Shown one piece after another: positions 1 through 64,000 of a stretch of DNA of 64,000 bases; the stretch's first letter is position 1, and every line of letters begins with the position of its first letter. A program made the translations under genes and the position numbers. The notes under the pieces were generated by a model. It was not told where the DNA came from and made no database searches. It saw only the letters and a list, made by a program, of their open reading frames with translations. Source of the DNA: Oceanicola sp. 502str15 (GTDB lineage: Bacteria; Pseudomonadota; Alphaproteobacteria; Rhodobacterales; Rhodobacteraceae); the NCBI RefSeq assembly GCF_024105635.1, contig NZ_WYDQ01000001.1, positions 992,001 through 1,056,000 of the forward strand, given 5' to 3'.

Positions 1-76
1 AGGAAAAGTCCCATGGGGTGTCCCTGTCTGGCCGCGCCGGATTGTTGGTTTTGGCTTTGGCGCGGTGTGGATGGGT

Positions 77-105
77 GCGGCGGGGCCGGGTGATGGCCCC
101 GCCGC
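77..105 (-). terminator. Hairpin after the solute-binding protein gene
   Basis: A perfect 11-bp stem (77-87 with 95-105) closes a 7-nt loop, 22 bases past the stop codon of the minus-strand solute-binding protein gene. No T-run follows on that strand, so it may be a weak terminator or an mRNA-end stabiliser. The remaining bases 1-126 show no gene. Confidence 0.5.
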
Positions 106-126
106 CGTGTTCAGAACGCGGGCGGA

Positions 127-1776
127 TCAGGCCTGTTCGATCCACCACTTGTCGTGGTGCATTTCGAAGGTGGGGTGCATCTCGGCCCCGTGCACGGTTT
201 CCTTGTAGTGGCGGAAGAGCGAACGCCAGTAGGGTTGGATGACCACGCCCTCGTCGATCATGATGGTCTCGATCTTGGCCATCACCTCGGAGCGCTTGTC
301 GGCGTCGGCAATCGACATGGCCTCGGCCAGCAGATTGTCGAACTCGTCGTTGGTGAAGGCGGTTTCGTTCCAGGCGACGCCGGACTTGTAGGCGAGCGCG
401 AGGATCTGGACGCCGAGGGGGCGCATGTTCCACTCGGTGGCCGACCAGGGGTAGGCGAGCCAGTCGTTCCAGAAGGTGGAGCCGGGCAGGATGGTGCGCT
501 TGACGTTGATGCCCGCGTCGCGGCACTGGGCGGCGACGGCATCGCAGGTGGCGGACTGCCAGTCGTCGTCGATCGAGATCAGCTCGAACTCGGTGTCGGC
601 GTGGCCGGCGGCTTCGAGCAGCGACTTGGCCTCGGCGGCATCGGGCTCCGGGGTTTCGATCTCGGCGTACTCGGGGTGGATCGGGCAGACGTGGAAGTTT
701 TCTGCCTTGGTGCCGAGGCCGGAGTAGCCCAGTTCGAGCACGACCGCGTTGTCGGTGGCGCGCTGGAGGGCCTTGCGGACGTCGGCGTTGTCGTAGGGCG
801 CATTGCTCTGGTTGAAGCGCACGCAGACGGTGGCGGCGGTGACGGTTTCGGACTTGGTGAAGCCGATGCCGTCGAGCACCTCGATGAACTCGCCGGTGGA
901 CTGGTAGGTCATGTCGACCTCATCGGCGTCCATCGCGGCCATCCAGGCGGCCATGTCGGTGCCGAAGTCGATGAACTCGATGCGGTCGAGATAGGCTTCG
1001 CCGCCCCACCAGCTGTGCTCGGTGTTCTTCACGAGGGTCTGCTTGACGCCGACCTCGTTGTCTTCGGGCAGGAAGGGGCCGGTGCCGATCGGGTTTTCGG
1101 AGGGGTCGCCGCCGTCGTAGCCCTGATGCACGATTGCGGCGGGGTAGTCGGCCATGGAGGCGATGAGGGTGATGTCGGGGGCGGCGCACATGAGCTTGAC
1201 GGTGGTGCCGTCGACCACGGTGATGGCGCCTTCGCGGGCCTTGCCGGTGTTCTCGTCGGCCAGCGAGCCCATGCGGCCGGCCATGGAGTTGCCCTCGACG
1301 CCGCTTTCGCACCAGCGGGAGATGTTGAAGACCACATCTTCGGCGGTGAAGGGATCACCGTTGTTCCAGGTGACGCCTTCGCGGACGTGGAGGGTGTATT
1401 CGGTGGCGTCTTCGTTGACTTCCCAGCTTTCGATGAGCTGGCCCTCGAAGGTGCCGTCGCGGTTGTAGCGGACGAGATACTCGAGCCAGCCGCGGGAGAA
1501 GTTGGCCATCTGCGACCAGTCGTAGTTGCGCGGGTCTTTCAGCGCCTTGGTTTCCATCTGCACGCGCAGGGTGCCGCCCATCTGGGGCTCCATGGCGTGG
1601 CTTTCGGCGGCGGCGGGCTTGGCGCCGATCAGGCTGTAGGCCCCGGCGGCGGTGACGCCCAGCGCGGTGGCGCGGGTCAGGAATTCGCGGCGGTCGAGCT
1701 TGCCTTCGAGGTGCTCGGTTGCATACATCCGCGCGGCGTTATGCACCGCTTCGGTGGTCTTGGTGGTGTGGGTCAT
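127..1776 (-). CDS. Tat-exported ABC transporter substrate-binding protein, family 5 (peptide/opine type)
   Basis: This 549-residue protein looks like a periplasmic extracellular solute-binding protein family 5 member, the class that delivers peptides, nickel or opines to ABC importers. The N-terminus carries a twin-arginine signal (R29-R30-E-F-L, then a hydrophobic stretch and Ala-rich cleavage region near residue 58), so export folded through Tat is expected. The start at 1776 is chosen because GGGAGAA lies 8 bases upstream; an open frame continues 63 codons further but lacks a ribosome site. No permease or ATPase genes adjoin it, so it is an orphan here and the ligand cannot be told. The AraC-type gene upstream on the same strand may regulate it. 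Confidence 0.88.
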
Positions 1777-2085
1777 CTTGTTCTCCCTGTGACACGGAAC
1801 GTGACGGCACCTTTTGCGGTGCCTGTTGCTATGATGGCGGAGGATGCGCGGTGGCCACGACATGTGGCGGCGCGAAAACAAAGAAGCCCTCAGGCAGCAT
1901 CCCCCCGATGACGCAATGAGGCCCCAGCAGGAGGCTCGCGTCAATGTCGCTTTCCGCCGTAGCATGTAACAAATGCGACACGACTGCGAGCCAAAAACGA
2001 CATGTGGCAGTGATTGCGACCTATCGGGCCGTCAATTGACGTAGTTCCGGGATTTCAACGGGTTGCCCGAGGGCCGCCGCGCGGA
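1777..2085 (-). promoter_or_regulatory. Promoter region of the solute-binding protein gene with a repeated 12-mer
   Basis: This 309-base gap separates the AraC-type gene from the solute-binding gene and has no open reading frame of its own. The 12-mer ACGACATGTGGC occurs at 1857-1868 and 1997-2008; the first copy is part of an inverted repeat GCCAC-gacat-GTGGC (1854-1868). Direct repeats of this size are the sort of site AraC-type activators bind, but binding by the neighbour is inference. Confidence 0.4.
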
Positions 2086-2925
2086 TCAGAGCTTGCGGGC
2101 GCTGCGGAAGGCGGTGGGGGTCTGGCCGCTGCGCTCGTGGAAGACGCGGGAAAAATAGGCCGAGGAGCGGTAGCCCAGCATCTCGGCGACGCGGCGCACC
2201 GGCATGTCGGTTTCCACCAGCAGGCGGCGGGCCTCGTAGCCCAGACGGTCGGCGAGGATGGCCGAGGCGGGGCGGCCGCAGGTGGTGCGGCAGGCGCGGG
2301 AGAGATGGGTGGAGGTGACGCCGAGACCCTCGGCATAGTCCGACACCGACTGCCCGGTATAGAGCCCGCGCTCGATGGCATCGGTGTAGCGCCCGGCGAG
2401 GCGGCGCGAGGCGGTGTCGGCGGCGGCATCCTGGCTGCCGGCGTGCTGGCGCTCGACCCAGACCGAGAGCAGCCCGCCGTGGTGGGTGAGCGCCTTGTCG
2501 CGGGCCGGGCGGGTGCCGTCGATCTCGCGCTGCATGTTCTCGAGGATGGTGGTGATCTCGCCCTGGGAGAGCGCATCGCGCACCCGCAGGTGGCAGGGCG
2601 CTGCGGGCAGATCGATGCCGGAGTTCTCGTTGAAGAAGACGGCGGTGCCATAGACCTGCGCCGTCACCTCGAAGCCGAACATGGTGCGCGGCGGGATGAA
2701 GACGGCGTTGTGGGCGCCGTAGCCCCGGGTCAGCCCGGCCACGGTGATGCGGCCCTGACCGCGGGTGAACCAGAGCATCAGCGGGGTGCGATAGCTGCGC
2801 ATCGCCTCGGTGCGCCACTTGCCGCCCGTCGCCAGCCGCGCCAGCGGCACGAGGTCGATCGGGGCCTTGGGAGCAGCGGGGGTGAGAGGCCCGGTGACCG
2901 GGCGCGAGGTGGGGCGAGGGAGCAT
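2086..2925 (-). CDS. AraC-family transcriptional regulator
   Basis: A 279-residue regulator with an N-terminal sensing half (roughly residues 20-150, cupin-like in pattern) and a C-terminal AraC double helix-turn-helix (about 180-275). The second helix-turn-helix holds the characteristic run V-R-R-V-A-E-M-L-G-Y followed by S-S-A-Y-F-S-R-V-F, with the family's closing G-Q-T-P-T-A-F-R. The ATG at 2925 is preferred over the start 46 codons upstream because the extension looks non-coding; the ribosome site is weak. It is co-oriented with the solute-binding protein gene 309 bases downstream, so local control of that gene is plausible. The effector is unknown. Confidence 0.85.
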   Translation of the reverse strand: MLPRPTSRPVTGPLTPAAPKAPIDLVPLARLATGGKWRTEAMRSYRTPLMLWFTRGQGRITVAGLTRGYGAHNAVFIPPRTMFGFEVTAQVYGTAVFFNENSGIDLPAAPCHLRVRDALSQGEITTILENMQREIDGTRPARDKALTHHGGLLSVWVERQHAGSQDAAADTASRRLAGRYTDAIERGLYTGQSVSDYAEGLGVTSTHLSRACRTTCGRPASAILADRLGYEARRLLVETDMPVRRVAEMLGYRSSAYFSRVFHERSGQTPTAFRSARKL

Positions 2926-3109
2926 GTGTGTTGGCAGATCTCTGGGGCAGATGCGGGGCAGAGTGGCAAGCGCGGCCCGCCCGATCAAGAAGAATGTCGG
3001 ATATGTGCAAACCGGGCCGGGACGCCGGATTTGGGCGTTGTTGCGGCTTGGCGCGGGGGGCATTCCAGATGTCGCGGGGCGGCGCGGGGGCTGCCACGAG
3101 ATCGGGTAG

Positions 3110-3979
3110 TCAGAGGGCGGCGGCGGAGAGGGTTTGCCAGGTTTTCATCCGGGCGCGGAACCACGATCGCTGCCGTTTTGCATACTGACGTGTTGATATT
3201 TTGGCACGTTCCGCCGCCGCCTCGAGGCTGATTTCGCCCTGGAGATGGGCGATCAGCTCGGGTGCGCCGATGGCCTTGGAGGCGGGCAGGGCGGGGGACC
3301 AGCCCGGGAGATTCGCCCGCGCCTCCTCCAGCGCACCGGCCTGAAGCATCTGCGAAAAGCGCCTTTCGATGCGGGGGGTGAGCCACTCCCTGGGCGCGTC
3401 GATGAGGAAGGGCTGGGCCGTGGCGCGCGGCAGCAGGGGCGCCGGGGTCTCGTCCTGCCAGCGCCAGAGCGGGGTGCCGGTGGCGCGCAGCACCTCGAAG
3501 GCGCGTTGGACGCGGGCGCGGTTGGCGCAGTCGATGCGGGCCTTTTGGGTCTCGTCCAGCGCGTCGAGCAGGGCCGGCAGGGGCAGGGCATCGGCTTCGG
3601 CGCGGAGGGTGGCGGGCACCTCGGGGATCTGCGCCAGACCCTCGGTCAGCGCGGTGAAATAGAGGCCGGTGCCCCCGACCACGATGGGGCGCGGGCCGCT
3701 TTCGAGCAGCGGGGCGATGTCGCGCAGCCAGTGGCCGACGGAGTAGCTTTCGTGCCCCGGCACGTGGCCGTAGAGCGCATGGGGGGCCTGTGCCTCTTCC
3801 TGCGGCGAGGGGCGCGCGGTGAGCACGCGCCAGTTGGCAAAGACCTGAAGCGCATCGGCATTGATGATCCGGCCGCCGGAGCGCGCGGCAATCTCCAGCG
3901 CAAGGGCGGATTTGCCCGAAGCCGTGGGCCCAGCGATGAGCACCGGGCGCTCTGCGTCGAGCGATTTCCAGTCGATCAT
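3110..3979 (-). CDS. miaA: tRNA dimethylallyltransferase
   Basis: MiaA transfers a dimethylallyl group to the N6 of A37 in tRNAs reading codons that start with U. The 289-residue length is normal for bacteria. A P-loop G-P-T-A-S-G-K-S sits at residues 17-24, and the D-A-L-Q-V-F and A-H-A-L-Y-G-H stretches that follow match the DMAPP-binding and tRNA-recognition segments of the family. It is transcribed away from pyrH; the 85 bases between the two starts (3980-4064) must hold both promoters. Confidence 0.96.
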
Positions 3980-4064
3980 GGTCTCTGCCGATTTCCGCCG
4001 TTGAACCTGCTGGCAAATTCCGACATTTTGCGCGCCAGATGCAAGTGGCCCCGGGGAGAGCGCG

Positions 4065-4814
4065 ATGACGGATGCAAGCGGTGACGGGGCGACAGCCGGG
4101 GCGAAGACGACCTATCGGCGTGTTCTGCTGAAGATTTCGGGCGAAGCACTGATGGGCGACCAGGGATTTGGCCTGCACCCGCCGACGGTTGAGCGGATTG
4201 CCCGCGAGGTGAAGAGCGTTCACGACCTCGGCGTCGAGATCTGCATGGTGATCGGGGGCGGCAACATCTTTCGGGGGCTGGCAGGTGCCGCCCAGGGGAT
4301 GGAGCGCACCACCGCCGATTACATGGGGATGCTGGCCACGGTGATGAACGCGCTGGCGATGCAGTCTGCGATGGAGGAGCTGGGCGTGCACACCCGCGTG
4401 GTGAGCGCGATCCCGATGGACCAGGTCTGCGAGCCCTACATCCGCCGCCGGGCCGTGCGCCACCTGGAGAAGGCCCGCGTGGTGATCTTTGCCGCCGGCA
4501 CCGGCAACCCCTATTTCACCACCGACACCGCCGCCACGCTGCGCGCCAACGAGATGGCCTGCGAGGCGATCTTCAAGGGGACCAAGGTGGACGGGGTCTA
4601 TGACATGGACCCGATGAAGCACGCGCACGCCAAGCGCTACAACAAGGTGAGCTACGACGAGGTTCTGATGAAGAACCTCAAGGTGATGGATGCCAGTGCG
4701 ATTGCGCTGGCGCGCGACAACAACCTGCCGATCATCGTGTTCAGCCTCGATGAGCCGGGAGGCTTTACCTCGATCCTTGCGGGTGAGGGCACCTATACGA
4801 TGGTGAAGGGGTAG
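4065..4814 (+). CDS. pyrH: UMP kinase
   Basis: PyrH phosphorylates UMP to UDP in pyrimidine nucleotide synthesis and is a hexameric bacterial amino-acid-kinase-fold enzyme. The 249-residue product has the N-terminal L-L-K-I-S-G-E-A-L phosphate-binding segment, [10 protein letters not shown], and the C-terminal [10 protein letters not shown] stretch typical of the family. A GGGGAGAG ribosome site precedes the ATG. It opens the long plus-strand envelope cluster and, as in most bacteria, is followed by frr (85 bases later). Confidence 0.97.
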
Positions 4815-4899
4815 CGCTGGGGGCACCCAGGCTACGGATGCTGGAAATATGGGTCTGTCTGGCATAGAAGCGCGGGCAGATTGAGAAGAGGACGGGCAG

Positions 4900-5457
4900 A
4901 TGTCTGACGAATTCGAGCTGGATACCGACGATCTTGAGCGGCGGATGACCGGGGCCATGGCCAATTTGCGGACCGAGTTTGCGAGCCTTCGCACCGGCCG
5001 CGCCTCGGCCTCGATGCTGGAGCCGGTGCAGGTGGAGGCCTATGGCCAGATGACGCCGATCAACCAGGTCGGCACGGTGAACGTGCCCGAGCCGCGGATG
5101 GTGACGATCAACGTCTGGGACAAGGGCCTGGTGAACGCGGTAGAGAAGGCGATCCGCAACTCGGGCCTCGGGATCAACCCGCAGATGAACGGCACCATCA
5201 TCATGCTGCCGATCCCCGAGCTGAACGAGGAGCGCCGCCGCGAGCTGACCAAGGTGGCCGCGCAATATGCCGAGAACGCCCGGGTCAGCGTGCGCAACGT
5301 GCGCCAGGACGGGATGCAGCAGATCAAGAAGGCCGAGAAGCTGGCCGAGGATGACCAGAAGTTCTGGGAATCGGAGGTGCAGGAGCTGACCGACAAGCAC
5401 ATCAAGCTGATCGACGCGGCGCTCGAATCCAAGCAGGGCGAGATCATGCAGGTGTAA
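4900..5457 (+). CDS. frr: Ribosome recycling factor
   Basis: RRF, with EF-G, splits the post-termination ribosome. The 185-residue protein has the normal length and the family signatures R-T-G-R-A-S near residue 33, the long hinge helices, and the L-N-E-E-R-R-R-E-L segment. It has a GAGGACG-type ribosome site. Next to pyrH and upstream of uppS, the standard order. The 178 bases before uppS contain a long-range inverted repeat (GCCCCTGCC at 5462-5470 with GGCAGGGGC at 5508-5516) that could attenuate transcription into the lipid genes. Confidence 0.97.
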
Positions 5458-5635
5458 GCCTGCCCCTGCCTCGGTAACCTTATTGAAACATGAAACGCGT
5501 AGGTGGGGGCAGGGGCCCGCACCCGCGGCCCAATTTGGCGCAACTGCGGGGAGAAACTGGCAATGGCCGCCCCGCCGCGCTAAAGACAGCCATGCCGGTG
5601 CCGGGTTTCGGCAGGTCGGCAAGGAGGCCGGTAGA

Positions 5636-6361
5636 ATGGCGAGAGACGCGAGCGAGAACGCCGCACCACGGCACGTGGCCATCATCATGGATGGCAACGG
5701 ACGCTGGGCCACGCGCCGGGGCCGCCCGCGGCTGTTCGGCCACCAGGCCGGGGCCAAGCGGGTGCGCGAGATTGTCGAGGCCTGCCCGGAGCTCGGGGTG
5801 AAATACCTCACCATCTTTGCCTTCAGCACCGAGAACTGGAAGCGCACCCAGGCCGAGGTGGCCGGGCTGATGCTGCTGTTTCGCCGCTACATCACCAAGG
5901 AGGCGCAACGCCTGCTGGCCAAGGGCGTGCGGGTGCGCTTCATCGGCGACCGGGTGAAGCTCGATGGCAAGCTGGTCTCGCTGATGGACGAGCTGGAGGC
6001 GCTGACGGCGGGCAACGAGAATGTGCATCTGACCATTGCGCTCAACTACGGCGGGCGCGACGAGGTGACACGCGCCACCCAGCGCCTTGCGGTCGAGGTG
6101 GCCGAGGGCCGGCTGAAGCCCGAGGACGTGAACGCGGAAACCCTCAGCCATTTTCTCGACACCTGCATGCTCCCCGACCCTGACCTGGTGATCCGCACCA
6201 GCGGCGAGGCGCGGATCTCCAACTTTCTGCTCTGGCAGTCGGCCTATGCGGAATACGAATTTGTCGACACGCTCTGGCCCGATTTCAGCGCCGCGTGCTT
6301 TGGCGATGTCATCGCGGGCTATGCCGCGCGCGACCGCCGGTTCGGTGCGGTGGGCGCATGA
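5636..6361 (+). CDS. uppS: Undecaprenyl diphosphate synthase (cis-prenyltransferase)
   Basis: UppS builds the C55 lipid carrier for peptidoglycan and O-antigen from FPP and IPP. The 241-residue product shows I-I-M-D-G-N-G-R-W with the catalytic Asp at residue 19, and the C-terminal R-T-S-G-E-A-R-I-S-N-F-L-L-W-Q signature. The frame stays open upstream to a TTG at 5483, but AAGGAGG at 5621-5627 fixes the start at 5636. It overlaps cdsA by ATGA, indicating translational coupling. Confidence 0.96.
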   Translation: MARDASENAAPRHVAIIMDGNGRWATRRGRPRLFGHQAGAKRVREIVEACPELGVKYLTIFAFSTENWKRTQAEVAGLMLLFRRYITKEAQRLLAKGVRVRFIGDRVKLDGKLVSLMDELEALTAGNENVHLTIALNYGGRDEVTRATQRLAVEVAEGRLKPEDVNAETLSHFLDTCMLPDPDLVIRTSGEARISNFLLWQSAYAEYEFVDTLWPDFSAACFGDVIAGYAARDRRFGAVGA

Positions 6362-7140
6362 GCGGCAAGTGGGATGACCTTGCGCCACGGGTGATCGCGG
6401 GCGCGGTGATGGTGGTTGTCGGCGTGGCCGGCATCCGGGCCGGGGGCATCTGGTTTCAGATGCTGGCGGTCTTCGTGACCGCGGTGATGGTCTGGGAACT
6501 GGCCAGCATGATCAAGCGCGAGGGCGACACGGCGATGCTGCTGGCGGCGCTGACGGCCTCGGTGCTCTCGGGGCTGCTGGCCTATGATGCCAACTGGTCG
6601 ATGCTGCTGCTCTTTGCCCCCGCCGTCGCGGGCGCGGCGGCGATGCCGCGCGAGCGGATGACCTTCTTCCTGTTTGCGCTCGGGATCATGGCCGCCGGCT
6701 GGGGGCTTGTGACCTTCCGCGACCAATACGGCGGCACATGGCTGTTCTGGCTGGTCTTCGTGGTCGTCGTCACCGATGTGGCCGGCTACTTTGCCGGGCG
6801 GATGATCGGCGGGCCGAAGTTCTGGCCGGCGGTCAGCCCGAAGAAGACATGGAGCGGCACGGTGGCGGGCTGGATCGGGGCGGCCTGCGTGGGCGCGCTG
6901 TTTTTGACCTTCACCAATGCCGGGCGCGACCTGATCTGGATCTCGGCGGTGCTCGCCTTCGCAAGCCAGATGGGCGACATCGCGGAATCGGCGCTGAAGC
7001 GGCGGATGGGCGTGAAGGACAGCTCGGCGCTGATCCCCGGCCATGGCGGGCTGTTCGACCGGTTCGACGGGCTTCTGGGCGCGGCGCTGTTGATGCTGCT
7101 GGTGGCGTTGATCGTCGATGTGCCGGAGGTGCGGATTTGA
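6358..7140 (+). CDS. cdsA: Phosphatidate cytidylyltransferase (CDP-diglyceride synthase)
   Basis: CdsA makes CDP-diacylglycerol, the branch point of phospholipid synthesis, in the inner membrane. The 260-residue product is a chain of hydrophobic segments (about seven to eight) ending in the family signature S-A-L-K-R-R-M-G-V-K-D-S followed by P-G-H-G-G-L-F-D-R-F-D. The ATG overlaps the uppS stop (ATGA) and its own TGA overlaps the dxr TTG start, so three consecutive genes are coupled. Confidence 0.95.
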   Translation: MSGKWDDLAPRVIAGAVMVVVGVAGIRAGGIWFQMLAVFVTAVMVWELASMIKREGDTAMLLAALTASVLSGLLAYDANWSMLLLFAPAVAGAAAMPRERMTFFLFALGIMAAGWGLVTFRDQYGGTWLFWLVFVVVVTDVAGYFAGRMIGGPKFWPAVSPKKTWSGTVAGWIGAACVGALFLTFTNAGRDLIWISAVLAFASQMGDIAESALKRRMGVKDSSALIPGHGGLFDRFDGLLGAALLMLLVALIVDVPEVRI

Positions 7141-8312
7141 AACGCATCAGCCTGCTCGGCTCGACCGGCTCCATCGGAGAAAGCGCGATGGACCTGATCG
7201 GGCGCGGCGGCTTCGAGGTGGTGGCGCTGACCGGCGGGCGCAACGTGGCGCGGCTGGCAAGCCAGGCGGTGGCGCTGAAGGCCGATCTGGCCGTGACCTG
7301 TTTTACCGAATGTTACCAGGAGCTTGCGGCCCGCCTCAAGGGCAGCGGCGTGACCGTTGCGGCGGGCGCCGACGCGGTGGCGCAGGCGGCGGCGCGGCCT
7401 GCCGACCTTGTGGTGAACGGCATCGTGGGCGCGGCCGGGCTGCGGCCCTCGCTGGCGGCGGTGAAGGCGGGCGCGACGCTGGCGCTGGCCAACAAGGAGA
7501 GCCTTGTCTGCGCCGGGCCGCTGCTGATGGCCACGGCGCGGGAGGCGGGTGCCACGGTGCTGCCGGTGGACAGCGAGCATTCGGCGGTGTTTCAGGCGCT
7601 GGTGGGCGAAGAGATGAGCGCGGTCGAGCGGGTGGTGATCACCGCGAGCGGCGGCGCGTTTCGCGACTGGCCGCTGGCGGCGCTGGAAGAGGCCACCCCG
7701 GAGCAGGCCGCGACCCATCCCAACTGGGAGATGGGGCAGCGCATTACCATCGACTCGGCCTCGATGTTCAACAAGGCGTTGGAAGTCATTGAGGCGCATG
7801 AGTTTTTCGGCATCGCGCCGGAGCGGATCGAGGTGCTGATCCACCCCCAGAGCGCGGTGCACGCGCTGGTGGGCTTTTGCGACGGCGCGATGATGGCGCA
7901 TCTCGGCGCGCCCGACATGCGCCACGCGATCGGCTACGCGCTGAACTGGCCCGCGCGCGCGCCGCTGCCGGTGGAGCGGCTCGACCTTGCCGCCCTCGGC
8001 CGTCTCGACTTTGCCGCCCCCGACCCGGCGCGCTACCCCGCGCTCGGCCTCGCCTACGAGGTGATGGCGGCGGGCGGGCTGATGGGCGCGGTCTTCAACG
8101 CGGCCAAGGAGGCGGCGCTGGACGGGTTCATCGCGCGCCGGATCGGCTTTACCGACATGGCCCGCGTGGTGGAGGCCACCATGGGCCGGATGGCCTCGCA
8201 AACCAGTCTTAACAATGACATGATGACACTTGATAACGTGCTGCAGGCTGACCAGATGGCACGAGAACTGGCCCGTGAGGCCATGGCAAAGACACAAGAG
8301 GCAACGGGCTAG
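7137..8312 (+). CDS. dxr: 1-deoxy-D-xylulose 5-phosphate reductoisomerase
   Basis: Dxr converts DXP to MEP in the non-mevalonate isoprenoid pathway, which supplies the IPP used by UppS. The 391-residue enzyme has the NADPH-binding L-G-S-T-G-S-I-G-E-S (residues 6-15), N-K-E-S-L-V, the metal-binding D-S-E-H-S-A, and S-G-G-A-F-R-D. The start is a TTG at 7137 overlapping the cdsA stop as TTGA, with GGAGGT 7 bases upstream; no ATG in a sensible place exists. Confidence 0.95.
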   Translation: MKRISLLGSTGSIGESAMDLIGRGGFEVVALTGGRNVARLASQAVALKADLAVTCFTECYQELAARLKGSGVTVAAGADAVAQAAARPADLVVNGIVGAAGLRPSLAAVKAGATLALANKESLVCAGPLLMATAREAGATVLPVDSEHSAVFQALVGEEMSAVERVVITASGGAFRDWPLAALEEATPEQAATHPNWEMGQRITIDSASMFNKALEVIEAHEFFGIAPERIEVLIHPQSAVHALVGFCDGAMMAHLGAPDMRHAIGYALNWPARAPLPVERLDLAALGRLDFAAPDPARYPALGLAYEVMAAGGLMGAVFNAAKEAALDGFIARRIGFTDMARVVEATMGRMASQTSLNNDMMTLDNVLQADQMARELAREAMAKTQEATG

Positions 8313-8314
8313 GC

Positions 8315-9682
8315 ATGGAGTTTTTCGGCATTCTGGGAGGCACGGCAGGATATGTCGTGGCCTTCGTGGTGGCGCTTTCTATCATCGTGGCGGTGCATGA
8401 GTACGGCCATTACATCGTGGGGCGCTGGTGCGGAATCCATGCCGAGGTGTTCAGCCTCGGGTTCGGCAAGGTGCTCTACAGCCGGACCGACAGGCGCGGC
8501 ACCGAATGGCAGATCGCCGCGCTGCCCTTTGGCGGCTACGTGAAATTCATGGGGGACGCCAATGCTGCCTCGGCCGGGGTGGACGGCGAGGCCGTGGCCG
8601 GGCTCAGCCCCGAGGAGCTGCGCCGCACCATGCCGGGCGCGCCGGTCTGGGCGCGGGCGGCGACGGTGGTGGCGGGCCCCGTCTTCAACTTCATCCTGAG
8701 CTTCGTGATCTTCAGCGCCATCGTGGCCGTGCGCGGCATTGCCACCGAGCCGGTGCAGGTGGGCGCGCTGCAACCGCTGCCGCAGGAGGTGCGGGTGCTG
8801 GAGGCGGGCGACACGATTCTGGAGATCGACGGCAAGGCGGTCACCGATATCAACAGCCTCTACGACGCGACCGCCGATCTCGACCTGACCCGGCCCGTGG
8901 CCTACCGGATCGAGCGCGACGGGGCGGAGATGATCGTGCAGGGCACGACGCCGTTTCCGCCGCTGATCTCTTCGGTCAGCCCCAACTCGGCCGCGATCGA
9001 CGCCGGGCTGGAGGTGGGCGACGTGATCACCTCGATCGACGGCGAACCGATCACCGCCTTCAAGGAATTGCAGGCGGCGGTCCTGGCGGGCGAGGGGGCG
9101 CCGGTGGCGCTGAAGGTCTGGCGCGAGGGCGAGACGCTCGATTTCACCATGACCCCGCGGCGCACCGATCTGCCCACCGCCGACGGCGGCTTCGAGACGC
9201 GCTATCTCATCGGCATCAACGGCGGCCTCGCCTTCGAGCCCGCGACCGACCGGCTCGGCCCGCTTGAGGCGGTGCAATACGGCGTGCAGCAGACGTGGTT
9301 CATTGTCACCAGCTCGATCAACGGCCTCGGCAAGATGATTTCGGGCGCGATCTCTTCGTGCAACCTGAGCGGCCCGCTGAAGATTGCGACCACCGCCGGG
9401 CAGATGGCGAGCCAGGGCGGGCAGAGCTTTATCTGGTTCGTGGCGGTGCTGTCGACCGCGGTGGGCCTGCTCAACCTGTTCCCGATCCCGGTGCTGGATG
9501 GCGGACATCTGGTGTTTCATGCCTGGGAAGCCGTCAGTGGCAAGCCGCCGCCCGAGCGGCTGCTGAACATCCTGATGATGATCGGGCTGACGCTGATCCT
9601 CAGCCTGATGGTCTTTGCGCTTGGCAACGACCTGTTCTGCGAGGGCGGGATCTTCTGGAAGATCCGGGCCTGGTTTGTCTGA
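8315..9682 (+). CDS. rseP: Site-2 protease RseP-type zinc metalloprotease
   Basis: An intramembrane protease that in E. coli cleaves anti-sigma factor RseA and signal-peptide remnants. The 455-residue protein has the zinc motif H28-E-Y-G-H32 in its first transmembrane segment, two PDZ-like domains between about residues 120 and 300, and the third ligand in N-L-F-P-I-P-V-L-D395-G-G-H. The order dxr-rseP-bamA is conserved widely in proteobacteria and places it in the envelope-stress and assembly neighbourhood. Confidence 0.95.
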   Translation: MEFFGILGGTAGYVVAFVVALSIIVAVHEYGHYIVGRWCGIHAEVFSLGFGKVLYSRTDRRGTEWQIAALPFGGYVKFMGDANAASAGVDGEAVAGLSPEELRRTMPGAPVWARAATVVAGPVFNFILSFVIFSAIVAVRGIATEPVQVGALQPLPQEVRVLEAGDTILEIDGKAVTDINSLYDATADLDLTRPVAYRIERDGAEMIVQGTTPFPPLISSVSPNSAAIDAGLEVGDVITSIDGEPITAFKELQAAVLAGEGAPVALKVWREGETLDFTMTPRRTDLPTADGGFETRYLIGINGGLAFEPATDRLGPLEAVQYGVQQTWFIVTSSINGLGKMISGAISSCNLSGPLKIATTAGQMASQGGQSFIWFVAVLSTAVGLLNLFPIPVLDGGHLVFHAWEAVSGKPPPERLLNILMMIGLTLILSLMVFALGNDLFCEGGIFWKIRAWFV

Positions 9683-9813
9683 GGCGGGCGTTTTCAGCTG
9701 ACACGGGCGGGCGCCGCAATCTTGCCACAATTGGCGGGGGCGGTGCCCAAATGGTGACACAGTCAGCCGATAGACATTGGCCCGGACCTAATCGGGAGAT
9801 GCAGGGTACACCC

Positions 9814-9945
9814 ATGCAAACCATGACTGAAGGATATCAAAGCCTCAGCCTTATCGTCCGGCTGAACTCGGATCGGCTGCTCTACGTGGCGACGATTGCG
9901 ACCGCCCTTGGCGGTGGTGCCTGGATCGGCACGCTGTTCAACTGA
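9814..9945 (+). CDS. Small one-helix membrane protein, unknown function
   Basis: A 43-residue reading frame between rseP and bamA: a polar N-terminus (M-Q-T-M-T-E-G-Y-Q-S-L-S) then a hydrophobic segment with small residues (about 24-40: V-A-T-I-A-T-A-L-G-G-G-A-W-I-G). An in-frame ATG at 9799 would add five residues; 9814 is chosen for its spacing from AGGG. A textbook terminator follows at once, which supports a real transcript end after this gene. I do not recognise the family; its site between two envelope-assembly genes hints at, but does not show, a related role. Confidence 0.6.
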   Translation: MQTMTEGYQSLSLIVRLNSDRLLYVATIATALGGGAWIGTLFN

Positions 9946-9971
9946 AGGCAATCCGCTGAAGTGCAGATGAA

Positions 9972-9996
9972 AAAGACGCCCCCGGGCGTCTTTCGT
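9972..9996 (+). terminator. Rho-independent terminator before bamA
   Basis: The 10-bp arms AAAGACGCCC (9972-9981) and GGGCGTCTTT (9984-9993) form a stem ending in T residues. It splits the cluster into a pyrH-to-small-protein unit and a bamA-to-lpxB unit, so bamA should have its own promoter in 9997-10070. Confidence 0.8.
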
Positions 9997-10070
9997 CGCT
10001 TTGACACCACCCCCAATACCGGCTAGTGAAGTTGGACAACAAAAGGCGGTAAAAACTGGGGGCCGAGGGC

Positions 10071-12434
10071 ATGTTTCGAGCAGCCGAAACCGGGGCGGGA
10101 CGGGGCGCGACGAAAGCGTTGATGCAGCGCGTCGCACTAGTCATTTTCACAACATTTGCAATGGCTTACACGGTCATTCCGAGCCAGGCGAGCGCGCAGT
10201 CGTTCAATTTCAGCCGGGTCGAGGTGAACGGAAACCAGCGGGTCGATGCCGCAACGATCGTCTCCTACGCCGGAATCGCCCGGGGCGAAACGGTGAGCGC
10301 GGCGCAGATCAACGACGCCTATCAGAACATTCTGGGCTCCGGCCTTTTTGCCACGGTCGAGGTGGTTCCGCGCGGGTCGACGCTTGTGATCAACGTCCGC
10401 GAGAACCCCACCATCCGCCGCATTGCCTTTGAGGGCAACAAGCGGGTGAAGGACGAGGAGATGGAGAGCGTCATCAAGAGCCGCACCAGCCGCGTCTTCC
10501 AGGCCGGGCAGGTCGAGGCCGATGCCGCCGCCATCACCGAGCTCTACCGGGTGAAGGGCCGGGTCGCCGCCACCGTGACCCCCAAGATCATCCGCCGCAG
10601 CGGCAACCAGGTTGACCTCGTGTTCGAAGCGACCGAGGGCCGCACGGTCGAGAACGAGCGCATCAGCTTTGTCGGCAACCGCAAGTATTCGGACCGCCGC
10701 CTGCGCGGCGCGCTTGAGACCAAGCAGGCCGGGATCTTCCGCCAGCTGATCCAGAGCGACACGCTGATCGAGGAGCGCATTGCCTTCGACAAGCAGGTGC
10801 TGCGCGACTTCTACCTCAGCCGGGGCTACATCGACTTCCGGGTGCAGAGCGCGACCGCCGAGATCACCCGCAACCGCGACGCCTTCCTCGTCACCTTCAA
10901 CGTGCAGGAAGGGCAGCAGTTCAGGATCGGCAAGGTCACGGTGACCTCGTCGATGCCGGAAGTGGATGCCAACGAGTTTGCCCGTGCGCTGCGGGTCCGG
11001 CAGGGCCGGGTCTACAATCCGCAGATCGTGGAGACCAACATCAGCCGTCTGGAACGGCTGGCGGCGCAGAAGGGCATCAACTTCATGCGGGTCGAGCCGC
11101 AGGTGACCCGCAACGAGCGGGCGCTGACGCTGGACATCAACTTTGCCATCTCCAAGGGTCCGCGCATCTTTGTCGAGCGGATCGACATCGAGGGCAACGC
11201 CTCGACGCTGGACCGGGTGGTGCGCCGCCAGTTCAAGGTGGTGGAAGGTGACCCGTTCAACCCGCGCGAGATCCGCGAAGCGGCAGAGCGCATCCGCGCG
11301 CTCGGCTTCTTCGAGACGGCGGATGTGAACGCGCGGCAGGGCTCCTCGGAAGACCAGGTCGTGGTGGATGTCGACGTGGTGGAAGCCTCGACGGGCTCGC
11401 TCGGCTTTGGCGCCTCCTACGGTTCGGACGCCGGACTTGGCTTCAACATCAGCTTCTCGGAGCGCAACTTCCTCGGCCGTGGCCAGTCGCTGAGCTTCGG
11501 GCTGGATACCACCAGCTCGGCCAAGGCGGTGAACTTCGGGTTCCGGGAGCCGGCCTTCCTGGGCCGCGAGGTGACCTTCGGGATCGACGCCAACTATCGC
11601 CAGACGGAATCGGAGAACTCGCGCTATGACACCACCATCGGTGTGATCCGCCCGCTGTTCGAGTTTCCGCTGGCAGAGCGCAGCCGCCTTCAGGTGCGCA
11701 CCGCGCTGTCCTATCGCGAGCTTTCGGGGATCGACGTGGGCGATGGCGGGGCCGATACCGGCTCGTCCTTCATCCTGCGCAACGAAGAGGGTGAGCGCTG
11801 GGATGCCTCGGTGGGATACACCTATATCTATGACAGCCGCATCACCGGCCTGAACCCGAACGCGGCGATCCGCTTCAGCTTCGGGCAGGACTTCGGCGGG
11901 CTGGACGGCGAGAACCAGTATATCAAGACCACCGCCGCGATGACTGCACAGACCAAGGTGTGGAACGAGGAGGTCACGCTGCGGGCCGAACTGGAGGGCG
12001 GTGCGCTGCACTACACTTCGGGCGGCTCCACGGTGCTGGATCGCTTCACGCTGAACGGCAAGATGCGCGGGTTCGAGGCCAACGGCGTTGGGCCGCGCGA
12101 CCTGAACGTGACCAACGAGGACGCGCTTGGGGGCAACTTCTTCTTCGTGGCGCGCCTCGAAGCGGAGTTCCCGCTGGGGCTGCCGGAAGAATACGGCATC
12201 TCGGGCGGCGTCTTCTATGACATCGGGTCTGTCTGGGGGCTCGACGACACCGGCGGCGGGCCGGATGGCACCTTTGCGGTGGACGACGAACTGCACTGGC
12301 GCTCCGCCATCGGTCTGTCGGTCTTTTGGGATACCCCGATCGGGCCGCTGCGCTTCAACTTCTCGGAAGCCATCATGAAGCAGGACTACGACAAGACGCG
12401 CAGCTTCGACATTTCGATCCGCACCGATTTCTGA
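10071..12434 (+). CDS. bamA: Outer membrane protein assembly factor BamA
   Basis: BamA is the Omp85 core of the machine that folds outer-membrane beta-barrels. The 787-residue product has a signal peptide ending at S-A-Q-S, five POTRA repeats (about residues 45-450, the first beginning F-S-R-V-E-V-N-G-N-Q), and a 16-strand barrel ending in aromatic Phe, as Omp85 proteins require. Two starts are possible: ATG 10071 or the internal ATG 10122, which gives a more ordinary signal peptide (M-Q-R-V-A-L-V-I-F). Neither has a good ribosome site; the longer is annotated. The stop overlaps the next start (TGATG). Confidence 0.95.
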   Translation: MFRAAETGAGRGATKALMQRVALVIFTTFAMAYTVIPSQASAQSFNFSRVEVNGNQRVDAATIVSYAGIARGETVSAAQINDAYQNILGSGLFATVEVVPRGSTLVINVRENPTIRRIAFEGNKRVKDEEMESVIKSRTSRVFQAGQVEADAAAITELYRVKGRVAATVTPKIIRRSGNQVDLVFEATEGRTVENERISFVGNRKYSDRRLRGALETKQAGIFRQLIQSDTLIEERIAFDKQVLRDFYLSRGYIDFRVQSATAEITRNRDAFLVTFNVQEGQQFRIGKVTVTSSMPEVDANEFARALRVRQGRVYNPQIVETNISRLERLAAQKGINFMRVEPQVTRNERALTLDINFAISKGPRIFVERIDIEGNASTLDRVVRRQFKVVEGDPFNPREIREAAERIRALGFFETADVNARQGSSEDQVVVDVDVVEASTGSLGFGASYGSDAGLGFNISFSERNFLGRGQSLSFGLDTTSSAKAVNFGFREPAFLGREVTFGIDANYRQTESENSRYDTTIGVIRPLFEFPLAERSRLQVRTALSYRELSGIDVGDGGADTGSSFILRNEEGERWDASVGYTYIYDSRITGLNPNAAIRFSFGQDFGGLDGENQYIKTTAAMTAQTKVWNEEVTLRAELEGGALHYTSGGSTVLDRFTLNGKMRGFEANGVGPRDLNVTNEDALGGNFFFVARLEAEFPLGLPEEYGISGGVFYDIGSVWGLDDTGGGPDGTFAVDDELHWRSAIGLSVFWDTPIGPLRFNFSEAIMKQDYDKTRSFDISIRTDF

Positions 12435-13108
12435 TGCCCGGGCGCAGACATTCCCCGGGCGCAGGACTGCTGCGGGCGGGGCTGATGTTGGGGGCCCTGA
12501 TGATCGGGCTGGCCGGGGCGGGTGCCCCGGCTGCGGCACAGGAGGGGGCACGACCGCCTTCGTCGGTGCTGACGATCAACCAGGAGCGGCTGTTTCGGAC
12601 CACGCTGTTTGGCCAGCGCCTGCAGCGTGAGCTGAATGCGGCGCGCTCCGAGCTGATTGCCGAGAACGCCCGCATTCAGGAGCAGCTCGAAACCGAGGAG
12701 GCCGCGCTGACCGAGCGGCGCCAGACGATGGAGCCTGCCGCCTTTCGCGCGCTGGCGACCGCCTTTGATGACAAGGTGACCGAGATCCGCGCCGAGCAGG
12801 AGGCCAAGACCCGCAGCCTGCAACGTCGGCAGGAGCGCGATCAGCAACTGTTCAACTCGGCCATCGGCCCGGTGGTGCGCGAAGTGGTGGAGGCGCGGGG
12901 CGCCTCGGTGATCCTCGATTCCCGCGCGATCCTGCTGGCGGTGTCGGATGTGGACGTGACGGACGTGGTGCGGGCCCGCGTCGACGAGATTTTGGGAGAC
13001 GGCGGCAGCCTTGCCACCCCGCCGGAAGAAGAAGACACTCAAGAGCCGGGCGAGATCCCGTTTGCCACCGGCGAGCCGGTGGACGAAGGCGGCACAGGCT
13101 CGGACTGA
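12434..13108 (+). CDS. skp: Periplasmic chaperone Skp/OmpH family protein
   Basis: A 224-residue exported protein with a signal peptide (cleavage near A-P-A-A-A-Q), then a long Gln/Glu/Arg-rich coiled coil (about residues 65-145), as in the tentacles of Skp, which carries unfolded outer-membrane proteins to BamA. The tail past residue 195 is an acidic low-complexity extension (E-E-E-D-T-Q-E-P-G-E) not found in E. coli Skp (about 160 residues). The ATG overlaps the bamA stop by one base, so the two products are probably made together. Confidence 0.88.
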   Translation: MPGRRHSPGAGLLRAGLMLGALMIGLAGAGAPAAAQEGARPPSSVLTINQERLFRTTLFGQRLQRELNAARSELIAENARIQEQLETEEAALTERRQTMEPAAFRALATAFDDKVTEIRAEQEAKTRSLQRRQERDQQLFNSAIGPVVREVVEARGASVILDSRAILLAVSDVDVTDVVRARVDEILGDGGSLATPPEEEDTQEPGEIPFATGEPVDEGGTGSD

Positions 13109-13129
13109 GGCGCAGGAAGGACAAACAGC

Positions 13130-13612
13130 ATGAGCGATACCCCCGAAACCGTTGATCTGGAGATGATCCAGCGGATCATTCCGCACCGCTACCCGTTCTT
13201 GCTGGTGGACAAGGTGCGCGACGTGAAGTTTTGCGAGAGCGCGGTTGGCATCAAGAATGTCACCTTCAACGAGCCGCATTTTCAGGGCCATTTTCCCGGT
13301 GCGCCGATCATGCCCGGCGTCACCATCATCGAGGCGCTGGCGCAGACCGCGGCGGTGATGGTGGGGGCGTCGCTGGAGCTTCAGGACAAGGGGATGCTGG
13401 TGTATTTCATGGGCATGGAGGGCGTGAAGTTTCGCCGCAAGGTGGTGCCCGGCGATGTGCTGGAGCTGCATGTGAGCGTGACCCGCGGCAAGCCCGGCGG
13501 CAAGGTGTGGAAGTTCAAGGGCGAGGCGAAGGTGGAGGGCGAGATGGCCGCCGAGGCCGAGTTTACCGCCATGATGGACATGCCGCAGGCCGCCGCTTCG
13601 GAGGGCAAATGA
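13130..13612 (+). CDS. fabZ: (3R)-hydroxyacyl-[ACP] dehydratase
   Basis: FabZ dehydrates hydroxyacyl-ACPs in fatty acid synthesis and competes with LpxA for hydroxymyristoyl-ACP. The 160-residue hot-dog-fold enzyme has [12 protein letters not shown], the catalytic H54 in G-H-F-P-G, and the Glu of the central helix (I-I-E68-A-L-A-Q). A ribosome site GGAAGGAC lies upstream. It overlaps lpxA by ATGA, the usual pairing that balances membrane phospholipid and lipid A. Confidence 0.97.
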
Positions 13613-14406
13613 GCGTCGCCTCGACCGCCACGATCCACCCCACCGCCTGCGTCGATGAAGGCGCGGTGATTGGCGCGGGTGTCGATATCGGCCCCTTTGC
13701 CTACATCGGCCCCGAAGCGAAGATCGGCGAGGGCTGCCTGATCAAGAGCCATGCGGTGATTACCGGCAACACCGAGATCGGGCCGGAGTGCACGGTGTTT
13801 TCCTTCGCGGTGATCGGGGAGATCCCGCAGGATCTGAAGTTTTCGGGCGAGAAGACGCGGTTGGTGATCGGCGCGCGCAACCGCATCCGCGAGCATGTGA
13901 CGATCAACTGCGGCACCGAGGGTGGGGGCGGCGTGACCCGTGTGGGCGACGACTGCCTGATCATGGCGGGCGCCCATGTGGCCCATGATGCGCAGGTCGG
14001 CAGCCGGGTGGTGATCGTCAACTCCGCCGCTGTCGCGGGGCATTGCGTGATCGAGGATGATGTGATCATCGGCGGGCTTTCGGGCATTCATCAATGGGTG
14101 CGGATCGGGCAGGGCGCAATCATCGGGGCGGTGAGCATGGTGACGCGCGATGTCATCCCCTACGGGCTGGTCGAGGCCAGCCGGGGCAAGCTCGACGGGC
14201 TCAACCTCGTGGGGCTGAAGCGGGCCGGTGTGGCGCGTTCGGACATCACCGCGCTCAGGGCGGCCTACCAGATGCTGGCGCAGGGCGAGGGGGCGTTTCA
14301 GGACCGCGCGCGCCGTCTGGGCGAGGAGACCGAAAGCGAATACGTGCGCCGGATCGTCGACTTTGTCACCGGGGAGAGCGACCGCTCTTTCCTGACCCCG
14401 GAGTAG
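13609..14406 (+). CDS. lpxA: Acyl-[ACP]-UDP-N-acetylglucosamine O-acyltransferase
   Basis: LpxA catalyses the first lipid A step, acylating UDP-GlcNAc at O-3. The 265-residue protein is a left-handed beta-helix of hexapeptide repeats (for example [18 protein letters not shown]) with the catalytic His in G-A-H-V-A-H-D, then a C-terminal helical domain. The ATG lies within the fabZ stop. Acyl-chain preference cannot be judged safely by eye. Confidence 0.96.
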
Positions 14407-14410
14407 CGCC

Positions 14411-15343
14411 TTGCTGGCGCTGATTGCAGGGCAGGGCCAACTGCCCGCCCGGATTGCGCTTGCGGCGAAGGGGCCGGTCCGGATCTGCGCGCTGGAGGGG
14501 TTCAGCCCGGCGCATCTGGAGGTGGACGAGCGCTTTCGGCTCGAGCGGCTGGGCAGTTTCATTCACGGATTGAAGCAGCGCGGGGTGCAGGAGGTCTGCA
14601 TGGCGGGCGCGGTGCGCCGCCCCGAGCTGCGGTCCGATCTGGTTGACTCGGCGACGGCGCCACTGGTGCCCCGGATCAGCGGGGCAGTGCTGCGGGGCGA
14701 TGATGCGGCGCTGCGCGAGATCATTGCCATCTTCGAAGAGGCCGGGCTGGCGGTGCGTGCCGCCCATGAGATTGCGCCCGAGCTGCTGCCCGCGGCGGGC
14801 GTGCTCACCAGTGCCGGGCCGAGCGCGGAGGATGTGGCCGATGCGGCGCGGGCCGAGGCCATCGTGACCGCCATGGGGGCGGCGGATGTGGGGCAGGCCT
14901 GCGTGGTGGCGGCCGGGCAGGCGCTGGCGATCGAGGCGATCGGCGGCACCGACTGGATGCTGCGCTCGCTCCTGCGCACCCCCGAAGAGGCGAAGAACCG
15001 CGAGGAGGAGGTGCTGAAGGGCGCGTCGCTGATGGATCAGGCGATGGACTGGATCGGCGACTTTGCCGATTTCTTCTCCCCCCGGGACGGCTCGCGCCTG
15101 CCCGAGCGCGACCCTGCGCTGCCCGGCGGCGGCCTGCTCTACAAGGCCCCCAAGCCCGGTCAGGACCGCCGCGCCGACCTGCCGGTGATCGGCCCCGACA
15201 CGGTGATGCGCGCCGCCGAGGCCGGGCTGACCGGCATCGTGCTGGAGGCGGGCGGCGTGATGGTGCTCGACGTCGAGACCTGCGTGGCCATGGCCGATGC
15301 GGTGGAGATGTTTCTCTGGGTGCGCCCCGGAGGCGAGGCGTGA
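14411..15343 (+). CDS. lpxI: UDP-2,3-diacylglucosamine pyrophosphatase LpxI
   Basis: LpxI (DUF1009) hydrolyses UDP-2,3-diacylglucosamine to lipid X in alphaproteobacteria that lack LpxH. The 310-residue product starts at a TTG four bases after the lpxA stop, with the N-terminal L-A-L-I-A-G-Q-G-Q-L-P and the C-terminal K-A-P-K-P-G-Q-D-R-R-A-D-L-P, I-G-P-D-T-V signature. Unusually, about 45-55 residues (roughly 186-240, acidic then Arg/Pro-rich) lie between T-D-W-M-L and the signature, where relatives known to me have only a short loop. Its stop overlaps the lpxB start (GTGA). Confidence 0.93.
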   Translation: MLALIAGQGQLPARIALAAKGPVRICALEGFSPAHLEVDERFRLERLGSFIHGLKQRGVQEVCMAGAVRRPELRSDLVDSATAPLVPRISGAVLRGDDAALREIIAIFEEAGLAVRAAHEIAPELLPAAGVLTSAGPSAEDVADAARAEAIVTAMGAADVGQACVVAAGQALAIEAIGGTDWMLRSLLRTPEEAKNREEEVLKGASLMDQAMDWIGDFADFFSPRDGSRLPERDPALPGGGLLYKAPKPGQDRRADLPVIGPDTVMRAAEAGLTGIVLEAGGVMVLDVETCVAMADAVEMFLWVRPGGEA

Positions 15344-16494
15344 GGGTGTTCGTCATCGCGGGCGAGCCCTCGGGCGACCGGCTGGGCGCGGCGCTGATGG
15401 GCGGGCTGAAGGCGCTGGCCCCGGGTGTGGAGTTTCGCGGCGTGGGCGGCAGCGGCATGGCGGGCGAGGGGCTGGAGAGCCTGTTTCCGATGGAGGAGCT
15501 CTCGGTGATGGGGATCGCCGAGGTGCTGCCCAAGTATCGCGCCCTGATGCGGCGGATCAAGCAATGCGCCGCCGAGGTGGTGGCCTGGAAGCCCGATGTG
15601 CTGCTCACCATCGACAGCCCCGATTTCTGCCTGCGGGTGGCGCGGCGGGTGAAGGCCGAATGCGACGTGAAAACAGTGCATTACGTTGCGCCTACGGTCT
15701 GGGCCTGGCGTCCGCACCGGGCCGAGAAGATGGCGCAGGTGATCGACCATGTGCTGGCGCTCTTCCCCTTCGAGCCGCCCTATATGGAGGCCGCGGGGAT
15801 GAGCTGCGATTTCGTCGGGCATCCGGTGGTTTCCGAGCCGGTGGCCAATGCGGAGGAGGGCGCGGCGTTTCGTGCCGCCCATGGGATTGGCGCCGCGCCG
15901 CTGATCATGGCGCTGCCTGGCTCGCGGCGCGGCGAGGTGAATCGGTTGGCCCCGATCTTCGGCGAGGCGCTGCGCCCGCTGGTGGCGGCGCGCCCCGACA
16001 CCCGCGTTGTGGTGCCCTGCGTTGCCTCGACGGCGGGGCTGGTGAAGGAGCTCACCGCCCGCTGGCCCGGCACCCCGGTGCTGCTCGACCCGCGCGACCA
16101 GCCCGCAAAGGCGGCCCAGGCCGAGAAGCGCGCCGCCTTCGCTGCCGCCGATGTTGCGCTGGCGGCCTCGGGCACGGTCTCGCTGGAGCTGGCGGCCAAT
16201 GCGCTGCCGATGGTGATCGCCTATGACATGAGCTGGCTCAGCCGCCAGATCATCGGCCGGATGCTGAAGGTGGACACGGTCACGCTGGTGAACCTCGTCG
16301 CCGAGAGCCGCACCATCCCCGAGTTCATCGGGGCCGACTGCAAGCCGGCAAGGATTGCCGAGGGCCTCACCGCCGTGCTCGCCGCGCCGGGCGCCCAGCT
16401 CGAAGCCATGGCCCTCTCCATGTCGCGCCTCGGCCGCGGCGAGGAACCGCCCGGCCTGCGGGCCGCACGCTCTGTCCTCGCCCATATAAACTGA
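15340..16494 (+). CDS. lpxB: Lipid-A-disaccharide synthase
   Basis: LpxB (glycosyltransferase family 19) joins lipid X to UDP-diacylglucosamine, the step right after LpxI. The 384-residue product has A-G-E-P-S-G-D at residues 7-13, the H-Y-V-A-P-T-V-W-A-W motif and the late nucleotide-site segment A-A-S-G-T-V-S-L-E-L. It uses a GTG start within the lpxI stop. It is the last gene of the cluster; a strong hairpin within a dispersed repeat follows. Confidence 0.96.
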   Translation: MRVFVIAGEPSGDRLGAALMGGLKALAPGVEFRGVGGSGMAGEGLESLFPMEELSVMGIAEVLPKYRALMRRIKQCAAEVVAWKPDVLLTIDSPDFCLRVARRVKAECDVKTVHYVAPTVWAWRPHRAEKMAQVIDHVLALFPFEPPYMEAAGMSCDFVGHPVVSEPVANAEEGAAFRAAHGIGAAPLIMALPGSRRGEVNRLAPIFGEALRPLVAARPDTRVVVPCVASTAGLVKELTARWPGTPVLLDPRDQPAKAAQAEKRAAFAAADVALAASGTVSLELAANALPMVIAYDMSWLSRQIIGRMLKVDTVTLVNLVAESRTIPEFIGADCKPARIAEGLTAVLAAPGAQLEAMALSMSRLGRGEEPPGLRAARSVLAHIN

Positions 16495-16500
16495 CCCTGT

Positions 16501-16552
16501 TCATTTTCTTGCTGCAAATATCTCCGGGGGGTGTGGGGGGCTGGCCCCCCAC
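16501..16552 (+). repeat. 52-bp dispersed repeat, copy 1, containing a terminator hairpin
   Basis: These 52 bases are identical, in reverse complement, to 52599-52650. The inner half is a hairpin GTGGGGGG-ctgg-CCCCCCAC (16533-16552) just after lpxB; the outer half reads TTTTCTTGCTGCAAATATC. A degenerate copy of the outer half is at 27000-27019. Both full copies sit directly after the last gene of a transcription unit, so the element probably serves as a terminator or mRNA 3' end. Confidence 0.9.
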
Positions 16553-16656
16553 TGAACGGCGTCGGAAACCGCCCGCCCCGCCGGCTGACATCAAGCCGCT
16601 TTGTCCACTGGCCGACTGCGCCTAGACTGGACGCGGTTTGCTGTTGGAGGTGTCGT

Positions 16657-17298
16657 GTGGTGCACCGGGTGGTTGGCGTCTTTCTGGCCTTTGCCATGGC
16701 CCTTTGCGCGGGCCGGGCGGCCCTGTCGCAGGAGGCAGAGGCGGATGGGGCGCTGGCGGTGCTGCTCGACCTGTCGCTCGATGCGCCCGAGGGGGTGCTG
16801 GCCGAGCTGGCGATTGCCTGGCCCGGCACCCGCCGGATTGCCGCGGCGGCCGATCCGGGCGATGGCGCGGATCCGCTGTACTGGAGCGCCATGTTTCAGA
16901 CTCCGGGCGCGGCAGACACGCCGCCCCATGGGCTCACCCTCAGCTGCACCCGTTATGGCCATCGCACACACCGGGCGCTTATATCCGCGCGCAGGGCCGG
17001 GCTCCGGCCCTGGCCGGGCGGGGCGGATGTGCGGCTGTTCTGCGAGGGCTACGGGGTTTACTGGGGCCGCGAGCTGGCCGCGGAGCTGGTGCACGGGGCC
17101 GAGGCGATGGTGGAGACATGGGCGGAGGAGCGCGACCCTTCCTTTCCCGGCCTGCGCCGTTACCGGGGCGGCGATACGGCGCCGCGGGGCGGGCGGATGG
17201 TGAAGGGCTTCGGACTCGAAACAAGCCCGGCAGGGGGTAAGCTGCCGGGCGTCGTCGTTTCACTGGAGGTCGAGATATACGGGTTCGGTCTGGAGTGA
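16657..17298 (+). CDS. Exported protein of unknown function
   Basis: A 213-residue protein with a signal peptide (V-V-G-V-F-L-A-F-A-M-A-L-C-A-G-R-A-A-L-S-Q). The mature part has no family I recognise: an Asp/Ala/Gly-rich first half, two cysteines (in L-S-C-T-R-Y and L-F-C-E-G-Y) that could form a disulphide, and a basic C-terminal third. GGAGGT at 16646-16651 points to a GTG start at 16657 (or the adjacent GTG at 16660). The frame is open further upstream, but that part overlaps the repeat and is unlikely to be translated. A hairpin follows 1 base after the stop. Confidence 0.7.
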   Translation: MVHRVVGVFLAFAMALCAGRAALSQEAEADGALAVLLDLSLDAPEGVLAELAIAWPGTRRIAAAADPGDGADPLYWSAMFQTPGAADTPPHGLTLSCTRYGHRTHRALISARRAGLRPWPGGADVRLFCEGYGVYWGRELAAELVHGAEAMVETWAEERDPSFPGLRRYRGGDTAPRGGRMVKGFGLETSPAGGKLPGVVVSLEVEIYGFGLE

Positions 17299-17299
17299 T

Positions 17300-17321
17300 G
17301 GCGGGCCCCGAAGGGCCCGCC
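17300..17321. terminator. Bidirectional hairpin
   Basis: Perfect 9-bp stem GGCGGGCCC/GGGCCCGCC with a CGAA tetraloop, immediately after the plus-strand gene and downstream of the convergent small minus-strand gene ending at 17411. No strong T-run is present. Confidence 0.6.
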
Positions 17322-17410
17322 CGCCGGCCCCGGCCGAACCGGGAAGCGCGGGAGCGCGGCGAGCGGGAGGCACGGGCGGCGGGGGCCGCCCTTGCCTTGG
17401 AGGGTGACGC

Positions 17411-17677
17411 TCAGGCGGCCTGCGGCAGCGTCTTTGCGTCGGACACCAGCACGAGCGTGGGCTGGCGGTTGGTCATGGGCATGGGGGGCAGCTCTGCGGC
17501 CACTTCGGCGGCCATCTCGGCGAAGGCGCGGCGGCGGGCCCCGAAATCGAGAACCGGCATCGGGGCGCTGCGGTCGCGGCCGAAGGCAACGTTCACGACG
17601 TTGCCGCTGCGGCGGCGGGCGAGGCCGAGGAGGGCGGTTTCACGGTTCTTGCGGGCGATGGAGGCGAGGTTGATCAT
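17411..17677 (-). CDS. Small basic protein, tandem paralog B, unknown function
   Basis: An 88-residue protein starting at the ATG at 17677, with GAAGGA 8-9 bases upstream. Its first 55 residues resemble those of the neighbouring 66-residue protein: M-I-N-L-A-S-I-A-R-K-N-R-E-T-A-L-L then G-N-V-V-N-V-A-F-G-R-D-R, and P-V-L-D-F-G. The extra C-terminal 30 residues (E-M-A-A-E-V-A-A-E-L-P-P-M-P-M) are not shared. No transmembrane or signal segment. The frame continues upstream through the neighbour in another phase; that part is a shadow. I do not recognise the family. Confidence 0.65.
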   Translation of the reverse strand: MINLASIARKNRETALLGLARRRSGNVVNVAFGRDRSAPMPVLDFGARRRAFAEMAAEVAAELPPMPMTNRQPTLVLVSDAKTLPQAA

Positions 17678-17726
17678 CTGTACGGTCCTTCGTTGGGGGG
17701 GCTTGGTGGGGGGGGCGCTGAGGGTA

Positions 17727-17927
17727 TCAGGCGGCGAGGGGGAGGAGGTCGGTGTTGGCGGCGCTGTGCAGCACGGCCTGGCGCATGCCCAGGTCAAGGG
17801 GCAGGACCGGCGCGGCGCGGCGGGATTTGCGGAAGTCGACCGCGATGACATTGTCGCCGTGGGGGCGGATGATGGCGGCAAGAGCGGCTTGGCGGCGCTG
17901 ACGGGCGAGGGGGGCGAGCTTGGTCAT
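17727..17927 (-). CDS. Small basic protein, tandem paralog A, unknown function
   Basis: A 66-residue protein with start at 17927 and AAGGAA upstream. It matches paralog B along its length: M-T-K-L-A-P-L-A-R-Q-R-R-Q-A-A-L, then G-D-N-V-I-A-V-D-F-R-K-S-R-R and P-V-L-P-L-D-L-G. Both genes have near-identical ribosome sites and lie 49 bases apart, which looks like a tandem gene duplication. The basic, helix-forming N-terminus would suit a nucleic-acid or protein-binding role, but nothing shows this. Confidence 0.65.
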   Translation of the reverse strand: MTKLAPLARQRRQAALAAIIRPHGDNVIAVDFRKSRRAAPVLPLDLGMRQAVLHSAANTDLLPLAA

Positions 17928-18277
17928 CGGTTCGGTTCCTTGTGGTGCGTCTGGCTGGTGTGCCGGATGCGGTTTGGGGGGTGCAGTGGAGCGGGGGGCG
18001 CTCGGTGCAGTTGATGACCAAACTTCGCCATGTTTCCGGCCACCTCGAAATTGGCCAATGGGGGGAAGAGGGGGTTTTCCACCCTGTGGTCTATAGGGGT
18101 TTTCATGAAAACAAGGGGTTTGCGTGATCTTTCCACCCCCCTGAAATCGTCGAAAATCGCGATCGTACCCAGGGTGGAAGGGCCGGATTTAAGCCCCAAA
18201 GTCGATCTAATTTCATTCAAAAACCGCAGACCTGCCGCATTTCGACAGCACATTCGAATCATCAGGAGGGATCTGCC
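17928..18277. promoter_or_regulatory. AT-rich divergent control region with nested inverted repeats
   Basis: This 350-base gap between divergent genes holds no reading frame I believe in. It contains a 14-bp perfect palindrome GTTTTCATGAAAAC (18099-18112), and around it an inverted pair TTCCACCCTG (18077-18086) and CAGGGTGGAA (18170-18179). A clear ribosome site, GGAGGG, sits before the downstream gene. The local AT-richness and symmetry suggest an operator region. Confidence 0.5.
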
Positions 18278-18892
18278 ATGACCCACAGAAATACATTTCG
18301 AATCGTGACAATGGCCGCTGGCGCCGCGCTCGTTCTGGGTGCCGTCTCGGCAGAGGCCGCGAGTGCTTCGCGCAGCGGCGCGCGCGCCGCGCCCCAGGAT
18401 CAGGTGATCCTCGCGCGGCAGCGGTATACAGATGTGATCGCCACCCTCGAGGGGGATGGCTACCGTGTCGTGAAGATGTCGAGCACCATGCTCGGGCGCG
18501 TGAAGATCGTCGCCCAGAACCGCGTGCACCTGCGCGAGATCGTGGTCAGCCGCTCGACCGGCGAGATCAAGCATGACGTCATTCTGAAGGTCTTCAAGCT
18601 GCGCGAAGGCAGCGCCCAGGTGAAACGCTCCACCAAGAAATCGGTGAATGTCGGTGTCGGCGGCGGCGGTGTTTCTGCCGGTGGCGGCGGCGGCGGCGGC
18701 GTTTCGGTTGGCGTTGGCGGCGGCGATGGCGTGTCTGCCAACGTTGGCGGCAGCGGCGGCGTGTCGGCCAATGTCGGCGGCGGTGGCGGTGTGTCGGCCA
18801 GCGTGGGCGGCAGCGGCGGGGTTTCGGCATCGGTTGGCGGTGGGGGCGTTTCGGCTTCTGTCGGCGGTCTCGGTGTGAGCCTTGGCAACTGA
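18278..18892 (+). CDS. Exported PepSY-like protein with a Gly/Ser/Val repeat tail
   Basis: A 204-residue protein with a signal peptide cut near A-E-A-A (residue 27), a PepSY-like central domain (about 40-110: Y-T-D-V-I-A-T-L-E-G-D-G-Y-R-V, later R-E-I-V-V-S-R-S-T-G-E-I) and a tail (about 125-204) of repeats of the form G-V-S-A-[NS]-V-G-G-[SG]-G. PepSY domains usually bind or inhibit peptidases or act at the membrane surface. The tail could be a flexible surface filament or a matrix-binding segment. The 3' end overlaps the regulator gene by 11 bases, suggesting a functional pair. Confidence 0.75.
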   Translation: MTHRNTFRIVTMAAGAALVLGAVSAEAASASRSGARAAPQDQVILARQRYTDVIATLEGDGYRVVKMSSTMLGRVKIVAQNRVHLREIVVSRSTGEIKHDVILKVFKLREGSAQVKRSTKKSVNVGVGGGGVSAGGGGGGGVSVGVGGGDGVSANVGGSGGVSANVGGGGGVSASVGGSGGVSASVGGGGVSASVGGLGVSLGN

Positions 18893-19532
18893 TTTCCCCA
18901 TAGACTTCGGGGCAGGCGGCAGGCCTGCTCCGTTCAGCCGTCCGGTGCGGGAGGGGGGCAGCCCACCCGTTCCGCTGGCGCGGCTGGTCCGGCGGGGCAC
19001 GCTCTATGTGGCGTTGGCCCTGCAGGCGCTCGGTGCGCTGTTCTTCGTGGGCGACCTCTGGAGCGAGATCCTCGGGCTGCGCACTGCGCCCATTCCCTAT
19101 GAGTGGCAGGAGATGATCCAGCTCATGGCCTCGGTCGGGCTGGTCATCGGCCTCGTGGTCTCGGCGCTGTTCCTGCGGCGCAGCCAGCGCCGGGTGAGCG
19201 AGCTGAACCGTCAGGTCGACGTGGCTTCGGGCAACTTCTCGCAGCACCTGCAGCAGCTCTTCAACCAGTGGGATCTTTCCGACAGCGAGCGCAGCGTGGC
19301 GGTTTATGCCATGAAGGGCTTCTCGAATGCCGAGATTGCCAGCCTGCGCGGCACCAGCGCCTCAACCGTGAAGAGCCAGATGAACGCGGTTTACCGCAAG
19401 ACCGGCTACACCACCCGGGGGCAGTTGATTTCCTGTCTCGTGGAAGAGCTGTTCGAGGGGGTTGCCCTTCCGCAGGCCGTGGTGGACGGGATGCCCGGCG
19501 CCGAGCGCCAGATGGGCATGGCCGCCCACTAG
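18882..19532 (+). CDS. Membrane-anchored LuxR-type transcriptional regulator
   Basis: A 216-residue protein with two transmembrane helices (about residues 41-60 and 79-98), a short linker, and a C-terminal LuxR/GerE helix-turn-helix (130-190: L-S-D-S-E-R-S-V-A then G-F-S-N-A-E-I-A and S-A-S-T-V-K-S-Q-M-N). There is no receiver or autoinducer domain, so a signal would have to come through the membrane part. The TTG start at 18882 overlaps the preceding gene; a later start in the first 35 codons cannot be excluded. It probably regulates, or is controlled through, the exported protein encoded just upstream. Confidence 0.85.
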   Translation: MATDFPIDFGAGGRPAPFSRPVREGGSPPVPLARLVRRGTLYVALALQALGALFFVGDLWSEILGLRTAPIPYEWQEMIQLMASVGLVIGLVVSALFLRRSQRRVSELNRQVDVASGNFSQHLQQLFNQWDLSDSERSVAVYAMKGFSNAEIASLRGTSASTVKSQMNAVYRKTGYTTRGQLISCLVEELFEGVALPQAVVDGMPGAERQMGMAAH

Positions 19533-19534
19533 GA

Positions 19535-20671
19535 TCAGGCGCCGCGCCAGATCCAGCCACCGCCCAGCACCCGAGAGCCTTCAGGCGCGTAGAACACGCA
19601 GGCCTGCCCGGGCGATACCCCTTCTTCCGCCGCCAGAAGCTCGACCTCCGCCGTGCCATCGGCCAGCGGCCGCAGCACCGCCTCGGCCGGCGGGCGGGTG
19701 GAGCGGATGCGGGTGCGGATCTCGATCTCCTGTCCCGGCTCGAGCGGCGTGTCGCCCAGCCAGTTGATCTCGCGCACCGGCACGGCGCGTTTGGCCAGCG
19801 CCTCCTTGGGGCCGACGATCACCTGCCGGGTGTTCGGGTCGAGCTTGACGACATAGAGCGGGGTGGAGAGCCCGCCGATGCCCAGCCCGCGCCGCTGGCC
19901 GATGGTGTAGTGGATCACCCCGTTGTGCTGCGCCAGAACGTTGCCCTGCATGTCGACGATCTCGCCCGGCTCGCCCGCGCCGGGGCGCAGCTTTTCGATC
20001 ACGCTCGCGTAGTTGCCATTGGGCACGAAGCAGATGTCCTGGCTGTCGGGCTTGTCGGCCACCTCCAGCCCGTGCTTCTGCGCCAGCGCGCGGGTTTCGG
20101 CCTTGGAGGTCAGGTGGCCGAGGGGGAAGCGCAGGAAGGAGAGCTGCTCGGGGGTGGTGGAGAACAGGAAATACGACTGGTCGCGGTTCTCGTCGCCCGC
20201 CATGTGCAGCTCGGGCCCGTGCGCGCCGGCCTTGCGCTGGATGTAATGGCCTGTCGCCATGCAATCGGCGTCGAGATCCTTGGCGGTTTCGAGCAGGTCC
20301 TTGAACTTCACCCGCTCGTTGCAGCGGATGCAGGGCACCGGGGTTGCGCCGGCAAGGTAGCTTTCGGCGAATTCCTCGATCACCGCATCCTTGAAGATGT
20401 TCTCGTAGTCGAGGACGTAATGCGGGAAGCCCATGGTTTCGGCCACGCGGCGGGCGTCGTGGATATCGACCCCGGCACAGCAGGCGCCCTTCTTGGCGAG
20501 CGCCGCGCCGTGATCGTAGAGCTGGAGGGTGACGCCGACCACGTCGTAGCCCTGGCTCTTGAGTTCGGCGGCCACCACGGAGGAGTCGACCCCGCCCGAC
20601 ATGGCAACGACCACCCGGGTCTGTTCCGGGGGCTTGGCGAATCCGAGGGAGTTGAGCGCGTCGAGCGGCAT
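19535..20671 (-). CDS. mnmA: tRNA-specific 2-thiouridylase
   Basis: MnmA thiolates U34 of tRNAs for Lys, Glu and Gln. The 378-residue enzyme has the PP-loop S-G-G-V-D-S-S (25-31) and two catalytic cysteines: C117 in P-C-I-R-C-N and C214 in S-Q-D-I-C-F. It converges on the LuxR-type gene with only two bases between stops. Confidence 0.96.
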
Positions 20672-20810
20672 GGGGAAGGGTCCGGGGTTGGATGAGTCGG
20701 TGAAGAAGGGGGGAATATAGGAAAATCCTAAGTACTCTCAAGGGTGGGTTCATTCCCCGTTAAGCCGCACGTGCCTATATGCTCATGTTCAGGCGAATGG
20801 CGAGACAGGC

Positions 20811-21083
20811 ATGTTCCTCAAACGCATAGATGGCCCACGCGCGGTGACGCTGCCAGATGGATCGGTGATGACCCGAGCCGATCTGCCGTCGCGCGAGACG
20901 CGCCGCTGGGTGGCCAGCCGAAAGGCCGCCGTGGTGCGGGCGGTGGAGAACGGCTTGATTTCGCTCGAAGACTGCATGGAAACCTACGCGATTTCCGAAG
21001 AGGAATATGCCAGCTGGGCGCAGGCGGTGGCCGCGCATGGCGAGCAGGCGCTGAAGGCGACGAGCTTGCAGAAGTTTCGCTGA
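20811..21083 (+). CDS. sciP: DUF1153 protein, SciP-type CtrA antagonist
   Basis: A 90-residue helical protein of the DUF1153 family, with L-P-D-G-S-V-M-T-R-A-D-L-P, the R-R-W-V-A-S-R-K-A-A-V-V motif and I-S-E-E-E-Y-A-S-W. In Caulobacter, SciP binds CtrA at promoters and blocks recruitment of RNA polymerase. Here it lies 174 bases upstream of ctrA on the same strand, an arrangement that supports the assignment. Whether it antagonises CtrA in this organism is inferred from the family. Confidence 0.88.
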   Translation: MFLKRIDGPRAVTLPDGSVMTRADLPSRETRRWVASRKAAVVRAVENGLISLEDCMETYAISEEEYASWAQAVAAHGEQALKATSLQKFR

Positions 21084-21257
21084 GCGCATCGGCTGCCCGG
21101 GTCTTCCGCGGTACTTCACCTGTGCAAAACCAACTCCCCAAAAATAGTGATATGGACAACGTTGGGTTGTAGCCTGACACTGTTTACCATTGGTAACTGG
21201 CAATTAACCATTGTGATGCATGGTCAAAGTTGAACAGTAGATAAACGGAGCATTCCG
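21084..21257 (+). promoter_or_regulatory. ctrA promoter region with a CtrA-like box
   Basis: GTAA-N7-TTAAC at 21193-21208 differs by one base from the full CtrA site TTAA-N7-TTAAC, and TTTACCAT just upstream (21183-21190) resembles the half-site TTAACCAT. The sites lie 50-75 bases before the ctrA start, as expected for autoregulation. Binding is inferred from the consensus only. Confidence 0.6.
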
Positions 21258-21977
21258 ATGCGCATACTCTTGGTTGAAGACGATCCCACGACCTCAAAAA
21301 GCATCGAGATGATGCTGACCCACGCCAACCTGAACGTCTACTCGACGGATCTGGGAGAAGAGGGGATCGACCTTGCCAAGCTCTATGACTACGACCTGAT
21401 CCTGCTCGATCTCAACCTCCCCGACATGACGGGCCATGAAGTGCTCAGACAACTCAGGCTTGCACGGATCGACACGCCGATCCTGATCCTGTCGGGCGCT
21501 GATGACACCGAGAACAAGATCAAGGGGTTCGGCTTTGGCGCCGACGACTACCTGACCAAGCCGTTCCACCGCGAGGAGCTGGTGGCGCGGATCCACGCGA
21601 TCATCCGCCGCTCGAAGGGCCACGCGCAATCGGTCATCAAGACCGGCAAGATCGTGGTGAACCTCGATGCCAAGACGGTGGAGGTGGAGGGGCGTGCGGT
21701 GCACCTGACGGGCAAGGAGTACCAGATGCTGGAGCTTCTGAGCCTGCGCAAGGGCACGACGCTGACCAAGGAGATGTTTCTCAACCATCTCTATGGCGGC
21801 ATGGACGAGCCCGAGCTGAAGATCATCGACGTGTTCATCTGCAAGCTGCGCAAGAAGCTGGCCACGGCCACGGGCGGCGACAATCATATCGAAACGGTCT
21901 GGGGCCGGGGCTACGTGCTGCGCGATCCCGAACCGATGGAAGACAGCGGCGACAATCGCCTCGCCGTCGGCGCCTGA
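21258..21977 (+). CDS. ctrA: Cell cycle response regulator CtrA
   Basis: CtrA is an OmpR-class response regulator. In Rhodobacterales it chiefly controls motility, gene transfer agents and related traits rather than viability. The 239-residue protein has an N-terminal receiver (1-120) with acidic pocket E7-D8-D9, phospho-acceptor D51 in L-L-D-L-N-L-P-D-M and the K of L-T-K-P-F, then a winged-helix DNA-binding domain (about 125-232) with the conserved [10 protein letters not shown]. No cognate kinase or CckA-ChpT gene lies nearby. Confidence 0.97.
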
Positions 21978-22019
21978 GCGCGGCGCCGGCGGTGTGGCCC
22001 CTTCGCGGGCCCGCCGCGC
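21978..22019 (+). terminator. GC-rich inverted repeat after ctrA
   Basis: GCGCGGCG (21978-21985) pairs with CGCCGCGC (22012-22019), with further internal pairing, directly after the ctrA stop. It has no T-run, so it may act as a Rho-assisted or partial terminator before ligA. Confidence 0.4.
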
Positions 22020-22067
22020 GCTGTGCCTCCCGGGGCCGGACGCCCGGGCCTGCGGACGTCAGCATGA

Positions 22068-26491
<4,424 letters not shown>

Positions 26492-26556
26492 CCTTTTGTT
26501 CTCAAAAGGTTAACGCCGGGATTGCCCCTTTGTTCACGAATGTTCTCAAAAAGTTC
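26492..26556 (+). promoter_or_regulatory. LexA (SOS) box pair
   Basis: GTTC-N7-GTTC at 26542-26556 is a perfect match to the alphaproteobacterial LexA site. A second site with one mismatch, GTTC-N7-GTTA, is at 26498-26512, and a third GTTC at 26532-26535. The first lies inside a hairpin CCTTTTG-ttct-CAAAAGG (26492-26509) that may also end recG transcription. The arrangement predicts DNA-damage induction of the tiny gene at 26619. Confidence 0.8.
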
Positions 26557-26618
26557 TAGACATGAGGTCGATGATATGAGAACAAAGGTGCAACGAAACA
26601 CTTCAAGGATCACCGCCC

Positions 26619-26729
26619 ATGATCACAAAGCTCACCCACCGCATACCGCCCCTGGCACAGGATGCCATTGGCGCCGTCTCCCTGATGGTTCTGCTGGTCG
26701 GGGGGCTGCATCTGCCCGGTCTTCTCTGA
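26619..26729 (+). CDS. 36-residue single-helix membrane protein under a predicted SOS promoter
   Basis: ATG at 26619 with AAGGA about ten bases upstream encodes 36 residues: a short basic N-terminus (M-I-T-K-L-T-H-R) and one hydrophobic segment (about 17-36, A-I-G-A-V-S-L-M-V-L-L-V-G-G-L). The perfect LexA box ends 62 bases before the start. In Caulobacter, SidA, a 29-residue inner-membrane protein induced by SOS, blocks cell division; this gene shares size, topology and predicted control, though I do not claim homology. Confidence 0.6.
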   Translation: MITKLTHRIPPLAQDAIGAVSLMVLLVGGLHLPGLL

Positions 26730-26740
26730 GGTTTTTCTCT

Positions 26741-26946
26741 GCGGGGTGACATCTGCCTCTTGTCACCTTGCTTGCCTGCGGTCCAGGGACCGGGCGCGCT
26801 GCATCCATCTGTCCCCAACTTCGGGATGCATTGCGCTCCTTGCCTGTTCCGAGCGTCTTCATGGGCCTTCCCCGCCCGGCGCCCGGTTCCTGTCTCCGTC
26901 CTTGCCTGCCGCCGCCACCCAGCCCGGGTGTGCGGCGGTTTTTTTT
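26741..26946 (+). ncRNA. Structured transcribed tail or candidate small RNA
   Basis: After the mini-gene come 200 bases without a coding frame but with several hairpins. GGTGACA (26745-26751) pairs with TGTCACC (26761-26767), and a GCATCC/GGATGC arm forms around 26812-26833. The region ends in a strong terminator, CCGCCGCCACCC (26909-26920) with GGGTGTGCGGCGG (26926-26938) followed by eight T residues. It could be the 3' region of the SOS mRNA or a separate regulatory RNA; no known RNA family is recognised. Confidence 0.45.
26909..26946 (+). terminator. Rho-independent terminator of the SOS-linked transcript
   Basis: A 12-bp stem with a single bulged T and a five-base loop, followed by TTTTTTTT (26939-26946). 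It is one of the best terminators in the window. Confidence 0.9.
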
Positions 26947-26999
26947 GTCCGGAGGTGGCACGAGGCGCCAGACGGGCGCAGGCGGGCGGCAGGTGCATC

Positions 27000-27019
27000 T
27001 TCTTGCCGAAAATATCTCC
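27000..27019 (+). repeat. Degenerate copy of the dispersed repeat
   Basis: Eighteen of 20 bases match the outer half of the 52-bp repeat (TTCTTGC..A-AATATCTCC). The G-rich hairpin half is replaced by an unrelated short sequence. Again it lies between transcription units. Confidence 0.6.
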
Positions 27020-27032
27020 CGCCGGAGGCAAA

Positions 27033-27060
27033 CAAATAAAAGGAATGCGCCGCAAGGCGC
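27033..27060 (-). terminator. Rho-independent terminator after the Fe-S scaffold gene
   Basis: Read on the minus strand, the stem GCGCC-ttgc-GGCGC (27060-27047) is followed by the T-rich run ATTCCTTTTATTT, 20 bases past the stop codon. Confidence 0.75.
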
Positions 27061-27079
27061 TCAATTCGACAGGAGCAGA

Positions 27080-27520
27080 TCAGCCCGCGGCCTGCTCCAT
27101 GGCTTCTGCGGTGGCCTCGAGCGCCAGCATGATCGAGGCATGGCGGTTGCGGTAGTCGCGGGCGGGCAGGAGCACTTCGTAGGCGTCGAAGGGGGCATCG
27201 GGCACCGGGCCCTCGGCGGTGAGCATGGCCTTGAGCTGGTCGCGGGCCGTGGTGATCTCTTCGGCGGTGCGCCCGATCACCTGCGCCCCGACGATGGCGG
27301 CGGAGGCCTGGCCGAGGGCACAGGCCTTCACGTCCTGCCCGAACTGCGCGATCCGCCCGTCTTCGACCACCAGATCGACGGTGACGGTGGAGCCGCAGAG
27401 CGGCGAGCGGCGCTTGACGGTGGCCTGGGGCGTATCGAGGCGGTCGGTCAGCGGAATATCCGCGGCCAGCGCCAGAATCCGGCCCGAGTAGAGCTTTATA
27501 AGGTCATTTTCGGCGTTCAT
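27080..27520 (-). CDS. Iron-sulfur cluster assembly scaffold, IscU/NifU-like
   Basis: A 146-residue IscU/SufU-fold protein. The start at 27520 is fixed by GGAGG. It has the cluster-ligand cysteines C42 (P-L-C-G-S) and C67 (K-A-C-A-L-G-Q-A-S), but where IscU has its third cysteine near the C-terminus this protein reads N-R-H-A-S-I-M-L. The protein therefore has only two cysteines. It may be a specialised or degenerate scaffold. It is divergent from hisI across 66 bases. Confidence 0.82.
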
Positions 27521-27586
27521 GGGGTTGGCCTCCGGCACGTGCACCCCATAGATAGCCGCGAGGGTGCGGAATGCAAAGGAGCGGGC

Positions 27587-27946
27587 ATGTCGTTTGACAC
27601 CGATACATTGGTCTATGACGCGAAGGGGTTGATCCCCGCCGTGGCGCAGGATGCGGCGAGCGGCGAGGTGCTCATGGTGGCCTGGATGAACGCCGAGGCG
27701 GTTGCGCGGACGCTGGAGACTGGCCGGGTGACCTACTGGTCGCGCTCGCGCGCGGCGTTCTGGGTGAAGGGCGAGACTTCGGGGCATGTGCAGCGGCTGG
27801 TGGAGCTGCGGGTGGATTGCGACCGCGATTGCCTGCTGGTGCTGGTCGAGCAGGAGGGGCCTGCCTGCCACACCAACCGGCGCAGTTGCTTCTACACGGC
27901 GGTTCGGGAGGGTGAAGAGGTGGTGATCTCGGAGCCGATCGCGTGA
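27587..27946 (+). CDS. hisI: Phosphoribosyl-AMP cyclohydrolase
   Basis: HisI opens the purine ring of PR-AMP in histidine synthesis. The 119-residue, monofunctional (no HisE domain) protein has the zinc ligands C-D-R-D-C and the [12 protein letters not shown] signature, plus [14 protein letters not shown] precedes the ATG. Other his genes are not in the window. Confidence 0.96.
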
Positions 27947-27956
27947 AGGTCCGGCT

Positions 27957-28802
27957 CTAAAGCCCTACTATCGCACGAATTTCCTCCGGGCTCATCCCGT
28001 CGTCGCGATAGCGGGCGATGGCGCGGGCGTCATCGCGCTTGGCGAGCCGCTTGCCGTTGTCGTCACGGATGAGCGGATGGTGGTGATAGGCGGGCACCGG
28101 CAGGTCGAGCAGCATTTGCAGGAAGCGGTGGAGGAAGGTAGCGGTGAAGAGGTCTTCGCCGCGGATGACGTGGGTGATGCCCTGCGCGGCATCATCCACG
28201 ACCACCGAGAGGTGATAGCTGGCGCCCATCTGGGGGCGGGCGAGCACTGGATCGCCGATGCCGGTGAGCAGGTAGTCGGCCGTCAGCAGGTGCTGGCCGG
28301 CGTGGGCGGGGCCGGTTTCGGTGAAGCCCGGCAGGGCGCCCTGGCCGAGGGCCTTTTCGACATTGAGGCGGATGGCATCGCCCGGCGCGGCCTCCGACAT
28401 CGGACGGGCGCGGCAGGTGCCGGGGTAGATCAGCCCATCGGGGCCGAAGTGCGGCGCGCCTTCCTGCGGGGCGGAGGCGGCGGCGGTGATGTCACGGCGG
28501 GAGCACTGGCAGGGATAGGTGAGGCCCTGTGCCGCGAGCGCGTCGAGGGCGGCGCGATAGTCGGGCAGGTGCTCGGACTGGCGGCGGCAGGGCTCGGGCC
28601 AGGTGAGGCCGAGCCAGGCGAGATCGCCCTTGAGTTGGTTTTCCCACTCGGGTCGGGCGCGGGACTGGTCGAGATCGTCGATCCGCAGCAGAAAGCGGCC
28701 CCCGGCGGCGCGGGCCCTGTCGGCGGCGGTGAGGGCCGAGAAGGCATGGCCCAGGTGCAGCGGGCCAGTGGGAGATGGGGCGAAGCGGGTGGTGAATGTC
28801 AC
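27957..28802 (-). CDS. gluQ: Glutamyl-Q tRNA(Asp) synthetase
   Basis: A 281-residue truncated glutamyl-tRNA synthetase that lacks the anticodon-binding half and attaches Glu to queuosine of tRNA-Asp. It has F-A-P-S-P-T-G, the HIGH-type H16-L-G-H19, zinc-site cysteines (C-Q-C ... Y-P-G-T-C) and the KMSKS-like K-R-L-A-K-R-D near the C-terminus. A GTG start overlaps the trmFO stop (GTGA). Confidence 0.94.
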
Positions 28803-30163
28803 GCGGTTTCAGCAGGTTGTGCGGCGGCGTTCAACCAGCCCTGCCAGTCTTCCTTGGCGCGGTCGGTGTAGGCCTTGTAGCGGTCCTTGCGGCCGCGCCG
28901 CCCGCCCTTGGCCTCGACCGGAGGGAAGAGCCCGAAGTTGACGTTCATCGGCTGGAAGGTCTTGGCCTCGGCGCCGCCGGTGATGTGGGTGACGAGCGCG
29001 CCCATGGCGGTGGTCTGCGGCACCGGAGGAAGCCTTTCGCCGCGCAGCTCGGCCAGCGCAAGGCGGCCTGCGAGGAGGCCCATCGCGGTGCTTTCGACGT
29101 AGCCTTCGACGCCGGTGATCTGGCCGGCGAAGCGGATGTGGGGCTGGGACTTGAGGCGCATTTCATCGTCAAGCAGCGTGGGGCTGTTGAGGAAGGTGTT
29201 GCGGTGGATGCCGCCGAGGCGGGCGAAGCTGGCGTTTTCCAGCCCGGGGATCATTTTGAAAACAGCGGTTTGCGCGCCGTACTTCATCTTGGTCTGGAAG
29301 CCGACGATGTTGAAGAGCGTGCCGAGCTTGTTGTCGCGCCGGAGCTGGACAACGGCATAGGCCTTCTCTTCGGGTTTGTGGCTGTTGGTCAGGCCGATGG
29401 GCTTCATGGGGCCGTGGCGCAGGGTTTCGCGGCCCCGCTCGGCCATGACCTCGATCGGCAGGCAGCCGTCGAAATACTTTGCCGTCTCGCCCTCGCGGAA
29501 CTCGGTCTTGTCGGCTTCGAGCAGCGCGTCGATGAAGGCTTCATACTGCTCGCGGTTCATCGGGCAGTTCATGTAGGCGGTGCGCTCTTCTTCGGTCTCG
29601 CCCTTGTCGTAGCGCGACTGCATCCAGGCGACCGACATGTCGACGGTATCAGCGTGGACGATGGGGGCGATGGCATCGAAAAAGGCGAGCGCCTCGGCGC
29701 CGGTTTCGGCGGCGATGGCCTCTGCCAGCGCGCCGGAGGTCAGCGGGCCGGTGGCGATGATGGCGAGGCCGTCCTCGGGCTTGGGAAGGGCGGTGACTTC
29801 GGCCTCGGAAACGGTGACGAGCGGATGGGCGCGAAGCTGCGCGGTGATCCACTCGGAGAACGGCTCGCGGTCGATCCCGAGGGCCGAACCTGCAGGCAGG
29901 GCGTGGCGGTCGGCGGCGGAAATCACGAGACCCTGCGCGGCGCGCATCTCCCAGTGGAGCAGGCCGACGGCATTTTGCTCGTCGTCATCGGAGCGGAAGG
30001 AATTGGAGCAGACCATTTCGGCGAAGTTGCCGGTCTGGTGGGCGAAGGTGCCGACGTGGGGGCGCATCTCGTGCAGCACCACGGGCTGGCCGGCCTGAAC
30101 GGCCTGCCAGGCGGCCTCGGAGCCAGCCATGCCTGCACCGATGATGTGGAGAGGTTTTGTCAT
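28799..30163 (-). CDS. trmFO: Methylenetetrahydrofolate-tRNA-(uracil-5-)-methyltransferase
   Basis: TrmFO makes ribothymidine 54 in tRNA using methylene-THF and FAD. The 454-residue protein starts with the FAD motif [13 protein letters not shown] and has the conserved Y-M-N-C-P-M and G-I-H-R-N-T-F stretches. It is coupled to gluQ, so two tRNA-modification genes form one unit. Confidence 0.96.
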
Positions 30164-30202
30164 GGGGGCGGAGATAGGGCCTCCGCCCCGATTTGGAAAG
30201 CC

Positions 30203-30991
30203 CTAGCGGTTGGCGACGAAGTCCCAGACCATGTTTCGCTCGAGCAGCGGGCGCAGGGGCCGGACCGGGGCGAAGCTGCGGGCGGCGGCGGCGGCGCGGG
30301 CCGTGCGGGGGCCGCCGATGCGGGCGGTGAGGCCGATGGCGAGGCGGGTTTCGGCGGTGGTGAGGCTGCCGGAGATCCGGGTGTGGCTGGCGCCGATGTA
30401 GGCCTCGATCGGGGCCGAGGGCAGGGCGTAGGCGAGGCCGAGATCATAGGTGGCGGCGGTGAAGGAGGCGCGGGCCTCGTCGGCATCGAGCAGGGCGATC
30501 GAGCCGGTGAGGGAGAGCTGGTCGGTCAGGGCCTGACGGGCGCCGAGGCTGGCGAAGATATAGTCGACCTCGGAGGGATCGGCGCGGCCCAGACCGGCGC
30601 GGGCGGTGAGGGTGGTGGCGGTGCCGAGGCTCCAGATGCCCTCGACCCCGGCATCGAAGGTTGCGGCCTCGGTGTCGTTGGCGTCGGCATAGGCGAGGAA
30701 GATCCCGTACTTTGCCTGCCGGGTGGGCTGGAGATAGAGGTGACCGGCGATGGCCCCGAACCATGTGGCGCCATAATCGACCACGGTCACATCCAGCTGA
30801 AAGCCGTGCTGCGCTGTGATGGCGAAACCGGCATTTGCGTCGAGCGTGGTGAGGCTGCCGCTGTCGCCGCTGATGTGGCCGAGCGAGAGTTCGGCGCCGG
30901 AAAAGCCGATGGCGGAGCTTTGGGCGAGCAGGGTGGAGGGCAGCAGGAAGCTGGCCACGGCAATTGCTGCCGCGGTGATGCGGGTTTTCAT
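30203..30991 (-). CDS. Outer-membrane beta-barrel-like protein of unknown function
   Basis: A 262-residue exported protein. AGGAGT fixes the start at 30991, and a signal peptide ends at L-L-A-Q. The mature sequence alternates hydrophobic and polar residues in about eight to ten strand-like segments with Gly turns (for example A-G-H-L-Y-L-Q-P-T, T-Y-D-L-G-L-A-Y-A), as in small porin-like barrels. It does not end in Phe or Trp, so classic barrel sorting is not certain. It is 39 bases upstream of trmFO on the same strand. Confidence 0.7.
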   Translation of the reverse strand: MKTRITAAAIAVASFLLPSTLLAQSSAIGFSGAELSLGHISGDSGSLTTLDANAGFAITAQHGFQLDVTVVDYGATWFGAIAGHLYLQPTRQAKYGIFLAYADANDTEAATFDAGVEGIWSLGTATTLTARAGLGRADPSEVDYIFASLGARQALTDQLSLTGSIALLDADEARASFTAATYDLGLAYALPSAPIEAYIGASHTRISGSLTTAETRLAIGLTARIGGPRTARAAAAARSFAPVRPLRPLLERNMVWDFVANR

Positions 30992-31147
30992 GGGGTTACT
31001 CCTCGATGTGTGAGACAGAGCCCCCAACCACCGGCGCTGTCGTTCGCCCAAGTTTTGCCCTAAAGCCCGCCAAATTTGAACAGAATCCGTAACCCTTGGT
31101 TAACCGCCCGCCCCTGCAAGGGGGGCCAAAGAAGGGGCCTGGAAACG

Positions 31148-31181
31148 AAAAGGGGGCGCCGCAAAAACACGCGACGCCCCT
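31148..31181 (-). terminator. Rho-independent terminator
   Basis: On the minus strand an AGGGGCGTCGC arm (31181-31171) pairs, with one mismatch, with GCGGCGCCCCCT (31162-31151), followed by TTTT. It ends the membrane-protein transcript from 31618. Confidence 0.75.
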
Positions 31182-31216
31182 GAGTTTAAGTCCGTTCGAC
31201 CAGTGCGGTTACGATG

Positions 31217-31618
31217 CTAGAGATCAGCCAACCCGGACCATCCTTTGCGATACATTGCATAGGCTCCGCCGCCGGCCACGATGAGCGGCAGGGCGAGCCC
31301 GAGTGCGACGAAGATACCGATGCCGAGATTGTCGGCCTCGTAGCTTCCGCTTGCAAGCGTGTACCCGGTGTAGAGCGTCAGGCCGATCGCGGAGACCAGA
31401 CGGGTACGGATGCCGAAAGCAACCCAGATCGCGATGACGATCAGGAGGGCGTTTACAGCGATGAACTGTGCCGTTTCGATCGGGGCCCTGAACTGTGTCG
31501 TTCCGGTGGAGGCCTCGGCCGCGATCGACGGCACCACGAGCGTGGAGAGTGCCTGATTAGCCAGCAAAAAGGCGAATGCCAGTCTGAAGGTACACTGCAC
31601 CATGGGTGTAAGGGTCAT
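31217..31618 (-). CDS. Small integral membrane protein, unknown function
   Basis: A 133-residue protein with about four hydrophobic helices (roughly 10-33, 47-67, 71-88, 97-118) and a short polar C-terminus. The overall shape resembles DoxX-like or DUF membrane proteins, but I cannot name a family. It is transcribed from just downstream of a LysR-type gene, has its own terminator, and its upstream region holds a strong palindrome, so it is a likely target of that regulator. Confidence 0.72.
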   Translation of the reverse strand: MTLTPMVQCTFRLAFAFLLANQALSTLVVPSIAAEASTGTTQFRAPIETAQFIAVNALLIVIAIWVAFGIRTRLVSAIGLTLYTGYTLASGSYEADNLGIGIFVALGLALPLIVAGGGAYAMYRKGWSGLADL

Positions 31619-31719
31619 TTCTGCTCTGCCTCAAAGTGATGATGTTTCTCATCGTTGGGTTGAGGATGGAGAGATTTCCCACACCTGAAAATAGAAAATT
31701 CTGCAAAACGGAAACAGTA

Positions 31720-31740
31720 AAATGTGCAAGTTGCACATTT
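31720..31740. promoter_or_regulatory. 21-bp operator-like palindrome
   Basis: Ten-base arms AAATGTGCAA and TTGCACATTT flank a single central G. It lies about 100 bases before the membrane-protein start and 60 bases after the LysR-type stop. Symmetry and AT-rich ends suggest a protein-binding site; the T-n-A core suits a LysR-type factor. Confidence 0.7.
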
Positions 31741-31800
31741 CGGGACAATGGGGGCATGGCGCGAAGTGCTAATTTATTGATGTTTTGCGCCCGTCAGGCC

Positions 31801-32667
31801 CTAGGCGCTGCGGAGGTTGACGACTTCGGATTTGCGGTTTTGCATCTTGGAAAAGCTGTCCTTGATCCATGCAACGGTGCCTTCGACGACCGGATCGCCC
31901 TTCCGGGAGGCATGATACATCAGCCACATGTCGGTCTGCGAGACCTCTGCGCCGCCGGGCACGACGGTGAGATCGGGGTTGCTTGCGGCCACGATGTCGA
32001 TCAGCGGGCCGGCCATTTCGGTGGCGCCGATCAGCTCGTAGAGTTCGTACATCGACTGGACCCGGACCGAGGGCGCGGTTTCGAAGAACTGGTAGGCGGT
32101 CTGGTTGAAGGGGGTCGCATCGTAGTGCTCGCTCAGCGAGACCCAGCCCGCATCGGCGGAGGCCGACTTGCGGCGGTATATGCTGGAGGTGAGGGTGGCG
32201 ACGCGTTGCGCGAGCACCCGGCCGGACTCGGGGCGTTTGTGCTGGAGCACCAGGTCGTTTTCGCCAAGGCCGTCTTCCATCACTCTTTGGGTGAAGGTGT
32301 AGGTCACATCCGCCAGCGAGCCTGCACGGTTGGCGAGGTTGGGATAGAGGACGAAGAGCGAGACGACGGGCGGGCAGCCGATGGAGAGGCGGGTGCTCTG
32401 GCCGGCGGTGCCGGCGTGGATCGAGTTCATCTCGGTTTCGAGGCGTTGTTCGATGTCTTCGGCGATCTGGAGCAACCCGGTGACCACGGGGCTGGGCTGC
32501 CATCCGTCTGCCTTTTTCACGAAGGGCGGCTGGCCGAGGATCTCGCCAAGGCGTTCGATCCGGCGCGACATGGTGGCAACATTGATTCCCAGGCTCTGGG
32601 CCGCGGCATTCATTCTCCCGTGGCGGGAGAGGGCGAGAGCGAACTTGAGGTCATCCCATGACGGCAT
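31801..32667 (-). CDS. LysR-type transcriptional regulator
   Basis: A 288-residue regulator with an N-terminal winged helix-turn-helix (about 4-62: L-K-F-A-L-A-L-S-R-H-G, A-A-A-Q-S-L-G-I-N-V-A-T-M-S-R-R-I) and a C-terminal ligand-binding half that is divergent from the commonest LysR types. The target is probably the co-oriented small membrane protein gene 183 bases downstream. The signal molecule is unknown. Confidence 0.85.
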   Translation of the reverse strand: MPSWDDLKFALALSRHGRMNAAAQSLGINVATMSRRIERLGEILGQPPFVKKADGWQPSPVVTGLLQIAEDIEQRLETEMNSIHAGTAGQSTRLSIGCPPVVSLFVLYPNLANRAGSLADVTYTFTQRVMEDGLGENDLVLQHKRPESGRVLAQRVATLTSSIYRRKSASADAGWVSLSEHYDATPFNQTAYQFFETAPSVRVQSMYELYELIGATEMAGPLIDIVAASNPDLTVVPGGAEVSQTDMWLMYHASRKGDPVVEGTVAWIKDSFSKMQNRKSEVVNLRSA

Positions 32668-32877
32668 GTCTGTATCCTGAGGCCTGAGGTTGCGGTGAAA
32701 GCGAACAACGATTTTTAATGTTACGGGTTTGCAGAATTGTTGTTAGCGTCTCAACGGGGTGAGTTCAAGCCGTACAATGCAACTAGATGATGTGTTGCAA
32801 AAATGCAGGAATCTGAATGTCATAGGACATACGGGGCTGGACGGGAGCTGACAGTCTAGAGAACGGGCGCGCCGCGT
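32668..32877 (-). promoter_or_regulatory. AT-rich promoter region of the LysR-type gene
   Basis: This 210-base stretch is much more AT-rich than its surroundings and has no reading frame. TGCAAC (32778-32783) and GTTGCA (32794-32799) form an inverted repeat whose core matches the TGCAA/TTGCA core of the palindrome at 31720, consistent with autoregulation. Confidence 0.45.
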
Positions 32878-33090
32878 TCAATCGTTGCGTGTGCCGGAAA
32901 GCCGCTCTTCGAGGCGTTTGAGCAACGCTGTCTGGCGCTCGCTGTTTTCGAGCAAGCGCTGGAGCAGGCGTTGCTGCCGGGCTGCACGGGCGCCGGTGAC
33001 GAAGAGGATCAGGGCAATGATCCCGACCACGATCAGGAGCGGGATGAAGGCGGCCAGAAGGGTCATTGCCTCATGGCCGCCGCCGCTCAT
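32878..33090 (-). CDS. Small membrane-anchored coiled-coil protein
   Basis: A 70-residue protein with one transmembrane helix (about 10-32) and a charged coiled-coil tail (35-66: [12 protein letters not shown] ... L-L-K-R-L-E-E-R-L). Its ATG lies in the gyrA stop (ATGA), so it is probably translated from the gyrA mRNA. Function unknown. Confidence 0.7.
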
Positions 33091-35876
33091 TCCTGTGCCT
33101 CGTCGGGGCCGGGCGTTTCGGGCGTGCCGGTCTCGTCGATGGTGTCGTCTTCGTCCTGCTCTGCGATCCAGGCGACCGAAACCACCTCTTCGCCCTTGGC
33201 GGTGTTGAACACCTTCACCCCGCCGGCGGAGCGCGAGCGGAAGGAGATTCCGTCAACCGGGCAGCGGATGGACTGGCCTGTGGAGGTGGCGAGCATGACC
33301 TGGTCGGACATTTCGACCGGGAAGCAGGCAATGATCGGGCCGGTGGGCATGCCCTTGGTCCAGGCCGTCACGCCGAGGCCGCCGCGACCGCGGATCGGGT
33401 AGTCATGCGAGGAGGAGATCTTGCCGGTGCCGCCGGAGGTGATGGTGAGGATCAGATCCTCGGCTGCCGACATTTCCGCGTAGCGCTCGGGGGCGAGTTG
33501 ACCCTCGGCCACGGTTTCCTCTTCGTCGTCGTCGCTGACGGGCTCTTCTTCGGTGACACCGGCCATGAGGCGGCGCTGCTTGAGATAGGCCACGCGCTCC
33601 TGCGACTCGGCCTCGAAGTGCCGGATCACCGACATCGACACGACCTTGTCACCGTTGGACAGGCGGATGCCGCGCACGCCGACGGAGGCGCGGGAGTTGA
33701 ACACGCGCACGTCGGTGGCGGGGAAGCGGATGGCGCGGCCGGCGTCTGTGACCAGCATCACGTCATCATCTTCGGAGCAGATGCGCACGTTGATGAGGCT
33801 CATCCCGGCGTTTTCATCCTCGAACTTCATCGCGATCTTGCCGTTGCGCATGACGTTGGTGAAGTCGGAGAGGCGGTTGCGGCGCACGGTGCCGGCATCG
33901 GTGGCGAAGACCACCTGCAGGTCGTTCCACTCTTCCTCGGGGCGGTCGACCGGCATGATGGCGGCAACCGACACGCCCTGCGGGATCGGCAGGATGTTGA
34001 CGATGGCCTTGCCGCGCGAGGTGCGTCCGCCCTGGGGCAGACGCCAGGTCTTGAGCTTGTAGGCCATGCCGTCGGTGGTGAAGAACAGCAGCTGGGTGTG
34101 GGTGTTGGCGACGAAGAGGGTGGTGACCACGTCCTCTTCCTTCAGGTCGCCGCCCGAGAGGCCCTTGCCGCCGCGCTTCTGGGCGCGGAAGTCGGCCAGC
34201 GGGGTGCGCTTGATGTAGCCGGATTGCGTGACGGTGACGACCATCTCTTCGCGTTCGATCAGGTCTTCGTCGTCCATGTCGCCGGACCAGTCGACGATTT
34301 CGGTGCGGCGGGGCACGGCGAACTCTTCGCGCACCTCTTTCAGCTCGTTGGAGATGATCTCCATGATCCGGTCGCGCGAGCGCAGGATGTCGAGGTAGTC
34401 CTTGATCTTGCCGGCCAGCTCCTCGAGCTCGTCGGTCACTTCCTTCACCCCGATCTGGGTGAGGCGCTGGAGGCGCAGTTCGAGGATGGCGCGGGCCTGG
34501 GTTTCGGACAGATTGTAAGTGCCGTCCTCGTTCATCTTGTGCGACGGATCGTCGATCAGCTGGATGTAGCCGGCGATGTCGGTGGCGGGCCAGCGGCGGG
34601 TCATCAGCTTTTCGCGGGCCTCGGCGGCATCGGCGGAGGCGCGGATGGTGGCGACCACCTCGTCGACGTTGGAGACGGCCACGGCGAGGCCGCAGAGGAT
34701 GTGGCTGCGCTCGCGGGCCTTGCGCAGCTCGTAGGCGGTGCGGCGGGCCACGACCTCTTCGCGGAAGGCGACGAAGGCCGAGAGGAAGCCGCGCAGCGTC
34801 AGCGTTTCGGGCCGGCCGCCGTTGAGGGCCAGCATGTTGGCGCCGAAGCTGGTTTGCATCTGGGTGAAGCGGAACAGCTGGTTCAGCACCACTTCGGGCG
34901 TGGCATCGCGCTTCAGCTCGACCACGACGCGCACGCCGTGACGGTCGGATTCATCGGCGATGCCGGAGATGCCTTCGAGCTTCTTGTCGCGCACCAGTTC
35001 CGCGATCTTCTCGATCATCGAGGACTTGTTGACCTGGTAGGGCACCTCGTCGACCACGATGGCGTAGCGGTCCTTGCGGACCTCCTCGGTGTGGGTCTTG
35101 GCCCGCAGGATCACCGAGCCGCGCCCTTCGAGGTAGGCCTTGCGCGCCCCGGACTGGCCGAGGATCACGCCGCCGGTCGGGAAGTCGGGGCCGGGGATGT
35201 GCTCCATCAGCGCCGCGCTGTCGAGGTCGGGATCGTCGATCAGCGCGAGGGTGGCGTTGATGACCTCGCCGAGGTTGTGGGGCGGGATGTTGGTGGCCAT
35301 GCCGACGGCGATGCCGCCCGCGCCGTTGACCAGCATGTTGGGGAAGCGGGCCGGAAGAACCGTGGGCTCCTGATCCTTGCCGTCGTAGTTGTCGATGAAA
35401 TCGACGGTGTCCTTGTCGATGTCGGAGAGCAGGGCTCCGGCCACTTTCTGCATGCGGATCTCGGTGTATCGCATGGCGGCGGGCTTGTCGCCGTCCATCG
35501 AGCCGAAGTTGCCCTGGCCGTCGAGCAGGGGCAGGGACATGGAGAAGTCCTGCGCCATGCGGGCCAGCGCGTCGTAGATCGCGCTGTCGCCATGGGGGTG
35601 GTACTTACCCATGGTGTCGCCCACGGGGCGGGCCGATTTGCGGTAGGGTTTGTCGTGGGTGTTGTTGGTGTCGTGCATCGCGAAGAGGATGCGGCGGTGC
35701 ACCGGCTTGAGGCCGTCACGCAGATCGGGAATCGCACGGGAGACGATCACGCTCATCGCATAATCGAGGTAGGAGGTTTTCATCTCCTCTTCGATCGTGA
35801 TGGAGGGCCCACGATACTCGGGCCGCTCGGGCGGATTATCCTCTGTGTTTTCAGGAGGTTCTGGCGTGTCGCTCAT
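33087..35876 (-). CDS. gyrA: DNA gyrase subunit A
   Basis: The breakage-reunion subunit of gyrase, 929 residues. The active-site Tyr is Y137 in A-A-M-R-Y-T-E. The quinolone-determining region reads H-P-H-G-D-S98-A-I-Y-D102-A, that is Ser and Asp at the classical positions, so no target-site quinolone resistance is seen. The GyrA box R-G-G-K-G lies near residue 565, followed by the beta-pinwheel domain. That domain carries an acidic insert (D-D-D-E-E-E) near residue 785. The 216 bases before it (35877-36092) hold the divergent gyrA and usg promoters. Confidence 0.98.
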
Positions 35877-36092
35877 GAGGTGTCCCGTTGGGGCGCCGCG
35901 TGATCTGGGCGCTTCTAGATTTTGTTGCCGATTTATACAGCAACCCAGATATGGGGTGCAACCTGCGCCTCCCTTTTAGGCAAAACTGCAACGGGACGCG
36001 GTGGGAACGCATTGTTTTCATTGAAAAGTAAATGGTTCGTGGCAAGCTTGGCGTCAGAGGCATGAAGCAGCGAGGCGGAAAGGAGACGCGAT

Positions 36093-36362
36093 ATGGCGGA
36101 ATCGGAAACCGAACTGATGCTCCGGGGCTACGGGCTGACGACGGCAGAGATGTTCTATCGGATGCCGGATTTTCGGAATGTTCTCAACACCTTCATCTGG
36201 CAGGACTATGATCTGGCGCCGGACCACCCGAAGCTCTTCAAGTTCATCGAGTTCTGGCAGGACGAGATCGAGGGGCCGCTGCATTCGGTGCGCTTTACCC
36301 ATCGCAAGATGATCGGGCCCGGCGAATGGCGCAACGTCACCGGCGAGTTCACGCTGCACTGA
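36093..36362 (+). CDS. usg: Usg family protein
   Basis: An 89-residue protein of the Usg family, first noted next to trp genes in Caulobacter, with unknown function. It shows the family's L-R-G-Y-G-L-T-T-A-E-M-F-Y-R-M-P-D and the F-W-Q-D-E-I-E-G-P-L-H-S-V segment. AAGGAGA precedes the ATG. It ends at a perfect hairpin. Confidence 0.88.
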   Translation: MAESETELMLRGYGLTTAEMFYRMPDFRNVLNTFIWQDYDLAPDHPKLFKFIEFWQDEIEGPLHSVRFTHRKMIGPGEWRNVTGEFTLH

Positions 36363-36379
36363 GGGCCGGCGGCCGGCCC
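36363..36379. terminator. Bidirectional hairpin between usg and dsbB
   Basis: Perfect 7-bp stem GGGCCGG/CCGGCCC with a three-base loop in the 21 bases between the convergent genes; no T-run. Confidence 0.55.
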
Positions 36380-36383
36380 GGCC

Positions 36384-36860
36384 TCAGGCGGCGCGGGTGG
36401 CGGCGCGGATCCAGAGGGCGACGAGGACGAGCGAGAAGATCGCGTTCCACGAGGGCATGGAGAGCAGGAGAAATTCGCCTGCCGACTGGTCGCACATGAC
36501 CGGGGCGGCGCCGCCCGTGGGGTCGATCAGCGAGCCGCCATCCAGCCCTTCGCCCAGCCCGGAGCCGGTGCAGGAGGAGGGGCCGGGCCACCATTTGCGC
36601 TCGACGCCGGTGTGAAACACCCCGATCCCCGCCGTGGTGGCGGCCGCCAGCGCGCCGAGCCAGGCAAGGCCCCGGTGCAGCGCGGTCAGCCCCGGCAGAA
36701 CCACGATCAGCACCCCGATGCCGAAGGCGGCCCAATGCGGGTATCGCTGCCAGAAACACATGGCGCAGGGGGCCATGCCGAAGCGGTATTGGAACACCCA
36801 GGCGCCGAGCACCATGGCGAGGGAGCCGAGACCGGCGAGGGCTGAGAAACGTTTGAGCAT
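36384..36860 (-). CDS. dsbB: Disulfide bond formation protein DsbB
   Basis: DsbB reoxidises DsbA with quinone in the inner membrane. The 158-residue protein has four transmembrane helices and both redox pairs: C32-A-M-C35 in the first periplasmic loop and C97 ... C123 in the second. Its ATG overlaps the stop of the upstream membrane-protein gene by one base. Confidence 0.92.
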   Translation of the reverse strand: MLKRFSALAGLGSLAMVLGAWVFQYRFGMAPCAMCFWQRYPHWAAFGIGVLIVVLPGLTALHRGLAWLGALAAATTAGIGVFHTGVERKWWPGPSSCTGSGLGEGLDGGSLIDPTGGAAPVMCDQSAGEFLLLSMPSWNAIFSLVLVALWIRAATRAA

Positions 36861-37438
36861 CAGATGTATTTCACCAGAAAGAAGCCGCCGATGAGAATGA
36901 CCACGAAGAGCACGAAGACAAGGCCGAGGCGCTTTTCGATGAAGTCACGAATGGGTGTGCCGAACTTCCACAGCAGCGCGGCGACGATGAAGAAGCGGAG
37001 GCCACGGGCAAGGATGGAGGTGACGAGGAAGGTGGCCAGCGGCATGCCGGTCCAGCCCGACATGATGGTGATGACCTTGTAGGGAAAGGGGGTCATCCCC
37101 GCGGTCAGCACAGCCCAGAAGCCGAAATCGTTGAAGCGGGTGTTGAACTCGGCCACGGCGTCACCCTTGCCCAGCGCCGCGAGGATGGGCTGGCCGAGGC
37201 TGTCGAACAGCAGGGCGCCGATGGCATAGCCCAGCAGGCCGCCGAGCACCGAGGAGACAGTGGCCACCCCGGCGATGAGCCAGGCGCGGCGCGGGGTGGC
37301 GAGGATCATCGGGATCATCAGCACATCGGGCGGGATCGGGAAGACGGAGCTTTCGATGAACGCAACGGCAGCCAGCACCCAGAGCGCGTAGCGGCTTGTG
37401 GCTTGACGGATCGTCCAGTCATAAAGGGAACGCAACAT
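36860..37438 (-). CDS. YqaA/DedA-like (VTT-domain) membrane protein
   Basis: A 192-residue inner-membrane protein with the VTT/DedA pattern: an N-terminal helix with E-S-S-V-F-P-I-P-P-D, G-G-L-L-G-Y-A-I-G and a later F-P-Y-K-V-I-T-I-M-S-G segment. DedA relatives move undecaprenyl phosphate or lipids across the membrane; the substrate here is not shown. It is co-transcribed with dsbB. Confidence 0.85.
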   Translation of the reverse strand: MLRSLYDWTIRQATSRYALWVLAAVAFIESSVFPIPPDVLMIPMILATPRRAWLIAGVATVSSVLGGLLGYAIGALLFDSLGQPILAALGKGDAVAEFNTRFNDFGFWAVLTAGMTPFPYKVITIMSGWTGMPLATFLVTSILARGLRFFIVAALLWKFGTPIRDFIEKRLGLVFVLFVVILIGGFFLVKYI

Positions 37439-37521
37439 GCGTGTGGCCTGTTATTGGTTTGCGGCCAGTGACCATGAGGGCCGTGCGAGGTCAAGTGCGC
37501 GGCGGCGCCGGGGAGCGACAT

Positions 37522-38370
37522 ATGAAGTGGAGAGGACGGCGCGGAAGCCGGAATGTGATCGACCGGCGCGGGGTGAGCGCGGGCAGGGCGGGCGGCATCG
37601 GCGGGGTCGGGCTGATCGCGGTGCTGGTGATCGGCTACTTCCTCGGGATCGACGTGACTCCGCTACTGAATGGCGGCGGGGTGCCGGTGCAATCGGGCGA
37701 AAGCCGCGAGCTGAGTGCGCAGGAGCAGGCGGCGGGGCAGTTCGTGAGCGTGGTGCTGGCGGATACGGAAGAGGTGTGGGGGCAGGTCTTTCCAGAGCAG
37801 CTCGGGCGGGATTATCGCCCGCCGCAGCTGGTGCTGTTCTCGGGCCGAGTGGCTTCGGGCTGTGGCGGGGCGAGCGCGGCGACGGGGCCGTTCTACTGCC
37901 CGAGCGACCGGCGGGCCTATCTCGATACGCAGTTCTTTGCCACGCTTCAGGGCCGCCTTGGGGCGAAGGGCGATTTTGCCGCCGCCTATGTGGTGGCCCA
38001 CGAGATTGCCCATCACGTGCAGAACGAGCTGGGCATTCTGGGGCAGGTAAACGAGGCCAAGGCGGCTGCGGGCGAGCGGGAGCGCAATGCGCTGAGCGTG
38101 CGCACCGAGCTTCAGGCCGATTGCCTCTCGGGCGTCTGGGCGCATTACGCCGAAGCGAGGCTGGGCACGGTGGAGCCGGGCGATCTGGATGAGGCGCTGA
38201 ACGCGGCGCGCCAGATCGGCGATGACGTGCTTCAGCGCAGCGCGGGGCGCACGCCGATGCCGCACACCTTTACCCACGGCTCTGCTGCACAGCGGCAAGA
38301 CTGGTTTGCCCGCGGGTACGAGCGCGGCGCGGTCGAGGATTGCGATACCTTCGCCGCATCCCGGCCCTGA
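37522..38370 (+). CDS. YpfJ-type neutral zinc metallopeptidase
   Basis: A 282-residue membrane-anchored protein: one N-terminal transmembrane helix (about 24-46) and a large extracytoplasmic domain with the zinc motif H160-E-I-A-H164-H, a conserved G-C-G-G-A-S ... F-Y-C-P pair of cysteines and T-E-L-Q-A-D-C-L-S-G-V-W. The family's physiological substrate is unknown. The start at 37522 is chosen for its spacing from GGGAG and because the upstream frame overlaps the divergent gene. Confidence 0.88.
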   Translation: MKWRGRRGSRNVIDRRGVSAGRAGGIGGVGLIAVLVIGYFLGIDVTPLLNGGGVPVQSGESRELSAQEQAAGQFVSVVLADTEEVWGQVFPEQLGRDYRPPQLVLFSGRVASGCGGASAATGPFYCPSDRRAYLDTQFFATLQGRLGAKGDFAAAYVVAHEIAHHVQNELGILGQVNEAKAAAGERERNALSVRTELQADCLSGVWAHYAEARLGTVEPGDLDEALNAARQIGDDVLQRSAGRTPMPHTFTHGSAAQRQDWFARGYERGAVEDCDTFAASRP

Positions 38371-38415
38371 GACACGTTGACGGGGCAGGGGACGCGGCTT
38401 AGGAAGCGCCTGCTG

Positions 38416-38501
38416 GCCGGTGTGGCGGAATGGTAGACGCAGGGGATTCAAAATCCCCCGATGGCAACATCGTGAGAGTTCGAGTCTCTCCACCGGCACC
38501 A
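38416..38501 (+). tRNA. tRNA-Leu (anticodon CAA)
   Basis: The acceptor stem GCCGGTG (38416-38422) pairs with CACCGGC (38491-38497), followed by discriminator A and an encoded CCA. The anticodon stem GGGGA/TCCCC closes the loop TTCAAAA with anticodon CAA, reading UUG. A long variable arm fits a class II leucine tRNA. The T-loop TTCGAGT is intact. Confidence 0.97.
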
Positions 38502-38535
38502 GATTTACCTTGATGAATGGCGCTACGGCGCGTGG

Positions 38536-38564
38536 CCCGGGGCCAGGTGGCCGCCGGGGCTTTT
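38536..38564 (+). terminator. Terminator of the tRNA-Leu transcript
   Basis: CCCGGGGCC (38536-38544) pairs with GGCCgCCGGG (38549-38558) across one bulged base and an aggt loop, followed by TTTT. Confidence 0.7.
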
Positions 38565-39528
38565 GCATTGATTTCACGACCGATTGCGGCGCGGCGAACC
38601 GCGGGCGGGCGCAGCGCGAGGGGCCGAGGCTTCCGCTGCGTCAGAGAAACAGAATCGATTCGAGCAGAATTTGCCGGGCCGACGCGGCCAATCGGGGGGT
38701 TGTCCGGGCATTGGTGCAAAATCGAGAACACTTTTGCCTGCCACATGAGCGCCACATTGTGTGCCGCGCAAAATGTGATCGGCAGGGTTAATTGTTCTGA
38801 AAGGCGAAACAGTGGCGGGTCAACACCCGGATTGACCCGCTGCAGCGCAGCAGGCTGAATCCCGCTCAGTTTTGTTATAATGGTATGTAAATAAACAGAA
38901 ATCCCGTGAATATCCTTCACAGGTTCAATTTTTGCAATTCTTCCGGCAGTTGAAAGTGCTGCTGCCTTATTCGCGCCAAAATTGGGCCAAAAAAAGCCTG
39001 ATTTCAGCATGCATCTGCCCCATTCGCGCCACTTTTCGCTTCCGGCGGCGAGGCCCGAACGAGTATACCGAACGTGCCCAACTGGGGGGCGATGTTTGCT
39101 GGCTGCGGGGGCGGCCGCACGACGACGCAGAGACCAATTCTGCGGGATCGGTGCGTGTCTGCTGTCCCCGAAAGACAGTCGACTACGACAGGTGCGGAGG
39201 GGTTGGCCATGTTGGCCGACGATCTCCAATTCCAAACCGGCGCGCTTGCCCGCGTTTCGGTCACCGTTCCCCTTTTGGCTGACGATTGCGCGCCGCGCGG
39301 AACCGCTATTGGCCGGTAACTCGCTTCGCTTGGGTGTTGGTGAAGGAACGTTTTGATGACGATGGACAAGGCAGAGAGAGCAAGGCTCGACCCAGAGACG
39401 GGGCACATTTCCCCGGCGCTGCCACTCCTGACCCAAGGTGTTCGACCTGGTTCCGTTTTCGGGGCCGATCTTGAGATGAAACGCGCGGGGTCGCTGCTGG
39501 CCGTATCCGCAATGCAGGGGAATACGAA
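38565..39528 (+). promoter_or_regulatory. Long upstream region of the first RTX-Hint gene
   Basis: About 960 bases with no believable gene, AT-richer than the rest up to about 39000. It contains a 9-bp inverted repeat GCGGGTCAA/TTGACCCGC (38815-38840). It also has an element AAAAGCCT-N12-CATCTGCC..CATTCGCGCC (38992-39032) that recurs with the same spacing before the third RTX-Hint gene, and a partial tandem copy at 38962-38978. It may be a long control region or encode an unrecognised RNA. Confidence 0.4.
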
Positions 39529-42500
39529 ATGACTTTCAACCTCGATTGGAGCACCACCGATATCGACGGTTCCAACACTCTGGCGAGTGGCGGAGAAACT
39601 GTCGGTGTCTCCGTCTGGACGCCGAGCAACAGCGACAACGACAGCTGGACGATCAAGGATGGCCAGCTCTACAGCAATGACGTCTGCCGCGACACGACCG
39701 CGAAGCTGACCTTCGACCAGCCGGTCGAGAACGTGAGCTTTACCGTCTATGACGTTGATTGCTTTGACGAAGTTTCGATCTACGCGAAGGATGCCGACGG
39801 CAACCTCATCCCCGTGAGCTTCGAGAACACCGGCAGCCACTACATCAACGGCAACTCGATCGTCGGCAAGGGCCAGACGGCGGACGGCCCCAACGCTGGG
39901 TCGGAGTACGACATCCAGATCACCGTCGCGGGCCCCGTGAGCGAGCTGGTCATCGTGCATGACGACACAGGCTCCAGCGCCTCGGGCGGCAATTCCGGCG
40001 CGGTGGCGATCGGCGATCTGAGCTTTGGCCTGGTCGGGCCGGAAGGCGACGGCATCGTGGACGGCACCGCCGGCGACGACCTGATCGACACCGCCTATGA
40101 CGACGACCCCGAAGGCGACAAGATCGACAACAACGATGCGATCCTGCCGGGCGAGGCCCCGAATGACGACATCGTGCTGGCCGGCGACGGCAACGACACG
40201 GTGTTTGCCGGTGAAGGCGACGACGAGGTTTACGGCAACGGCGGCTCCGACACCCTCCATGGCGGTGCCGGCAACGACGTGCTCATCGGCGATGCGGCCG
40301 GCCCCTACGGCAACGGCGCGGGCGGCACGGAGTCGACCCAGGAAGCCTTCAAGTGGTCCGAGCTGAAGGATTACAACGGCGGCCACCTGTCGAATGGCGA
40401 GAAGATCGTCAGCCAGAGCCAGGACACCGGCGAGAACGTGGTGAAGCTGTCGCTGCAGAAGTCCTACGACAACACCTTCTCCACCGATCAGCAGAAGGTG
40501 CACTCGATCGACACCGGCGAGCTGCCCGGCGCCAATGCTTATTCCTCGCTGGAAAGCGAGCTGGACTACAAGGGCGAGAGCCAGACCTACAAGCTGGAGT
40601 TCGAGAAGGCCGCCGAGAACGTGTCGTTCCGGGTGAACGACATCGACTTCGACAGCAAGGTCGTGATCACCGCCTTTGATGCCGATGGCAATGAGGTTCC
40701 GGTGAACATCACCGCCGGCAGCGGCGTGAGCCTCTACGACAAGGACGGCGTTGCGGGCAACGAGACCGCCGTGTCCAAGGGTGGCGGCGCGCCCGACACC
40801 TCTCCCGACTACTCGGGCCTGGTGAGCATTGCCGGCCCGGTCTCGAAGATCGTGATCACCCACACCCAGATCGGCTACCACGACAGCGGCGTGAACGTGA
40901 CCGACATCTACTTCGACACCATCACCGGCGACGGTGAGGGCGAGGGCATTCCGGGCGACGACACCATCTATGGTGGGCTCGGCGATGACTACATCGAAGG
41001 CAATGCCGGCAACGACTTCCTCGACGGTGGCGAAGGTGCCGACACGGTGTTCGGCGGCGACGATGCCGACACCATCATCGGCGGTGCAGGCGATGTGGTT
41101 GATGGCGGCGCCGGTGGCGACGACAACGACACGCTCGACCTGTCGCTCGGCAAGCCCTTCTACCTGAAGGACCTGGTGGTCGACTCCAACGGCAACGGCT
41201 GGGACGGCACGGTTGTCTACCTCGATGACGATGGCAAGCCGACCGGCGAGACCATGACCTTCACCGAGATCGAGAACATCAACGGCACCCCGGTGAACCA
41301 GCTTCCGGTTGCCAATGACGATGTGGCCGAAGTGGATGAGGACGGCTCCGTCACCATCCCTGTGCTCGCCAACGACAGCGACCCGGATGGCGACCCGCTG
41401 ACCGTGGAAGGCGCGACCGCCGAGAACGGCACCGTGACCGTGAACGGCGATGGCACCATCACCTACGAGCCGAACCCCGACTTCAACGGGACCGACACGA
41501 TCACCTATGAGGTGAGCGACGGCCAGGGTGGCACCGATACCGCCATTGTGACCGTCACCGTGAACCCGGTGAACGACGATCCCGATGCGATGGACGATGT
41601 GGCCAAGGGCGATATCCTGAACCCCGTCACCATCAATGTCCTCGGCAACGACACCGACATTGACGGCGACACGCTCTCCATCGACTCCATCACCCAGCCC
41701 GCCGCCGGCGGCACCGTGGTGGACAATGGCGACGGCACCGTGACCTTCACCCCCGACGGGACCGTGGATGGTGACGTGACCTTCGAATACACCGTCTCCG
41801 ACGGCCAGGGTGGCACCGATACCGCCACCGTGACCGTGACCCTGCGCGACGGGATCGTCGAGGGCACCGCCGGCAACGACTACATCGACCAGGACTACAC
41901 GGGCGACCCCGAGGGCGACGTGGTGGATGGTGGCGACAACATCTTTGGCGGTGGCCCGGATGACGACATCATCGACGCGGGTGCGGGCGATGACGTGGTG
42001 AAGGCCGGTCTCGGTGACGACACGGTTTACGGCGGTGACGGCAACGACTCCATCTACGGCCGCGGCGGCAACGACACCCTCGATGGTGGCGCTGGTGACG
42101 ACTACATCGAAGGTGGCCAGAACGACGACACCATCACCGGTGGCACCGGCAACGACACCATCTACGGCCAGGGTGGCAACGATGTCATCGATGGCGGCGA
42201 GGGTGACGACTGGATCCGCGGCGGTAAGGATGATGACGTCATCCATGGCGGTGCGGGCGACGACGAGATCTACGGCATGTCCGGCGACGATCTCATCACC
42301 GGCGGTGACGGCAACGACGTGATCGACGGCGGTGGCGGCGAAGACCACATCGACGGCGGTGCGGGTGACGACACGCTCCTTGGCGGCAACAACAAGGACA
42401 CCATCATCGGTGGGGACGGCTCCGACTATGTCGAAGGTGGCGGGTCTGACGACTACATCGACACCTCCGGCAACATCGACCCGGTCACCGGCCTGTCGGG

Positions 42501-43806
42501 CACCCCGGATCAGGGCTACCCGGGCATCTGGGCACCCGACGCCGACCCGAACGACGACAAGGACACCGTCTATGGCGGGGCCGGAAACGACACCATCATC
42601 ACCGGGGACGATGACGATTACATCGAAGGCGGTGCGGGCAACGACAAGATCAATGCCGGCTACGATGATGACACGGTCTACGGCAACGAGGGCAACGACT
42701 ACATCGTCGGCGGCGAGGGCAACGACTACCTCGACGGCGGGGATGGCGACGACACCATCTATGGTGGTCTGGACCCGGTCTTCCCCGATGTGCTCAACAT
42801 CCCCGATGACGCAGGCGACCTGCGCCCCGACAACGGCGATGACGAGATCCATGGCGGTGCAGGTAACGACACCATCTACGGCCAGGACGACGACGACCTG
42901 ATCTACGGCGACGAAGGTGACGATTACATCGACGGCGGCGTGGACGATGACACGATCTACGGTGGCACCGGCAACGACACGATCATCGGCGGCGAGGGCG
43001 AGGACAAGCTCTACGGCGACGATGACCGCGATACCTTCATCGGCGGCAACGCGGGCGACCACGTTGACGGCGGCTCGGGTGGCGACGATTACGACACGCT
43101 GAACCTCACCGGTTCGGATGTGGATTACATCGAGTACACCTCGCCCGACAAAGAGGACGGTATCGTTCACTTCAACGACGGCGGCACGATGACCTTCGAG
43201 GAAATCGAGAACGTCATCCCCTGCTTCACCCCCGGCACGCTGATTGCGACGCCGCGTGGCGAGGTGGCCGTCGAGGAACTGAAGGTCGGTGACAAGGTCA
43301 TCACCCGCGACAACGGCATCCAGGAGATCCGTTGGCTGGGCCGGACCGATGTGGACACGGTGGAGCTGATGAAGCGCCCCCAACTCCGCCCGGTGCGCAT
43401 TGCCAAGGGTGCACTCGACGGCAACCTGCCCGAGCGTGACATGCTGGTGAGCCCGCAGCACCGCGTGCTGGTGGCCTCCGACCGTGCGGCCCTCTACTTC
43501 GAGGAGCGCGAGGTTCTGGTGGCGGCCAAGCATCTGGTGAACGGTGAGGGGATTGCCGAGGCGGCCGATGTGGCCTCGGTGAGCTACATCCACTTCATGT
43601 TCGACCAGCACGAGGTGGTGCTGTCGGACGGGGCTTGGACCGAAAGCTTCCAGCCCGGCGACTACACGCTGGAGGGGCTCGACAAGGAGCAGCGCGAGGA
43701 ACTTCTGGCGCTCTTCCCCGAGCTTGCCGAGAAAGAGGGCCGCGAGGGCTACACCGCCGCTCGCAAGACCCTGAAGAAGCACGAAGCCCTGCTGCTCGCC
43801 GAGTAA
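39529..43806 (+). CDS. RTX-repeat, cadherin-like and Hint-domain protein 1
   Basis: A 1425-residue, very acidic protein without a signal peptide. In order: a beta-sandwich (about 1-170), RTX calcium repeats of the G-G-x-G-x-D type (175-260), a second similar sandwich (275-465), more RTX, two cadherin-like domains (590-780, with A-N-D-S-D-P-D-G-D), a long RTX block (785-1190) and a C-terminal Hint module (1232-1425) beginning C1232-F-T-P-G-T. Hint folds self-cleave or splice using that Cys. RTX proteins leave through type I secretion, but no secretion genes are nearby. A surface or secreted role is likely; the exact job is unknown. Confidence 0.88.
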   Translation: MTFNLDWSTTDIDGSNTLASGGETVGVSVWTPSNSDNDSWTIKDGQLYSNDVCRDTTAKLTFDQPVENVSFTVYDVDCFDEVSIYAKDADGNLIPVSFENTGSHYINGNSIVGKGQTADGPNAGSEYDIQITVAGPVSELVIVHDDTGSSASGGNSGAVAIGDLSFGLVGPEGDGIVDGTAGDDLIDTAYDDDPEGDKIDNNDAILPGEAPNDDIVLAGDGNDTVFAGEGDDEVYGNGGSDTLHGGAGNDVLIGDAAGPYGNGAGGTESTQEAFKWSELKDYNGGHLSNGEKIVSQSQDTGENVVKLSLQKSYDNTFSTDQQKVHSIDTGELPGANAYSSLESELDYKGESQTYKLEFEKAAENVSFRVNDIDFDSKVVITAFDADGNEVPVNITAGSGVSLYDKDGVAGNETAVSKGGGAPDTSPDYSGLVSIAGPVSKIVITHTQIGYHDSGVNVTDIYFDTITGDGEGEGIPGDDTIYGGLGDDYIEGNAGNDFLDGGEGADTVFGGDDADTIIGGAGDVVDGGAGGDDNDTLDLSLGKPFYLKDLVVDSNGNGWDGTVVYLDDDGKPTGETMTFTEIENINGTPVNQLPVANDDVAEVDEDGSVTIPVLANDSDPDGDPLTVEGATAENGTVTVNGDGTITYEPNPDFNGTDTITYEVSDGQGGTDTAIVTVTVNPVNDDPDAMDDVAKGDILNPVTINVLGNDTDIDGDTLSIDSITQPAAGGTVVDNGDGTVTFTPDGTVDGDVTFEYTVSDGQGGTDTATVTVTLRDGIVEGTAGNDYIDQDYTGDPEGDVVDGGDNIFGGGPDDDIIDAGAGDDVVKAGLGDDTVYGGDGNDSIYGRGGNDTLDGGAGDDYIEGGQNDDTITGGTGNDTIYGQGGNDVIDGGEGDDWIRGGKDDDVIHGGAGDDEIYGMSGDDLITGGDGNDVIDGGGGEDHIDGGAGDDTLLGGNNKDTIIGGDGSDYVEGGGSDDYIDTSGNIDPVTGLSGTPDQGYPGIWAPDADPNDDKDTVYGGAGNDTIITGDDDDYIEGGAGNDKINAGYDDDTVYGNEGNDYIVGGEGNDYLDGGDGDDTIYGGLDPVFPDVLNIPDDAGDLRPDNGDDEIHGGAGNDTIYGQDDDDLIYGDEGDDYIDGGVDDDTIYGGTGNDTIIGGEGEDKLYGDDDRDTFIGGNAGDHVDGGSGGDDYDTLNLTGSDVDYIEYTSPDKEDGIVHFNDGGTMTFEEIENVIPCFTPGTLIATPRGEVAVEELKVGDKVITRDNGIQEIRWLGRTDVDTVELMKRPQLRPVRIAKGALDGNLPERDMLVSPQHRVLVASDRAALYFEEREVLVAAKHLVNGEGIAEAADVASVSYIHFMFDQHEVVLSDGAWTESFQPGDYTLEGLDKEQREELLALFPELAEKEGREGYTAARKTLKKHEALLLAE

Positions 43807-44263
43807 CAGACTTCGCGCCCGGCGATCCCAGCGATCGGCGGGCGCATCGCCTTCGGGCAGGCCGCAAGGCCGTGGCCCGCAGGCATGTTCACGACATCCG
43901 CGCTCCGGTTGCCATGGGGCGGTTCCGCAAGGGCCATGGTTGGCAGCCGATCAAGAGCGATCCCCGAGGGGACCATATGCAGCTTGTCCGCGTGGTGCGA
44001 ACCGCGCGGACATCTGCGCTTTCGGGGGGGGCGTCGGGGGCAGGGGCGCTTGCTGCGGCGCGGCGGGAGACAGTGATGGGCCTCTCGCGGTGATTGTCTT
44101 CGGAGCGGAGACAACGCGAGGCGAAGTTCCGCTACGTTACGAAATCAAGGCATTTGTGAATCGCCTTTGTGGTGTAATTGAGGCGCCGCTGCTTACGATA
44201 TGACGCGTTGCTGCATCGCACGACCACCAGTTCCAGTACCACAGCCTTTGGGGAGGCTTTGCC
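43807..44263 (+). other. Gap between RTX-Hint genes 1 and 2 with a terminator-like hairpin
   Basis: A 13-bp stem with one mismatch (43815-43827 with 43833-43845) follows gene 1, without a T-run. The other 400 bases hold no believable gene; a GGGGAGG ribosome site precedes gene 2, so an independent promoter probably lies in the AT-richer part at 44125-44225. Confidence 0.5.
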
Positions 44264-46123
44264 ATGGCCACGATTAACGGCAACGACGGAAACGAAACCA
44301 TCCAGGGCACGCCCGAGGATGACACCATCAATGCGATGGGTGGAGATGACCGGGTTTCGGGCGAGGGTGGCGACGATACGATTTATGGTGGCGACGGCAA
44401 CGATACCATCTTCGGCGACGCCGGTGAGGGCACCGCGCCGGGGTTCGATGCCACGCCGCTGAGCCTGTCGATCTTCAATGTGCGCCCGGGCAGCGAGACC
44501 GCCGGGAGCGCCAACAGCGCCCGGCCGGGTGACTCGGTGATCTACGACAACGTGGCCAGCCTCGACGATGGCACCTCGATCTCCGCAAGGCTTGTGCTGG
44601 TCAGCGTGACGGACTCGCGCTTGCAGGTGGATCTGGCCAGCGGCAACGGCTCCGAGATCCTGCTGAACGCGGGCAGCAGCCGCTTTCGGGCGGGGGATGA
44701 GGCGACGTTCCGGCTGGAGTTCTTCAACCCCGTCACCGGGCAGCCGGTTGCGCTGAACTCCACCGCCACATTCAACGATCTCGATCAGAACAGCGCCACC
44801 GATTTTGAGGCCGTCACGCTGGATGCAGGCAGCTTCGGCGCCTATGGCACCGCCGCCGACACCTCGCTTCAGGTCAGCTCCGGCCCCGGTTTCGTGACCG
44901 CGCGGGGCACCGAGGGCAACGATCCCAGCGATCAGGATGCCTGGTTCTCGGCCGAGTTCGACAACCGCACCTCGATCGAGTTCACCCTGACCACGCGCAG
45001 CAGCCAGTCGGGCTTTTCGATGAACGGCGATCTGATCGACGATGTGATCGTCGAGCCGATCCCGGATGGCAATGACACCATCTTCGGCGGCGCGGGCAAC
45101 GACACGATCTACGGCCAGGGCGGCAATGACGTGATCGACGGCGGCAGCGGCAACGACGTGATCGAGGGCGGCGCCGGGGATGATGTGATCACCGCGGGCG
45201 ACGGGTTTGACCAGGTGAACGGCGGGGCCGGGAACGACGAGATTCACGGGGGCGGCGACAATGATGTGCTGAACGGCGGTGACGATGCCGACACCATTTT
45301 TGTCGACAGCCTCGGCTCGGCGGGGGTGAACAACACCACCGTCAACGGCGGCTCGGGCGGAAACGACTGGGACGTGCTCGACCTGGGCGGCTTGCGGAGC
45401 CAGGGATTCAAGATCACCAGCCTGGTGCAAAACCCTGAAAACAATGGCAATCCCGGGTTCAACGGGCAGGTCCAGATGTTCAACGAGAGCACCGGGCAGA
45501 CGGCCAACATCAACTTCACCGATATCGAGGAAATCATTCCCTGTTTCACCCCCGGCACCCAGATCGCCACCGCCGAGGGCGAGGTTGCGGTGGAGCGGCT
45601 GAAGGTGGGCGACCGGGTGATGACCCGCGACAACGGGCTTCAGGTGATCCGCTGGGTTGGCCGCAAGCGGCTGAACGCGGCGCAACTGGCCCGCCAGCCC
45701 GAGCTTCAGCCGGTGCTGGTGCGCAAGGGGGCGATGGGGCAGGGCGTGCCGGAGCGCGACATGATGGTGAGCCCGCAGCACCGGCTGCTGGTGACGGGCG
45801 ACACGCCCGCGCTGTGGTTCGAGGACCGCGAAGTGCTGGCGGCGGCGGTGCATCTGGTGAACGGCGAGAGCATCTGCCGGGCCTCGCTGGAGGATGTGAC
45901 CTACATCCACATCCTGTTCGATCAGCACGAGGTGGTGCTCTCGGACGGGGCATGGACCGAGAGCTTTCAGCCCGGAGACCGCACCCTTGCCGGGCTCGAC
46001 AAGGCCGCGCGCGCCGAGCTGCTGGGGCTGTTTCCCGAGCTGGCGGAGGCCGCGGGCCGCGGCGGCTATGTGGCTGCCCGCCGGGTGCTGAAACGCCATG
46101 AGGCGGCGCTGGTCGCAGGCTGA
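44264..46123 (+). CDS. RTX-repeat and Hint-domain protein 2
   Basis: A 619-residue acidic protein that starts directly with RTX-type repeats (residues 3-50). A DUF11-like sandwich rich in S-V/T-L strands follows (60-260), then a second RTX block (270-350), and a Hint module from C427-F-T-P-G-T to the end (193 residues). The Hint part matches protein 1 in E-V-A-V-E-x-L-K-V-G-D, S-P-Q-H-R and D-G-A-W-T-E-S-F-Q-P-G-D. It is the smallest of the three, and the one most suited to being a processed carrier or regulator. Confidence 0.88.
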   Translation: MATINGNDGNETIQGTPEDDTINAMGGDDRVSGEGGDDTIYGGDGNDTIFGDAGEGTAPGFDATPLSLSIFNVRPGSETAGSANSARPGDSVIYDNVASLDDGTSISARLVLVSVTDSRLQVDLASGNGSEILLNAGSSRFRAGDEATFRLEFFNPVTGQPVALNSTATFNDLDQNSATDFEAVTLDAGSFGAYGTAADTSLQVSSGPGFVTARGTEGNDPSDQDAWFSAEFDNRTSIEFTLTTRSSQSGFSMNGDLIDDVIVEPIPDGNDTIFGGAGNDTIYGQGGNDVIDGGSGNDVIEGGAGDDVITAGDGFDQVNGGAGNDEIHGGGDNDVLNGGDDADTIFVDSLGSAGVNNTTVNGGSGGNDWDVLDLGGLRSQGFKITSLVQNPENNGNPGFNGQVQMFNESTGQTANINFTDIEEIIPCFTPGTQIATAEGEVAVERLKVGDRVMTRDNGLQVIRWVGRKRLNAAQLARQPELQPVLVRKGAMGQGVPERDMMVSPQHRLLVTGDTPALWFEDREVLAAAVHLVNGESICRASLEDVTYIHILFDQHEVVLSDGAWTESFQPGDRTLAGLDKAARAELLGLFPELAEAAGRGGYVAARRVLKRHEAALVAG

Positions 46124-46410
46124 CCGACAGATAGGTAAAATTGGCGACAATCCCGGGGCCGAAGGGTGCCGGGAGGCGCGGAGGCCTGTCTAAACTAGTG
46201 GTTGAAAAGCCTATGTTTTTTGACCATTTGCCGCATTCTCGCCGCAGAATTACCCCCCCGACTTCAGAGTTTCTCAAAGTTTCGCCGCTTTACTCCGCCA
46301 TATCCCGAGATGGGAAAGGGCCAGCTTGGCCAATCAACATCGGGAAATTCCGGCTTTGGCAGGGTGCACAGATACCCGCCTGAAGCCTGTAGTGAGCAGG
46401 AAACGCGGCA

Positions 46411-49400
46411 ATGGCGATCGGGTACAGAGTTACTCTGGGTGACGGAACACTGAACAGCGGAGACGTGATCAGTGAAGTGTCCCGCGACGTCACGCCTGCG
46501 GCGGTGATCGGCACCGGCACCTGGCAATGGTCGGGCACCGACAGCGACGGCAACAGCTTCAGCAATGTCACCGGCACCGGCAGCTACGTGCAGGACGAGG
46601 ATGGCAGCGTGTGGTTCATCCCCGACACGCCGCCCGCCGCCACCATCGAAAGCGCCAGCGCCAGTTCCACGCCCGCCTATTCCGACACCGCCGGTGCGGT
46701 GGATGGCGGCGCCGGGAACGATGTGATCGACGGGCGGTTCGTGGACGCGCAGGGAGACGAAACCTCTGGCGGCGATGACACGGTTCTGGCCCGTGGTGGC
46801 GCCGATACGGTGCAGACCCAGGCCGGGAACGACACGATCTACGGCGGCGGTGGCAATGATACAATCTATGCCGGGTCGGGCGACGACATCATCGAGGGTG
46901 GTGACGGCAATGACGTGATTCATGCCGACAATGCGCCCACCGTGGCCGCCAACGAGCAGCTGAACTGGACGGATCAGGGCGGCAACGGCACCAATGTGCT
47001 GGGCGGCTTCACCCAGGATACGGGCACGATGAACGTGACCGTCTCGGTCACGAACGACGGCAACCTCACCGGCGCCTCGGTGTCGACGACCCAGCAGTAC
47101 GTGGGCGGCTCGGGGTTCAACCCCAACTCCGCGCTCTACCTGACCGGCTCGACTGCCAACGGCTCCAACGCCAACCCCGACGAGACCGGCACCGTGACCT
47201 TCGAGTTCAACGGACAGGCCGGCGGGGGCATGACCGATGAGGTCGAGGGCCTCCAGTTTCGGATCAACGACATCGACGATGGCGGGTTCAACAGCTGGGA
47301 CGACCGGGTCACGATCCGCGCCTATGACGCAGAGGGCAACCTCGTGCCGGTCAGCTTTCAGGTCGACGGCAACGACCGGATCATCAACGGCGACACCATC
47401 GACGCCAACTCGGGCAGCGACAACCCGAACGAGGCCGATGGTTCGGTGCTGGTCACGGTGGCGGGCCCGGTGCACCGGGTCGAAGTGATCTACCAGAACG
47501 CCGATGTGGCTGGGCAGGCGATCTGGATGACCGACATGACCTACACCACCATTCCCGACAACGGGGTGGGCGATGATGTGGTCATGGGCGGTGCCGGGGA
47601 CGACACGATCTATGCCTATGACGGCGATGACGACCTGTACGGCGGCACCGGCAACGACACGATCTATGGCGGTGGCGGCGACGACACCATTTCCGGCGGT
47701 GCCGGCAACGACGTGATCCACGCCGATGATGCGGGCTTCACCGAAGAGGCCCCGGTAGACGAGACCCTGCATTGGGTCAGCGAGGGCGGCAACAACACCT
47801 CGATCATCAATGGCTTCACCCAGAACACCGGCACGATGGATGTGACCGTGTCCTTCCTGGATGACGGCAACCTTGCCTCGGCGGCCACCTCGACCGACAC
47901 CCAATACGTGGGCGGGCAGGGCTACGATGCGGCGTCGGCGCTGGAGCTGCGCGGTGTGGCGGGTTCGGGCAGCGCGGGCTCGCCCTCGGGCACCTCGACC
48001 ATCGTGATGGACTTCGCCCCCACCGCGGGCACCGGCATGAGCGACGAGGTGCAGGACGTCAACTTCCGCATCAACGACGTTGACGTTGCCGGCTGGCAGG
48101 ATGTGGTGACGGTGCTGGCCTATGACGCCGACGGCAATGCCGTTCCGGTGACGCTCACGATCGACGGCAACGACACGGCCTCGGGCCCGAACACGGTGAT
48201 CGGCGGCGGCGGCACCAACGATGCACAGTCGGCGCAGGCGGGCTCGGTTCTGGTCGAGATCGCGGGGCCGGTGTCGCGCATCGAGATCATATACGAGAAC
48301 GGCGGCACCGATGCCCAGGCGCTCTGGGTCACCGATGTGGACTTCACCACCGTGCCCGCCGCGCCGGGCAATGACACCGTGGACGGTGGCACGGGTGACG
48401 ACGAGATCTACGGCTACGCGGGCGACGACACGCTGTCGGGCAACGCGGGCAATGACACCATCGACGGGGGCGACGGCGATGACGTGATTGCCGGGGGCAC
48501 CGGCGATGATGTGATGACCGGTGGCGACGGCGATGATGTGTTCATCATCGAGAACGATCTCGGCAATGACACCATCACCGGCGGCGAGACCGGCGAGACC
48601 TTCGGCGACGAGATCGACGCCACGGCGGTGACCGACGATCTGACGGTGGTGTTCTCGGCCCCCGAGGACGGCACCATTGCCGATGGCACCAGCGCCGCCA
48701 GCTTTGCCGAGATCGAGACCGTCCGCCTTGGCGCGGGCGACGATAGCGTGACCGGCTCCACCGGCGACGATTACATTGAGACCGGGGCAGGGGCCGATAC
48801 CGTGGCCATGGGCGCGGGCAATGACACCGTGGCGCTCGGGGCCGGTGATGGCGCGGTGGACACCGTGGCGATGTCGGACGGCGACGGCGAAGACACGGTC
48901 TTCGACTTCGAGGCACCCACGCCCAATGGCGACGGCACTTTTACCGGGCTCGACCAGATCGACGTGAGCGGCATGACCGATGCGGGCGGCGACCCGGTTT
49001 CGGTGCATGACGTTGTGGTCAGCGATGACGGGCTCGGCTCTGCCGTGCTGACCTTCCCCAATGGCGAGACGCTGACCCTCGTGGGCATCAGCGCGGCCGA
49101 GGCCGACGACCCCAACTGGCTGATTGCAGCCGGTATTCCGGGCGACGGAATCGTGAGCGGCACGGCGGGTGATGACATCATCGACGCGAGCTATGCCGAT
49201 GATCCCCATGGCGACGTGGTGGACGGCGGCGACGCGATCCTGCCCGGCGAAGCGCCGAACGATGACATCATCGAAGCGGGCGCGGGCAATGACACCATCT
49301 ATGCCGGGCTCGGTGACGACGAGGTCTATGGCGAGGCCGGCGACGACACCTTCATGCTGGAAGACGGCTTTGGGGCCGACCAGATCTTTGGCGGCGAGAC

Positions 49401-52400
49401 TGCCGAGACCAATGGCGACACCCTCAGCGCGGTGCTGGTCAGCGGCGACCAGACCGTGGCCTTCAGCGGTGCCGAGACGGGCACCATCTCGGACGGGGCC
49501 GACACCGCGAGCTTTGCCGAGATCGAGAACGTCGTAACCGGCGCCGGCAATGACACCGTGACCGGCGACACCGGCGATCAGACCGTGTTTACCGGCGCGG
49601 GCAACGACAGCATCGCGCTCGGCACCGGGGCCGACACCATCTTTGCCGGCGAGGGCGATGATGTGATCGTGCTGGGCGAGGCCTTCGGCTCGGACCAGAT
49701 CACCGGCGGCGAAGGCGGCGAGACGGCCGGCGACCTGCTGGACGCGGGCGGCATGACCTCGGGCGTCGCCGTGACCTTCACCGGCGACGAGAGCGGCACC
49801 GTCACGCAGGGCGCCAACGCGGCGGTCTTCTCGGAGATCGAGCGTGTCGTGACCGGCAGCGGCAACGATATCGTCAACTCCACCGCGGCCACCGGCGGCG
49901 TCGATGTCGACACCGGAGCGGGCGACGACACGGTGACGCTGGGCAGCGGTGACGACACGCTGGACGCGGGCACCGGCAACGATATCGTCTCTGTCTACAA
50001 CGGCTTCGGCAACGACAGCCTGCTGGGCGGCGAGGGCGGTGAGACGCTGGTGTTCGGCGGCCTCTTCGTGGGCGATGTTCTCATGGCCAACGGGCTGAGC
50101 GACGATGTCACCCTGACATTCACCGCGCCCGAGACCGGCACCATCAGCGATGGCACCGACACCCTCTCGTTCGGGGAGTTCGAGAGCGTCACCCTGGGCA
50201 GCGGCGATGACACCGTGACCGGCTCGACGGGGGCCGATATCTTCGACACCGGAAGGGGGTCCGACACGGTGGAGGCGGGCGCGGGTGACGACACCTATGG
50301 CCTCGGCTCCACCGGCAACTGGGTGACGCCGGATGGCGATGTCGACACCATCATCTTCTCCGATGGCGACGGCAACGACACGGTTCACTTCTTCGACGCG
50401 CCCACCCCCAACGGCGACGGCACCTACACCGGCATCGACCAGATCGACGTGAGCGGCATGACCGACGCCGAGGGCAACCCGGTGACGGTGCAGGACGTGG
50501 TGGTGAGCGATGATGGCGCGGGCAATGCCGTGCTCGCGTTCCCCAATGGCGAAAGCCTGACGCTGGTGGGGATCACCCCCGCCGCGGCCTCCGACCCGTT
50601 CTGGCAGATCGCCGCCGGTATCCCCTATGACGGCATCGTTGAGGGCACCGCCGGGAATGACGTGATCGACGGCACCTATACCGGCGATCCCCACGGCGAT
50701 GTGGTTGACGGGCAAGACAATTTCAACGATCCGAACCAGGGGCTGAACGACGATGTCATCCATGCCGGTGCGGGCGATGACATCATCGACGCTGGGCTCG
50801 GCGACGACCTGGTGCTGGGCGAGGCGGGTGACGATACCTTCCTGATTTCCGGCGACTTCGAGAATGACACGCTGGTCGGCGGCGAGACCGGCGAAACCAA
50901 TGGCGACACGCTTGACACCACCGGGGTGACCGCCGGGTCGATGTCGATCACCTTGTCCGGCGATGAGGCCGGCACGCTGACCCATACCAACGGCAGCGTG
51001 GTGTTCTCGGAGATCGAGAACATCACCACCGGCGGCACCGACGACCTGATCGACGCCAGCGCCACCACGGGCGGGGTGAACCTGAGCACCGGCGCGGGCG
51101 ATGACGGGGTGATCGGCGGCGCGGGCGACGATGTGGTCGTGACCGGCGAGGGCAGCGACAACTTCCGCGTCAGCGACGGCTTCGGCAACGACAGCTTCAC
51201 CGCCGGCGAGGATGCGGGCGGCGGCGATGCCGACCTGCTCTGGGCCAGCGATGTGACCGCCGACCTGACGGTCGACATGTCGGCCACGCCGGAGAGCGGC
51301 ACGCTCACCGATGGCACGAACACGGTGACCTTCAGCGAGGTCGAGCTGGTGGTGACCGGCTCGGGCGACGATACCGTGACCGGCTCCAGCGGCGGCGACA
51401 CCTTCTTTACCGGCGCGGGCGATGACACCATCGCCGCGGGCGCCGGGGATGACGGGATCAATGCCGGGGACGGCGACGACCGGATCGTGCTGGAAGACGG
51501 GTTCGGCAATGATGTGATCGTCGGTGGCGAGGGCGGCGAAACGGGCGGCGACACGCTTGATGCGAGCGCCGTAACCTCTGGCGTTACCGTGACTTTCAGC
51601 GACAGCGAGGCCGGCACGCTGAGTGACGGCACCGACACGGCGACCTTCTCGGAGATCGAGAATTTCGTGACCGGCGCGGGTGATGACACCATCGACGGCA
51701 CCGCCGCGGCCGAAGGGTTCACCGCCGATGCGGGCGCGGGCAGCGACACGCTGACCGGCGGCGCAGGCGCCGATACCCTGCTGGGCGGCGATGACGCCGA
51801 TACCTTCTACGCCGGACCCGGCGACCATGTGCAGGGCGGCGAAGGCGGCTTCGACGACGACGTGCTCGACCTGACCGGCGCGGGGCCGACCCGCGTGATC
51901 TACAACGAGGGCGATCCCGAGAGCGGCACGGTGCAGTTTCTCGACGGGGCGGGCAATGTGACCGACACGATGACCTTCTCGGAGATCGAGACGGTCAACT
52001 TTATCCCCTGTTTCACGCCGGGCACGATGATTGCGACGCCCGAGGGGCCGCGCCCGGTGGAGCAGCTTGGCCCGGGCGACCGGGTGCTGACGCGCGACCA
52101 TGGGGTGAAACGTCTCGAGTGGGTGGGCCAGCGGCTGCTGAACACCCACCACCTTGCCGCCAACCCGCGGCTGCAGCCGGTGCTGATCAAGGCCGGGGCG
52201 CTGGGGTATGATCTGCCGGAGCGCGACATTCTGGTGAGCCCGCAGCACAAGATGCTGATCTCGGATGCCCGTGCGGAGATGCTCTTTGGCGAGCATGAGG
52301 TGCTGGTTTCGGCGGTTCACCTGGTGGGGCTGCCGGGGATCGAGCAGGTGGAGATGGACGAGGTGGTCTATGTCCATGTGATGTTTGATGCCCATGAGAT

Positions 52401-52584
52401 CATCATGGCCGAGGGGGCATGGACCGAAAGCTATCAGCCGGGTGCGCATGTGCTGGGCGAGATGGAGGATGAGCAGCGCGAGGAGATCTTCGAGATCTTC
52501 CCGGAGCTGCGTGAGGATGCCAACTCGGTGATCACGGCCCGTATGGCTTTGAAAAAGCGCGAAGTTACGGCGCTGTTTCACTGA
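46411..52584 (+). CDS. RTX-repeat and Hint-domain protein 3 (giant)
   Basis: A 2057-residue acidic protein with AGGAAA before the ATG. After a short N-terminal domain come RTX repeats and two copies of the beta-sandwich seen in protein 1 (about 178-381 and 447-650, each with F-R-I-N-D-[IV]-D and V-A-G-P-V or I-A-G-P-V). Then follow seven copies of a roughly 100-residue unit (about 709-1790; core G-N-D-x-I-x-G-G-E-x-G-E-T then G-T-x-x-D-G-T ... F-S-E-I-E), and a Hint module from C1867 to the end. The 287-base gap before it (46124-46410) carries the element shared with gene 1. Confidence 0.88.
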   Translation: MAIGYRVTLGDGTLNSGDVISEVSRDVTPAAVIGTGTWQWSGTDSDGNSFSNVTGTGSYVQDEDGSVWFIPDTPPAATIESASASSTPAYSDTAGAVDGGAGNDVIDGRFVDAQGDETSGGDDTVLARGGADTVQTQAGNDTIYGGGGNDTIYAGSGDDIIEGGDGNDVIHADNAPTVAANEQLNWTDQGGNGTNVLGGFTQDTGTMNVTVSVTNDGNLTGASVSTTQQYVGGSGFNPNSALYLTGSTANGSNANPDETGTVTFEFNGQAGGGMTDEVEGLQFRINDIDDGGFNSWDDRVTIRAYDAEGNLVPVSFQVDGNDRIINGDTIDANSGSDNPNEADGSVLVTVAGPVHRVEVIYQNADVAGQAIWMTDMTYTTIPDNGVGDDVVMGGAGDDTIYAYDGDDDLYGGTGNDTIYGGGGDDTISGGAGNDVIHADDAGFTEEAPVDETLHWVSEGGNNTSIINGFTQNTGTMDVTVSFLDDGNLASAATSTDTQYVGGQGYDAASALELRGVAGSGSAGSPSGTSTIVMDFAPTAGTGMSDEVQDVNFRINDVDVAGWQDVVTVLAYDADGNAVPVTLTIDGNDTASGPNTVIGGGGTNDAQSAQAGSVLVEIAGPVSRIEIIYENGGTDAQALWVTDVDFTTVPAAPGNDTVDGGTGDDEIYGYAGDDTLSGNAGNDTIDGGDGDDVIAGGTGDDVMTGGDGDDVFIIENDLGNDTITGGETGETFGDEIDATAVTDDLTVVFSAPEDGTIADGTSAASFAEIETVRLGAGDDSVTGSTGDDYIETGAGADTVAMGAGNDTVALGAGDGAVDTVAMSDGDGEDTVFDFEAPTPNGDGTFTGLDQIDVSGMTDAGGDPVSVHDVVVSDDGLGSAVLTFPNGETLTLVGISAAEADDPNWLIAAGIPGDGIVSGTAGDDIIDASYADDPHGDVVDGGDAILPGEAPNDDIIEAGAGNDTIYAGLGDDEVYGEAGDDTFMLEDGFGADQIFGGETAETNGDTLSAVLVSGDQTVAFSGAETGTISDGADTASFAEIENVVTGAGNDTVTGDTGDQTVFTGAGNDSIALGTGADTIFAGEGDDVIVLGEAFGSDQITGGEGGETAGDLLDAGGMTSGVAVTFTGDESGTVTQGANAAVFSEIERVVTGSGNDIVNSTAATGGVDVDTGAGDDTVTLGSGDDTLDAGTGNDIVSVYNGFGNDSLLGGEGGETLVFGGLFVGDVLMANGLSDDVTLTFTAPETGTISDGTDTLSFGEFESVTLGSGDDTVTGSTGADIFDTGRGSDTVEAGAGDDTYGLGSTGNWVTPDGDVDTIIFSDGDGNDTVHFFDAPTPNGDGTYTGIDQIDVSGMTDAEGNPVTVQDVVVSDDGAGNAVLAFPNGESLTLVGITPAAASDPFWQIAAGIPYDGIVEGTAGNDVIDGTYTGDPHGDVVDGQDNFNDPNQGLNDDVIHAGAGDDIIDAGLGDDLVLGEAGDDTFLISGDFENDTLVGGETGETNGDTLDTTGVTAGSMSITLSGDEAGTLTHTNGSVVFSEIENITTGGTDDLIDASATTGGVNLSTGAGDDGVIGGAGDDVVVTGEGSDNFRVSDGFGNDSFTAGEDAGGGDADLLWASDVTADLTVDMSATPESGTLTDGTNTVTFSEVELVVTGSGDDTVTGSSGGDTFFTGAGDDTIAAGAGDDGINAGDGDDRIVLEDGFGNDVIVGGEGGETGGDTLDASAVTSGVTVTFSDSEAGTLSDGTDTATFSEIENFVTGAGDDTIDGTAAAEGFTADAGAGSDTLTGGAGADTLLGGDDADTFYAGPGDHVQGGEGGFDDDVLDLTGAGPTRVIYNEGDPESGTVQFLDGAGNVTDTMTFSEIETVNFIPCFTPGTMIATPEGPRPVEQLGPGDRVLTRDHGVKRLEWVGQRLLNTHHLAANPRLQPVLIKAGALGYDLPERDILVSPQHKMLISDARAEMLFGEHEVLVSAVHLVGLPGIEQVEMDEVVYVHVMFDAHEIIMAEGAWTESYQPGAHVLGEMEDEQREEIFEIFPELREDANSVITARMALKKREVTALFH

Positions 52585-52598
52585 GTTGAGCCGAGGCG

Positions 52599-52650
52599 GT
52601 GGGGGGCCAGCCCCCCACACCCCCCGGAGATATTTGCAGCAAGAAAATGA
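52599..52650 (-). repeat. 52-bp dispersed repeat, copy 2, inverted
   Basis: The exact reverse complement of 16501-16552, lying in the 68 bases between the convergent RTX-Hint gene 3 and the MobA-like gene. The hairpin half (GTGGGGGG-ccag-CCCCCCAC, 52599-52618) faces gene 3 and could terminate both. Confidence 0.9.
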
Positions 52651-52652
52651 GG

Positions 52653-53255
52653 TCAGCGGGGCGTGTTGGTGGCCTTGCGCCATGACGCCCAGGCCTCGGG
52701 GGTGTCGAGGTCGAGCCGGGCGCGTTGGCCCGGCAGCGGGGTGAGGTGGACCCGGCCTTGCGCGGCGGCGACGATGGATTTTGCGCCGTCATCGCCTTGG
52801 AGTTGCTGGATGTTTTCGTAGAGCTGCGATGAGAAGATGACCGGGTGGCCGGGTTTGCCGTCCGAGGTGGCACCGCGCCAGATGAGGGCCTCGGGGTGGG
52901 CCTGGTGGCTTTGGAGAACGGCGCGGAGGTCTTCCTCGGTGAGGTCGGGGAGGTCGGCGAGGAGGAGCATGAAGGCGGGGGCCTTGGGGAGAGCCGCGAG
53001 GCCGGCGCGGAGGGTGGCGTTCATGCCTTCGGCGGCGTTTGAAACCGTGAGGAGGCGGGCGGTTGTGTGCTCGATGGCGGCTTGGCGCGCGGGACGGTCC
53101 GGCGGCAGGGCGACGAGGGTGAAGTCGCTGACTTTGCAGGAAATTTCGGTGATGCGGGTGAGCAGGGGCGTGCCGTTGATCGGCTCCAGCAGCTTGTCGC
53201 GCGGGGCCATGCGCGAGGCGGCTCCGGCGGCGAGGATGAGGATGGGCAGGGTCAT
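52653..53255 (-). CDS. MobA-like NTP transferase (molybdenum cofactor cytidylyltransferase-like)
   Basis: A 200-residue nucleotidyltransferase of the MobA/MocA type, which adds GMP or CMP to molybdopterin. It has L-A-A-G-x-A-S-R-M, D-K-L-L-E-P, L-L-A-D-L-P-D and G-H-P-V-I-F. No molybdoenzyme genes adjoin, so the acceptor is not certain. It is 30 bases downstream of the flavoprotein gene and probably in its transcript. Confidence 0.85.
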   Translation of the reverse strand: MTLPILILAAGAASRMAPRDKLLEPINGTPLLTRITEISCKVSDFTLVALPPDRPARQAAIEHTTARLLTVSNAAEGMNATLRAGLAALPKAPAFMLLLADLPDLTEEDLRAVLQSHQAHPEALIWRGATSDGKPGHPVIFSSQLYENIQQLQGDDGAKSIVAAAQGRVHLTPLPGQRARLDLDTPEAWASWRKATNTPR

Positions 53256-53285
53256 GGAATTGTGTAGCCCTGCCCGGGGTTTGGC

Positions 53286-55694
53286 TCAAGCCCGCAGGGC
53301 GGTGCCATCTGGGTCGAAGAGCGGGGTTGTGGTGAGGCGCGCGGGGCGCATTTGGGAGAGGATTTCGATTTCGGCTTCTTGGCCGTCCTGCGCGTATTCT
53401 CGGGGGATGAGGGCGAGGGCGACGGATTGGCGGGCGTGGTGGGAGTAGCCGCCGGAGGTGCAGAAGCCGACGACTTCGCCGTTGATCCAAACCGGTTCGT
53501 AGCCGTGGACATCGGCGTTATCGGCATCGACGAGAAAGGCGACAAGCTGGCGATTGGGGGGCGTGGCGCGCTCGGATTCTACGTGAGCTCTGCCGATGAA
53601 GTCGCTGTTTTTCTGAAAGGAAATGAAGCGATCGAGGCCGGTTTCGGCGGGGGTGTAATCGGGCGAGAATTCGCGGAGCCAGGAGCCGAAGAAGCGGTCG
53701 AGGCGCAGGGACATCATAGCGCGCATGCCGAAGGGGGTGATGTGATGGGCTTGCCCGGCGGCCCAGAGGCTGTGCCAGAGGGCGCGTTGGTCCATGTGAT
53801 CACAGTAGATTTCATAGCCAAGGTCGCCTGTGTAGCTGACGCGCTGCACGGTGCAGGCGATCTGGCCGACCACCATTTGGGCGACGCCGAGGAATGGGAG
53901 TGCGGCGACGTTGGAGGGGGTGCAGGCTTGGAGGACGTCGCGGGCGCGCGGGCCGGCGAGTTGGAAGCCGGTGAGGCGATCGGAGACGTTCTCGATGTTA
54001 ACGCCGTCTTCACCATGTTGCTCGAACCAGCGCAGGTGCATTGACTGTGCGCCGTAACTGGCTGTTAAGGCATAGCTTTCCGGCCCCATGCAGCTGATCG
54101 TGAAGTCACCGATGATGCGGCCCTTGGGCGAGAGCATGGGGGTGAGGGTGAGTTTGCCCTCCTTGGGGATGCGGCCTGCCATGATCCGGTCGAGCCAGTC
54201 GCGGGCCTTGGGGCCGGTGACGCGGAATTTGCCGAAGTTCTGGATTTCGTTGATGCCGACGCTTTCGCGCACGGCGCGGACCTCGCGGCCGGTGGCCTCG
54301 AAGGCGTTGGAGCGTGTGAAGCTTGGGGTTTCGTAGCTCGGTTCGTCTCCTTGCGCGAAGTAGTTCGGGACTTCGAGCCCGAACTGGTGGCCCCAGACTG
54401 CGCCCATTTCGTTAAAAATGTCATACATGGCAGTCGTCCGGTGGGGACGGGCGGCGGGGCGTTCTTCGTTTGGGTAGCTGACGGAGAAGCGCTTTTGGTA
54501 GAATTCGATGACCTTGGGGACGGTGTAGCCCGGGGTGATCCACTTGCCGTAGCGGGCGACGTCGAGGCCGGTCACATCGCGCTCGGGCTCGCCTTCGATC
54601 ATCCATTGCGCAAGGGTCAGGCCGACGCCGCCGCCCTGGGAGAAGCCTGCCATGACGGCGCAGGCGGACCAGTAGTTGCGCAGGCCCGGCACGGGGCCGA
54701 CGAGGGGGTTGCCATCGGGGGCGAAGGTGAAGGGGCCGTGGATGACGCGCTTGACCCCGGCGCGTTCGAGCACGGGGAAGCGGTGGTAGGCCATCTCGAT
54801 GGAATCGCTGACCTTTTCGAGATTGTCGGGGAGCAGCTCGTGGCCGAACTCCCAGGGGGTGCCGGAGAGCGCCCAGGGCTCGCAGGGCTGCTCGTAGAAG
54901 CCGATGCAGAGGCCGCGACCCTCCTGGCGGAAGTAGGATTCACCCGCGCAATCGAGCACGTGGGGGAACTCGGTTTCGCGGTTCATGATCTCGGGGAGAT
55001 CGTCGGTGACGAGGTATTGGTGGGCCATGGGCAGGAGGGGCAGGTAGACGCCCGCCATGGCGCCGACTTCGCGCGCCCAGAGGCCGGCGGCGTTGACGAC
55101 GTGCTCGGCGTGGATGGTGCCCTTGTTGGTGATGACGTCCCAGGAACCATCGGGGCGGGGCTGGAGGTCTTCGACCTTGCAATGCAGCTCGATCTCGGCC
55201 CCGGCCAGCTTGGCGGCGCGGGCGTAGGCGTGGGTGGTGCCCGATGGGTCGAGGTGGCCGTCGAGGGGGTCGTAGAGGCCGCCGAGGATGCCATCGAGGT
55301 TCACCAGCTCGGCCATATCGGCGATTTCGGCGGGGGTGAGGATGGCGGTGTCGAGGCCCATGTAGCGGTGCTTGGCGCGCTCGGCTTTCAGCATGTCGAA
55401 GCGTTCCGGCGTCTCGGCAAGGGTGATGCCGCCGACGTGGTGGAGGCCGCAGGACATGCCGGTGATCTCCTCCAATTCCTTATAGAGACCAATGGTATAG
55501 CCTTGGAGCGCGGCCATGTTGGTATCGGAGTTCATGGTGTGGAAGCCGCCTGCGGCGTGCCATGTGGAGCCGGATGTAAGCTCGGAGCGTTCGAGCAGCA
55601 TGACATCGGACCAGCCGAGCTTGGTGAGGTGGTAGAGCACCGAGCAGCCGACGACGCCGCCGCCGATGACACAGACGCGGGTGGTGGTTTTCAT
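53286..55694 (-). CDS. FAD-dependent dehydrogenase of the dimethylglycine/sarcosine type
   Basis: An 802-residue two-part enzyme: an N-terminal FAD/DAO oxidoreductase (G-G-G-V-V-G-C-S at 10-17, T-S-G-S-T-W-H-A-A-G) and a C-terminal aminomethyltransferase-like half (about 430-800) that binds tetrahydrofolate. Together these are the signature of dimethylglycine or sarcosine dehydrogenases, which demethylate methylated glycines and pass the carbon to folate. GGGAGT sets the start at 55694. The true substrate is not shown; glycine betaine breakdown is a common role in marine Rhodobacterales. Confidence 0.88.
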   Translation of the reverse strand: MKTTTRVCVIGGGVVGCSVLYHLTKLGWSDVMLLERSELTSGSTWHAAGGFHTMNSDTNMAALQGYTIGLYKELEEITGMSCGLHHVGGITLAETPERFDMLKAERAKHRYMGLDTAILTPAEIADMAELVNLDGILGGLYDPLDGHLDPSGTTHAYARAAKLAGAEIELHCKVEDLQPRPDGSWDVITNKGTIHAEHVVNAAGLWAREVGAMAGVYLPLLPMAHQYLVTDDLPEIMNRETEFPHVLDCAGESYFRQEGRGLCIGFYEQPCEPWALSGTPWEFGHELLPDNLEKVSDSIEMAYHRFPVLERAGVKRVIHGPFTFAPDGNPLVGPVPGLRNYWSACAVMAGFSQGGGVGLTLAQWMIEGEPERDVTGLDVARYGKWITPGYTVPKVIEFYQKRFSVSYPNEERPAARPHRTTAMYDIFNEMGAVWGHQFGLEVPNYFAQGDEPSYETPSFTRSNAFEATGREVRAVRESVGINEIQNFGKFRVTGPKARDWLDRIMAGRIPKEGKLTLTPMLSPKGRIIGDFTISCMGPESYALTASYGAQSMHLRWFEQHGEDGVNIENVSDRLTGFQLAGPRARDVLQACTPSNVAALPFLGVAQMVVGQIACTVQRVSYTGDLGYEIYCDHMDQRALWHSLWAAGQAHHITPFGMRAMMSLRLDRFFGSWLREFSPDYTPAETGLDRFISFQKNSDFIGRAHVESERATPPNRQLVAFLVDADNADVHGYEPVWINGEVVGFCTSGGYSHHARQSVALALIPREYAQDGQEAEIEILSQMRPARLTTTPLFDPDGTALRA

Positions 55695-55944
55695 GGCGCG
55701 ACTCCCTTGGCTTACGGGTTTGATGCTGGGCAGGGCGCGGCTGCGGTGCTGGCCGCTGAGCGACATCGGGTGTCGGAAACGGGGTGCGTTCAGGCGGGTT
55801 AATGGCGGCATTAACCATGGGATTCGGCAATGTCACATCCCGTGCACACGCCGTGCACAGCCCGTGCAGACGTCAGATGACATAGTTGGCGGGCGTTTAC
55901 GAAGGTTGGCGGGGTGTGATGGTGGGTGTGATCACAAGGAGGCT

Positions 55945-56020
55945 GGAGATCCTCGGGTCGAGCCCGAGGATGACGGTTGGCGGCGTGGGTGGAGATCCTC
56001 GGGTCGAGCCCGAGGATGAC
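55945..56020. repeat. Two tandem copies of a palindromic alphaproteobacterial intergenic repeat
   Basis: Thirty identical bases occur at 55945-55974 and 55991-56020, each built on ATCCTCGGG-tcgag-CCCGAGGAT. Palindromes of this kind are very common between genes in alphaproteobacteria and are typically mistranslated as I-L-G-L-D-P-R-I. It sits in the 345-base gap between the flavoprotein gene and livM; I see nothing else in that gap. Confidence 0.85.
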
Positions 56021-56039
56021 CGGGTGCGGGGTGGCGGGT

Positions 56040-57338
56040 TCAGCGCTCGGGGATGAGGCCGCGGGGGGAGAAGCGGAGCACGAGGAGGAGCACGACGCCC
56101 ATGGTGAGCAGGCGCATGTATTGGGTGCTGTCGAGCAGGTGGTCTTTCAGCCAGCTTCCATCGGGGAGCGGCCAGGTGAGGCCTTCCATGAAGAGGCGGC
56201 CGAGCGGTTCGACCTGAATCCAGAGCCACCAGACGAGAAGGCCGCCGAGAAGGGCGCCGAGGTTGTTGCCCGAGCCGCCGACGATGACCATGACCCAGAT
56301 GAGGAAGGTGAAGCGCAGCGGCTGGTAGGTGCCGGGCACGAGCAGCCCGTCGAGGGTGGTCATCATCGCGCCGGCCATGCCGCAGATGGCGGAGCCGAGG
56401 ATGAAGACCTGAAGGTGGCGTCGGGTGACGTCCTTGCCCATGGCGCGGGCGGCGGTTTCGTTGTCGCGGATGGCGCGCATCATCCGGCCCCAGGGCGATT
56501 TCAGCGCCAGTTGCAGGGCGACGATGATGAGCACGAGGGTGGCGGTGAAGAGGCAGCCGTAGAGCAGTTTGACGTAGAGGGTGGAGGCGGTTTCGACCGG
56601 GAGGCCGAGCGAGTCGGCGCGGGCGGTGAAGGCCTCGGATTGCTGGAGGTCGATCTCGTAGGGGACGGGGCGGGGGATGCCGTTGACGTTCTTGACGCCG
56701 CGGGCGAGCCAGTCTTCGTTTTTCATCACGGCGATGATGATCTCGGCGATGCCGAGGGTGGCGATGGCGAGGTAATCGGAGCGCAGGCCCAGCGCGGTCT
56801 TGCCGACGATCCAGGCGGCCCCGGCGGCGAGCAGGCCACCGGCGGGCCAGGCGAGGATGACGGGCAGGCCGAGGCCGCCGAGGTAGCCGGTGGTGGCCGG
56901 GCTGACGGCTTCGACGGCATCGCGGGCCGGGTCGAAGGCGAGACGGTAGAGCACGAAGCCGCCGATGATGACGAGGGTGGTGGCCAGCAGGCGGGCGCGG
57001 CCGGGCGAGAGCCGGGTGAAGGTGAAGATGGCGGCGGCGATGGCGGCCCCGCCGAGCAGGAGGCTGCCCCAGAGCCGCAGGCCGCCGACGGCCCAGGCCT
57101 CGGGCACCGGGGGCATGGCGATGAGCACCGTGGCCAGCCCGCCGAGCGCGACGAAGCCCATGACGCCCACGTTGAACAGCCCCGCGAAGCCCCATTGCAT
57201 GTTGAGCCCCAGCGCCATGATCGCCGAGACCAGGCCCATGTTGAGGATGGTCAGGGAGCTGTTCCAGCTCTGCACGAGGCCGGTGCCGATGTAGAGCGCG
57301 GCGATGAGAGCGAAGAGGAGGACGGGGGGGATCTTCAT
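56040..57338 (-). CDS. livM: Branched-chain amino acid-type ABC transporter permease LivM
   Basis: A 432-residue inner-membrane permease with about ten helices and the family's G-L-R-S-D-Y-L-A-I-A-T-L-G and R-A-I-R-D-N-E-T-A-A segments, the latter being the ATPase-contact loop. It is longer than E. coli LivM mainly in the N-terminal half. The ATG overlaps the livH stop (ATGA). It closes the operon. The true substrate could be branched-chain amino acids, amides or urea-like compounds. Confidence 0.92.
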   Translation of the reverse strand: MKIPPVLLFALIAALYIGTGLVQSWNSSLTILNMGLVSAIMALGLNMQWGFAGLFNVGVMGFVALGGLATVLIAMPPVPEAWAVGGLRLWGSLLLGGAAIAAAIFTFTRLSPGRARLLATTLVIIGGFVLYRLAFDPARDAVEAVSPATTGYLGGLGLPVILAWPAGGLLAAGAAWIVGKTALGLRSDYLAIATLGIAEIIIAVMKNEDWLARGVKNVNGIPRPVPYEIDLQQSEAFTARADSLGLPVETASTLYVKLLYGCLFTATLVLIIVALQLALKSPWGRMMRAIRDNETAARAMGKDVTRRHLQVFILGSAICGMAGAMMTTLDGLLVPGTYQPLRFTFLIWVMVIVGGSGNNLGALLGGLLVWWLWIQVEPLGRLFMEGLTWPLPDGSWLKDHLLDSTQYMRLLTMGVVLLLVLRFSPRGLIPER

Positions 57339-58345
57339 ACCGATTTGCCTTTGAAGAGGCCGGTGGGGCGGATGAGCAGGACGATCACGAGGATCGCGAA
57401 GGAGACGGCGAACTTGTACTCGGTGGTCAGCAGTTGCAGCAGGCCGGAGGGGGCCAGCGCGTCGGGCAGGACGTAGGTGGCGACCTTCTTGAAGGCATAG
57501 GTGACGGTGACTTCGGAAAAGGCGATGACGAAACCGCCCGCGATGGCGCCCAGCGGCGAGCCGAGGCCACCGACGATGGCGGCGGCGAAGATGGGCAGCA
57601 GGAGTTGGAAATAGGTGAAGGGTTTGAACGACTTGTCGAGCCCGTAGAGCACGCCCGCGATGGTGGCCAGCGCCGCGACGATAACCCATGTGACGGCGAC
57701 GACCTTCTCGGGGTTGATGCCCGAGAGCAGGGCGAGGTCTTCGTTGTCGGAGAAGGCGCGCATGGATTTGCCGGTGCGGGTGCGATTGAGGAACCAGAAC
57801 AGCAGGGCCACGCAGATGGCGGCGACGACCATGGTGAGGAGCTGGGTGGAGCGCAGGGCGAGGCCCTCGGCCAGCCCGGTCATCTGTTTGAAATCGCCCG
57901 CGGAAATCACGAAGCGGGCGCCGTCGGCAAAGCGCTGGTCATCGACCCCGATGATGAAGCGGGTGAGGCCGTTGAGGATGAACATGACGCCGATGGAGAC
58001 GATCACCAGGATCACCGGGGCGGCCTTTTGCCTTCGGTAGAAACGGTAGACCGCGCGGTCGGTGCCCAGCACCAGCAGCGCCGTGGCGGCGATGCCGAAG
58101 GGGAGCGCGAGAAGGGCCGTCGGCAGGATGCCGAAGGTGATGCCTGCCGCTTGCAGCGCCCATGTGACGAGGATGGTCATGGTGGTGCCGAAGGCCATGG
58201 TGTCGCCATGGGCGAAGTTGGAGAAGCGCAGGATGCCATAGATCAGCGTGACCCCGAGCGCGCCGAGCGCGAGCTGCGAGCCGTAGGTGGCGGCCGGGAT
58301 GATGACGAAGTTGGTGAGGGCCACGAGGGCGTTGAGCAGGTCCAT
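57335..58345 (-). CDS. livH: Branched-chain amino acid-type ABC transporter permease LivH
   Basis: A 336-residue permease partner of LivM: Y-G-I-L-R-F-S-N-F-A-H-G-D near the N-terminus and the contact loop T-G-K-S-M-R-A-F-S-D-N-E-D-L-A. The start at 58345 (GAGG nine bases upstream) overlaps by one base the stop of the preceding small exported protein. Confidence 0.92.
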   Translation of the reverse strand: MDLLNALVALTNFVIIPAATYGSQLALGALGVTLIYGILRFSNFAHGDTMAFGTTMTILVTWALQAAGITFGILPTALLALPFGIAATALLVLGTDRAVYRFYRRQKAAPVILVIVSIGVMFILNGLTRFIIGVDDQRFADGARFVISAGDFKQMTGLAEGLALRSTQLLTMVVAAICVALLFWFLNRTRTGKSMRAFSDNEDLALLSGINPEKVVAVTWVIVAALATIAGVLYGLDKSFKPFTYFQLLLPIFAAAIVGGLGSPLGAIAGGFVIAFSEVTVTYAFKKVATYVLPDALAPSGLLQLLTTEYKFAVSFAILVIVLLIRPTGLFKGKSV

Positions 58346-58749
58346 CAGCCGGTAACCTCGCAGGTCATGATGTCGATCTCCGCATAGGTTACGGGGTAGC
58401 GCTCGGTGGGCAGCCATTGGCGGATACGCAGGGCCGAGGCCTCGCCGGTGAGCGACAGGGTGTGGAGGTGGCCATCACCTGGCTGCCAGACCCAGGGGCC
58501 GGTGTGGGCGAGGCCACGGGCGGGCAGCGCCTCGCCGCCGTCCTGCGCCACCGTCCAGTCGCCGGTGCCGTTCGTGTCGGTGGACACCGGGGCGAGGGTG
58601 AACTGCTGGGCGCCGCCAAATGGGTCACAGGCGCCGGTCTCGTTGCAGCTTCGGTGCAGCTCGCAGGCCAGCGAGAGCTGCGCGCCCTCGGCGGCGAGGG
58701 CCGCAGGCTGGGTGAGCCCGGTGGCGAGAAGGATCAGCGCCAGCCTCAC
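58345..58749 (-). CDS. Small exported protein S4 with the C-x5-C-x5-C motif, inside the liv operon
   Basis: A 134-residue protein with a signal peptide (cut near A-L-A-A) and C29-x5-C35-x5-C41 just after it, plus a fourth Cys five residues from the C-terminus (M-T-C-E-V-T-G). The middle is strand-like with Trp and Gly. A GTG start overlaps the previous stop (GTGA). It is one of three neighbours with this cysteine plan. I do not recognise the family; the four cysteines would form two disulphides in the periplasm. Confidence 0.75.
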   Translation of the reverse strand: MRLALILLATGLTQPAALAAEGAQLSLACELHRSCNETGACDPFGGAQQFTLAPVSTDTNGTGDWTVAQDGGEALPARGLAHTGPWVWQPGDGHLHTLSLTGEASALRIRQWLPTERYPVTYAEIDIMTCEVTG

Positions 58750-59129
58750 GGGGCCACCTTGCAGGTGCCGTGGAAGTTCTGGCTCTGGATGCCCTCGACG
58801 GAGTTGTGCATCGAGTAGCGGGTGATGCCGCGTTTGAAGATCGAGACGAGGTGGATGGTGTCGTATTCCATGGCCGAGACGTAGGAAAAGCTGTCGCCCA
58901 GCGGGTCGCGGATTTGCCGGACGGGGATGACGCGGGCGGTGGCGGCGCCGCCGGTTTCCATCTCCCACTGGTCGGGGGCGGTGGCCTCGGCGCGGGGGCG
59001 GATGTGGAGCGTCAGGCCGGAGGGCTGGCAGGAGCGCTCTTCGACGCAGTAGCGGGTGAAGCTGCATTCGTAGCCAAGCGCCAGCGCGGGCGCGGGAAGG
59101 AGCAGGGCGGCGAGGAGGGCGAGGCGCAT
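58746..59129 (-). CDS. Small exported protein S3 with the C-x5-C-x5-C motif, inside the liv operon
   Basis: A 127-residue protein: signal peptide (A-P-A-L-A), then C22-S-F-T-R-Y-C28-V-E-E-R-S-C34, and a final Cys in H-G-T-C-K-V-A-P. The body resembles protein S2 near the C-terminus (S-x-H then F-x-x-G-x-C). Its ATG overlaps the S2 stop (TGATG). No transmembrane helix after the signal peptide. Function unknown. Confidence 0.75.
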   Translation of the reverse strand: MRLALLAALLLPAPALALGYECSFTRYCVEERSCQPSGLTLHIRPRAEATAPDQWEMETGGAATARVIPVRQIRDPLGDSFSYVSAMEYDTIHLVSIFKRGITRYSMHNSVEGIQSQNFHGTCKVAP

Positions 59130-59509
59130 CAGAGGGTTCCTTCGCAGGGGCCTTCGGAGAGGAAGCCGAAGGGGGTGCCGAAGAGCTGGCCGTGGACCGA
59201 GAGGATGAACTGGCGTTCGTCATGCAGGGTCAGCAGGGCAACTTCGCCGCGCTCGGGAGAGGTGAGGGTGAAGCTGCGCAGCCCGTCCCCGCTGGGCGGG
59301 CCTTCGGTGAAGCGCATTTCGGGCGCGGTGGCGAGTTTGGGAATGTCGGTGAGGGCGAAGGTGTTGCCTTCGCGGGTGAGGGTGAAGCGGCTTTCGGTCA
59401 TGCCGGTTTCGCAGCTTCCCTCGAGGGTGCAGCTCGTGGTGGGGGTGCAGGTGAGGGCGAGGGCCGGAGTGACGGGCAGGGCGAGGGCGAGGAGGAGCGC
59501 GCGGATCAC
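59129..59509 (-). CDS. Small exported protein S2 with the C-x5-C-x5-C motif, inside the liv operon
   Basis: A 126-residue protein with a signal peptide (M-I-R-A-L-L-L-A-L-A-L, cut near A-L-A), then C21-T-P-T-T-S-C27-T-L-E-G-S-C33 and a C-terminal G-P-C-E-G-T-L. The middle alternates as if beta-rich. A GTG start lies in the stop of S1 (GTGA). It is the first of the three paralogs and, like the others, has no recognised domain. Confidence 0.75.
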   Translation of the reverse strand: MIRALLLALALPVTPALALTCTPTTSCTLEGSCETGMTESRFTLTREGNTFALTDIPKLATAPEMRFTEGPPSGDGLRSFTLTSPERGEVALLTLHDERQFILSVHGQLFGTPFGFLSEGPCEGTL

Positions 59510-59889
59510 AGGCGGCTCTCCAGATAGGCCACGAGGCCCGCGCGGTCTTCGCAGTCGGCGGGTTCGAACAGGGTTTCCGCGCCATCGACCATGGGTTTGA
59601 CCATGATTTCGGTGCTGCCGTCGTCTCGCAGGTTGAGGGCGAGGAAGAGCTTTGCGGTGGAGGCCGTGGCGGAGAGGCGGAGGTTGTCGCCCCGCCGGGT
59701 GAGCTTGGCGTCGCGTTGCAGGGTTTCGTCGAGGGTGAACAGCGCGGGGCGGTCGTCGGAGGGCATGACCGAGACGGCGAGGCTGTGGGTTGCGGAGGTG
59801 CAGAGCCATTCCTGCGGGGGTTCGTCGGCCTGTGCAATGGTGGCAAAGGCGGCGATAAATGCCGCGATGACAAGGGGTTGTAGTAACAT
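59506..59889 (-). CDS. Small exported protein S1, inside the liv operon
   Basis: A 127-residue protein with a signal peptide ending A-Q-A-D. It has two cysteines (E-W-L-C and A-D-C-E) and lacks the C-x5-C-x5-C plan, so it is a different type from S2-S4. The ATG at 59889 is preferred to that at 59895 because GGAGG is six bases before it; the ribosome site overlaps the livF stop. Unknown function; a periplasmic partner of the transporter is possible. Confidence 0.7.
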   Translation of the reverse strand: MLLQPLVIAAFIAAFATIAQADEPPQEWLCTSATHSLAVSVMPSDDRPALFTLDETLQRDAKLTRRGDNLRLSATASTAKLFLALNLRDDGSTEIMVKPMVDGAETLFEPADCEDRAGLVAYLESRL

Positions 59890-59891
59890 CT

Positions 59892-60617
59892 TCATCCTCC
59901 CAGAAAGCTCTGGCGGACTTCCGGGTCGTTCAGAAGCTCCTGCCCGGTGCCGGTGTGGGCGTTGCGGCCCTGGACCAGCACATAGCCCTTGTCGGCGATT
60001 TCCAGCGCCTGCCGGGCGTTCTGCTCGACCATCAGCACCGGCAGGCCGGTGCGGGCGACCTCGATGATGCGGTCGAACAGCTCGTCCATCACGATGGGGG
60101 AGACGCCGGCGGTGGGCTCGTCGAGCATGAGCACCTTCGGCTGGGTCATCAGGGCGCGGCCCACGGCAACCTGCTGGCGCTGGCCGCCGGAAAGTTCGCC
60201 CGCGGGTTGGCGGCGCTTTTCCTTCAGGATCGGGAAGAGATCATAGACCTGCGCCATGGTGCCCGAGATGTCATCCTCGCGGATGAAGGCGCCCATCTCG
60301 AGGTTTTCCTCGACGGTCATGGAGGTGAAGATGTTGTTGGTCTGGGGCACGAAGCCCATGCCGGCGCGCACCCGGTCCTGTGGGGAGAGGGCGGTGATAT
60401 CCTGCCCGTTCAGCCGCACCGCACCCTTGTGGATGTTGAGCATGCCGAAGACGGCCTTCATGGCGGTGCTCTTGCCCGCGCCATTGGGTCCGACGATGAC
60501 GGCGATTTCGCCCGGGTCCACGGCGATGGTGCACGCATGCAGGATGTCGGGGCCAGCGCCGTAGCCGCCGGTCATGGCCTCGCCGATGAGGAAGGCGTTA
60601 GAGGTGTTGTCGAGCAT
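59892..60617 (-). CDS. livF: Branched-chain amino acid-type ABC transporter ATPase LivF
   Basis: A 241-residue ATPase with Walker A G-P-N-G-A-G-K-S-T, signature L-S-G-G-Q-R-Q-Q and Walker B L-M-L-D-E-P-T-A-G. It pairs with LivG to drive LivH/LivM. It is 34 bases after livG and is followed without a gap by the small exported proteins. Confidence 0.94.
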   Translation of the reverse strand: MLDNTSNAFLIGEAMTGGYGAGPDILHACTIAVDPGEIAVIVGPNGAGKSTAMKAVFGMLNIHKGAVRLNGQDITALSPQDRVRAGMGFVPQTNNIFTSMTVEENLEMGAFIREDDISGTMAQVYDLFPILKEKRRQPAGELSGGQRQQVAVGRALMTQPKVLMLDEPTAGVSPIVMDELFDRIIEVARTGLPVLMVEQNARQALEIADKGYVLVQGRNAHTGTGQELLNDPEVRQSFLGG

Positions 60618-60651
60618 CAGCGGGCTTTCGGTTGGCGGGGGGCGGGGCGGG

Positions 60652-61434
60652 TCATGCGGGGGCTGCCTTCTTGTGCTTCAGCCCGGTGCCGAGATAGGCC
60701 TCGATGACGTGCTCGTTGGCCTTGATCTCGGAGAGCGTGCCCTCGGCCAGCACCTTGCCCTCGGCCATGCAGATGACCGGATCGCAGAGGCGTTCGATGA
60801 AATCCATGTCGTGCTCGATGACGACGAAGGTGTAGCCGCGCTCCTTGTTGAGCCGGATGATCGCGTCGCCGATGGTGTTGAGGAGGGTTCGGTTGACCCC
60901 GGCGCCGACCTCGTCGAGGAAGACGATGCGGGCGTCGACCATCATGGTGCGGCCCAGTTCGAGCAGCTTTTTCTGCCCGCCGGAGACCTGGCCTGCCTTG
61001 TGGTCGGCGAGGTGGGAGATGGTGAGGAATTCCAGCACCTCGTCGGCCTTGGCGCGGAGCGCGCGCTCTTCGTCGGCGATGCGTTTGCGGCCGAACCATG
61101 TGTTCCAGAGCGCCTCGCCGGATTGGCCGCCGGGGACCATCATCAGGTTTTCGCGGCAGGTCATGGAGGAGAACTCGTGCGCGATCTGGAAGGTGCGCAG
61201 CAGGCCCTTGGCAAAGAGCGCGTGGGGCGGCAGGCCGGTGATGTCTTCGCCATCCATTGTGACGCGGCCTGAGGTGGGTTCAAGAACGCCTGCTACCACG
61301 TTGAAAAGGGTGGTCTTTCCGGCGCCGTTGGGGCCGATGAGGCCGGTGATGGAGCCGGGCTGGATGGCAAGCGTGGCGCCGTCGACGGCGTGGAAGCCGC
61401 CGAAGTGCTTGTGCAGGTTCTCGACCTGAATCAT
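60652..61434 (-). CDS. livG: Branched-chain amino acid-type ABC transporter ATPase LivG
   Basis: A 260-residue ATPase with Walker A G-P-N-G-A-G-K-T-T, signature V-S-G-G-Q-K-K-L and Walker B I-V-F-L-D-E-V-G-A-G. The Pro-Thr usually after D-E is Val-Gly here (D-E-V-G-A-G), as in some LivG relatives. The C-terminus carries the Liv-type H-V-I-E-A-Y-L-G. Confidence 0.94.
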   Translation of the reverse strand: MIQVENLHKHFGGFHAVDGATLAIQPGSITGLIGPNGAGKTTLFNVVAGVLEPTSGRVTMDGEDITGLPPHALFAKGLLRTFQIAHEFSSMTCRENLMMVPGGQSGEALWNTWFGRKRIADEERALRAKADEVLEFLTISHLADHKAGQVSGGQKKLLELGRTMMVDARIVFLDEVGAGVNRTLLNTIGDAIIRLNKERGYTFVVIEHDMDFIERLCDPVICMAEGKVLAEGTLSEIKANEHVIEAYLGTGLKHKKAAPA

Positions 61435-61451
61435 GTGATGTCCCCGAATGG

Positions 61452-61482
61452 GATGCGGCGGAGGGCTGGCCCCCGCCGCATC
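61452..61482 (-). terminator. Intra-operon hairpin between livK and livG
   Basis: A perfect 10-bp stem GATGCGGCGG (61452-61461) with CCGCCGCATC (61473-61482) and an 11-base loop, no T-run. Such stems after a binding-protein gene commonly keep its mRNA more abundant than the rest of the operon. Confidence 0.65.
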
Positions 61483-61498
61483 TGTCTTGTGGCCGCGA

Positions 61499-62695
61499 TC
61501 AGCGGTACTTGGCGGTCGCGATCTTGCCGTCTTCGAACAGGATCTCGCGGTAGTTGCCCGCGCTTTCGCCGGGGCCGATCAGCTCGACGGCGGAGGCGCC
61601 GACGTAGTCGATGTCGGTGCCTGCGGCGATCAGTTCGAGCGCCTTGGCCAGCTCGCCGGGGAAGATCTGCTCGCCGGGGGCGTTGGCGACGTCCATCACC
61701 TTGTCCTTGTAGACGTTGGGATCGTCGGAGTCGGCGGCGGCCATGGCCAGCATGATCAGCGCGGCGGCGTCATAGCTTTCGGGCGCGAAGGGGGAGGTGG
61801 GATCGAAGCCCGCGGCGGTGCCCAGCTCGGCGAACATGGCGTTGCCGGGGCTGTCGGTGCCGGGGTGCTGGCCGGTGGAGCCGTTGATCTCGGCGCCGAA
61901 GTTCTCCTCGAGCGCGGTGCCGATCATGCCATCGGGGAAGTGGAACTTGTCGAAGGCGCCGCTATCGAGCGCGGCGCGCACGATGCCCGAGCCGCCCTGG
62001 TCGACGTAGCCCGCGACCACCAGCAGATCGCCCCCGGCGGAGGCCAGCGAGGCGACCTCGGCGGAGTAGTCGGCCTTGCCGTCTTCATGGGCGGCCGAGA
62101 TGGTGACGGTGCCGCCGGCGGCCTCGTAGGCAGCCTGGAAGCTGTCGGCCAGACCCTTGCCGTAGTCGTTGTTGGTGTAGGTCAGCGCGACCGTCTTCAC
62201 ATCGTTGTCCATCAGCACCTGGGTCATCACCTCGCCCTGGCGGGCGTCGGAGGGGGCGGTGCGGAAGAAGAGGCCGTTGTCTTCGGTGGTCGACAGGCCC
62301 GGCGAGGTGGCGGAGGGGGAGATCATCACCATGCCGTTCGGGACGGCGACGTTGGTGAGGATCGCGCCGGTCACGCCGGAGCAGTCGGCGCCCATGATGC
62401 CCTTGATCCCGTCGGAGGTGATCAGTCGTTCGGCGGCGGCCGCGGCGGCGGCGCTGTCGACGCAGGTGCTGTCGGCCTCGACGGCGGTGACGGTGGCGCC
62501 GCCCATGAGCGCGCCGCTCTCGGTCACTTCGGCCATGGCCATCTTGGCGGCGTCACGCATGTGGGGCGTGAGGCTTTCGATCGGGCCGGTGAAGCCGAGG
62601 ATGATGCCGAGCTTCACTTCGGAGCTGTGGCTTTCGGCCAGCACGGGGCTGCTCAGGGCAGCGATGGCCGTGGTGGCGAGGATGAGTTTTTTCAT
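61499..62695 (-). CDS. livK: Branched-chain amino acid-type periplasmic binding protein LivK
   Basis: A 398-residue periplasmic-binding fold type I protein: signal peptide ending P-V-L-A, then K-L-G-I-I-L-G-F-T-G-P-I-E-S and a late S-Y-D-A-A-A-L-I-M-L-A-M. GGGAGA precedes the ATG. The ligand pocket cannot be read reliably; amino acids or short amides are typical. It is first in the operon and diverges from the sugar dehydrogenase-like gene. Confidence 0.93.
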   Translation of the reverse strand: MKKLILATTAIAALSSPVLAESHSSEVKLGIILGFTGPIESLTPHMRDAAKMAMAEVTESGALMGGATVTAVEADSTCVDSAAAAAAAERLITSDGIKGIMGADCSGVTGAILTNVAVPNGMVMISPSATSPGLSTTEDNGLFFRTAPSDARQGEVMTQVLMDNDVKTVALTYTNNDYGKGLADSFQAAYEAAGGTVTISAAHEDGKADYSAEVASLASAGGDLLVVAGYVDQGGSGIVRAALDSGAFDKFHFPDGMIGTALEENFGAEINGSTGQHPGTDSPGNAMFAELGTAAGFDPTSPFAPESYDAAALIMLAMAAADSDDPNVYKDKVMDVANAPGEQIFPGELAKALELIAAGTDIDYVGASAVELIGPGESAGNYREILFEDGKIATAKYR

Positions 62696-62847
62696 TGTTG
62701 GTCTCCCTGTTGGAACATTGTCCTGCCGGAGAGCCTAGACCGGGAATTTCGCTTTGGAAAGCGGGGCTGTGCGGGTTGCCTTGCGGAAAGTTGAATGGGC
62801 TGTGCGGGGGCGGGCGGTTAGGCTTGGGGTCAAAGAGGAGAATTGTG

Positions 62848-63933
62848 ATGTCTGGACGGATGGCAGGGCTGTTGATCGGGGTTTGGGCCCTTTTCGCAGG
62901 GGGCGCGGCTGCGGCGCAGGGCGTGGTGATCGAACGGGTGATGGCCGGGCTGGACGAGCCTTGGGGGCTGGCCTTCATGCCCGGTGGCGGGTTTCTGGTG
63001 ACCGAGCGCGGCGGAGATCTGACCGTGGTCATGAATGGCGAGGCGCAGAGGGTGCGCGGGGTGCCGGATGTCTATGATAGCGGGCAGGGCGGGCTGCTGG
63101 ACGTGATGGTGCCACGGGATTTTGCCCAGAGCCGCGAGGTCTTCGTGAGCTATTCGAAGACGCAGGGCGGCGGGGCCGGGACGGCGCTGGGGAAGGGGCG
63201 GCTGTCGGCGGATGGCACGGCGCTCGAGGGCTTCGAGGTGCTCTTCGAGATGGAGCCCGGATCGAGCGGCGGGCGGCATTTTGGCAGCCGGATCGTGGAG
63301 GGGTCGGACGGGTACATCTACCTGACGATCGGTGAGCGGGGCGACCGGCCGGCGGCGCAGGATCTGGGCCGGGAGAATGGCTCGGTGGTGCGGGTGGCGC
63401 GCGATGGCAGCGTGCCCTCGGACAACCCCTTTGTCGGGCAGGCGGGCGCACAGCCCGAAATCTGGAGCTACGGCCACCGCAACCCGCAGGGCGCGGCGCT
63501 GGACGGGCGCGGGCAGCTCTGGGTGGTGGAGCATGGCGCGCAGGGCGGCGACGAACTGAACCGCGTGGAGAAGGGCGCGAACTATGGCTGGCCGGTGATT
63601 TCCTACGGGCGGCACTACTCGGGGGCGAAGATCGGCGAGGGCGTGGAGAAGCCGGGGATGGTGCAGCCGGTGCATTATTGGGATCCGTCGATCGCGCCCT
63701 CGGGGCTGATGTTCTACTCGGGCAGGCTCTGGCCGGAGTGGGAGGGGCATGTGTTTGTGGGGAGCCTGAAGTTTGACATGATTTCAAGGCTTTCGGCGGA
63801 CGGGCGCGCCGAGTTGGCGCGCATCGAGGCGCCGGAGACGAGCCGGGTGCGCGATGTGCGCGAGGCGCCGGACGGGAGCATCTGGTTTTTGTCGGTGGGC
63901 GAGGGCGCGATTTTCCGGATGACGCCGGAGTAG
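62848..63933 (+). CDS. PQQ-dependent aldose dehydrogenase-like beta-propeller protein
   Basis: A 361-residue exported protein of the soluble glucose dehydrogenase/YliI family: signal peptide (G-A-A-A-A-Q), then L-D-E-P-W-G-L-A-F-M-P, G-G-R-H-F-G-S-R-I, Y-G-H-R-N-P-Q-G-A and E-H-G-A-Q-G-G-D-E-L-N, the core blades that bind PQQ and calcium and position the catalytic His. AAGAGGAG sets the start at 62848 (an in-frame GTG lies three bases upstream). The electron acceptor is unknown. Bases 63934-64000 show nothing further. Confidence 0.9.
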   Translation: MSGRMAGLLIGVWALFAGGAAAAQGVVIERVMAGLDEPWGLAFMPGGGFLVTERGGDLTVVMNGEAQRVRGVPDVYDSGQGGLLDVMVPRDFAQSREVFVSYSKTQGGGAGTALGKGRLSADGTALEGFEVLFEMEPGSSGGRHFGSRIVEGSDGYIYLTIGERGDRPAAQDLGRENGSVVRVARDGSVPSDNPFVGQAGAQPEIWSYGHRNPQGAALDGRGQLWVVEHGAQGGDELNRVEKGANYGWPVISYGRHYSGAKIGEGVEKPGMVQPVHYWDPSIAPSGLMFYSGRLWPEWEGHVFVGSLKFDMISRLSADGRAELARIEAPETSRVRDVREAPDGSIWFLSVGEGAIFRMTPE

Positions 63934-64000
63934 GTTGCGGCCGGGCCTTTTGGTTTGGAGAGGTGTTGAGGGCTTGCCGGTTGGGGCGGCCCCAGGATGC

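Follow-up and report, generated by a model that had tools for sequence, protein, structure and literature searches.

Gene content of the liv-type operon

The 64,000-nucleotide stretch of DNA analysed here (the window) carries on its minus strand an ABC importer operon whose open reading frames (ORFs) are ordered livK-livG-livF-S1-S2-S3-S4-livH-livM. Importers of the liv type are described with one binding protein, two permeases, and two ATPases. The operon encodes a LivK-type periplasmic binding protein (positions 61499–62695, minus strand, as are all genes of the operon; PDB matches to Leu- and LIV-binding proteins, starting at E = 2.4e-25), a LivG-type ATPase (60652–61434; from its ORF and NCBIfam comparison), a LivF-type ATPase (59892–60617; PF00005, 1.9e-32), a LivH-type permease (57335–58345; PF02653, 6.1e-40), and a LivM-type permease (56040–57338, within the ORF 56040–57689), whose gene overlaps livH by 4 bases. 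The LivH and LivF domain matches, together with the likeness of LivK to solved Leu-/LIV-binding proteins, place the system among the HAAT (branched-chain-type) ABC importers.

All scores against NCBIfam branched-chain models are below the curated cut-offs (LivH 106.9 against 379 bits, LivF 200.2 against 441, LivG 195.1 against 362, and LivK 119.1 against 477). LivF and LivG score slightly higher with the urea models UrtE (222.2 bits, cut-off 285.8) and UrtD (196.2 bits, cut-off 304.1), also below cut-off, and LivF reaches no equivalog cut-off among the NCBIfam models listed. Because LivH, LivF, LivG, and LivK fall so far under these cut-offs, we leave the substrate of the importer unassigned. 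A dimethylglycine-dehydrogenase/GcvT-like gene lies downstream of livM (53286–55811). Such a gene follows livM in the window and four congeners, and in 6 of another 39 loci, not all of which extend far past livM; this neighbour hints at a substrate other than branched-chain amino acids. The LivK of one congener (L012) is 75 per cent identical to that of the window, and those of the other four are 92–94 per cent identical; on this divergence, the binding protein gene of L012 may have been exchanged.

Between livF and livH, which form the upstream and downstream borders of the cassette, lie four ORFs for small exported-type proteins: S1 (59506–59895; 129 aa, ATG at 59895, with a second ATG at 59889), S2 (59129–59509; 126 aa, GTG start), S3 (58746–59129; 127 aa, ATG start), and S4 (58345–58749; 134 aa, GTG start). 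With the first start of S1, the overlaps livF/S1, S1/S2, S2/S3, S3/S4, and S4/livH are 4, 4, 1, 4, and 1 bases; with the alternative start, S1 begins two bases past the end of livF. S2, S3, and S4 each contain exactly four cysteines, at positions 21, 27, 33, and 122 in S2, 22, 28, 34, and 123 in S3, and 29, 35, 41, and 130 in S4, the last being followed by four residues in all three proteins. S1 has only C32 and C115. A preliminary description of this DNA had reported the four overlapping or abutting genes and the identical cysteine spacing with a near-terminal fourth cysteine, and both hold in coordinates and residue positions.

Leader peptides of S1–S4 were assigned from hydrophobicity and inspection by eye, and the same kind of reading found no lipobox with a cysteine at +1 in any of the four, so that they do not classify as lipoproteins. 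GC content at third codon positions is 0.82–0.93 in S1–S4 and 0.88–0.94 in the liv genes, giving no sign of a recent foreign origin. A weak scan of positions 56000–63200 detected neither a sigma-70-like site nor, on the strand of the operon, a terminator-like one.

S2, S3, and S4 belong to an unnamed protein family

A profile built from 49 members outside the genus retrieved S3 (4e-20), S2 (2e-15), and S4 (2e-13) but missed S1; among ORFs of at least 60 residues in the window, nothing else came up at E ≤ 10. We counted as family members the proteins that match this leave-genus-out profile and carry C-x5-C-x(4-9)-C plus a near-terminal cysteine, which holds for S2, S3, and S4. On this profile evidence, the three proteins are shown to be homologues. 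S1 is possibly a remote relative with a similar predicted fold (see below); among the fetched loci its good matches are confined to the genus, with weak ones at 0.0025 (L008, also in the genus) and 0.028 (L075).

All dN/dS values for S1–S4 within the genus stay below 1. S3 is the most conserved (0.16–0.39) and S2 the fastest evolving (0.53–0.86), with S1 at 0.24–0.75 and S4 at 0.30–0.49; livF and livH range from 0.07 to 0.14. The livM value of congener L009 in this comparison reflects a contig-end mismatch. Subtypes extend beyond the genus: a relative of S3 with 50 per cent identity occurs in another genus (L196), and the similarity cluster of S4 comprises 17 members at 17 loci, including the window, spread across many genera.

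Searched alone against 61 genomes, S3 finds matches in its genus only (6 of 61, its own included), a result that is misleading about spread, since the profile finds the family widely. A profile search of a protein database returned 10 proteins, a low number probably due to the choice of candidates by shared words; the nearest named relatives of S3 in that search are from Vannielia. Pfam, NCBIfam, and PADLOC each matched none of 57 family members at E ≤ 0.01, and S1 matched neither Pfam nor NCBIfam. In PHROG, one member had a weak match (0.0024), and a single-sequence search of viral contigs with S2 gave none. Sequence searches of the PDB with two profiles yielded one match at 0.21 for one and none for the other. 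None of the curated families tested names these proteins, and the family is in that sense unnamed; a search of open-licence papers found no description of the cassette or the family.

The livF-livH junction is the main home of the family

A search with a profile (A1) built from livF-livH junctions matched 54 of 149 genomes of the bacterial family, and 61 of its 68 matches, compared with the places of livH, fall at livF-livH; as A1 was built from the junctions of these same 149 genomes, this count is not independent, and the counts from the 77 genomes described next are. In a larger family sample, with up to 11 candidates scored in each genome, at least 132 of 394 genomes match the profile. From that search we drew 77 new genomes with a match, all outside the genus, and 74 of them have a member in the liv operon. 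Forty of the 77 (the lowest-numbered ones whose completeness reached 90 and whose place was listed) were inspected at length: 56 of their 59 matches lie between livF and livH, 2 between livG and livF, and 1 elsewhere (L192). Among the other 37, judged by eye from coordinates, 32 have the match just upstream of livH, and in two (G189 and G364) it directly follows livF. In another genome (G251), livK-livG-livF and then the members are on one contig (L278:4358-8174) and livH is on another; here the cassette stayed with livF.

Additionally, we scanned DNA from one genome per species, covering 84,980 species, for the encoded motif T-E-C-(Y/F)-E-x-E-x-C. At each of the 27 loci found, a member is encoded upstream of livH; livF can be seen on the far side in 24, and in the other three the slice breaks off. 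Of these loci, at least 9 appear to come from genomes already used, and two (L226 and L239) seem to be the same contig. Among the named hosts are Litoreibacter, Aliiroseovarius, Sagittula, Roseivivax, Thioclava, Lentibacter algarum, and Pseudooceanicola batsensis. In a sample of the class, 3 of 289 genomes match, namely the window's own and two with weak matches. In the samples searched, the family is nearly confined to Rhodobacteraceae.

The association is with one importer. LivH has a single match at E ≤ 1e-100 in 136 of the 149 family genomes, pointing to one ortholog, and the genome from which the window comes has 12 more LivH-like loci, none of them with a member nearby. Cysteine counts taken from profile matches lean towards the four-cysteine plan. 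In a count that did not use the profile, the plan is present in 59 of the 80 exported-like ORFs from junctions of other genera and in 7 of 93 control ORFs, all 7 of them members in loci that had been fetched for a profile match. The preliminary description had expected linkage to livF and livH and conservation of the cysteine spacing across relatives, and named loss of the spacing, or homologs mostly outside transporter operons, as outcomes that would speak against it; relatives keep the spacing and lie mostly inside the liv operon.

Presence of the cassette is optional and variable

We examined the livF-livH junction in 127 other genera and the window, out of the 136 genomes with livH; seven were left out as unfetched at first (one of them, G156, was added later as L179) and one as its contig ends before livF. 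The distance from livF to livH is under 30 bp in 44 of the 127 genera, 30–199 bp in 19, 200–599 bp in 43, and at least 600 bp in 21. One to three junction ORFs with the four-cysteine plan occur in 49 genera, and none in 78. In four of five congeners, the gap holds six exported-type ORFs, four or five with the plan; the fifth congener has fewer. In two congeners, livH and livM are also separated by a gene with C-x5-C-x5-C. The livG-livF gap, 34 bp in the window, is 1.4–2.0 kb in four congeners (L008, L009, L010, and L011) and contains other exported-type ORFs there. Exported proteins seem to accumulate throughout the liv operon.

On a tree built from LivF and 130 residues of LivH, cassette presence requires 37 changes, compared with a mean of 39.7 after shuffling (186 of 1000 shuffles were as low), so that its distribution is near random. 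No residue tracks cassette presence in LivK (permutation P = 0.52), LivG (0.37), LivF (0.11), or the first 140 residues of LivH (0.73). Of 49 cassette operons, 32 have a Shine-Dalgarno-like word 4–16 nt ahead of livH, compared with 9 of 44 tight, empty ones; judging from these words, the last codons of the cassette may carry the ribosome site of livH.

Members outside the liv operon

Seven of the 68 A1 matches lie off livF-livH (two each in G114 and G175, and one each in G153, G134, and G174:C16, the last at E = 0.003). The alignment of non-liv members is too weak to serve as a search profile. In G114, two members (L173:6659-7431) directly follow a DctP-DctQ-DctM TRAP operon, and the genome's own liv junction is empty (gap of 5, L041). 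Their best relatives are liv-linked in other genera (51 per cent identity, L189; 60 per cent, L197), and one liv operon (L185) has relatives of both in the same order (49 and 28 per cent). Transfer between importer operons is a possible explanation of this resemblance.

In two genomes (G175, L177:6317-6715; G407, L281:4371-4661), a weak member separates the binding-protein gene of an Opp-type operon from its first permease gene; in G407, which is also liv-linked, this match is an additional weak one. Distant members occur in a gmk/YicC/DAHP-synthase neighbourhood, in which some genes were named by eye, in four genera (G153, G175, G252, and G227; L174:6620-7811, L176:6470-7266, L192:5731-6123, and L279:4416-4688). 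They stand beside a penicillin acylase gene in G153 and G175 and before a MobA-like gene in G227 and G252, which have a member solely there. G134 has a weak relative that lacks the C-x5-C core (L175:6551-7054), beside ORFs named by eye as resolvase-like and integrase-like; a sequence similar to it was found outside the family (L220:68-493). An extra weak match is also present in two genomes that are liv-linked: in G261 it lies downstream of a gene for mannitol dehydrogenase, with no clear importer link, and in G299 near no evident transporter. The match in G416 (E = 0.0014) falls in a shadow frame of an epimerase gene and is probably spurious.

Predicted structures and known counterparts

The model of S3 is an eight-stranded barrel (pLDDT 87, pTM 0.77), and that of S1, made from 7 rows, is an eight-stranded barrel with a C-terminal helix (pLDDT 83.5, pTM 0.73). 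Both place cysteines in the first and last strands. The predicted arrangement is a barrel closed by a C1–C4 disulphide, with a C2–C3 staple in the first loop, which in S3 would pair C22 with C123 and C28 with C34. Even cysteine numbers (two or four) and the location of cysteines on the first and the last strand of a single barrel suggest, as far as the models go, internal staples rather than a disulphide-linked complex, the accessory assembly that the preliminary description had offered as an example and that these models do not support.

A Foldseek search with the S3 model returned nothing at E ≤ 0.001. Avidin-type barrels (bradavidin, 4ggt; agroavidin, 8an6), eight-stranded meanders of similar size, are among the structures listed for S3, with 4–11 per cent identity over the aligned part, and may have a related fold; unlike these, the cassette proteins have extra cysteines. 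On a second look, the top match of both the S3 and S1 models was 5hal, titled a putative beta-lactamase of Burkholderia vietnamiensis, with 10 and 1 per cent identity, respectively. PhiA (7dpy), a periplasmic protein of the lysozyme-inhibitor type, is among the structure matches; the 50 entries given for the S3 model do not include it, and none of the 57 members has a Pfam match. As a reading for the whole class, lysozyme-inhibitor barrels (MliC/PliC type) were set aside, since that S3 list shows none, but such a relation may exist. The barrel fold by itself reveals no function.

The nearest known arrangement that we can cite, by analogy, is the AztABCD zinc importer of Paracoccus denitrificans, in which AztD is reported to be a second periplasmic protein that hands its ligand to the binding protein (PMC7463823). 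The likeness lies in an additional periplasmic-type protein encoded within an ABC importer operon. AztD is a zinc metallochaperone (PMC7463823), whereas the cassette proteins are small, multicopy, and optional and mostly carry four cysteines. On present evidence, neither the changing copy number nor the ligand is common to the two systems.

Possible roles of the cassette

By sequence and genomic context, S2–S4 belong to a family of small, rapidly evolving secreted proteins that resides at the livF-livH junction, and sometimes in the livG-livF gap, of one orthologous HAAT importer. We tentatively propose, with a probability of about 0.4, that S1–S4 are optional periplasmic accessory barrels of this importer. 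The barrels would be exported in step with the importer and serve in the periplasm as optional accessories; by binding solutes or the binding-protein/permease face, they would widen, buffer, or tune uptake. Cassette sets that differ between genomes would then result from differing diets. We favour a periplasmic uptake accessory because the family is tied to one importer out of many, is predicted to fold as a barrel, and occasionally occurs in the operons of other importers. A strict partnership is disfavoured by the optional, tree-independent distribution, the lack of a tracking Liv residue, the other exported families at junctions, and the members beside non-transport genes. Counting against even an accessory, the importer occurs without a cassette in the 44 genera with livF under 30 bp from livH. 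The suggestion in the preliminary description of a periplasmic unit serving the transporter is supported as to its linkage to one importer and not in its details, given the cassette's absence from 78 of 127 genera, the lack of a position in LivK, LivG, LivF, or the first 140 residues of LivH that tracks it, and the members found elsewhere.

A different explanation, which we consider rather unlikely, is passenger cargo: small exported proteins with unrelated jobs in the envelope would settle at the junction because it is permissive and well expressed. In its favour are the 21 junction ORFs, out of 80 in other genera, that lack the plan, the other exported-type ORFs in the long livG-livF gaps of four of five congeners, the near-random distribution with no Liv residue following it, and the members adjoining non-transport genes. 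Passengers would, however, be expected across many highly expressed operons, whereas the four-cysteine family sits mostly at one despite the 12 other LivH-like loci, and several of the exceptions are themselves importer operons.

Still less probably, the barrels could be guards that shield the importer or the cell wall from phages, bacteriocins, toxins of rivals, or wall-cutting enzymes, with copy number and sequence change driven by an arms race. That the ORFs, set between the genes for cytoplasmic LivF and membrane-bound LivH, serve mainly as a translation aid, bringing the mRNA to the translocon through their signal peptides and supplying the livH ribosome site with a product of little importance, would fit the overlapping genes and the commoner Shine-Dalgarno-like word in cassette operons, but is very improbable given the conserved cysteines, the well-predicted fold, and the purifying selection, which imply that the product matters, and the 44 genera that manage without a cassette.

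Going beyond the accessory role itself, the importer operon might be the main home of diversifying stapled barrels that are gained, lost, duplicated, and sometimes moved to other importer operons, as interchangeable modules of specificity or protection for binding-protein-dependent uptake. We regard this broader reading as speculative and on balance doubtful; if true, it would amount to an accessory layer of bacterial transport of which we found no description in the literature searched. Marine Rhodobacteraceae often carry changing sets of small secreted proteins, predicted to be barrels, inside one importer operon. The linkage to a single operon makes their function directly testable there by genetics. 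If the proteins tune uptake, they may account for part of the uptake differences among marine bacteria; if they guard the importer, the operon would be a hidden battleground.
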